NCBI GenBank assembly: GCA_021372415.1
Contig: JAJFUM010000007.1
Location: 1 to 34,004 of the forward strand
Reading direction: 5' to 3'
DNA: 34,004 bases
From: Deltaproteobacteria bacterium
GTDB lineage: Bacteria > Desulfobacterota > Syntrophia > Syntrophales > UBA5619
The translations under genes were made by a program, and so were the position numbers. The notes below the pieces were generated by a model that was given only the letters and a program-made list of their open reading frames with translations, had not been told where the DNA came from and ran no database searches. Of the stretch, positions 1 through 34,004 are shown piece after piece (position 1 is the stretch's first letter; each line of letters begins with the position of its first letter).

Positions 1-549
1 GACCTCCACCCCCCGCAGGATCACCGGGGTCAGGCTCATGGCCTGCTTCATGATCTCGGGAATTCCCACCGTGTAGGCGAAGGGGGAGTACTTCAGAATG
101 GAGGTGAATTCGTTGATCATGCCGGGCACGGAGAACCGGAACATCTGCGGGAGGACGACGTAGCAAAAAGACTGCACCCGCGTCATCCCCATCGCCTCTG
201 CGGCCAGGATCTCCTCGGCGTTGACGGCGTTCATGGCGCCACGGAAGATCTCCGCCAGGTAGGCTCCCGAGATGAGCCCCAGACTCAGGACCATGGACAG
301 GAGGGGTGAAACACGGACGCCGATCCCCGGAAGGCCGAAAAAGACGATGAACAGAAGGACCAGAACCGGGATCCCTCGGAAGATGAAGGTAAAAGCGGTG
401 AGCGCCGCCTGGAGGGGGCTCCAGGGAAACCGGCTCAAAAGGGCCACTGCCAGACCGATCAGAAGACCCGTGCCGGTGCAGGCCATGGTCACCAAGACCG
501 TATACCCTGCGCCGGCGGCCAGAACGCCGAGGATCTGCCCAAAATTCAT
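1..549 (-). CDS. Polar amino-acid ABC transporter permease (HisM/GlnP family), 3' end cut by window
   Basis: Inner-membrane permease of a polar amino-acid importer. The 183 visible residues start at an ATG 20 nt after the stop of the binding-protein gene, with a weak AGAGG upstream. The N-terminus (MNFGQILGVLAAGAGYTVLV) begins a hydrophobic helix typical of HisMQ-type permeases. Further membrane segments follow around residues 50-75 and 80-100. The EAA loop that contacts the ATPase is visible as EAMGMTRVQSFCYVVLPQ near residues 127-144, with the usual Gly and the ending LPQ. The stop lies outside the window; the family is usually 210-230 residues, so about 30-45 are missing. It is probably cotranscribed with the upstream binding protein, and the ATPase gene should follow further left. 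The substrate is unknown beyond 'polar amino acid'. Confidence 0.9.
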   Translation of the reverse strand, partial: MNFGQILGVLAAGAGYTVLVTMACTGTGLLIGLAVALLSRFPWSPLQAALTAFTFIFRGIPVLVLLFIVFFGLPGIGVRVSPLLSMVLSLGLISGAYLAEIFRGAMNAVNAEEILAAEAMGMTRVQSFCYVVLPQMFRFSVPGMINEFTSILKYSPFAYTVGIPEIMKQAMSLTPVILRGVEV

Positions 550-568
550 CGGATCGCCGAGTGCCTCT

Positions 569-1309
569 CTACTCCAACCATTTCGCCACAATGGCCTTGA
601 GCTTTTCAGGCCCCAGTTCGTCCAGGTAACGATCGAAATCGGCGCGCAGTGCGGAACCTTTCGGGAAGGCGAAACCGAAGGTATCAAACCCCCTGAAGAT
701 GTAGCTGTCCCGAACGGCCAGCTTCTTCTTGTAGACCGTGGCCACCGTTCCGTCCAGGAAGGCAAGGTCCAGATTGCCGTTGGTCAGATCGGCGATCACC
801 TCATTGTAGGTGGGATACATCTTGACGTCGTTCAACCGGTAGATCCCCTTGGGCTCCAGATCGTCCTTGATGAAGGCGCTGTAGGCCATGCCGCGGGGAT
901 AGCCGATCGAGTATTTCTTCAGTTCGGCCAGATCCTTGATCTCGATGTTCCGGCTCTTCAGGGACACCAGATTCCAGGTATTGTCCAGGTAGGCCCTGGA
1001 AAAATCGATCTTTTCCTTCCGTTTTTCGGTGATCGAAATCCCGGAGAAGGCCACATCGGCCTGCCCCGCCATGACCGACCCCAGCATCCCCTGCCAGTCA
1101 TAAGCGGTGATCTGGTACTGGTAGCCACGGGACTTGCAGAAACCTTCAAAGATGTCCAGATCAAGGCCCTGGTATTTTCCGTTCTCCTCAAACATGTTCG
1201 GGGGCGATGTCGGACAGACCGCCACTTTGATCGTCTTGTTCTCCTGTTTCGCGCATCCTCCCATGACCAGAAGGGACAGGATGCAAATGATCCATACCAA
1301 ACGTCTCAT
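569..1309 (-). CDS. Amino-acid ABC transporter substrate-binding lipoprotein (SBP_bac_3 family)
   Basis: Periplasmic receptor of the importer whose permease follows 19 nt downstream. An upstream in-frame start exists, but the ATG at 1309 is preferred. It has AGGGGGA a few bases upstream and opens directly with a signal peptide (MRRLVWIICILSLLVMGGC). The Cys of VMGGC at about residue 19 should be lipidated. The mature part has family-3 features: IKVAVCPTSPPNMFEENGKYQGLDLDI at the N-lobe, and GQADVAFSGISITEKRKEKIDFSRAY, the classic 'D-a-x-x-g-i-t-R-x-x-x-i-d-F-S-x-P-Y' block. The expected Arg after the 'SIT' segment is present only as E-K-R-K, and the usual final Pro of the block is Ala. Length is 246 residues, normal for the family. 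The ligand cannot be read from sequence. Confidence 0.88.
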   Translation of the reverse strand: MRRLVWIICILSLLVMGGCAKQENKTIKVAVCPTSPPNMFEENGKYQGLDLDIFEGFCKSRGYQYQITAYDWQGMLGSVMAGQADVAFSGISITEKRKEKIDFSRAYLDNTWNLVSLKSRNIEIKDLAELKKYSIGYPRGMAYSAFIKDDLEPKGIYRLNDVKMYPTYNEVIADLTNGNLDLAFLDGTVATVYKKKLAVRDSYIFRGFDTFGFAFPKGSALRADFDRYLDELGPEKLKAIVAKWLE

Positions 1310-1488
1310 CGAATTATCCCCCTTAAACGCTCCTTCCTCGCGCGATCCCGACTGTCCTGAGCCGTCCATCGGGCCCCCGACGCAGGGCCTTTCGGCCTTC
1401 AACAATCGGCTGCCCGTGCCCCAACAGAACGAAGCTGCAAATCAGAGGCGACCGCATCCCTGTTCTTTCAAGGGCCGATGTTCGTCCG

Positions 1489-1917
1489 TCAAGGGGATAC
1501 CGGGGTGGGATCGACGCTGAGGGTGAGGATGTTGCGCCCCTCCTGCCGCCTGTAGCGGACATCCTGGACCAGCTGCTTGACGAAGAATATCCCCAACCCG
1601 CCTATGCCCCTCTCCTCAACCCCGGCCTCAATATCGGGATCGTCCCTGGTGAGGATGTTGAAGGGGACCCCCTCGTCGGCAATCTCGATCTGCATCTTCC
1701 CCGCCTCGTCCCGGCAGACGATCCATACATCGCCCGGCCCATCGGGATAGGCGTAGCTGAAGATGTTCACCAGGATCTCCTCCATCACCAGCTCGATCTC
1801 CCGGATCCGCGCCTGAGGGATCCCCAACCCTGCCGCATAGTCCGAGACAAACCCCATGAGCGGATGCAGGGACTCCAGGCGGGCGGGAAGCCTGATGTCT
1901 GCTGGTTGTCCTGGCAT
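1489..1917 (-). CDS. RsbW-like serine-protein kinase / anti-sigma factor (HATPase_c_2)
   Basis: A 142-residue stand-alone GHKL ATPase of the RsbW/SpoIIAB type. In known partner-switching systems such proteins phosphorylate a STAS antagonist and bind a sigma factor or another target. Visible motifs are the N box EEILVNIFSYAY (Asn51), DEGVPFN (Asp81, Gly83) and the glycine-rich GIGGLGIFFVKQL (104-116). The ATG follows directly after the TGA of the STAS gene with no spacer, so the two are translationally coupled. The phosphatase that would reset the switch is encoded divergently at 3464-5425. No sigma factor gene is adjacent, so the downstream target is unknown. Confidence 0.88.
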   Translation of the reverse strand: MPGQPADIRLPARLESLHPLMGFVSDYAAGLGIPQARIREIELVMEEILVNIFSYAYPDGPGDVWIVCRDEAGKMQIEIADEGVPFNILTRDDPDIEAGVEERGIGGLGIFFVKQLVQDVRYRRQEGRNILTLSVDPTPVSP

Positions 1918-2250
1918 TCAGACCTGACGGAGGGCCTCTTCCTCCGTATCGAAGATCTTGAAGATGGAGCCGAATCCGGAGATCTTGAAGACATCCTTTA
2001 CCGGACCCTGGAGAGAGGCAAAGAGCATCTTGCCATCCTTCGCCTTAAGCTGCTTGGCCGTCGCCAAGATGCTCCTCAGGCCCGCGCTGCTGATATACTC
2101 GAGGCCGCTGAAATTGAGCACCAACGTGCAATCTCCCCCGGCCATCAGGGCCAGGAGCCCTTTCTCGAACTCCGGTGCCGTCACGGCATCGATCCGGCCC
2201 TTGACCGACACCACCACGGCCCCTCCCTCTTTTTTCGTCGTGATCTCCAT
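1918..2250 (-). CDS. STAS-domain anti-sigma factor antagonist (SpoIIAA/RsbV-like)
   Basis: A 110-residue single STAS domain. The block LVLNFSGLEYISSAGLRSIL (43-62) matches the antagonist phosphorylation loop. By alignment with SpoIIAA the phospho-acceptor should be Ser55, with Ser54 in place of the usual Asp. The start ATG has AGGGGGAG close upstream. It is the first gene of a two-gene minus-strand unit with the RsbW-like kinase. The kinase would phosphorylate this Ser and the SpoIIE-type phosphatase encoded on the opposite strand would dephosphorylate it; this pairing is inferred from neighbourhood and family. I found no convincing sigma-70 promoter upstream. Confidence 0.9.
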   Translation of the reverse strand: MEITTKKEGGAVVVSVKGRIDAVTAPEFEKGLLALMAGGDCTLVLNFSGLEYISSAGLRSILATAKQLKAKDGKMLFASLQGPVKDVFKISGFGSIFKIFDTEEEALRQV

Positions 2251-2460
2251 CTTCTCCCCCTTTCAAGCACTTGATAGGCCTGGGCCTCATGAACGGCCCG
2301 TAGACATCCTCCCCGGCGGCCCTGACGCGAAACCGGAGGCCCCGGCGGACCGACATAGCTCATCTCATATTTTCTGGCCGATGTCAAAACCTAATCAGGG
2401 GTAAAAAGGGATTAAAACTCCGAGAGGTGGAGGGGAAACGCCGAAATTTTCGTTGTCTTT

Positions 2461-2476
2461 TGGCAGGGTCTATGCC
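2461..2476 (+). promoter_or_regulatory. Candidate sigma-54 (-24/-12) promoter
   Basis: TGGCAGGGTCTATGCC carries the GG-N10-GC core (GG 2462-2463, GC 2474-2475), with TGGCA at -24 and ATGC at -12. A start site near 2486 would leave a leader of about 23 nt before the GTG at 2509. The same bases also form TGGCA...TGCCA dyad symmetry flanked by CTTTT and AAAAG, so an operator or hairpin is an alternative reading. Confidence 0.35.
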
Positions 2477-2508
2477 AGAAAAGCATCTGACCACCCTGGA
2501 GACGGAGC

Positions 2509-3489
2509 GTGAAACGGTTCATCTTTGCCCCATTGGCCATCGGAATCCTGCTCTTCCTGGCCTCACCGCCGGCCCTGGCTGAAGCGCCACGGACCGTCTC
2601 CTTCATCCCCCAGTGGCTCCCCCAGGCCCAGTTCGCTGGTTACTACATGGCCTTTGAAAAGGGGCTCTACCGGAAAAACGGGATCGATGCGATGATCCTC
2701 CGCGGCGGACCGGAGTACCCCCCCTCAGAGCTCCTCGCCCGCAACCGGGTCAACTTCACCACCATGTTCCTCTCCACTGCCATCCAGCTTCGCGATCAGG
2801 GGCTCCGGCTGGTGAACATCGGTCAGATCGTCCAGCGCTCCGGCTTCATCCTCGTCACGAGGAAGGCTGATGCGATCCAATCCCCGGCCGACCTGAACGG
2901 CCGTGCGGTCGGCATCTGGCCTGATTTTCGTCTCCAGCCCCAGGCCTTTTTCAAGAAATACGGATTGACCGTCAGGACCGTCCCCCAGGGAGCCTCCCTG
3001 AATCTCTTTCTGCGAGGCGGCGTCGCGGCCGCGTCGGCGATGTGGTACAACGAATACCACACCCTCATCAACTCCGGCTTCAACGAGGACGAACTCCAGG
3101 CCTTTTTCTTCTACCGCCATGGCCTCAACTTCCCCGAAGACGGCCTCTACTGCCGTGAGGAGACCTTCCGGCGGGATCCCGAGCTCTGCCGCCGCTTCGC
3201 CTTCGCCTCCATGGAGGGCTGGCAATACGCCTTCGCCAACCCCGAGGAGACCCTGGACGTGGTGATGCGCTACGTCCGCGAGGCCAACATCGGCACCAAC
3301 CGCGTCCATCAGAGGTGGATGCTGGACAGGATGAACGACCTGATCCTTCCCATGGGAAGCCGGACGGCCTTCGGTCACCTCGACCGGGCGGACTACCTCC
3401 GCGTCGCCGGAGAGCTGATGCAAAACGGTCTGATCAAGAAGATCCCCGATTACGGAGCTTTTTATGTCGACTTCAGCCGCCCCCGCTAG
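2509..3489 (+). CDS. Periplasmic NMT1/THI5-like binding protein, probable ligand sensor for the adjacent phosphatase
   Basis: A 326-residue periplasmic binding protein of the NMT1/THI5-like (SsuA/ThiY) class. The start is GTG with GGAG 7 nt upstream. A Sec signal peptide with ALA cleavage site ends near residue 24. The mature N-terminus TVSFIPQWLPQAQFAGYYMAFEKGLYRKNGID is characteristic of the family, as is the later segment SPADLNGRAVGIWPDF. In transporters this class delivers pyrimidines, sulfonates or similar ligands. Here no permease or ATPase follows: the gene overlaps the start of a Cache-HAMP-SpoIIE phosphatase by 26 nt. I infer that it presents a ligand to that receptor, or that its transporter partners lie elsewhere. 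The ligand is unknown. Confidence 0.85.
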   Translation: MKRFIFAPLAIGILLFLASPPALAEAPRTVSFIPQWLPQAQFAGYYMAFEKGLYRKNGIDAMILRGGPEYPPSELLARNRVNFTTMFLSTAIQLRDQGLRLVNIGQIVQRSGFILVTRKADAIQSPADLNGRAVGIWPDFRLQPQAFFKKYGLTVRTVPQGASLNLFLRGGVAAASAMWYNEYHTLINSGFNEDELQAFFFYRHGLNFPEDGLYCREETFRRDPELCRRFAFASMEGWQYAFANPEETLDVVMRYVREANIGTNRVHQRWMLDRMNDLILPMGSRTAFGHLDRADYLRVAGELMQNGLIKKIPDYGAFYVDFSRPR

Positions 3490-5425
3490 ACGGCGGGGCC
3501 TCGCTTTCAAGCTCTCGCTCCTGATCCTGACGGGGACGGCCGTCATCTTCGGCGCCGCCTTCGGGTACAACTACCTCTTCTCGCGGGACCAGATCCTTCG
3601 GGAGGTGGAGATCGACACCCGGAACCTGACCCTGGCCACGGTCAACAGGATCGAGACGATCCTCCACGGGGTCGAGAAGGTCCCCGTCTACCTCGCCGGA
3701 ACCCTCGGCGAGGAGGGCTCCGATCGGAAAGTTCTCCTCAGGCGGATTCAAGCCCTGCTCAATGCCAACCCGGAAGTCTTCGGCTCCGCGGTGGCTTTCG
3801 AACCTTACGCCTTTGACCGCAAGGCCCTCTACTTTGCCCCTTACTATTGCCGTGAGGGGAACTCCCTGAAGCTGACCTACATCGGTTCCAAGACTTACCA
3901 GTACTTCTACTGGGACTGGTACCAGATTCCCAGGGAGTTGGACCGGCCCGTCTGGAGCGAGCCCTATTTCGACGAAGGGGCCGGCAACATCATCATGTCC
4001 ACCTATTCCGTCCCCTTCTATCGGACCCAAGAGGGGACCCGCCGCTTCTGGGGCGTGGTCACGGCGGACATCTCCCTCAACTGGCTGGTGGAGATGGTCT
4101 CCAAGATCACCCCCTACCAGTCCGGCTACGCCTTCCTCATCTCCCAAAGCGGGGTCTTCGTCACCCACCCCGACAAGAACGTCATCATGCGCGAGAGCAT
4201 CTTCAGTGTGGCCGAAGCGGCGGGGGACCAAAAGCTCCGCGAGATCGGACGGGCGATGATCAAGGGCAGGGAGGGCTTCACCGCTCTCAGCAGCGCCTTC
4301 TTCGGCAAAAAGACCTGGATGTACTACGCGCCGCTGCCTTCCACCGGCTGGTCCATCGGCGTGGTCTTTCCAGAGGAGGCCCTCTTTGCCGGGATCGGGG
4401 AACTCAGCCGGGTCGTCCTGATCATCGGCACCACAGGATTCGTGATCCTCTTCGGGATCATCATCCTGATCTCCGGCACGATCACCCGGCCGCTTCGGAT
4501 CCTCACGGGGAAGGCCGCCGAGATCGCCCGGGGCAACCTCGACGTTCAGATGGGGGAAATCCGGAGCCGGGACGAAGTGGGGGAGCTCTCCCGCTCCTTC
4601 GACGACATGAAGTCGGCCCTGAAAGAATACATCGCCAATCTCGCCGAGACGACCGCGGCCAAGGAACGCTACGAGAGCGAACTGAAGATCGCCAAGACGA
4701 TCCAAATGAGTTTCCTGCCCAAGCACTTCCCCCCCTTCCCCCAGAATGTCGAGTTTGACATCTACGCGACCCTGGAATCGGCCAAGGAGGTCGGCGGGGA
4801 CCTCTATGACTTCTTCCTCCTCGACGCCGACCATCTCTTTTTTTCGATCGGCGACGTTTCCGGCAAGGGAGTCCCGGCGGCCCTCTTCATGGCGGCAGCC
4901 AAGACCCTGATGAAGGGCACCGCCAGCCGGGAGACGACCCCTTCGGACGTCCTGGCCCAGGTCAACCGGGAGCTCTGCCTGGAGAACGAATCGATGATGT
5001 TCGTCACCGTCTTCTGCGGGATCCTCAACTTCAGGACCGGCGAGCTCCTCTATTCCAACGCCGGCCACAATCCGCCGCTTTTCCTGAGGCGGGGCCAGCC
5101 CCCCGAGTGGCTCTCCCTCCCCGACGGATTCTTCCTGGGGACGATGGAAGAGGCCGTCTATGAGACCCGACAGCTCCTGCTTGCGCCAGGCGACACGCTT
5201 CTGCTATACACAGACGGCGTGACCGAGGCGATGGACGCTGCAAAGGGCTTCTATGGGGAGGAACGGCTGATCCGCCTGGCGGCCGAAGGCAGTCTCAAAC
5301 CGCCGGAGGAACTCGTGCGGGAGGTCCTCGGCTCGGTCCGGGCCTTTGCCGGGTCCGAACCCCAATCCGATGACATTACGCTTCTGGCCCTGACGTTCAG
5401 GGGCGAAGCGGCAAAACCCTCTTAA
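3464..5425 (+). CDS. Membrane receptor phosphatase: Cache - HAMP - SpoIIE-type PP2C
   Basis: A 653-residue transmembrane Ser/Thr phosphatase. A membrane helix lies at about 16-38. An extracytoplasmic Cache-type sensor follows at about 40-310, with WSEPYFDEGAGNIIMSTYSVPF and ADISLNWL near 164-207 as typical dCache segments. A second helix lies at about 316-338, then HAMP (339-391), a short linker helix (395-420) and the SpoIIE/PP2C domain (430-646). Phosphatase motifs are EVGGDLYDFF (442-451), GDVSGKG (463-469), SNAGHNPP (531-538), YTDGVTEA (582-589) and SDDITLLAL (635-643); the metal-binding aspartates are intact. The ATG lies inside the preceding gene with GGAG 6 nt upstream. The expected substrate is the phosphorylated STAS protein at 1918-2250. 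An external signal would thus set the state of the partner switch. Confidence 0.93.
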   Translation: MSTSAAPARRRGLAFKLSLLILTGTAVIFGAAFGYNYLFSRDQILREVEIDTRNLTLATVNRIETILHGVEKVPVYLAGTLGEEGSDRKVLLRRIQALLNANPEVFGSAVAFEPYAFDRKALYFAPYYCREGNSLKLTYIGSKTYQYFYWDWYQIPRELDRPVWSEPYFDEGAGNIIMSTYSVPFYRTQEGTRRFWGVVTADISLNWLVEMVSKITPYQSGYAFLISQSGVFVTHPDKNVIMRESIFSVAEAAGDQKLREIGRAMIKGREGFTALSSAFFGKKTWMYYAPLPSTGWSIGVVFPEEALFAGIGELSRVVLIIGTTGFVILFGIIILISGTITRPLRILTGKAAEIARGNLDVQMGEIRSRDEVGELSRSFDDMKSALKEYIANLAETTAAKERYESELKIAKTIQMSFLPKHFPPFPQNVEFDIYATLESAKEVGGDLYDFFLLDADHLFFSIGDVSGKGVPAALFMAAAKTLMKGTASRETTPSDVLAQVNRELCLENESMMFVTVFCGILNFRTGELLYSNAGHNPPLFLRRGQPPEWLSLPDGFFLGTMEEAVYETRQLLLAPGDTLLLYTDGVTEAMDAAKGFYGEERLIRLAAEGSLKPPEELVREVLGSVRAFAGSEPQSDDITLLALTFRGEAAKPS

Positions 5426-5449
5426 TGGAACCGACATGGAGATGACGTT

Positions 5450-6160
5450 ATGAAGATTCGGAAGATTGTTGCAACGGCCCTTTTGACCCTGCCCCTCCTG
5501 GCATCCGTTTCCCTGTGGGCGGCCACGCCGGAAGAATCTTTCCGGTCGAATTTTCCCGGTATCCCCTTCAACAGCATCCGGCCCGCCCCTGTCGAGGGCC
5601 TCTACGAGGTCGTCTCGGGCAGCCGCATCCTCTACTACGTCCCAGGACCGGAGTACGTCATCATGGGCGAGATCATGACTCGGGACCGCAGGAACCTGAC
5701 CGAGGAACGGTCCATGGAGATCACGGGGCAGAAACTCAAAGGCCTTCCCCTGGACAAGGCCCTGAAGATCGGCAGCGGCCCCCACACGGTGATCGAGATC
5801 ACCGATCCGGACTGCACCTATTGCCGAAAGGCCTCCGCGTTCCTCTCGGCCAGGAATGACGTGACGCGGTACATCTTCTTGTACCCGCTTCCGATGCACC
5901 CGAAGGCCGAACCGAAGGTCCGCTACATCTTCTGCGCCAAGGACAGCGGGGCCGCCTACGAGGAGGCCATGACCGGAAAGCTGGACGACATGAAGTTCGA
6001 AACCTGCCAGGACGGGGCTGCCGAGGAACGGCTGAAGGCCCACCGCGAGATCACGGCGGGGCTCGACGTATCGGGGACGCCCCTGTTCCTGATCGACGGA
6101 CAGGTCGTCGGAGGGGCGAACATCCCCCTGATGGAGAAGATCCTCGGCGCCAAGCCGTAG
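5450..6160 (+). CDS. DsbC-like periplasmic thiol:disulfide isomerase
   Basis: A 236-residue secreted thioredoxin-fold protein of the DsbC/DsbG type. The signal peptide ends near residue 25. The N-terminal part (about 27-100) resembles the DsbC dimerisation domain, including YEVVSGSRILYYVPGPEYVIMGEI. The catalytic domain has TDPDCTYC with active site Cys122-Thr-Tyr-Cys125, a second cysteine pair (Cys162, Cys186) and the cis-proline loop SGTP (208-211). DsbC enzymes reshuffle wrong disulfides in periplasmic proteins. It starts 24 nt after the phosphatase stop with GGAGAT upstream, so it may share that transcript. The VKOR-thioredoxin fusion two genes downstream is a natural oxidising partner. 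No DsbD-type reductant is visible in this window. Confidence 0.9.
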   Translation: MKIRKIVATALLTLPLLASVSLWAATPEESFRSNFPGIPFNSIRPAPVEGLYEVVSGSRILYYVPGPEYVIMGEIMTRDRRNLTEERSMEITGQKLKGLPLDKALKIGSGPHTVIEITDPDCTYCRKASAFLSARNDVTRYIFLYPLPMHPKAEPKVRYIFCAKDSGAAYEEAMTGKLDDMKFETCQDGAAEERLKAHREITAGLDVSGTPLFLIDGQVVGGANIPLMEKILGAKP

Positions 6161-6288
6161 GTGATACCCCGGCGGCCCTTTTCCCGATCGCGGTCCAGGC
6201 CGTCCGTCCGCCGGGATCGCCGTGAAGTCGGCCCAACCGGCCGCCTTCCGGGAAGCCGTCCTGATCGACGGGGAAGGAAGAACACAGG

Positions 6289-7488
6289 ATGCTGAAGGAA
6301 ACTTATTTGGAACGGTACGCCGATGTCCTGCTCTGGGCCCTGAAGACCGCCCGGAGAGACCGGTTCCGCAAGCGGGACATCGTCCTCATCCAGTACGACC
6401 GCGCCGCGCTGCGCCTGGCGGAAATCCTCTATGAGCGGCTTGTCGGCGCGGGGTTGAACCCTGTCCAGCGTGTGGGGCTCAGCATTCCCATGGAGCGCGC
6501 CTTCTATGGGAAATCCGGCGACAGGCAGCTCGCCTTCCTCCCTCCCGGAGAACGAGAGTTCTGCGAGGCCGTCAACGGTCGGATCTTCCTGCACGCCCCC
6601 GATTCCCTGACCCACCTGAGGGACATCGATCCGGCCCGGATCGGCCGGGCGCTCGTCGCCCGCAAGCCGCTCCGGGACATCCTGGAGCGCCGCGAACAGG
6701 AGGGCGCCTACGGGTGGACCCTCTGCACGCTGCCGACAGCCGAGCTGGCGGCGCAGGCCCGCACGACCCAGGCGATCTACAGCCGTCAGATCATTCGGGC
6801 CTGTTACCTGGACCGGGAAGACCCGGTCGGCCAGTGGGAACAGATCCGCCGCAACGCCGCCGAGATCAAACGCTGGCTGAGCGGCCTGATGGCGGCTTTC
6901 CTCCACATCGAGTCCGCCCGCTGCGACCTCAGGATCACGCCGGGCCAGAAGCGGCAATGGATGGGGATCTCAGGCCACAATATCCCCAGCTTCGAGCTCT
7001 TCACCTCGCCGGACTGGCGGGGCACCGAGGGGACCTACTATGCCAATCTCCCGTCCTACCGGAGCGGCAACTACGTCGAGGGCGTACGCCTGAGGTTCGT
7101 CAAGGGGACCGCCGTCGGAATCGAGGCCGAGACCGGCAGCGCATTCGTCGCCAAGCAGCTTCGGATGGACCGAGGTGCGGCGCGGATCGGCGAGTTTTCC
7201 CTCACGGACCGGCGCTTCTCCAGGATCGACCGGTTCATGGCCGACACCCTCTTCGACGAGAACTTCGGCGGAAGACACGGGAATTGCCATATCGCCGTCG
7301 GCGCCTCCTATACGGACACCTATGCCGGCGATCCGGCCGAGATGGACGGGACGCTCAAACGAAGGCTCGGATTCAACGACTCGGCCCTCCATTGGGACCT
7401 GGTGAACACGGAGGACAAGCGGGTCACGGCCCATCTGGCCACGGGGGAGCGGGTGGTGATCTACGAGAACGGCCGGTTCTGTTATTGA
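6289..7488 (+). CDS. M29-family metallo-aminopeptidase
   Basis: A 399-residue cytoplasmic peptidase of family M29 (AmpS/AmpT/PepS type), which removes N-terminal residues with a two-metal centre. There is no signal peptide. Conserved regions are MGISGHNIPSFELFTSPDW (probable ligand Glu236), ARIGEFSL (Glu302), ENFGGRHGNCHIAVG (probably His334) and LHWDLV (His368, Asp370). The 66-residue Glu-Glu spacing and the HxD pair match the known M29 site. Length is normal (about 370-415). A GGAAGG lies about 11 nt before the ATG. It sits between two periplasmic redox genes (gaps of 128 and 75 nt), an odd position for a cytosolic enzyme. A link in function is not shown by the sequence. Confidence 0.9.
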   Translation: MLKETYLERYADVLLWALKTARRDRFRKRDIVLIQYDRAALRLAEILYERLVGAGLNPVQRVGLSIPMERAFYGKSGDRQLAFLPPGEREFCEAVNGRIFLHAPDSLTHLRDIDPARIGRALVARKPLRDILERREQEGAYGWTLCTLPTAELAAQARTTQAIYSRQIIRACYLDREDPVGQWEQIRRNAAEIKRWLSGLMAAFLHIESARCDLRITPGQKRQWMGISGHNIPSFELFTSPDWRGTEGTYYANLPSYRSGNYVEGVRLRFVKGTAVGIEAETGSAFVAKQLRMDRGAARIGEFSLTDRRFSRIDRFMADTLFDENFGGRHGNCHIAVGASYTDTYAGDPAEMDGTLKRRLGFNDSALHWDLVNTEDKRVTAHLATGERVVIYENGRFCY

Positions 7489-7563
7489 GCCCGCGCCGAA
7501 CCCTTTGTGCCAGACGGAAGGGCGGCCGAGGGTCGCCACTATCGAGAGGGGGGTTTCAGGGCC

Positions 7564-8502
7564 ATGATGCCATTCATCCAGAGGAATCGGCGCATCCTCA
7601 CCTCGGTTCTTTGCCTGACCGGCATCGCCGTCATGGTGGCCTACGCCCTGTGTCTGGGCTCCTGCAGCTACCTCAAGGGGGACCTCCTGGGTGTGGACCT
7701 CAAGTTCGCGGGGATCTTCTACATGGCCGTGATCCTCGTCCTGGCCCTCCTCGGAAGGTCCTTCCTCTGCATGCTCCTTTTGGCCTTCGGGTTGGGCGGG
7801 GAGATCTTCCTGATCACCTACCAGATCCGGGCCGGCGTCTACTGCCCCTACTGCCTGGCCTTCGCCGCCACGGTCCTGGCGTCCTTCGTGGTCCACTTCG
7901 ATTCCGCCAGGAAGGGAACCGCGGCCCTTGCCGCCGGTGCGGGGCTGGTCTTCTTCCTCTTGGCCTTCTCGGGCACGACGGCGCCGTCCGCGGCCGTTGA
8001 CTCCCCGACCCCCGCCTACGGGCGGGGTCCCGTGGAGGTCCGGATCTACACGGACTACTTTTGCGAGCCCTGCCGCGCCGAAGAGGCAGAGGTGACGGCC
8101 CGCGTCGCTCCCCTGGTGGAAAGGGGCCTCATCCGCGTCACCTTCGTCGATACGCCGGTCCACGACGAGACGGTCCTCTACGCCGGCCGTTTCCTCTCGG
8201 CGCTCAACGCGGAAAAAGACGGGGGGCTCCCCCTGGTCCTCCGGGTGCGCGCCGCCCTCTTCGAGGCGGCCGGCCAGGGGATCAGGACCCCTTCGGACCT
8301 GGACGCATTCCTGAAGCGCAAGGGGATCTCTCTCAAGCCGCTCGACACGGCCCCGGCTTTCAAGGCCTATGGCAATCTCCTGAAGGAGGACCGGATCCAG
8401 TCCACGCCCACCTGCGTCATCGTCAGGCCGGGCGGGAAAAGGACCTTCACCGGCAGGGAAGAGATCATCAAGGCCCTGCAGGAGCTGAAGGGCGGCTCCT
8501 AG
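7564..8502 (+). CDS. Vitamin K epoxide reductase (VKOR) domain fused to a thioredoxin-fold (DsbA-like) domain
   Basis: A 312-residue membrane protein that should both regenerate and carry out disulfide formation in the periplasm. An in-frame GTG exists at 7507, but the ATG pair at 7564/7567 lies behind a GAGAGGGGGG stretch and directly precedes the first helix. The VKOR part (about 8-135) has hydrophobic helices, loop cysteines Cys30 and Cys34, GVDLKFAGIFYMAVI, and the catalytic CPYC (94-97) at the membrane border after EIFLITYQIRAGVY. The thioredoxin-like part (about 155-308) has IYTDYFCEPC (active site 167-170) and the cis-proline STPT (280-283). VKOR-Trx fusions are known in bacteria lacking DsbB. 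The C-x3-C loop pair is closer than the usual wider spacing. DsbC-like isomerase is encoded two genes upstream. Confidence 0.88.
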   Translation: MMPFIQRNRRILTSVLCLTGIAVMVAYALCLGSCSYLKGDLLGVDLKFAGIFYMAVILVLALLGRSFLCMLLLAFGLGGEIFLITYQIRAGVYCPYCLAFAATVLASFVVHFDSARKGTAALAAGAGLVFFLLAFSGTTAPSAAVDSPTPAYGRGPVEVRIYTDYFCEPCRAEEAEVTARVAPLVERGLIRVTFVDTPVHDETVLYAGRFLSALNAEKDGGLPLVLRVRAALFEAAGQGIRTPSDLDAFLKRKGISLKPLDTAPAFKAYGNLLKEDRIQSTPTCVIVRPGGKRTFTGREEIIKALQELKGGS

Positions 8503-8602
8503 AGGGGATCGACATACAGACGTCCCTCCCCGGGGCTACGCGGGCCAAGGCCTCTCCGGCTTCCGGCCCCTACTGGAAAGGGATTCACCGGGAGCGGGAT
8601 GT

Positions 8603-8631
8603 AAAAAAACGGCCGGGACTTGCCCGGCCGT
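8603..8631 (-). terminator. Intrinsic terminator of the minus-strand cytochrome gene
   Basis: A perfect 9-bp stem (8609-8617 with 8623-8631, ACGGCCGGG/CCCGGCCGT) encloses a 5-nt loop. Read on the minus strand it is followed by seven T (complement of 8603-8609). It lies 25 nt after the stop of the cytochrome gene. In the plus direction the stem is followed by a poor T tract, so it would stop transcription from the VKOR side only weakly. Confidence 0.88.
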
Positions 8632-8655
8632 TCGCCTTTCGGATTGTCGATCCCC

Positions 8656-9126
8656 TCACTTCTTGTCGCGTATCTTGGCGTGGCACTCGCTGCACTTGGC
8701 CTTGATCTCGCCGAGTTTGGTCTTGATCAGATCACCGTCCTTCTTGGAGGCGGCGGTGGAAAGTTCCCTGGCCAGGGCCGCCAGGGACAGAGTGATCTCC
8801 TTGGCCACAGGATTGGCCAGGCCGTTGCCGGTCTTCTGGGCCTCCGCGGCCATGGCAGTGGCATCCTTGGCAATGGCCTCGAACTTCTTGGCCCCGGCGT
8901 TCTTGTCCGTGTCGGCCTTCGTGTCCGCTTGACCCTTGCCCTCCTGACCCTTGCCCTCGGGAAGCTTCGTGTCCCCGAGGTTTTTGTTCATGGCAGCCAT
9001 CCACGCGGCGCGCGCCTGCATCAGAACCTGGGAAGGCCGCAACGGCGGCTTGGACTCTCCGGCGGCGACGACCATGACGGCGGCCGCAAAGATGCTGATG
9101 GTCAAAAACGCGATCATCCTTTTCAT
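8656..9126 (-). CDS. Small secreted c-type cytochrome (cytochrome c'/c556-like) with a charged low-complexity insert
   Basis: A 156-residue exported protein with a signal peptide ending near residue 22 and a single haem-attachment motif CSECH (145-149), 7 residues before the end. A haem site at the extreme C-terminus of a helical protein is the hallmark of class II cytochromes c (c', c556). The central part (about 55-81) is rich in Lys, Gly, Asp and Gln with GKGQ repeats, unlike the usual compact four-helix core. The ATG follows AAGGAG at good spacing, a promoter is visible upstream and an intrinsic terminator downstream, so it is a single-gene unit. Electron transfer or gas/redox binding is possible. 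Covalent haem attachment is inferred from the motif, and the exact subfamily is uncertain. Confidence 0.75.
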   Translation of the reverse strand: MKRMIAFLTISIFAAAVMVVAAGESKPPLRPSQVLMQARAAWMAAMNKNLGDTKLPEGKGQEGKGQADTKADTDKNAGAKKFEAIAKDATAMAAEAQKTGNGLANPVAKEITLSLAALARELSTAASKKDGDLIKTKLGEIKAKCSECHAKIRDKK

Positions 9127-9174
9127 AGGGCACTCCTTAACAGCGACAATGGGGTCCTCATGAAACGATTGTCC

Positions 9175-9204
9175 TTTATACCATCCCGATTTCGGGGAAG
9201 TCCA
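9175..9204 (-). promoter_or_regulatory. Candidate sigma-70 promoter of the cytochrome gene
   Basis: On the minus strand TGGACT (9199-9204), an 18-nt spacer and TATAAA (9175-9180) precede the ATG at 9126 by about 50 nt. The spacer holds a perfect 12-bp palindrome CCCGAAATCGGG (9185-9196), which could be an operator. Confidence 0.5.
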
Positions 9205-9287
9205 GCCCTTTTCTCTTCACGGTCCGCCGGCAATTTGCGGCGGGGTCGCCATCCCCGTCGTCCCGAACCCCGCGGCCGCACTGGGCT

Positions 9288-10862
9288 TTATCCGACCACG
9301 GGGATCTCGTAGCGGGGTGCCAGGGCCTCGTCGACTCCCTCGCGGTCCTGTTTCAGGGCATAGGGGAGGTAGTTGAGGATGTCCTGGGCGGTGATCCCGT
9401 CCTGACCCTTGTCCTCCGCAGCGAGGTCGCCCGCCAGGCCGTGGAGGAAGACCCCCTTGCGAACCGCCTCTTCCAAGGGCAGCCCCAGACCGGACATGGC
9501 TGCAATCGTGCCGGTCAGGACATCCCCTGCCCCGGCCGTCGCCATCCCCGCATTCCCGCTCAGGTTGATGAAGACGCGCCCATCGGGCGTCCCGATCAGG
9601 GAATGGGCCCCCTTGAGGACGATCCAGGCCCCGAGGCGTCCTGCGGTCTCCTGGAGGCAGGGGATCCTCCGCCCTTCGACCTCGGCGATGGTAAGGCCCA
9701 TGAGCCGCGCCATCTCCCCGGGGTGTGGGGTCAGGACCGTCGGCGCCTTGCGTCTCCGGAGGATCTCCGGATCTTCGGCCAGGGTCGTGATCCCGTCGCC
9801 ATCCACAAGCAGGGGTTTGTCCACGGCAGCGGCCATCTCCCGGACGAGTTGCCGGGTCTCGGAATCCAGAGACAGGCCGGGGCCGATGACAACCCAATCG
9901 ACCCGACCGGACAGGTCCAGGAGGCCCTCCCGGTTGGCCGCGGAGAGCGTGCCCTCGGGGGTCTCCGCCTGGGGGACGAAGACGATTTCGCTCCCCCGGA
10001 CCGCCAGGAAGGGGGTCATCGACCGGGGGGCGGCCAGCCGCGCGTAACCTCCCCCCGACTTGAGATAGGACATGGCGGCAAAGTAGGGGGCACCGAAATA
10101 CCCCGCAGCCCCGGCGATGAACAGGCAGTCCCCCATTGATCCCTTATGGGCCGTGGGCGGGCGGAGCGGCAGGGGGAGGAAGCCGTTCGTTTCGATCTTG
10201 AGCGCCTCGTCCTCCTCGAGGGCAGGGGGAAAGGAGATGCGGCAGAGGTGGAGCGTCCCGCCCAGCCCGAAGCCGGGGTAGAGGAGATTTCCGAGTTTCG
10301 GCAGGCCGAAGGTCACGGTATGGTCCGCCCGGACGGCCGCCCCCATCACCGCGCCTGTGTCCCCTTGGACGCCCGAGGGGATGTCGAGGCTCAGGACCGG
10401 CCTGCCGCTGGAATTGATCAGGTCGATCGCCTCCCGGTAGGCCCCTTCCACCTCGCGGTCGAGGCCTGTCCCGAAGAGGGCATCGACGATCCCGTCGCAG
10501 TGGAGGACCGCGGACCTCAGGGCCGAGATCCCTTCGACCCGGGTCGCTTCGATGGGGAGCTTCTGGAGGATCCCCCAGTTGGTCCTGGCGGCCCCTTTGA
10601 AGCGCGCGGGATCGCTGAAGAGGAAGACCCGCGGCGTCCCCCCTTCGGCCAGAATGTACCGCGCCACGACCAGGCCGTCGCCGCCGTTGTTCCCGGCGCC
10701 GCAGAACAGGACGATCCTTCTGCCGGCCACGCCGAATTCCCGGGAGAGGACCTCGAAGGAGGCCCTGCCGGCATTCTCCATGAGGATCTCCTCCGGGATC
10801 CCGAACGTTTCAACGGCCTGCCGGTCCATCGCCCTCATCTGGGCCACGCTGCAAACCTTCAT
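9288..10862 (-). CDS. nnr: Bifunctional NAD(P)H-hydrate epimerase / ADP-dependent NAD(P)H-hydrate dehydratase
   Basis: A 524-residue metabolite-repair enzyme. The N-terminal YjeF_N domain (about 1-215) epimerises R-NAD(P)HX to the S form. It shows MENAGRA, the nucleotide-binding GAGNNGGDG (55-63), DALFGTGLDREV (127-138) and DIPSGVQGDTG. The C-terminal YjeF_C ribokinase-like domain (about 230-505) dehydrates S-NAD(P)HX with ADP. It shows KGSMGDCLFIAGAAGYFGA, LTPHPGEMARL (377-387), VLKGAHSLI and GNAGMATAGAGDVLTG (436-451). Length matches the bifunctional bacterial form. The ATG has GGGAGGG upstream. The YyaL-like gene ends 135 nt upstream on the same strand. The last residues (PRYEIPVVG) lie beyond the domain and are unremarkable. 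Confidence 0.96.
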   Translation of the reverse strand: MKVCSVAQMRAMDRQAVETFGIPEEILMENAGRASFEVLSREFGVAGRRIVLFCGAGNNGGDGLVVARYILAEGGTPRVFLFSDPARFKGAARTNWGILQKLPIEATRVEGISALRSAVLHCDGIVDALFGTGLDREVEGAYREAIDLINSSGRPVLSLDIPSGVQGDTGAVMGAAVRADHTVTFGLPKLGNLLYPGFGLGGTLHLCRISFPPALEEDEALKIETNGFLPLPLRPPTAHKGSMGDCLFIAGAAGYFGAPYFAAMSYLKSGGGYARLAAPRSMTPFLAVRGSEIVFVPQAETPEGTLSAANREGLLDLSGRVDWVVIGPGLSLDSETRQLVREMAAAVDKPLLVDGDGITTLAEDPEILRRRKAPTVLTPHPGEMARLMGLTIAEVEGRRIPCLQETAGRLGAWIVLKGAHSLIGTPDGRVFINLSGNAGMATAGAGDVLTGTIAAMSGLGLPLEEAVRKGVFLHGLAGDLAAEDKGQDGITAQDILNYLPYALKQDREGVDEALAPRYEIPVVG

Positions 10863-10997
10863 CCCTTTTCCCTCCCCCTTCTCCGGACCCCGAACACCGG
10901 AGGCTCGCCGCCGGAACCGCTCCCGGGGCTTGCCGGTTCCTGTTGCGGGGATTATACGCCAAACCCGAAACGATGCAACCCATCCGAACCGGCGGCC

Positions 10998-13094
10998 TCA
11001 ACGCCGGAATTGTTCTTCGAGCCGCCCCGCCAGGGTCTCGGGGTCCGTTTCCGGCGGCTGGCAGGAAAGGCCCGTGCAGAGGTAGGCCGTCGCCCGGCCG
11101 CCAAGGGCATGCATGGGTCCGGCGAAGGGGGCCAGGGTGGCGATCTCCGGTTCGACCTCTTCCTCGGGGCGCAGCAGGACAGTCAGCGAGGGGAGGTAGG
11201 AACGCCTGAGGACGGTCAGCAGGCCGGCCGTGTCCCGGGCTCCCGGACGGCCGGCGACGACCGCCTCGCATGAAGGGGCCGCCAGGAGTTCCAGGGCGGC
11301 CATCCACTGGGCATGGGCAGAGGGCTGTCCCCGGAGCGATCCAGAGAAGGCGCGGCCCAGTGCCGCCGCCTCCCCTTCCAGGCGGGGATCACCGGTGAGC
11401 CTTCCGAGGCGGATGAGGTTCATCAGGGTCACGGCATTTCCGGACGGGACGGCCCCGTCGTACCCCTCTTTGAGCCGGGCAGGCAGGGCCTCGCCATCGT
11501 CGGGCGTCATGAAGAATCCCCCGTCGGGATCGCGGAAGCGGTCCTCCAGGGCCTTCTGAAGGGCCAGGGCCTCCCGAAGGTCGCCAGTGGCGAAGCCCGC
11601 CTCGTAGCATTCGATCAGGCCCCAGATCAGGAAGGCGTAATCGTCCAGATACCCCTTCACCGCCGCTTCTCCTTTGCAGTAACGGTGGAGGAGTCGACCG
11701 TCGGCCGTCCTCAGACGTCCCAGCAGAAACGCGACCGTCTGCCGGGCCGCCTCCAGATACCGCGGCTCGTTCAGGACCCACGATGCCCGGGCCAGCGCTG
11801 CGATCGCCAAACCGTTCCAGTCGGTGAGGACCTTGTCGTCCAGGCCGGGCCTGGCCCGGTTCCCGCGGGCGGCCAGGAGGCGCGAACGGATCGCCTCCAG
11901 GCGCTGGAGGAGCTCCGCCTCTCCGAGCCCGTGGTCGCGGGCGATCCGCTCAAGGGGAACCGCACGGTGCAGGATGTTCCACCCTGTCGTTCCCCCCGTC
12001 GCCGGATCAATGAAATTCCCCCCTTCGGCGAGGCCGAAGGCCTCCTGGGCGATCCGGGCATCCTCGTGGGAAAGCAGCTTCCGGACCTCGTCGGCCTGCC
12101 AAAGATAAAAGCGGCCCTCCTCCCCTTCGCTGTCGGCGTCCCGGGCCGCGCAGAAGCCGCCCTCGGGGGTCCGCATCTCGCCCAGGAGGTAGTCGAGGAC
12201 CTCCCGGAGCGTCCGGGCATGGGCTTCGTCGCCCGTTGCCTGAAAGGCCTCCCCATAGGCCAGCGCGAGCAGGGCTTGGTCGTAAAGCATCTTCTCGAAG
12301 TGGGGAACGAGCCATTGCCGGTCGGTGCTGTAGCGGTGAAATCCCCAGCCCAGATGATCGAAGATCCCGCCTCGGCGCATCGCCCCGAGGGTCTCCTCCG
12401 CCATCTTCAGGGCTTCGTCCGCACCGGTCCGCCGCCAGTAGCGCAGGAGGAAGACCAGTTGATGGGGCATGGGGAACTTCGGGGCATCCCCGAAGCCGCT
12501 GTGGGCCGTGTCGTACTCCCCTCTGAGCGCATCGAAGGCCGAATCCAGGACCTGCTCGATCTGGAAATTCTCCTCGCGCTTCCTGGCCGGCCCGAGCGAG
12601 GCCACCATCCGGGTGGCGGCTTGGTCCACCTCGCCGCGGCGGGTCCTCCAGAGGTCAGCGAGCCGGGGGATCAGATCGAGGAGCCCAGGCCGTCCCCACC
12701 GTTCCTCCTTCGGGATGTAGGTGGCCGCAAAGAAGGGACGCCTCTCGGGCGTCATGACGATGGTGAGCGGCCAGCCGCCACTGCCGGTCATGAGCTGGCA
12801 GGCCCTCATGTAGATGCCGTCGACGTCCGGCCGCTCCTCGCGGTCAACCTTGACGCAGACGAAGGCCCCGTTGAGGAGGGCCGCGACCTGATCGTCCTCG
12901 AAGGATTCGTGGGCCATGACGTGGCACCAATGGCAGGTGGAATAGCCGATGGAGAGGAAGACGGGCCGGTCCTCCCGACGGGCCCGGGCGAAGGCCTCCT
13001 CTCCCCAGGGATACCAATCGACGGGATTTGCCGCGTGCTGGAGAAGATAGGGGCTCTTCTCGTCCTTAAGGCGGTTGAGTCGGTCGTTGCGCAT
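10998..13094 (-). CDS. YyaL/Spata20-like protein: thioredoxin-like (DUF255) plus alpha/alpha-barrel domain
   Basis: A 698-residue cytoplasmic protein. The N-terminal domain (about 1-165) begins [23 protein letters not shown] and has the diagnostic [10 protein letters not shown] with Cys54-His-Trp-Cys57, followed by [12 protein letters not shown] and [14 protein letters not shown]. The rest (about 200-690) has the pattern of the six-hairpin glycosidase / N-acylglucosamine 2-epimerase fold: [47 protein letters not shown] and [17 protein letters not shown]. The family is widespread but its substrate and reaction are not established, so no enzymatic function is assigned. GAGGA stands about 9 nt before the ATG. 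Length is typical (650-720). It may be transcribed with nnr downstream. Confidence 0.93.
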
Positions 13095-13220
13095 CGGTCT
13101 TTTTCCTCAGGCGGGCTGTTCAACGGGAGGCACTGCCCCTCCCTCCGTTTCCCGTTCCCCCTGCAACGGACCTATGCCGGCAGCGGGCGGCATCCTGGAA
13201 GGAACGCCCATCGCAGGGGC

Positions 13221-14924
13221 CTATCCCCCGAGGGTCTCGGCCAGGCGTCGGATCCCGCCGACCGGATCGCCGTGAAGGTGGAACCGGATCACGCGGCGGC
13301 CGGCATTGACAAGGGCCTGACGGTCACCGAAGGCCTGCGCCGCCTTGAGGATCCCGAAGCTCAGTGACGAGGCCGCCGCCCCAAGCTCATCGGGGATCGG
13401 GACATCGCGGGCGTCGTCGGCCGTCAGCTGGATGAAGAGCCCCTTCCCCGCATCGCCCTTGTGGAGTTGGCCGGTGGAGTGGAGGAAGCGGGGCCCGTAG
13501 CCGACGGTCGCGGCCAGCCGGAAACGCGCCCGGATGGCTAGGCGGAGCCTTTCCAGGGCTTCTCCGGTCCTGGGGGTGGGTGTCACAAAGGCCTGGATCG
13601 CCGCATAGGCGCCGGTCGCGGCCTGCCCGAGAAAGGAGGCCAGACAGTTCTCCACTTCCGCCGCCGAAGCGGGACCATAGACGGAGATGCCCGGCGTCCG
13701 GAGAACAGGCTCCTCCGGCGGAAGTTCTCCTTTCTCGCGGTATGTGGCGATCATCTTTCGGGCCAAAGCCTTGGCTGACTCCACGTCTGGCTGATCAAAG
13801 GGGTTGATCCCGAGCCGCGCCCCAGCCACGGCTGTCGCCACTTCCCAGAGGAAGCACTGCCCGCCCAGGTCGTAGGGGTCGGCAATCCTCAGATCAACGA
13901 CGGGATGCCCCGCTGCCGCAAGGGCCCGGAGTTTCTCCTCGCCGGTTTCGTCACCGCCCGCGCGCAGGAAGACAAAGCAGCGGTCCGGTCCGTACGCCTC
14001 CGGTCCCTCCAGTTCCTCCCCGACGACGGGCAGGATCCCCCTCCCCTCCTTGCCGGTGCTCTCGGCGATGAGCTGCTCCAGCCAGTCGCCGAAAGGGGTG
14101 ATGGACGGGGAAAAAAAGAAGGTCAACTTGTCGCGCCCCTGCCCGGCCAACCTCCCGAGAAGGGCGCCGAGAGCCGCGCCGCTCGCCGCCCCCTGACGCT
14201 GCTTCTCTGAGAATTCCTGCCGCGCCGCGGCCGCCGCCCTCTCGATCAGGCGTCCCGTATCCATCCCGATCAAGGCCGCCGGGACCAGGCCGAAGAAGGA
14301 GAGGGCCGAATAGCGTCCGCCGATCTCGGGGTCGTTGAGGAACGCGTGGCGGAAACGGCGCGCCACGGCGAGCTCGGCCAGGGCGCTCCCCGGATCGGTG
14401 ATCGCCGCGAAATGCCGCCCTGCCTTGTCGTTGCCCAATCGATCAGCGGCCAAGTTGTAGAAGTAACGGAGGAATGAGAAGGTCTCCACCGTCCCCCCGG
14501 ACTTCGTGGAGACCACAAAGAGCGTCCGGTTCACGTCGAGTCGTTCGGTAAACCCGAGAACGGCCCCCGGGTCCGTGCTGTCCAGAACGGCCAGGTCGAG
14601 AAAGCCCGGCGCCGCGCCGAAAATCCTCCGGAAGACCTCCGGGGCAAGGCTCGATCCTCCCATCCCGAGCAGGAGGACAAAACGGAACCCTTCGGCGCGC
14701 ACGGCCTCCACGAAGGCGCCGATCTCCGGGAGCCTTTCCGTCATGATCAGCGGGCTCTTCAGCCAGCCGAGACGGTCGGCGATCTCTCGCGGATCCGGTT
14801 TCCAGAGGGTATGGTCCCGCTGCCGGATCCGCTCGACGATCCGGCCCTCTCTAAGGGCCCTGAGGGCCTCTTCCTCGACCTCCCGGCAGGAAGCCGGGTG
14901 AAACGCCATCTGCGCCGTCATCAT
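13221..14924 (-). CDS. pgi: Glucose-6-phosphate isomerase
   Basis: A 567-residue phosphoglucose isomerase, which interconverts glucose 6-phosphate and fructose 6-phosphate. I start it at the ATG at 14924 because AAGGAAGG lies 6 nt upstream; an in-frame GTG at 14930 would sit directly on that ribosome-binding site. Family motifs are VLLLGMGGSSLAPEVFRRIF, VVSTKSGGTVETFSFLRYFY (phosphate-binding loop), GGRYSALSFFGLVPAALIGMD, NPFDQPDVESAKALA and the C-terminal LHKGDAGKGLFIQL with the conserved Lys. The QLTADDARDVPIPDELG ending resembles the isomerase half of bifunctional transaldolase-isomerases, but no transaldolase domain is present here. The transketolase gene ends 181 nt upstream on the same strand, so sugar-phosphate enzymes are grouped. 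Confidence 0.93.
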   Translation of the reverse strand: MMTAQMAFHPASCREVEEEALRALREGRIVERIRQRDHTLWKPDPREIADRLGWLKSPLIMTERLPEIGAFVEAVRAEGFRFVLLLGMGGSSLAPEVFRRIFGAAPGFLDLAVLDSTDPGAVLGFTERLDVNRTLFVVSTKSGGTVETFSFLRYFYNLAADRLGNDKAGRHFAAITDPGSALAELAVARRFRHAFLNDPEIGGRYSALSFFGLVPAALIGMDTGRLIERAAAAARQEFSEKQRQGAASGAALGALLGRLAGQGRDKLTFFFSPSITPFGDWLEQLIAESTGKEGRGILPVVGEELEGPEAYGPDRCFVFLRAGGDETGEEKLRALAAAGHPVVDLRIADPYDLGGQCFLWEVATAVAGARLGINPFDQPDVESAKALARKMIATYREKGELPPEEPVLRTPGISVYGPASAAEVENCLASFLGQAATGAYAAIQAFVTPTPRTGEALERLRLAIRARFRLAATVGYGPRFLHSTGQLHKGDAGKGLFIQLTADDARDVPIPDELGAAASSLSFGILKAAQAFGDRQALVNAGRRVIRFHLHGDPVGGIRRLAETLGG

Positions 14925-15105
14925 GGGCACCCTTCCTTGACTCCCTCAAGACAGGCAAACCGCTATCGGGCCGATGCCCCTCGCCGGCGGATAGAAGCCA
15001 TCCGCCACAGGGCAATGCCCGCCAGGACGAAGCCCCTGCCCTTTCCTTCTCCCTTGGCCGGAGCCTTCCAGAGGCGGCGGTTTTGCAGGAACCGCCGGGC
15101 CGCCG

Positions 15106-17160
15106 TTACCGACCCAGGAGGCCCTTGGCCGCCGCCGCCACTGCCTCGACGGTGATCCCGAACTTCTCGTAGATGGTCTTGTAAGGGGCGCTGGCGCCGA
15201 AACGGTCGATTCCCACCACGGCCCCCTCCAGGCCGACGTAATGCTCCCAGCCCAGGCGGACCCCCGCCTCGCAGGCGACCCTTGCCCGGACGGCCGGGGG
15301 CAGGACCCGGTCCCGGTAGTCTTGCGGCTGGCGGTCGAAGAGATCCCAACTCGGCAACGAAACGACGCGGACGCGAATCCCCTCTGCGGCCAGCCTTTTT
15401 CCTGCCGCCAGGGCGATCTCGACCTCCGAGCCGGTCCCTATAAGAATCGCCTCGGGATCCGCCCCCGACTCCCAGAGGACATAGCCGCCCTGTCTCAGGC
15501 CTGACGCGGCTGCAAGCTGGCCCCGGTCCAGGACGGGCAGATTCTGACGGGTGAAGATGAGGGCCGTGGGACCGCTGGTGTTGAGGAGGGCCGCCCGCCA
15601 GGCCTCCACCGTCTCGTTGGCGTCGGCGGCGCGGATGACCGACAGCCCCGGGATCACCCGCAGGCTCATCAACTGCTCGATGGGCTGGTGGGTGGGGCCG
15701 TCCTCGCCGACACCGATGCTGTCGTGGGTGAAGACGTAAATGACCCGAAGGCCCATCAGGGCCGCCAGTCGGATCGAGGGCCGCATGTAGTCGGCGAAGG
15801 TGAAAAAGGTCCCCGTAAAGGGGAGGAGTCCCCCGTGGAGGGCCATCCCGCCGGCGATCGCCCCCATCGCGTGTTCCCTGACCCCGAAGTGGATATTCCT
15901 CCCGCCGTGGCCCCACTCCCCGCCGATCGCCCCCTCCCGGCAGGCGGGCGGATCGCCCGGTCTCTGGAAATCCCCCATCCCCTTGAGCCAGGTGAAGGTG
16001 GAGGGGTTCAGGTCGGCCGAGCCGCCCACGAGTTCCGGGATCCGGGCCGCGACCGCCTGCAGGGCCGCCTCGGAGGTCTTGCGCGTGGCCACGTCCTTCG
16101 TGCCGGCCGGATAGGCAGGAAGGGCCTCCTCCCAGCCGGCCGGGAGCTCCCCCTTCATGACCCGCTCGAAATCGGCCGCCTCGGCCGGATACTCGGCCCG
16201 GTAGCGGCCGAAGACCCCTTCCCAGGCCCGCTGGAGATCGCGTCCCCGCCCCTTCGCCTGGCGGTAGAAGGCCAGGACGTCCTCGGGGACGAAGAAGGCG
16301 GCATCGGTCGGCCAGCCCAGGTTCTCCTTGGCCGCGCGGACCTCGTCGGCTCCAAGGGGGGCGCCGTGCGCAGCGCTGGTGTTCTGCTTTGCCGGCGCCC
16401 CGCAGCCGATCGTGGTCCGCAGGCGGATAAGAGATGGCCGTGACCTGTCGGCCTTTGCCTCGCCAATGGCCCGGTCCACCGAAGCCACGTCGTTTCCGTC
16501 CGCCACGGGGATCACCTGCCAGCCTGCGGCGGAAAAACGGCCGTCGATGTCCTCGGTGAAACACAACGTCGTGGAGCCGGCCAGCGAAATCCGGTTGTCA
16601 TCGTAAAGGACGATGAGCTTCCCCAGGCCAAGATGGCCCGCCAGGGCTGCGGCCTCGGCCGAGAGCCCTTCCATGAGGTCGCCATCGCTGGCAAAGACGT
16701 AGGTGAAATGATCCACGATCGCATGCCCGGGCCGGTTGAAACGGGCCGCCAGATGGGCCTCGGCCAAGGCCATCCCCACCGCGGCGGCGAAGCCCTGTCC
16801 CAGAGGCCCCGTCGTCATCTCCGCACCGGGCGGATGGCGGCGTTCTGGATGGCCGGGGGTCTTGCTTCCCCACTGGCGGAAGGCCTTCAGGTCCTCCAGG
16901 GAGAGGTCATAACCGGTCAGATAGAGGACCGCGTACAGCAGCATCGAGGCGTGGCCGGCCGACAGGACGAAGCGGTCCCGGTCGGCCCAGAGGGGATCGG
17001 CCGGGTTGTACCGAAGCCGCCGAGTCCAGAGGGTGTATGCCGCAGCGGCCGCACCCATCGGCATGCCGGGATGACCGGACTTGGCCTTCTCGATGGCGTC
17101 CGTTGCCAGGAAACGAATGGCATTGATGCACTGCTGTTCCAGGGGAACCTGCTCGCTCAT
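15106..17160 (-). CDS. tkt: Transketolase
   Basis: A 684-residue thiamine-diphosphate enzyme moving two-carbon units between sugar phosphates in the pentose-phosphate pathway. Typical blocks are [24 protein letters not shown] (His30), [37 protein letters not shown] and the ThDP motif [22 protein letters not shown]...DDNRIS. The middle pyrimidine-binding part has [20 protein letters not shown] with the catalytic Glu, and [14 protein letters not shown]. The C-terminal domain has [21 protein letters not shown]. The first glycine of the usual GDG motif is Ser, which is tolerated in the family. AGGAGG lies just before the ATG. A divergent signalling operon starts 232 nt away. Confidence 0.97.
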
Positions 17161-17200
17161 GGTCTGCCTCCTCGTAGGGAATCATGGTGGGTCGGCTTAC

Positions 17201-17227
17201 TGTATACCAATGCACACCTTTAGACAA
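17201..17227 (-). promoter_or_regulatory. Weak candidate promoter of the transketolase gene
   Basis: On the minus strand TTGTCT (17222-17227) and TATACA (17201-17206) lie 41 nt or more upstream of the ATG at 17160. The 15-nt spacer is shorter than ideal. Confidence 0.3.
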
Positions 17228-17252
17228 GTGGATTGGGCTGTCCAGAAACTGC

Positions 17253-17281
17253 TTGACAGACCCCGGCCGACCCGATATCTT
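17253..17281 (+). promoter_or_regulatory. Candidate sigma-70 promoter of the binding-protein/hybrid-kinase operon
   Basis: A perfect TTGACA (17253-17258), a 17-nt spacer and TATCTT (17276-17281) stand about 110 nt before the ATG at 17392. TATAAC directly downstream is an alternative -10. Confidence 0.6.
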
Positions 17282-17347
17282 ATAACCATATAGAATCAGG
17301 ATGCAATCAAAGAGTTGCGTCGAAACGGTCCAGACAGCGCGCATCCC

Positions 17348-17362
17348 GGACAGCCTCTGTCC
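17348..17362 (+). other. Hairpin in the leader of the binding-protein gene
   Basis: GGACAG, CCT loop, CTGTCC forms a perfect 6-bp stem-loop that ends 18 nt before the GAGGAGG ribosome-binding site (17381-17387). There is no T tract, so it is not a terminator. A role in mRNA stability or translation is possible. Confidence 0.4.
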
Positions 17363-17391
17363 TACGGCCGCTCCCGATTTGAGGAGGTTTT

Positions 17392-18477
17392 ATGAAACGC
17401 AACCCTCCCAATGGTCTTCCCCTCATCCTCGGCCTCATTTGTCTCTTTCTGCTTCCGGTCGGCTGTTCCAGGGACGAAAAGGTCAGGATCGCCGTGATGA
17501 CCAAACTGGAAGCAGGATCGATTGTTGGTTCCAGTGAAGTCAACGCGGCCAAGATGTTTCTCGAGGAACACCGCATCAGGCACATCGAGATCGTCCCCTT
17601 CGACGATGGATGGGACCCGGAAAAGACGAAGGTAGCCTACCGGGAAGTCAAGAGCGAGGGGATCCGTTTCCTCGTCACCTCCCACGTCTCCACCTGCGCC
17701 CTGGCAATCGCCGACGAGATCAACCAGGACGGGATCCTGACCTTCGTGACCGGGGCGACAACGGACCTGCTCTCCAAAAAGGACGATTTCATCCTGAGGA
17801 ACATCCAGGATGTGGAGGAGGAACAGAGGAGCATCGCCGAATACATCAACCGGATGCCCGCCAAGAGGCTCCTGATCGTCCGCGATACGGACAACCACAG
17901 CTACACGTCACCGGCCCTCCAGTATCTGAAGCCACAACTGACCAAGGAGAAGGTCAGCGTCATTGACATCTCCATGTCCAAACTCGACCTCGCCTCCCTC
18001 GAACGGCAAATGAGGCCCGAGAATTTTGATCTTCTATACCTGCTCGTCGGCGGGTACAAGAGCACCGCGGGCGGCATCGCGCAACTCGCCAAAAAACTGC
18101 GGCCGGAAGCCAAGATCATCTACACGCCCTGGATGAAGACCCCGACCCTCCTGGAGACGGCCGGCCAGTCCATCCGGGATTCGATCATCCCCTCCCACTA
18201 TCCCCCCCGGACGGAAAGCCCATCCGTCAAGGACTACATCGAGCGTTTCAAGAAACGCTACAGTTACGCCCCGACCTACATCAGCCTCAACGTCTATTCG
18301 GCGATCCAGATCCTCGCGGAGGCGATCCAGGCCGGTCACCGCACCCCCGAAGGGGTCAAGAAATACATTCTCGAAAGGGGCACCGTGCGGACCGATTTCG
18401 GACCGGTCACCTTCGACCGGTACGGCGACACGAGGATGACGCTCTACTTCATCACCGACATCCCGGGAGAATTCTAG
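17392..18477 (+). CDS. Type-1 periplasmic binding protein (Leu/Ile/Val-like), partner of the following hybrid kinase
   Basis: A 361-residue exported binding protein. The signal peptide (MKRNPPNGLPLILGLICLF...) ends in LLPVGC with Cys25. The lipobox is atypical because Pro sits at -3, yet lipidation remains possible. The mature protein has a type-1 periplasmic-binding fold: VRIAVMTKLEAGSIVGSSEVNAAKMFLEE, GIRFLVTSHVSTCALAIADEINQDGILTFVTGATTDLL and a C-terminal YISLNVYSAIQILAEAIQ. GAGGAGG stands 4 nt before the ATG. It lies 24 nt upstream of a membrane hybrid histidine kinase and no transporter gene is near, which favours a sensory role. The ligand is unknown; branched amino acids or amides would be typical of the fold. 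Confidence 0.85.
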   Translation: MKRNPPNGLPLILGLICLFLLPVGCSRDEKVRIAVMTKLEAGSIVGSSEVNAAKMFLEEHRIRHIEIVPFDDGWDPEKTKVAYREVKSEGIRFLVTSHVSTCALAIADEINQDGILTFVTGATTDLLSKKDDFILRNIQDVEEEQRSIAEYINRMPAKRLLIVRDTDNHSYTSPALQYLKPQLTKEKVSVIDISMSKLDLASLERQMRPENFDLLYLLVGGYKSTAGGIAQLAKKLRPEAKIIYTPWMKTPTLLETAGQSIRDSIIPSHYPPRTESPSVKDYIERFKKRYSYAPTYISLNVYSAIQILAEAIQAGHRTPEGVKKYILERGTVRTDFGPVTFDRYGDTRMTLYFITDIPGEF

Positions 18478-18501
18478 CCCCGAAGATTAAGGAACCACCC
18501 T

Positions 18502-21057
18502 ATGAGATCGGTACGGATCATCTCGCTTCTCATTGAAGCCCTCACTCTGGCCGCGACGGTCCTGTTCGTGGTCCTTCTCTTCCAACTCCTCCAGACCCAT
18601 GTCAGGACCAATCTGATCCAAAGCCAGACCTCGGTCATCGACAAGGTCGACATCACCATCGAGGACTACGTCAAAAATGCCCTGATCAATTTCGACAACT
18701 ACCTGAGGCTTTCGGAAAGAAGCGACGCCCAGTTCCTATTCCAGGATTTCTCCGACATCTACCATGTCAGCCCCCGCCTGTCCGTAGAGAGGATCATCCG
18801 GAAAGAGGCGGCCAGCCAGATCTTTCCGGGATACGACCTGTCCAAGAGCCACCTGGCGGATCTCCTCCGGTCGATCCACGACGACAAGACTTACTTCTCC
18901 TCAGCCTTCCGGTCCGCCGAGACGGAGAAGCTCAGCTTCTATATCGCCAAGGCCCGGCCCGGGGGATTTGTCGTCGGCCGCATCGGCCTGGACCAGATCA
19001 GGAGCAATCTGGCACGCCTGGCCGAATACCGGGAAAGCATCATCATGATCGCCACCAAGGACGGCTACGTCCTCTCCAGCACCCGGAGCGATCTTCCCCT
19101 CAACGTCCTGCCGGCGGAGAACGAAACAGAGATCCGGATCCTCGGACGGGAATACCTCATCACCCGCAAGACCAGCCGGATCTTCCAGAACGACCTCGTA
19201 ATCCTGACGCCGCTCACGACGGTCTACCGGATCCTGAAATCGATCAAGGGCTATTCGCTGATCTTCATCCTGTTTATGGTCGTCATCTCCCTGGTGAAGG
19301 TCTTCGGACAGACCCGCTTTCTGTTCAAGCCGCTTAATACCTTCAGTCAGATCCTGAGGAACTGGGAAGTGGACCGGGACCATGCGGTCATGCCGGGACG
19401 TTTTCTGGCCTATCGGGAGATCTCCGTCCTCTACCAGAGTTTCAAGGAGAAGATCGAGCAGATCCGGGAGCTCGTCACCAATCTGCGGCAGAACGAACAG
19501 GACCTGGACAAGATGAGGAAGTACCTGAAGAACATCATCGATTCCATGCCCTCCATGCTGATCTCCGTGGACGAGGAAGGGATCATCAAGGAATGGAACA
19601 ACGCCGCAGTGAAGTACACCGGACTCAACGCCTCGGAGGTCCTCGGAAGACGGTTCTGGGAGGTCATGCCTGCCCTAAGGAAATACGAGCCGGATTGTCG
19701 AGACGCCCTCAACAACCGGCGGCAAAAGCAGCTCGGCCGGGAGGTGCTCCAGAACGGCAAGGAACTCTACATGGACATCACCCTCTTCCCCCTGATCCAG
19801 AACGGCGTCCACGAGGTGGCATTCCGCCTGGACGACGTGACCGTCCAGGAGAGGACCGAACAGCAGCTCCGGCAGGCCCAAAAGATGGAGACCATCGGGA
19901 CCCTGGTAGGCGGGATCGCCCACGACTTCAATAACATCCTGGCCGGGATCGTGGGGACGCTGTCCATCATGAAGCGCTACCTCCACCTCTCCCAGGAGAT
20001 CCCCAGGCAGAAGATGGAAGACTATCTCAACACCATGGAAAAGGCCTCCACGCGGGCCACCGACATGATCCGGCAGATGCTGATCCTGGCCCGTAGGCAG
20101 GAGCTGGCCCTGGTGCCCGTCGAGCTCAACGGGATCATCGAGCAGGTGGTCAAGATCTGCACCAACACCTTCGACAAGAAGATCGAGATCGAAGTCCGTC
20201 CTTACCTGGGCCACGCCATGGTCAAGGCCGATGCCAGCCAGATCGAGCAGGTGTTGCTCAATCTGGCTGTCAACGCCATGCACGCCATGACCATGATGCG
20301 CCCAGACGGCAGGACACTGGGAGGCAAGCTCATCATCTCCCTGACGAAGATCTACGCGGACCCCTATTTCTGCAGTGGCCATCTCGAGGCCCAGCCGGAG
20401 CTCTCCTACTGGATCCTCGGCGTCCAGGACACCGGCGTGGGGATGGACGTCAAGACCGTGGCCAAGATCTTCGATCCTTTCTTCTCCACGAAGGAAAAAG
20501 GCAAGGGTTCGGGCCTGGGACTGACGATCGTCTACAATATTGTGCGGGAGCACAAAGGCTTTATCGACGTCTATTCCGAACCCGGGAAGGGATCGACCTT
20601 CAACGTCTTTCTCCCCGTCCTCGAAGAGGTCTTCGCGGTCGAGCAGGTCGGGGCGGAGCCCTGCGTCCCCGAGGGGGAGGGGACGGTCCTGATCATCGAC
20701 GACGAGGAAGCCATCCGCATGGTGACCACGGAGATGTTGGAGCTCTGCGGTTACAGGGCCCTCACCGCGGGGAGCGGCACCGAGGGAATCTCCCTGTACC
20801 GGCAGTACCGGAATGAGATCCAGGTGATCCTCCTGGACATCAACATGCCGGTCCTGTCTGGGACTGAAACGATGCTCAAACTCAAGGAGGTCGACCCGGC
20901 CGTGAGGATCCTGGTCACATCGGGATTCATCCGGGATGAGAGGGCCGAGGCCCTCATGAACCTCGGCGCGGCCGGCTTCGTCCAGAAACCCTTTACCCTG
21001 TCCCTCCTGGCCAGGGCGATCGCCGATGCGATCGAGAAAAAGACGCCCGCCAATTGA
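18502..21057 (+). CDS. Membrane hybrid sensor histidine kinase (sensor - PAS - HisKA - HATPase - receiver)
   Basis: An 851-residue hybrid kinase. TM1 lies at about 9-30, an extracytoplasmic sensor of about 210 residues follows (not confidently assignable, Cache-like in layout), then TM2 at about 250-268. A HAMP-like/coiled segment occupies about 275-340 and a PAS domain about 341-455 (IIDSMPSMLISVDEEGIIKEWNNAA). HisKA carries GGIAHDFNNIL with phospho-acceptor His474. The ATPase motifs are N box NLAVNAMHAM (Asn591), DTGVGMD (643-649) and GSGLGLTI (669-676). A receiver (about 728-845) has Asp733/734, phospho-Asp779 in LLDINMP, and Lys829 in QKPF. All catalytic residues are intact. The output regulator is not encoded nearby. 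The upstream binding protein probably supplies the signal (inferred). Confidence 0.95.
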   Translation: MRSVRIISLLIEALTLAATVLFVVLLFQLLQTHVRTNLIQSQTSVIDKVDITIEDYVKNALINFDNYLRLSERSDAQFLFQDFSDIYHVSPRLSVERIIRKEAASQIFPGYDLSKSHLADLLRSIHDDKTYFSSAFRSAETEKLSFYIAKARPGGFVVGRIGLDQIRSNLARLAEYRESIIMIATKDGYVLSSTRSDLPLNVLPAENETEIRILGREYLITRKTSRIFQNDLVILTPLTTVYRILKSIKGYSLIFILFMVVISLVKVFGQTRFLFKPLNTFSQILRNWEVDRDHAVMPGRFLAYREISVLYQSFKEKIEQIRELVTNLRQNEQDLDKMRKYLKNIIDSMPSMLISVDEEGIIKEWNNAAVKYTGLNASEVLGRRFWEVMPALRKYEPDCRDALNNRRQKQLGREVLQNGKELYMDITLFPLIQNGVHEVAFRLDDVTVQERTEQQLRQAQKMETIGTLVGGIAHDFNNILAGIVGTLSIMKRYLHLSQEIPRQKMEDYLNTMEKASTRATDMIRQMLILARRQELALVPVELNGIIEQVVKICTNTFDKKIEIEVRPYLGHAMVKADASQIEQVLLNLAVNAMHAMTMMRPDGRTLGGKLIISLTKIYADPYFCSGHLEAQPELSYWILGVQDTGVGMDVKTVAKIFDPFFSTKEKGKGSGLGLTIVYNIVREHKGFIDVYSEPGKGSTFNVFLPVLEEVFAVEQVGAEPCVPEGEGTVLIIDDEEAIRMVTTEMLELCGYRALTAGSGTEGISLYRQYRNEIQVILLDINMPVLSGTETMLKLKEVDPAVRILVTSGFIRDERAEALMNLGAAGFVQKPFTLSLLARAIADAIEKKTPAN

Positions 21058-21060
21058 TCA

Positions 21061-21128
21061 GAGGATCGCGCCTTATCCCGCTATGCGGGGAGGCTGGGGA
21101 TGCTTCCGTCCGGTGGGGCGCGATCCTC
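21061..21128. other. Structured inverted repeat between convergent genes
   Basis: GAGGATCGCGCC (21061-21072) and GGCGCGATCCTC (21117-21128) are perfect 12-bp inverted arms 44 nt apart. Inside is a second perfect hairpin CCCGC-TAT-GCGGG (21077-21089). It starts 3 nt after the kinase stop and lies before the convergent VanX-like gene end. There is no T run on either side, so it may be a Rho-assisted or processing structure, a small palindromic element, or a structured RNA. Confidence 0.6.
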
Positions 21129-21201
21129 GGCCGATCTCGGAAATCCGCGCCCGACCGGGGACCAGGACCGGACAAGGGGGGGCTCGCCTTTCCTCTTCCC
21201 G

Positions 21202-21984
21202 TCACTGGATCGGAAAATCGAAATAACTTTCCGGGAAGGGCTCTCCCCGGAGGGTGAAGTGCCACCACTCCTGATCGTAGTTCTTGAAGCCGTGCTTGTC
21301 CATGAGGACCTTGAGGAGCATCCGGTTCATCCTCTGCTGCAGACCGACCCGCGGGTTCAGGGGATGGGAGAGTTCGTGGAAGCAGTCGAAGCCCGTCCCC
21401 ATGTCCACGCTGTTGTCCTTGAAGCGCCGACCGGCAGGTGCATAGCAGGCCTGAAGGGAATCCCCCGGTCGGTACTCGTCCTGGGCAGGGACAGGAACGG
21501 GGACGATGGTCAGATCCACAGTGCTGCCCCGGCTGTGCCCGGAACGACTGGCGATGTAGCCGTCCTTGAAGAGGTTCCGCTTGTCCACCGTGGGATAGAA
21601 CTCCTGGCGGGTGAGGGTGTCGTCGACGTCCTTCGCCCACCGGACGAAGTGGTCCACCGCCCGCTGGGGCCGGTAGCAGTCGTAGACCTTCAGCGAGAGC
21701 CCGAAATCCTTCAGCTCTTCCTGGACCCTGGACAGGGATTCCGCGGCCTTCCTCGTCAGGATGCACTTGGGGGCCAGGTAACCGTCCACCCCTCGGCCGA
21801 CGAAGTTGTGGGGTCCGAAGTAGCGGATGTCCAGTTCGATCGAGGGGATTAAGGCCTTCACATCCACAAATCCCTCCGGAAGACCTCCCTGGGCCCGGCA
21901 GGGAACGGCCGGTGCGAGCAGCACGCCGAGGGCCAGAACGACCGCCCAGGGGAAAAACACGATTCTCCAACACCGATTTTTCAT
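21202..21984 (-). CDS. VanX-like D-alanyl-D-alanine dipeptidase (M15D), secreted
   Basis: A 260-residue zinc dipeptidase. The frame is open to 22254, but the ATG at 21984 has GGAGGAACC before it and starts a signal peptide (cleavage near residue 31). VanX-type motifs are VYDCYRPQRAVDHF (Arg105), SGHSRGSTVDLTIV (zinc ligands His150 and Asp157) and EWWHF (catalytic Glu239, ligand His242). The spacing fits VanX/DdpX. Vancomycin-type VanX is cytosolic; a signal peptide suggests a periplasmic role in peptidoglycan dipeptide recovery, as proposed for DdpX-like proteins. No vanHA or dpp genes are nearby, so resistance is not implied. A promoter and a strong leader hairpin lie upstream. Confidence 0.9.
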   Translation of the reverse strand: MKNRCWRIVFFPWAVVLALGVLLAPAVPCRAQGGLPEGFVDVKALIPSIELDIRYFGPHNFVGRGVDGYLAPKCILTRKAAESLSRVQEELKDFGLSLKVYDCYRPQRAVDHFVRWAKDVDDTLTRQEFYPTVDKRNLFKDGYIASRSGHSRGSTVDLTIVPVPVPAQDEYRPGDSLQACYAPAGRRFKDNSVDMGTGFDCFHELSHPLNPRVGLQQRMNRMLLKVLMDKHGFKNYDQEWWHFTLRGEPFPESYFDFPIQ

Positions 21985-22050
21985 GGTTCCTCCGTCCCGA
22001 TCATGGAATTCGCGTGACCTCTGTCCCCACCCCCCGGCCGACAGCGCGGC

Positions 22051-22074
22051 GCATCGGACGGGGGGATCCGATGC
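22051..22074 (-). other. Perfect 8-bp hairpin at the start of the dipeptidase leader
   Basis: GCATCGGA (22051-22058) pairs with TCCGATGC (22067-22074) around an 8-nt loop. It falls at about the predicted transcription start of the VanX-like gene. It could be a stabilising 5' stem-loop or an operator dyad. Confidence 0.5.
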
Positions 22075-22080
22075 CTTCCG

Positions 22081-22109
22081 TTTATGCCCACTTACTCCCA
22101 CTGGGTCAA
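22081..22109 (-). promoter_or_regulatory. Candidate sigma-70 promoter of the VanX-like gene
   Basis: On the minus strand TTGACC (22104-22109), a 17-nt spacer and CATAAA (22081-22086) predict a start near 22074. This leaves a leader of about 90 nt before the ATG at 21984. Confidence 0.5.
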
Positions 22110-22167
22110 AGCGTCCCGAGGATATCACGATCGGGCCCCGGGTGCAAAAGATCTTTCCTCCCGGGCC

Positions 22168-22196
22168 TTGCCATCGCGGGGATTTTGCGATATCGT
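22168..22196 (+). promoter_or_regulatory. Candidate promoter of the small basic ORF
   Basis: TTGCCA (22168-22173), a 17-nt spacer and TATCGT (22191-22196) lie about 47 nt before the ATG at 22243. Both boxes are imperfect. Confidence 0.35.
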
Positions 22197-22242
22197 GCGT
22201 CTGTTTCCATTTTGCCGGAATCATGGATGACGGGAGGGCAGG

Positions 22243-22362
22243 ATGAGCAAGCACAAAAAGACAGAACGGAAGAAGGAACTGGACCGCAGGCGCCGCAGAA
22301 GGGAGAAGAGCCTGAAGCTCCGGGCAAAGGAAAACAAAGGCGCTGCGAAGGAGAAAAAATAG
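22243..22362 (+). CDS. Very basic 39-residue hypothetical protein
   Basis: A small ORF, MSKHKKTERKKELDRRRRRR followed by EKSLKLRAKENKGAAKEKK. About half of its residues are Lys or Arg, it has no hydrophobic segment and it is predicted fully helical. GGGAGG precedes the ATG at suitable spacing. A possible promoter lies upstream and a strong hairpin downstream (22382-22405), as expected for a short independent transcript. The composition suggests nucleic-acid or ribosome binding. Short proteins of this Lys/Arg-rich type occur in many genomes without known function. I cannot exclude a chance ORF, but the biased composition, good ribosome-binding site and flanking signals favour a real gene. Confidence 0.6.
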   Translation: MSKHKKTERKKELDRRRRRREKSLKLRAKENKGAAKEKK

Positions 22363-22381
22363 GGCGCGCCACCGGCGGCAG

Positions 22382-22405
22382 CCGGGGAGGCCGAAGCCTC
22401 CCCGG
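22382..22405. terminator. Strong hairpin between convergent genes, terminator-like but without a T tract
   Basis: CCGGGGAGGC (22382-22391) pairs perfectly with GCCTCCCCGG (22396-22405) around a CGAA loop. It separates the small basic ORF (plus) from the hydroxylamine reductase end (minus). The lack of a following U run on either strand lowers confidence in intrinsic termination. Confidence 0.5.
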
Positions 22406-22477
22406 TCTCGAAATGTCCCATCGATCTCCGGACCGATTGTGGTGGTCCGGTGTCGCCCTCCAATGCGGCCGATTCTC

Positions 22478-24106
22478 TCAGCCGAGGATCGCCTTGAGGT
22501 CTTCGTCCGGGGTCGTGATCGGCTTGATCCCGAATTTCTCTACCAGAACGCCCAGGACATTTGGCGAGACAAAGGCCGGAAGCGACGGTCCCAGGCGGAT
22601 GTTTTTGATCCCCAAAGAAAGGAGCGTCAGCAGGATCACGACGGCCTTCTGCTCATACCAGGACAAGATCATCGAGAGCGGCAACTCGTTCACCCCGACA
22701 TTGAAGGCCTTGGCCAGGGCCACGGCCACCTGAATCGCGGAATAGGCGTCGTTGCACTGCCCCATGTCGATCAGTCGCGGGATCCCTCCGATCGTCCCAA
22801 GCTGTTTGTCGAAGAAGCGGAACTTCCCGCAGGCGAGGGTGAGAATCACGCTGTCTGCCGGGGCCTTCTCGACGAACTCGGTGTAGTAGTTCCGCCCCGG
22901 TTTTGCCCCATCGCAGCCCGCCACAAGGAAGAAGTGGCGGATCTTTCCGGCCATGACGGCCTCGATGATCGGCCCGGCCACGGATAGGACGGCGTTCCGG
23001 GCGAACCCCGTCGTCACGCTCCTCTGCTCCCCGTCCGCCTCGAACCCGGGCAGGGCCAGGGCCTTTTCGATCACCGGCGCGAAGTTGCCGTCGGAGATAT
23101 GCGGCACACCCGGCCATCCCACCAGTCCCGTGGTGAAGATTCGGTCCCGGTAGGAATCCTGCGGCCTCTGGATGCAGTTGGTCGTCATCAGGATCGTGCC
23201 AGGGAAGGCGGCGAACTCCTTGGCCTGGTTCTGCCACGCCGTCCCGTAGTGGCCGTAGAAATGGGGGTATTTCTTGAGTCCCGGATAGCCATGGGCGGGG
23301 AGCATCTCGCCGTGGGTGTATACGAAGATCCCCTTCCCCTCGGTCTGCCGGAGCAGCCCATCGAGGTCCTTCAGGTCGTGTCCGGAGACGAGGATCGCCT
23401 TGCCCTTCTTTGCGCCCAGGGGGACCTGGGTGGGGACCGGATGACCGTAAGCGCCGGTGTTGGCCGCGTCGAGCAGTTCCATGGTCCTGAGGTTCGCCTG
23501 CCCGCACTTCATCGCCAGATCGAGCGCCCCGCCGAGGTCCACCCTGGCATCCAGCAGGGCGGCCAGCCCCTCCTGAAGGAAGGCAAAGACCGCCTCGTCC
23601 TCCTGTCCGAGGATCAGGGCGTGGTCCGCATAGGCGGCCATGCCCTTGAGGCCATAGAGAAGCGTGTGCTTGAGCGACAGGACGTCTGCATCAGCGGCCG
23701 GATAGGCATTGATGCCGTGGGCCTCGCCCTGGGCGATCATCCCTGAAAGGTCGCTCGCCGGCTTGAAGTTCGCGGCCTCGCCGGGAAAATCGGCCGGTGT
23801 CCCTTTGGCGCGGAGCTTCTCCGCGAGGGCCTCGCGCAGGGCGACGGCTCGCTGGACCAGGGGGACGAAGCGTTCGGGATCGAAATCGACGTTCGTAACG
23901 GTGGCGAAGAGAGCCTCGCAGGTAAAGACGTCGACCGCCCGGTCGCGGATTCCGGCCTTCCTGGCCGCCTGGGCGACCTGGGACATCCCTGCCGCGGCGT
24001 AGACGAGAAGATCCTGCAGGGCCGCCACATCGGGCTGTTTGCCGCAGACCCCCGACTTGTCGCAGGTCTGCCCCTTGGCCGTCTGTTCACATTGATAGCA
24101 AAACAT
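22478..24106 (-). CDS. hcp: Hydroxylamine reductase / hybrid-cluster protein
   Basis: A 542-residue hybrid-cluster protein, which reduces hydroxylamine and, in characterised enterobacterial Hcp, nitric oxide, as protection from nitrosative stress. The frame allows an ATG at 24112, but AAGGAGGT touches it; the ATG at 24106 has ideal 6-nt spacing. The N-terminal cluster ligands are Cys3, Cys6, Cys15 and Cys21 (CxxC-x8-C-x5-C), the form found in anaerobes. Hybrid-cluster regions include GHDLKDLDGLLRQTEGKGIFVYTHGEMLPAHGYPGLKK, TTNCIQRPQDSYRDRIFTTG, FFLVAGCDGAKPGRNYYTEF, LACGKFRFF and DMGQCNDAYSAIQVA. An Fnr/Crp-type site lies about 163 nt upstream of the start codon. Confidence 0.97.
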   Translation of the reverse strand: MFCYQCEQTAKGQTCDKSGVCGKQPDVAALQDLLVYAAAGMSQVAQAARKAGIRDRAVDVFTCEALFATVTNVDFDPERFVPLVQRAVALREALAEKLRAKGTPADFPGEAANFKPASDLSGMIAQGEAHGINAYPAADADVLSLKHTLLYGLKGMAAYADHALILGQEDEAVFAFLQEGLAALLDARVDLGGALDLAMKCGQANLRTMELLDAANTGAYGHPVPTQVPLGAKKGKAILVSGHDLKDLDGLLRQTEGKGIFVYTHGEMLPAHGYPGLKKYPHFYGHYGTAWQNQAKEFAAFPGTILMTTNCIQRPQDSYRDRIFTTGLVGWPGVPHISDGNFAPVIEKALALPGFEADGEQRSVTTGFARNAVLSVAGPIIEAVMAGKIRHFFLVAGCDGAKPGRNYYTEFVEKAPADSVILTLACGKFRFFDKQLGTIGGIPRLIDMGQCNDAYSAIQVAVALAKAFNVGVNELPLSMILSWYEQKAVVILLTLLSLGIKNIRLGPSLPAFVSPNVLGVLVEKFGIKPITTPDEDLKAILG

Positions 24107-24242
24107 GGTCATACCTCCTTCTGTAAAATGGGTTGGCGGTTTCCCGGGGATGATGCCGGCCTCTCCCGAGCTCTTCCCTTCCCGCTCTGCGGAGGAAAAT
24201 CCCCTGGGCCGCTTCGGGTCTCCTCCCGTGCGTTGTGAACCT

Positions 24243-24282
24243 TTTACAGCAGGGAGAAGGCAGTTGGTTTGACTTAAATCAA
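24243..24282 (-). promoter_or_regulatory. Fnr/Crp-type operator and candidate promoter of hcp
   Basis: The dyad TTGAC-TTAA-ATCAA (24269-24282) differs at one base from the Fnr consensus TTGAT-N4-ATCAA. On the minus strand a -10-like TGTAAA (24243-24248) lies downstream. A start near 24235 would place the dyad centre about -40, the usual activator position. Fnr or the Crp/Fnr-family HcpR regulator known for hcp genes are both candidates. The site sits in the gap after glk, so hcp can be switched apart from it. Confidence 0.65.
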
Positions 24283-24294
24283 GAAAGAGAGAAA

Positions 24295-25275
24295 TTAACG
24301 ACTAGCCGGACCGCAGTCGGCAGCCCCGATCAGGGCCGCCCTCGGATCGAGGATCACCTGGACAGGCACGCGGCAGAGCAGATCGGCCATGGGTCCCTTC
24401 CGTCCGAAGGACTGGAGGAACCCCTTCTGATCGAGAAAGGGGATGATCCTCGGGACGATGCCGCCGCCGAGATAGAGGCCGCCCGTAGCGAGCGTCTTGA
24501 GGACGAGGTTCCCCGCCTCGGCACCGAGGATTGAGACGAACCGGGTCAGGGCCTCCCCGCAGAGGCCTTCCCTATCCGCCAGGGCCTCCTCCACGATGAT
24601 CGGCGTCGCATCGGTCGCCCCCGCCAACCGCACAGCCAATCCGGGAGGTTCCCGGCGTCCCATCCGATCCCGGAGGAACCGGTAGATTCGCCCGATCCCC
24701 GGTCCGGAGCAGAGTGTCTCATAGCTCGCGTGGCCGGTCTCTTGCCGGGCGGCCCGGAGGAGCTCGATTTCCAGATCATCGGCAGGGGCGAAGTCCGCAT
24801 GCCCCCCTTCGGAGGCGTGCTCCCGGAAGTGCCGGCCGTCCCAGGTCAGAAAGGCCTCGCCCAGACCGGTCCCCGGAGCGAGCACGGCGATGACGCCCCC
24901 GTGGACCGGTTCGCCGGAATTCAGCACGTGGAGATCTGCGGGTGCGAGGAGGGGGATCGCCCGGGCGGTCGCGGCCAGGTCGTTCATCAGACGAACCGAT
25001 GTGAGGCCGAATTCCCGCCGGATCTTTTCGACATCGACGATCCAGGGGAGATTGGTCACCGCCGCCCGGTCGGCGATCACGGGCCCGGCAACGGCCAGGG
25101 ACACCCGATCGGCGGAAAAACCGCTCGACTTGAGGAACTGCCGGATCAGGGCCTCAATCCCATTGAACCGGGCGCTGGGCAGAGTCGATTCATGGAGCGG
25201 TGCACGGGGGTCTCCCCCTTCCGCAAAGATCGCCAGACGGCTCTTCGTCCCGCCGATGTCCCCAGCCAGCAGCAT
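24295..25275 (-). CDS. glk: Glucokinase (bacterial Glk family)
   Basis: A 326-residue ATP-dependent hexokinase giving glucose 6-phosphate. An in-frame TTG lies upstream inside cutA, but the ATG at 25275 is preferred; GCGAGG precedes it and it begins right at the phosphate-binding strand (MLLAGDIGGTKSRLAIF). Other motifs are VAGPVIADRAAVTNLPW, MNDLAATARAIP (catalytic Asp), VLAPGTGLGEAFL, SEGGHADFAP and GGLYLGGGIVPRI. Length and order match the bacterial Glk family rather than ROK kinases, because the ROK zinc motif is absent. It starts 2 nt after the cutA stop and ends a three-gene operon. With pgi and tkt in the window it completes entry of glucose into central metabolism. Confidence 0.93.
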   Translation of the reverse strand: MLLAGDIGGTKSRLAIFAEGGDPRAPLHESTLPSARFNGIEALIRQFLKSSGFSADRVSLAVAGPVIADRAAVTNLPWIVDVEKIRREFGLTSVRLMNDLAATARAIPLLAPADLHVLNSGEPVHGGVIAVLAPGTGLGEAFLTWDGRHFREHASEGGHADFAPADDLEIELLRAARQETGHASYETLCSGPGIGRIYRFLRDRMGRREPPGLAVRLAGATDATPIIVEEALADREGLCGEALTRFVSILGAEAGNLVLKTLATGGLYLGGGIVPRIIPFLDQKGFLQSFGRKGPMADLLCRVPVQVILDPRAALIGAADCGPASR

Positions 25276-25277
25276 GG

Positions 25278-25610
25278 TCACGCCTCGCAAGGTGCGGCCG
25301 TTTCCTCCCGGAGCCAGTCCAGATAGGCGCGGCTCCCGTCCGCCACGGGAACCGCGAGGATCTCCGGCGTTTCATAGGGGTGCAGGGCACGGATCGCCTG
25401 CTCAATCGCCCCGAAGAGCTCGGCGCGGCTCTTGACGAGACAGAGCCACTCCCCGGCGGTCTCGATCCGTCCCTTCCACCGATAGACGCTCGTGACCGGC
25501 CCCAGAATCTGGACGCAGGCGGCAAGCCTCCGCTCCACGAGCGATTGGGCGATCCGCTCGGCGTCTTCCTTCTGCGCCGTCGTGGTCACAACCTGAATGA
25601 AGCCCTCCAT
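25278..25610 (-). CDS. cutA: CutA-like divalent-cation tolerance protein
   Basis: A 110-residue CutA1 family protein. Conserved blocks are IQVVTTTAQKEDAERIAQSLVERRLAACVQI, VTSVYRWKGRIETAGEWLCLVKS and ALHPYETPEILAVPVADGSRAYLDWL, covering the whole trimeric ferredoxin-like fold. The family was linked to copper and other divalent-metal tolerance in E. coli, but its molecular role is not settled. GGGAGG stands before the ATG. The gene begins 4 nt after the stop of the RNA methyltransferase gene and glk begins 2 nt after its own stop, so the three are almost surely one transcript. Confidence 0.95.
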   Translation of the reverse strand: MEGFIQVVTTTAQKEDAERIAQSLVERRLAACVQILGPVTSVYRWKGRIETAGEWLCLVKSRAELFGAIEQAIRALHPYETPEILAVPVADGSRAYLDWLREETAAPCEA

Positions 25611-25614
25611 CGCC

Positions 25615-26403
25615 TTACCTCCCGCCCACCAGGGGTTTCACGCATTCGTACATCATGACCGCCGCTGCCTGGGGAAGGCTTAGGGATTCCGCATTCCCCC
25701 CGCCCGGAATTCGCCAGCGTTCGTGGGTCATGGCGAGAAGTTCGTCGGACAGGCCGTGGCTCTCGCTCCCCAGGAGGAGTGCCGTTCCTGCCGGGCAGGG
25801 ATGGGGGTGGATCCCTTCGCCGGCATCACTCCCTATCACCCGGAAACGGTCGCGGAGCACCGGCAGCAACGACCCCAAATCAACCCCTTCGATCAAGGTA
25901 AGATGGAAGAGGCTCCCCATCGACGTCCGGACAACCTTGGGATGGGCCGCCTCCACGGAGCCGGCGCCGATCAGGACCGTCCGGAAGCCGAACCAGTCCG
26001 CGGTTCTCAGGAGGGCGCCGAGGTTGTTGGGGTTGTTCACCTGGTCCAAGAGCAGAAGCGGGCCTTGTCCTTCCACGAGGCCTTCCGGATCGACCGGCGC
26101 GGGCGCGACGGCCACAGCCATCACCCCTTCCGGCGCCTTGTCCTGACTCAGGCCGCTCCATTCGCGGGCCGAGAGCTGGTAGACCCCGGCCCCGGCCGGC
26201 GTCCTCGCCAGGAGGGCCTCCCACCGCTCCGTCCTCTCCCTGAGGACCAGCAGAGCATCCAGGGGCCGGCCGCTCCGGAGCAACTCGTCGACGACCTTCC
26301 CGCCTTCGGCCAGGAACAGCCCCTCCTGCTGGCGATGCTTGGCCGCCGTCAGCTTCGCCCACCGCTTCAACTGCGCCTTCGTTGGGATCGAGGCCCTTTG
26401 CAT
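25615..26403 (-). CDS. SpoU/TrmH-family RNA 2'-O-methyltransferase
   Basis: A 262-residue SPOUT methyltransferase. The N-terminal substrate-binding part (about 1-110) includes HRQQEGLFLAEGGKVVDELL. The knotted catalytic domain has motif 1 NNPNNLGALLRTADWFG (123-139), with the catalytic Arg133, motif 2 LLLGSESHGLSDEL (209-222) and motif 3 IPGGGNAESLSLPQAAAV (232-249). The usual Asn of motif 3 (SLNVSVA) is Ser242. Members methylate rRNA or tRNA ribose using S-adenosylmethionine; the target site cannot be read from sequence. It is the first gene of an operon with cutA and glk. GGGAGG precedes the ATG and a TATAAT box lies about 105 nt upstream. Confidence 0.9.
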   Translation of the reverse strand: MQRASIPTKAQLKRWAKLTAAKHRQQEGLFLAEGGKVVDELLRSGRPLDALLVLRERTERWEALLARTPAGAGVYQLSAREWSGLSQDKAPEGVMAVAVAPAPVDPEGLVEGQGPLLLLDQVNNPNNLGALLRTADWFGFRTVLIGAGSVEAAHPKVVRTSMGSLFHLTLIEGVDLGSLLPVLRDRFRVIGSDAGEGIHPHPCPAGTALLLGSESHGLSDELLAMTHERWRIPGGGNAESLSLPQAAAVMMYECVKPLVGGR

Positions 26404-26507
26404 CTCCGCCCTCCCGGACCTCGCCGGTCGCGCCGGCTAGCCCGTCTCATCTCGCGCTGAAAGGGGGCCGGACAAACCGGGGATCGCACCCCATTTCAAG
26501 ATTCCTC

Positions 26508-26513
26508 ATTATA
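26508..26513 (-). promoter_or_regulatory. Consensus -10 box upstream of the trmH-like/cutA/glk operon
   Basis: On the minus strand a perfect TATAAT lies in an unusually AT-rich patch about 105 nt before the ATG at 26403. No good -35 is seen at 16-18 nt, so an activator or weak promoter is possible. Confidence 0.4.
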
Positions 26514-26560
26514 TTAACAGAGAAGACAGAAGGGGAGAAAGGGTTTTTTGAGGAAGGATA

Positions 26561-26697
26561 TCCTATCCAGGGCGGCGTTCGAGGAGTGCGGCGGTGAGTC
26601 TTTCGCCGACCGCTTCGAGGTGTTCCCGGATCGCCTTTTGGGCCCTGGCCGGGTCGCGGGCCAGGATGGCCTTGAAGACCGTCTCATGCTGCTCGTA
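26561..26697. repeat. Direct repeat, copy 1: 3' end of a FadR-family gene
   Basis: These 137 bases are identical to 33868-34004 in the same orientation. Identity starts 2 bases outside the stop codon and runs until the window ends, so the true repeat is probably longer. The copies are 7307 bp apart and bracket the hydroxyacid operon. Confidence 0.95.
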
Positions 26698-27282
26698 GAC
26701 ACTGTCATAGCCGCCGAAGAGGGAGGCCTTCTGCTCCATCCAGTTCTTCACCGGCTGCCGGAGCTCCTCCAGAAACCTCGTCAAAACGCTGTTGTGGCTG
26801 GCATTGGCAATGGCCATGTGGAATACCAGGTCCGCCTGAATCGCCCGCCGACGGGTCAACCTCGGAACCTTCAGGAGATTCAAACCCCGCCGGATCTCCT
26901 CGATGTCCGCCTCGGTCGCCCGCTCCGCCGCCATCCCCACCAGCGTCTGCTCGAGGCTGATCCTCGCCTCGATGAACTCGTGCAACTTCTCCCGCCAGCT
27001 CATGAACATCCCCCACCGCAACGGTTTGGAAAGGGAATCCCCCGCCGATGGAGCAACGTGCGTGCCGTGGCCGGGCCGAACGGTCAGCATCCCGATCAGC
27101 GACAGCGCCCCCACCGCCTCCCGAAGCGAACTCCGTCCCACCCCGAAAAGCTCCATCAGCGCCGTCTCCGAGGGCAGCTTGTCCCCTGGCTTGAACCGCC
27201 CCTCCGCAATCATCGCAATCAGCTGATCGATGATCTGGTCGGTCACCCGCTTCCTCTCGATCCGCATCGTGTTGGACTTCAT
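26563..27282 (-). CDS. FadR/GntR-family transcriptional regulator
   Basis: A 239-residue regulator. The frame extends upstream, but the ATG at 27282 has GGAGGAGCG before it and fits the promoter at 27317-27345. The winged helix-turn-helix (about 11-78) reads RVTDQIIDQLIAMIAEGRFKPGDKLPSETALMELFGVGRSSLREAVGAL, the GntR signature. The FCD effector domain (about 95-225) has EARISLEQTLVGMAAERAT, DLVFHMAIANASHN and VYEQHETVFKAILARDPARAQKAIREHL. FCD regulators bind hydroxyacids, sugar acids or related carboxylates, often via a metal held by Asp and His residues. The divergent isomerase-kinase-dehydrogenase operon is the likely target. A second gene with an identical 3' end begins at the right edge. 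Confidence 0.94.
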   Translation of the reverse strand: MKSNTMRIERKRVTDQIIDQLIAMIAEGRFKPGDKLPSETALMELFGVGRSSLREAVGALSLIGMLTVRPGHGTHVAPSAGDSLSKPLRWGMFMSWREKLHEFIEARISLEQTLVGMAAERATEADIEEIRRGLNLLKVPRLTRRRAIQADLVFHMAIANASHNSVLTRFLEELRQPVKNWMEQKASLFGGYDSVYEQHETVFKAILARDPARAQKAIREHLEAVGERLTAALLERRPG

Positions 27283-27316
27283 CGCTCCTCCAAAACCCTC
27301 GCCCCAAGGCCCCATG

Positions 27317-27345
27317 ATGATATTCCATCCCCAAACCCCTGTCAA
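27317..27345 (-). promoter_or_regulatory. Sigma-70 promoter of the FadR-family gene
   Basis: On the minus strand a perfect TTGACA (27340-27345), a 17-nt spacer and TATCAT (27317-27322) predict a start near 27310 and a leader of about 28 nt before the ATG at 27282. Confidence 0.75.
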
Positions 27346-27367
27346 GCCTCTTCAATAATTCATCTAA

Positions 27368-27378
27368 TCATCAGACCA
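27368..27378. promoter_or_regulatory. Possible FadR-family operator
   Basis: TCATCAGACCA fits the FadR-family core TNGTNNNACNA except for A in place of G. It lies between the two divergent promoters, 18 nt upstream of the plus-strand -35 box. ATCAT repeats surround it. This is a match to a degenerate pattern only. Confidence 0.3.
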
Positions 27379-27396
27379 TCATATCATCGCTCGCCA

Positions 27397-27426
27397 TTGA
27401 CAACCGCCTCCCCTTTCTGATATGAA
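27397..27426 (+). promoter_or_regulatory. Candidate sigma-70 promoter of the isomerase-kinase-dehydrogenase operon
   Basis: A perfect TTGACA (27397-27402), an 18-nt spacer and TATGAA (27421-27426) predict a start near 27433, giving a leader of about 160 nt. The whole gap 27283-27595 holds this promoter, the divergent FadR promoter, a possible operator and the leader hairpin. I see no other gene in it. Confidence 0.6.
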
Positions 27427-27487
27427 CCGACAAAAGACCGTTGCGTGGCCGCCGGAGGAAGGGTGCCCGGAAGGACTGACTTCCGAC

Positions 27488-27538
27488 GATCGGCCGCGGC
27501 CTGGGATCCGCTGCCCCGGTGGGCCGTTTCGGCCGATC
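27488..27538 (+). other. Strong stem-loop in the operon leader
   Basis: GATCGGCCG (27488-27496) pairs perfectly with CGGCCGATC (27530-27538). Inside, CGGCC (27497-27501) pairs with GGCCG (27522-27526). The structure ends 57 nt before the start codon at 27596 and has no following T tract. Leader-based control or mRNA protection is possible. Confidence 0.5.
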
Positions 27539-27595
27539 CCGGGCCAGTCGTCGAACCCTTGAACAGATTGTCTATCCCATGAAGGAGCAGTAACG

Positions 27596-28525
27596 ATGGT
27601 TGAATCTTGGTATCAGTACATGAACGTGGGAACGCTTCATTTCATGTCCTTCCCGGAGGCGGGAAAAGGGGAAGGCCCCATTGCGGAGACCCTGGAAACG
27701 ATCCTCCGGGACGATTTCTTTACTGCCGTGGAGGTGACCCGTATCAAGGACGACCAGGTCCGGGAAGTGGTCACGAAGATGCTGGAGGCCAGTCACGTGG
27801 TGACCTCATTCGCCATGCACCCCGTGATCCTTTCTAACAAGCTCGACATCAACTCGCTGGTCGAGGAGGAACGCAAGAAGGCCGTTGACGCCGTGAAGAG
27901 GGGGATCGAGGAGGCGGCCTATCTTGGGGCAACCGGCGTGTCGGTGCTCTCAGGCCCCCACCCCGGAACGGGTTTGGAACAGGAAGGGGTTCAGAGGCTT
28001 CTGGAATCCCTCGATGAGCTCTGCGATTACAGCGGGCGGCACCGGATGACCTTCGAGCTGGAGACCTTCGATGTCGATGTGGAGAAGCGATGTCTGATCG
28101 GCCGATCCGATCTGGCCGCCACCGTGGCCAAGAAGGTCCGGGCGAAACACCCAAACTTCGGCCTCATCCTGGATCTTTCCCACATCCCCCTGCAGGGCGA
28201 ACCGACAAAGACGGCTGTCATGAACTGCGCCCCTTACACCACCCACCTGCACATCGGCAATTGTGTCCTGAAGGATACAAGCCATCGGGCATACGGCGAC
28301 CAGCATCCACGCTTCGGCGTGAAAGGCGGTGAAAACGACGTCGAACAACTGCGGGAGTTTTTCGAGGCCCTCTTCGCGGCAGGCGTGCTGAAGAGGGACG
28401 CTGCCGTAGAGGCCGCGGACAGGCCCCTTATCAGTTTCGAGGTCAAGCCGATGGCGGGGGAAAATCCCGTTCTGGTCCTGGCCAACTCCAAAAGGGTATT
28501 CAAACAGGCTTGGGCGCTGCTCTAG
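27596..28525 (+). CDS. Sugar-phosphate isomerase/epimerase-like TIM-barrel protein
   Basis: A 309-residue protein of the xylose-isomerase-like TIM-barrel superfamily, which includes hydroxypyruvate isomerase and ketose epimerases. Likely metal-site residues sit at strand ends: Glu154 or Glu156 (RMTFELETFD), Asp193 and His196 (LILDLSHIPLQ), His217/His219 (TTHLHIGNC) and Glu282 (ISFEVKPM). This gives the usual Glu-Asp-His-Glu arrangement. AAGGAG stands 8 nt before the ATG. There is no signal peptide, so it is cytoplasmic. It is the first gene of an operon with glycerate 2-kinase and a 2-hydroxyacid dehydrogenase. An isomerase or epimerase acting on a 3- or 4-carbon sugar acid or keto-acid would fit. 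The exact substrate is not known. Confidence 0.8.
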   Translation: MVESWYQYMNVGTLHFMSFPEAGKGEGPIAETLETILRDDFFTAVEVTRIKDDQVREVVTKMLEASHVVTSFAMHPVILSNKLDINSLVEEERKKAVDAVKRGIEEAAYLGATGVSVLSGPHPGTGLEQEGVQRLLESLDELCDYSGRHRMTFELETFDVDVEKRCLIGRSDLAATVAKKVRAKHPNFGLILDLSHIPLQGEPTKTAVMNCAPYTTHLHIGNCVLKDTSHRAYGDQHPRFGVKGGENDVEQLREFFEALFAAGVLKRDAAVEAADRPLISFEVKPMAGENPVLVLANSKRVFKQAWALL

Positions 28526-28576
28526 TATCGGTCCCATGTGAGGGCGTGCAAGCAGAACCGCGCCGCCAAAAACCCG

Positions 28577-28610
28577 CGCCGCGGCCCTGCCCGGGCCGTA
28601 CCTCGCGGCG
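28577..28610 (+). other. GC-rich hairpin between isomerase and kinase genes
   Basis: CGCCGCG (28577-28583) pairs with CGCGGCG (28604-28610), and GCCC (28584-28587) with GGGC (28593-28596) inside, leaving a 7-nt bulge. It lies in the 163-nt gap inside the operon, which holds no other gene. It may set the relative expression of the two genes. Confidence 0.4.
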
Positions 28611-28688
28611 GCCGAGTCCATCATTCTGACATCCCTGCGGGCCCGATCCTGGGACCTGCGGAAGAAGGGGTAACTGAAAGGAGTCCAT

Positions 28689-30143
28689 ATGGCACCACAC
28701 CCTGTCGACAAGGGGCATCCGGCGAAGGAAGGCGGTTCCGTGTCCGCGCGCGCCGATGCCGAGGCCATCTTCCAGCACCTGTTGGCCTGCGTGCTGCCCG
28801 AGGCAGCCCTGAGGCGTTATCTGAATCTGGATGAACGCGCAAACACCCTGACGGTGGCGGGCATAAACTACGATCTTCATGATTACGACCGCATCATCGT
28901 GGTGGGCGGTGGAAAGGCCGGCCGGCGCACCGGCTCGGAACTGGTCCGGATCCTAGGGGACCGGATCAAGGCCGGCGCCCTGAACGTCTACCAGGAACAG
29001 GCCAGGGAACCCATCTCAGGCAATATCCAACTCTTTGCAGCCGACCACCCGACACCGAATGAAGCAGGGGTCGAGGGTGCCAGGCGGATGGTCGAGCTGC
29101 TCAGAGGCGCCGACTCCAGGACCCTGGTGATCGCCCTGATCTCCGGCGGCGGTTCCTCCCTCATGGCCCTGCCGGTGCCGGGGATCAGCATCAAGGACTA
29201 TCAGGACATCATCAACCTGCTGTTGACGGTCCCGGCCACCATCGACGAGATCAACGCGGTGCGCAAGCATCTGGACCCGCTCAAAGGCGGGGGGATGCGG
29301 AAGATGGCCAGGAACGCGGGCGGCTTCATCTCCCTGGTCCTGTCCGATGTCCCGGTGACGAAGACCGGCGTCGTGGACGATCCCTCGGTCATCTCCTCGG
29401 GACCGACGGTCGGCGACGACTCCACCTTCGAGTCGGCCAAGAAGGTCCTGACCGACCACAGGATCTGGGACCGGGCCCCCGAAGCGGTCAGACGGTATTT
29501 CGAGGAAAACCTTGGCAGGGAGGAGAATGAAACCCTGCCGCAGGATTCCCCCCTCCTGGCCGCGGACAGGAGCCAATACGTCGTCATCGCCAACAACGAC
29601 CTGGCCATGGAGGCCGCCAAGGAGAAGGCCGAGGCGCTGGGTTACCGGGCAATCCTGATCGGCTGCCGGACCGGCTCCGTGGCAGACAAGATCAAGGAGG
29701 AGGTCACCCGGGAGATCGAGAAGATCTGGAAGGTCCTCGCAGCCTATCGGATCGACGGCGACCGAATCACCTTCGCCAGCTTCTCGACGGACGGCGTCGA
29801 CGGCCATTCCGACCTGGCCGGGGCCATCGCCGATCCGGACACCCTGGCCCAGGCCCGGGAAAAGGGCCTTGATTACCGCCAATACCTGGCCCGTTACGAC
29901 TCCGCCAGTTTCTTTAAGGCACTGGGCCTCGATTTCAAGACCGGGCCGACAGGGACCAACGTGGCGGACGTGACCCTCACCCTTCTAACCCATCCAGACA
30001 GGCCGGATCGAAAGGTCGTGATCATCTTCGGAGGTGAGGCCACGGTCAAGGTCGCCGTGCCGAAGGGCGAGAAACCGGGCCATGGCGGCAGGAACACCCA
30101 CTTGGTCCTGCTGGCCGCCGAAAAATTGGACAAGAACCAATAG
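28689..30143 (+). CDS. Glycerate 2-kinase (type-2 glycerate kinase, DUF4147/MOFRL)
   Basis: A 484-residue type-2 glycerate kinase (GckA/TtuD family) that forms 2-phosphoglycerate from D-glycerate and ATP. The N-terminal DUF4147 domain has IIVVGGGKAG (69-78, active Lys76), ADHPTPNEAGVEGARRM, ALISGGGSSLMALPVPGI and NAVRKHLDPLKGGGM, followed by SDVP. The C-terminal MOFRL domain has TFASFSTDGVDGHSDLAGA, GPTGTNVADV, IIFGGEATVKV and GHGGRNTHLVLLAA. AAAGGAG stands 5 nt before the ATG. The following dehydrogenase begins 28 nt after the stop. Together they suggest that glycerate, or an acid converted to it, is brought into lower glycolysis. Confidence 0.93.
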   Translation: MAPHPVDKGHPAKEGGSVSARADAEAIFQHLLACVLPEAALRRYLNLDERANTLTVAGINYDLHDYDRIIVVGGGKAGRRTGSELVRILGDRIKAGALNVYQEQAREPISGNIQLFAADHPTPNEAGVEGARRMVELLRGADSRTLVIALISGGGSSLMALPVPGISIKDYQDIINLLLTVPATIDEINAVRKHLDPLKGGGMRKMARNAGGFISLVLSDVPVTKTGVVDDPSVISSGPTVGDDSTFESAKKVLTDHRIWDRAPEAVRRYFEENLGREENETLPQDSPLLAADRSQYVVIANNDLAMEAAKEKAEALGYRAILIGCRTGSVADKIKEEVTREIEKIWKVLAAYRIDGDRITFASFSTDGVDGHSDLAGAIADPDTLAQAREKGLDYRQYLARYDSASFFKALGLDFKTGPTGTNVADVTLTLLTHPDRPDRKVVIIFGGEATVKVAVPKGEKPGHGGRNTHLVLLAAEKLDKNQ

Positions 30144-30171
30144 ACTCAAAAATCGAATGGAGCAAATCGAC

Positions 30172-33100
30172 ATGCAGAACCAAGCAACACAAACGACACA
30201 GGACCTTCCTTCCCCTGGTGCCTCCGATCCGGCGGCTATCCGCAGGGGTCTCGTGGACGCCGGAATCCCCGAATCGCGGATCGAAACCAGCCAGGTCGGC
30301 CGCATGGGCTATGCCTTCGATGTCGGGCCGGTCAGTCTCATGCCCCTGGCGGTGATCGGGGTCAGGGAGCACGCCGATGTGGAGAAAGCCGTGCGCTACG
30401 CCCATGAACACCGTATCCCGATCAACGCCCGGGGAGCGGGAAGCGGCCTGCCCGGCCAGTCCGTCGGCGCAGGGATCGTCCTCGACATGCGCTCCATGGA
30501 CCGTATGATGGTCCTGGACGATCATCCAGACGGCGGCAAGATGATCTTCGCCCAAGCCGGCGTGATCTGCACCCGCCTGAATAACTTTCTGAAAAAATAC
30601 GGCGTATTCTTGGCCTCCTATCCCGCCTCAACGGACATGGCCACCGTCGGCGGGATGATCGCCAACAACGCCTCCGGGGCCAATTCCTGCAAACTGGGCA
30701 CCACCCAGCATCAGGTCCTGGACCTGCACGTGGTCCTGTCCGACGGGACTGGGATATGGACCGCGGAGATCCGATCCGACCGGGAGCCCTGGAGCCGGAT
30801 CGCCGATCTCATCCGCCGGAACGCCGCAGCGATCGACGCCCATTATCCCCGCGTGCCCAAGAATTCTTCCGGCTACAACGTCTTGGACATCCTGAGGCAA
30901 CTCGAGCGCAACGTCCCGGTCGACTGGACGCGCCTGTTCGCCCATTCCGAGGGGACCCTGGGGATCATCACCGAGGCCCGATTGAGGGCCCTGCCCCTGG
31001 CCACGCAGAAGGCGACCTGCATCGTCTACTTCACGAACCTGGAGGAGGCCTGCAGCGCCATTCCGACCGTTTTCGACCTGGCGCCGTCGTGCTTCGACAT
31101 GGCCATCACCACGAATCTCGACCTTATCCGCAAGACCTATCCGAATCTCGGAATCCGCGAAGACGCCAAATTGATGTACCTTATCGAGTTCGACGACGTG
31201 GAGGTCCACCCGGATCCCGGAGACCCGGCCAGAAGGATCGGCCGGATCGGGATCATGGAGAAGGGACGGGCCTCCGCCCTGATTCAGGGGCAGGTTGAGG
31301 CCCTGAAGAAGGTGCTGGGAGGCTATCAGAGCGCGGTCGGTTTCGAGGTGGCCACCGACCCGGTCAAGCAGGATTCCCTCTGGGTGGGAAGACGCAGCGC
31401 CCTGCAGGTCCTCCACAATTACGACCCGCGCAAACGGCCCCTGACCATGATCGAATGCGTCGTCATCCCCCGGGACGAGGCGAAGATCGCCGGTTTCATC
31501 CGCCACATGGAGGCGGTGCTCGGAGAGGAAGGGGTGGTCGCCGGCACCCACGGGCACGCCGGGGACTGCAACTTCCATATCTACCTGCTGCTCAACCTCA
31601 GCGAGCGGCAGGACCGGGAAAAGCTGATCCACGTCATGACCCGGATCACCGAAAAGGTCTGCGCGATCGGCGGGAGCATGAGCGCCGAACATGCGGACGG
31701 GAGGACTCGTGGGGTCATCCTGCCCCACGTCTTCGGCCGTGAGCTCTTTGATCTCTTCGTCCAGATCAAGGAGTTGATGGATCCCCGGTTCATCCTTCAT
31801 CCCGGCGTCAAAATCATCCCGGAGGCCCGAGACAAAAAGCTCGACGGGGCCATCGAAGAGCTGGTCGGGATCGAGGAGAAGGACAGCCGACTCAATCTCG
31901 CCCGCTTCAGGGACTTCTCCCATCTTTTCAGCGGCGCCTGCTCCTTCTGTTCGCAGTGTGCCGACATCTGCCCGGTCTTCGACAAACTGTCCGGAGAGTT
32001 CACCACGCGCTCGCAGGCGGCCCCGGCCTTCAAGCGGTCCCTGGCGATGGCCCTCGATATCGACGGGAACCTGGAATCCTTGAAAGACGATCCCCTGCTC
32101 CGGAAGGTGTTCGATCTGTGCCTGCTGTGCGGCCAGTGCACCTTCAAGTGCGCCACGAACGCCAGCATGCGGGACATCGTGATCAGGATGCGGGAATCCC
32201 GGCGCAGCAAGGTGGTGGCCCCTGTCCTCGATTATCTGATGGCCCATCGCGGGGCTTACAGCGCGGCGATCCGCCTACTGGGGGCCACACAGGGGATCTG
32301 GTCCAACAGGGTGAGCCGCGGGATTCTCTCGCTCCTGCCCAAGGAACTCCTCCCCACCCGTATCCCCGCTCAACGCTATCTGCCGAAGTTGTCCAAGAGC
32401 GGCCTCAGAGACCGGTACCCGGAATTGGCCGATATCCCGGCTTCCCAGGCGGATATCGCCCTCTTCTACGGATGCACGTCGGACCTCTTCGAAGAGCCCC
32501 TTGCGGACAGTTTCATCCGGATTGCCAGAAGCAACGGCTGGAAGATCTCTCTGCCGTCCCAGCGTTGCTGCGGCGAGCCCTTCAGCGCCTCCGGCAATCT
32601 CACCGAGGCCCATCGGCTCGCCCGGTACAACATCGACCAGCTTGCGGATTACCGGTACGTCATCGCCTTCTGTCCCTCCTGTCTGTATGGAATCAAGGAA
32701 TACTCAAAAGATTTCAAGATGATGAATGATAAGCTTTACGAGGGAAAGGCCTCGGACCTCATCAAAAGGCTCTACGACCCCGCCCGGTTCATGATGGAGG
32801 TCGTAGGGCCAGACCACTTGGCGCAGCCCAGAGAAGAACGGAAGCAAAAAGTGACCGTCCATCTCTCCTGTCACGAAAAACTGGGCCAGAAGATGACCGC
32901 CTCGGCCAACCATACCCGCGCCATGTTGCGCCTGATCCCCGGTCTGGAAATCGTGGAGATGGAAGGGGCGAACGATTGCTGCGGCCTGGCGGGACCCTGG
33001 GGACTCGGCCGGCATTACGATCTGACGCTGAAACTTCGGCAGGACAAGATCCGGAACATCCGGGAGAGCGGGGCGGACGTCGTCACCAGCTGGTGCCTGG

Positions 33101-33201
33101 GTTGCATGCTGCAGATGCGGGATGGCCTGGGCGGGGCCAACGGCAATGTCGAGGTCAAGCATCCCCTGCAGCTCTTGAGCGAGGCTTACGGTCGACCCTG
33201 A
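30172..33201 (+). CDS. Fused FAD/Fe-S D-2-hydroxyacid dehydrogenase (GlcD-GlpC-like)
   Basis: A 1009-residue fusion of a flavin dehydrogenase and an iron-sulfur electron-transfer subunit. The ATG at 30172 has TGGAG 9 nt upstream; longer in-frame starts lie inside the kinase gene. Domains are FAD_binding_4 (about 55-235; NARGAGSGLPGQSVGAGIVLD, GGMIANNASGANSCKLG), FAD-oxidase C (about 280-550; GTHGHAGDCNFHI 458-470), then two [4Fe-4S] motifs CSFCSQCADICP (Cys590/593/596/600) and CLLCGQCTFKC (Cys650/653/656/660). Two CCG domains follow (Cys768, CCG 799-801, CPSC 834-837; SCH 899-901, CCG 936-938, CLGC 975-978). Relatives oxidise D-lactate, glycolate or D-2-hydroxyglutarate, passing electrons to quinone or another carrier. 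The metal-site GDGN is GDCN here. The substrate remains open. Confidence 0.93.
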   Translation: MQNQATQTTQDLPSPGASDPAAIRRGLVDAGIPESRIETSQVGRMGYAFDVGPVSLMPLAVIGVREHADVEKAVRYAHEHRIPINARGAGSGLPGQSVGAGIVLDMRSMDRMMVLDDHPDGGKMIFAQAGVICTRLNNFLKKYGVFLASYPASTDMATVGGMIANNASGANSCKLGTTQHQVLDLHVVLSDGTGIWTAEIRSDREPWSRIADLIRRNAAAIDAHYPRVPKNSSGYNVLDILRQLERNVPVDWTRLFAHSEGTLGIITEARLRALPLATQKATCIVYFTNLEEACSAIPTVFDLAPSCFDMAITTNLDLIRKTYPNLGIREDAKLMYLIEFDDVEVHPDPGDPARRIGRIGIMEKGRASALIQGQVEALKKVLGGYQSAVGFEVATDPVKQDSLWVGRRSALQVLHNYDPRKRPLTMIECVVIPRDEAKIAGFIRHMEAVLGEEGVVAGTHGHAGDCNFHIYLLLNLSERQDREKLIHVMTRITEKVCAIGGSMSAEHADGRTRGVILPHVFGRELFDLFVQIKELMDPRFILHPGVKIIPEARDKKLDGAIEELVGIEEKDSRLNLARFRDFSHLFSGACSFCSQCADICPVFDKLSGEFTTRSQAAPAFKRSLAMALDIDGNLESLKDDPLLRKVFDLCLLCGQCTFKCATNASMRDIVIRMRESRRSKVVAPVLDYLMAHRGAYSAAIRLLGATQGIWSNRVSRGILSLLPKELLPTRIPAQRYLPKLSKSGLRDRYPELADIPASQADIALFYGCTSDLFEEPLADSFIRIARSNGWKISLPSQRCCGEPFSASGNLTEAHRLARYNIDQLADYRYVIAFCPSCLYGIKEYSKDFKMMNDKLYEGKASDLIKRLYDPARFMMEVVGPDHLAQPREERKQKVTVHLSCHEKLGQKMTASANHTRAMLRLIPGLEIVEMEGANDCCGLAGPWGLGRHYDLTLKLRQDKIRNIRESGADVVTSWCLGCMLQMRDGLGGANGNVEVKHPLQLLSEAYGRP

Positions 33202-33214
33202 CGGGACCTTTTTT
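33190..33214 (+). terminator. Possible intrinsic terminator at the end of the dehydrogenase gene
   Basis: GGT, a 3-nt bulge and CCC pair with GGG and ACC (33190-33198 with 33203-33208) around TGAC, directly followed by six T (33209-33214). It overlaps the stop codon. The short bulged stem is weak, so partial read-through is likely. Confidence 0.45.
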
Positions 33215-33225
33215 CCGGAAGGATA

Positions 33226-33254
33226 TGGACAGCAGTTTTTTTTCAGGGTATGAT
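33226..33254 (+). promoter_or_regulatory. Sigma-70 promoter of the VOC-fold gene
   Basis: TGGACA (33226-33231), a spacer of exactly 17 nt and TATGAT (33249-33254), each one base from consensus, predict a start near 33261. The leader before the ATG at 33304 is about 43 nt. The spacer contains a run of eight T. Confidence 0.7.
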
Positions 33255-33303
33255 TTAAACTAAGGGATATTCCCGGAATTTAGTGGCACACAAGGAGGAC
33301 ATG

Positions 33304-33771
33304 ATGGAATTCAAAATCGATGGAACCTGGACACCCAGCCATATCGGACTGATCGTCCGCAACCTCGATGAAAGCGTCAAGCATTACGAATCACTGGGAT
33401 TCTCATTCCAGCCCCAGGTCGACAGGGACTCCAGCCAGATCGCCGACTACCAGGTCTATGGCCAGAGGAGGCCGACCCCCGAGAAATGGAGTCTCAGGAT
33501 CGCCTCGGTCGGACCTTACCGGATCGAACTGGTCTGCCCGACCCAGGGGGAGACCCTTTTCGAGGAGCGTCTCAAACAGAAAGGCGAGGGGATACACCAC
33601 GTGGCCTTCAGCGTCGATGACCTGAAAGCTGAAAGGGAGAGGCTGACCGGCATGGGTATCCGCGAACTGATGCGCTTCATCCGTGCCGACGGGACCGGGG
33701 CATCCTTCTTTGATCTGAAGAACAACGGCAGCCTGATCGTCGAAATCATTCAGATGCAGCCGCCGAAATAG
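33304..33771 (+). CDS. VOC-fold metalloprotein (glyoxalase / methylmalonyl-CoA epimerase-like)
   Basis: A 155-residue vicinal-oxygen-chelate protein with two beta-alpha-beta-beta-beta modules. Probable metal ligands follow the His-Glu-His-Glu pattern: His13 (SHIGLIVRNLD), Glu75 (YRIELVCP), His98 or His99 (GIHHVAFSVDD) and Glu147 (SLIVEII). The frame opens further upstream and offers ATG codons at 33301 and 33304. AAGGAGG ends 2 and 5 nt before these, so the second is favoured. Methylmalonyl-CoA epimerases and glyoxalase I-like enzymes share this pattern. With a hydroxyacid dehydrogenase upstream, an aldehyde-detoxifying or epimerase role is plausible. The sequence alone does not decide between them. 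Confidence 0.85.
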   Translation: MEFKIDGTWTPSHIGLIVRNLDESVKHYESLGFSFQPQVDRDSSQIADYQVYGQRRPTPEKWSLRIASVGPYRIELVCPTQGETLFEERLKQKGEGIHHVAFSVDDLKAERERLTGMGIRELMRFIRADGTGASFFDLKNNGSLIVEIIQMQPPK

Positions 33772-33789
33772 GGACGGGGCCCGCGCGCT

Positions 33790-33820
33790 GTCCCGCTTAT
33801 GATCCGGATCAGGCCGGGAC
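33790..33820 (+). terminator. Hairpin after the VOC gene, possible terminator
   Basis: GTCCCG (33790-33795) pairs with CGGGAC (33815-33820), and the self-complementary TGATCCGGATCA (33800-33811) sits inside. Two copies of GGGACGGGGCC (33771-33781 and 33816-33826) flank it, so the left arm can pair with either. Only a weak pyrimidine stretch follows. Confidence 0.45.
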
Positions 33821-33867
33821 GGGGCCTCTTCTACCTGAGAAGGGCAGAGGGGGAAATATTTTGAGGT

Positions 33868-34004
33868 TCCTATCCAGGGCGGCGTTCGAGGAGTGCGGCG
33901 GTGAGTCTTTCGCCGACCGCTTCGAGGTGTTCCCGGATCGCCTTTTGGGCCCTGGCCGGGTCGCGGGCCAGGATGGCCTTGAAGACCGTCTCATGCTGCT
34001 CGTA
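33868..34004. repeat. Direct repeat, copy 2
   Basis: Identical over all 137 visible bases to 26561-26697, same orientation, and cut by the window edge. The base just before the repeat differs between the copies (T here, A at 26560), so the left boundary is real. Confidence 0.95.
33870..34004 (-). CDS. Second FadR-family regulator, only the last 44 codons visible
   Basis: The minus strand encodes the C-terminal end of an FCD domain (YEQHETVFKAILARDPARAQ onward to ERRPG and a TAG stop). It is identical in DNA and protein to the end of the regulator at 26563-27282. The rest lies beyond the window. It may be a full paralogue, a truncated copy or the start of a tandem duplication. Its orientation toward the VOC gene means the two are convergent. 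Confidence 0.85.
   Translation of the reverse strand, partial: YEQHETVFKAILARDPARAQKAIREHLEAVGERLTAALLERRPG

Follow-up and report, generated by a model that had tools for sequence, protein, structure and literature searches.

A gene pair in a Syntrophales genome as a probably horizontally acquired member of a broad family of sensor cassettes that combine a binding protein with a dCache domain

The window analyzed here, the whole 34,004-nucleotide stretch of DNA, carries two consecutive forward-strand genes encoding a 361-residue periplasmic binding protein (17392..18477) and an 851-residue hybrid histidine kinase (18502..21057). Both open reading frames lie where the original prediction, made from the sequence alone, had placed them, and the intergenic gap is 24 nt, as it had stated. 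The pair was also said to stand behind one good promoter. A single sigma-70-like match, TTGACA-17-TATCTT (17253..17281, forward strand; 10 of 12 consensus positions), was present 110 nt upstream of the binding protein gene, but it can be called suggestive rather than good because shuffled sequence yields a mean of 0.5 such matches. No permease or ABC ATPase was found among the open reading frames scanned, a part of those in the window, and no response regulator was found beside the pair, both as predicted. The flanking genes identified encode mostly metabolic enzymes. Upstream lies a reverse-strand gene (15106-17160) that we take to encode a transketolase, recognized from its sequence rather than through a Pfam call; an M15 dipeptidase (21202-22254, reverse strand) was assigned by Pfam, as were PGI-like, prismane, glucokinase, SpoU, and other neighbors. 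For the second sensory unit proposed in the window (2509-5425), confirmation extends to its domains, an NMT1 binding protein and a dCache-HAMP-SpoIIE receptor.

The binding protein matched Peripla_BP_6 at 104 bits (cut-off 31.7). Its description as Leu/Ile/Val-like holds for the fold, the top PDB sequence match being LIVBP (1z15, E = 8e-17), and does not extend to the ligand. The structure model (mean pLDDT 91.8) has the two-lobed LivJ/LivK fold, with a Z score of 36.4 to 4gnr over 328 residues (rmsd 2.3). The hydrophobic N terminus contains a signal peptide and a lipobox-like LLPVGC sequence, in which Cys25 (17464..17466, forward strand) is the predicted lipidation site. At S100 and A122/T123 the protein is similar to LIVBP in the part of the pocket that holds the ligand carboxylate, and the cleft-side motif T245-P246-W247 (18124..18132, forward strand) places P246-W247 at or next to the position of LIVBP E226, two alignments disagreeing by one position. 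Given these resemblances, a small carboxylate would be a plausible ligand.

The kinase was confirmed as a membrane hybrid kinase that ends in its own receiver, with two hydrophobic segments (starting at about residues 3 and 244) and PAS, HisKA, HATPase_c, and Response_reg domains all above cut-off. On the forward strand, Pfam placed the PAS domain at about residues 341-450 (19522..19851), HisKA at 19897..20103 with H474 (codon 19921-19923), HATPase_c at 20230..20619, and the receiver at 20686..21021 with D779 (codon 20836-20838) and K829. Inspection of the motifs showed that H474, the N-box, the G1 and G2 boxes, D779, and K829 are intact. The ∼215 residues between the hydrophobic segments gave no Pfam match over cut-off, and the original prediction had not recognized a dCache domain there. 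In the structure model, residues 31-252 (18592..19257, forward strand) form a periplasmic sensor that is confidently modeled as a dCache domain, a double PAS-like fold following a long N-terminal helix (mean pLDDT 91.1; match to dCache 8w7p with a Z score of 16.5 over 202 residues, rmsd 2.8). The alignments supplied to structure prediction contained 52 (for the sensor) and 35 of the 80 named loci described below. The score of this region against Pfam dCache_1 was 14.5 bits (cut-off 45), and several other sensors paired with such binding proteins also fall near or under the cut-off. A profile of receptor-linked dCache domains is not exclusive, since the SpoIIE receptor of the window matches it nearly as well (39 bits versus 51 bits). 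A search of the genome for orphan Hpt proteins returned seven Hpt matches; the single short open reading frame among them (104 residues) has no tie to the kinase of the pair because it directly adjoins a different hybrid kinase.

Both the binding protein and the sensor matched, in sequence and in fold, a single solved structure, PDB 5ERE (Dret_0059 of Desulfohalobium retbaense), which is a natural fusion of a binding protein with a tandem PAS-like (dCache) sensor. The binding protein aligned with residues 32-349 of 5ERE (Z score of 33.9, 314 residues, rmsd 2.9) and the sensor with residues 343-593 (Z score of 13.7, 197 residues, rmsd 4.4). Dret_0059 is one polypeptide, whereas the pair in the window consists of two open reading frames separated by a stop codon and 24 nt and has a hybrid kinase as its output.

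Seventeen related loci (L260-L276; 33-60% identity) were compared with the pair. The gene next to the binding protein encodes a sensor homologous to that of the window kinase (58-263 bits) in 16 of them, in agreement with the neighborhood expected from the original prediction; at the exception, L269, the next gene runs in the opposite direction and no receptor adjoins. The sensor is retained while the output varies among HisKA_2, HisKA with a receiver, and HisKA alone; the HisKA_2 type was seen in five scanned genes that are intact and in the second part of one that is split (L268). Across the 16 orthologous loci, a list that omits L269 and L277-L290, the identity of the binding protein to that of the window correlated with the identity of the sensor (Spearman 0.87), and most of the loci that rank highest in both identities have no match whatever to the kinase domain of the window.

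Within the phylum to which the window belongs, the binding protein's relatives reached 87 bits at best, and the best-scoring ones mostly directly precede receptors. Among the best 39 by rank, the next gene encodes a kinase in 22, a GGDEF or GGDEF-EAL protein in 2, and LivH in 9; one consists of two binding proteins in tandem ahead of a kinase, and 5 were counted as unresolved, including L087, where a dCache kinase lies at the expected place. Neighbors were labeled by phmmer against reference proteins, with Pfam applied to samples, and these 39 were labeled by hand. Two candidates were set aside: L037, an apparent fusion in a 725-residue frame, is LivK and LivH joined across a run of N, and L118 is a TPR-binding-protein fusion rather than a receptor.

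A scan with six kinase-linked seeds gave 80 named loci, whose record titles come from Desulfobacterota, Spirochaetota, Nitrospirota, Anaerolineae, and Gamma- and Betaproteobacteria. Kinase genes lie downstream in 60, other or truncated dCache genes in 14, and a GGDEF gene in 1; the downstream gene was of unknown type in 2 and off the contig in 2, and at one locus the binding-protein open reading frame was not called. A dCache-type receptor gene is next in 75 of the 80, and the gap to the downstream gene is at most 30 nt in 70 of 77. A permease adjoins the binding protein at none of the 80 loci, a count that reflects conservation within the branch rather than an unbiased rate because the seeds were kinase-linked. 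Conservation of the gene pair is far beyond chance.

Phylogenetic analysis set the binding protein apart from transport proteins. In a 59-row tree, the window protein and every other receptor-linked row (28 in total) formed one group (support 100/97) that contained none of the 23 transporter-linked rows. Because the window row was a long branch in this tree, three placements of it among transporter proteins were examined by AU tests, and all were rejected (p-AU 0.0036, 0.02, and 0.0097). In an enlarged tree of 84 rows, the window protein was nested among matches from another phylum (99/98), and a single label change again separated receptor-linked from transporter-linked rows; the second tree was built without six long-branch rows, and L282 was labeled transporter-linked from its neighbor. 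The window protein scored 172 bits with a receptor-linked profile versus 130 bits with a transporter-linked profile, a margin smaller than that of any other receptor-linked row. A profile test for further family members in the class, in which 19 loci scored 191-200 bits and fell among transporter-linked rows, separates poorly, since the window protein itself falls there (144 bits) when left out of the profile. The clustering with transporter-linked proteins that would have spoken against a signaling role was absent, and a receptor with a homologous sensor is next in the loci of 16 of 17 relatives, which supports the assignment of the binding protein to signaling.

Sequence features follow the same division. 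A lipobox was found in 21 of 28 receptor-linked versus 3 of 23 transporter-linked rows, and a cysteine occupies the column of Cys25 in 78 of the 80 named relatives and in all 17 loci of L260-L276. W247 is present in every receptor-linked row (28/28) and in no transporter-linked row (0/23); among the 80 named relatives it is kept in 78, with D132 and N168 each kept in 80. As a perfect marker W247 was rejected, given that 5 of the 23 transporter-linked rows carry tryptophan one column further on and that L282, a transporter-linked row from the other phylum, aligns a tryptophan there. A rule that the acidic residue beside W247 is lost, P246 being the residue in the window protein, was likewise rejected because 44 of the 80 named relatives have glutamate or aspartate.

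The covariation between binding protein and sensor that the original prediction had proposed as a check was found in 60 named pairs, after 4 of 64 had been dropped for want of a kinase match. Binding-protein and dCache distances correlated with r = 0.78 (0.74 given the kinase), whereas the correlation between binding-protein and kinase distances was 0.09 with dCache removed. None of 2000 permutations reached this co-divergence, and rank correlations held in subsets. Joint transfer of neighboring DNA could also give rise to co-divergence of this kind. The correlation between dCache and the kinase of the same chain was 0.42, which disfavors simple linkage, since linkage would make dCache track its own-chain kinase at least as well. 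The comparisons suggest that the binding protein and dCache are inherited jointly as a sensor cassette with a replaceable output half.

The closest relatives of the binding protein (42-60% identity) occur outside its own phylum, in that of a record titled 'Spirochaetales bacterium' (L143; presumably Spirochaetota), of which 296 genomes gave 15 matches in 14 genomes (313-465 bits). No convincing orthologues of the pair were found in the window's own lineage: a single-sequence scan of genome contigs gave no match, the sensor found only itself in 395 genomes of the phylum, and in 155 genomes of the class it found itself and a chance match (L049) in a stretch with ribosomal-protein-type genes. Against plasmids, tblastn gave no match for the sensor and 23-25% identity for the binding protein among the matches listed. 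By contrast with the pair, the adjoining transketolase shares 79-81% identity with its counterparts in four genomes of the same genus, and no more than 54% with any in the other phylum; two more same-genus genomes gave weak partial matches only. The GC content of the pair is 0.586 versus 0.647 and 0.627 for its flanks, and its tetranucleotide usage already resembles that of the window flanks (0.90 and 0.85) rather than that of the other-phylum loci (mean 0.52). With the closest relatives in another phylum and a neighboring transketolase that is same-genus-like, the pair appears to have been acquired horizontally by a native contig, a transfer that the original prediction had not seen. An old transfer into the window's lineage from the phylum of the 'Spirochaetales' record is the likeliest course, its direction being read from where relatives occur.

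The reading that we favor, and hold to be probable, is that the two genes encode one sensor in which a lipid-anchored binding protein docks on dCache and sets kinase activity. Lipidation, docking, the direction of the effect, and the phosphorelay are steps that we infer. The binding protein would be exported and lipid-anchored at C25, and a small ligand would be captured in its cleft. The loaded protein would then dock on the periplasmic dCache domain of the adjacent kinase, and ligand-driven closure would alter the dCache dimer and hence the balance of kinase and phosphatase activities. Phosphate would pass from H474 to D779, and an unlinked Hpt protein or response regulator would receive it next.

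Adjacency is not in itself proof of such a role: PA0602, PA4985, and AgtB of Pseudomonas aeruginosa are encoded near AgtS and AruS, and these binding proteins showed no sign of activating either (PMC11113362). The binding protein might deliver or concentrate ligand for a dCache pocket, or each part might read its own ligand, so that the closed form is not the signal. dCache domains do usually bind ligands themselves, and PMC8694187 lists the dCache domain of the fused relative 5ERE under cytosine, citing Wu et al.; the co-divergence fits direct contact just as well, and we regard this alternative as unlikely. Less likely still is that the binding protein works with an ABC transporter encoded elsewhere and lies by the kinase through shared regulation only. 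Its fold is that of LivK/LivJ, and a single binding protein may serve several partners, but it falls in the tree with the receptor-linked rows, in a group that holds no transporter-linked row, lipoboxes prevail in that group, and no permease adjoins any of the 80 named relatives recovered with the kinase-linked seeds. It is very improbable that the contig, or this stretch of it, came from a spirochaete-like genome through contamination or mis-assembly. The assembly is 6.4% contaminated and the orthologues of the binding protein lie in another phylum, but the transketolase identities and the tetranucleotide usage, in which the pair tracks its flanks and not the other-phylum loci, led to rejection of a contaminant contig.

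The favored reading, a binding protein acting through dCache, has parallels in LuxP-LuxQ, NspS-MbaA, and TorT-TorS, in each of which a periplasmic binding protein is encoded with a membrane receptor. The periplasmic domain of LuxQ is a double-PAS/Cache fold on which LuxP docks, and the binding proteins of these three systems belong to other families. The window protein differs in being a Peripla_BP_6 lipoprotein for which docking is suggested by analogy; the conserved association of the binding protein gene with that of a receptor sensor, which marks a LuxPQ-like system, was found in 16 of 17 orthologous loci. With LivJ/LivK it shares the fold and part of the ligand cleft, but it has no LivHMGF beside it, stands on the other side of the tree, and has a lipobox and W247. 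In the CuaD-CuaSR and AioX-AioSR three-component systems, a binding protein gene likewise lies beside a kinase gene (PMC10384115 and PMC5908839); these systems have an adjacent response regulator and an identified ligand, and the window pair has neither. Binding-protein-activated receptors are treated as a general mechanism in PMC9602780. No description of a LivK-like lipoprotein-dCache family was found in the literature searched, most subscription papers lying outside it, and this absence is weak evidence of novelty.

The pair belongs to a broad family of sensor cassettes in which a binding protein is combined with dCache. Receptors activated by binding proteins have been known as scattered cases, and here they form a family recognizable from sequence. 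That the binding protein and dCache travel and diverge jointly, and the kinase does not, singles out these two as the parts to examine for contact. The family supplies a genomic setting for the solved fusion 5ERE. It also carries a warning for annotation: of the genes labeled as binding proteins of ABC transporters for branched-chain amino acids, many probably encode receptor subunits. More tentatively, and with somewhat less confidence than not, these may be portable cross-phylum cassettes in which a LivK-like protein with a lipid anchor has given up transport entirely to become a dedicated subunit of a dCache receptor, and which move between phyla, swap outputs (HisKA and HisKA_2 kinases and GGDEF/EAL proteins), and perhaps respond to two ligands at once, one through the binding protein and one through dCache. 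If so, the one-chain Dret_0059 would be a fused form of the cassette.

Domain matches revealed that, at 2509-5425 of the window, an NMT1/THI5-like binding protein is followed directly by a dCache-HAMP-SpoIIE phosphatase. Homologues of this phosphatase (137-155 bits) were found near a binding protein-kinase pair in four loci from the spirochaete side (L277-L280). Two adjacent open reading frames of the window, of 375 and 684 amino acids (10146-11273 and 11313-13367, respectively), had no match in Pfam or NCBIfam. A Pfam scan returned no match for a 696-amino acid gene of L111 (7201-9291), one of the loci carrying relatives of the window binding protein; this gene lies immediately downstream of a binding protein of the receptor-linked type.

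Domain matches also identified Peripla_BP_6 and SBP_bac_5 domains within a single 914-amino acid frame (L130, 3815-6559), which combines two types of binding protein in one chain. Tandem binding-protein genes precede a single receptor in L099, L100, L148, L150, and L156, an arrangement that suggests one kinase with two inputs. In 11 loci of Gamma- and Betaproteobacteria-type records (L190, L192, L194, L197, L200, L201, L203, L209, L213, L214, and L218), the genes for the binding protein and its receptor are immediately preceded by an EAL-domain gene, and the three may constitute a single unit.
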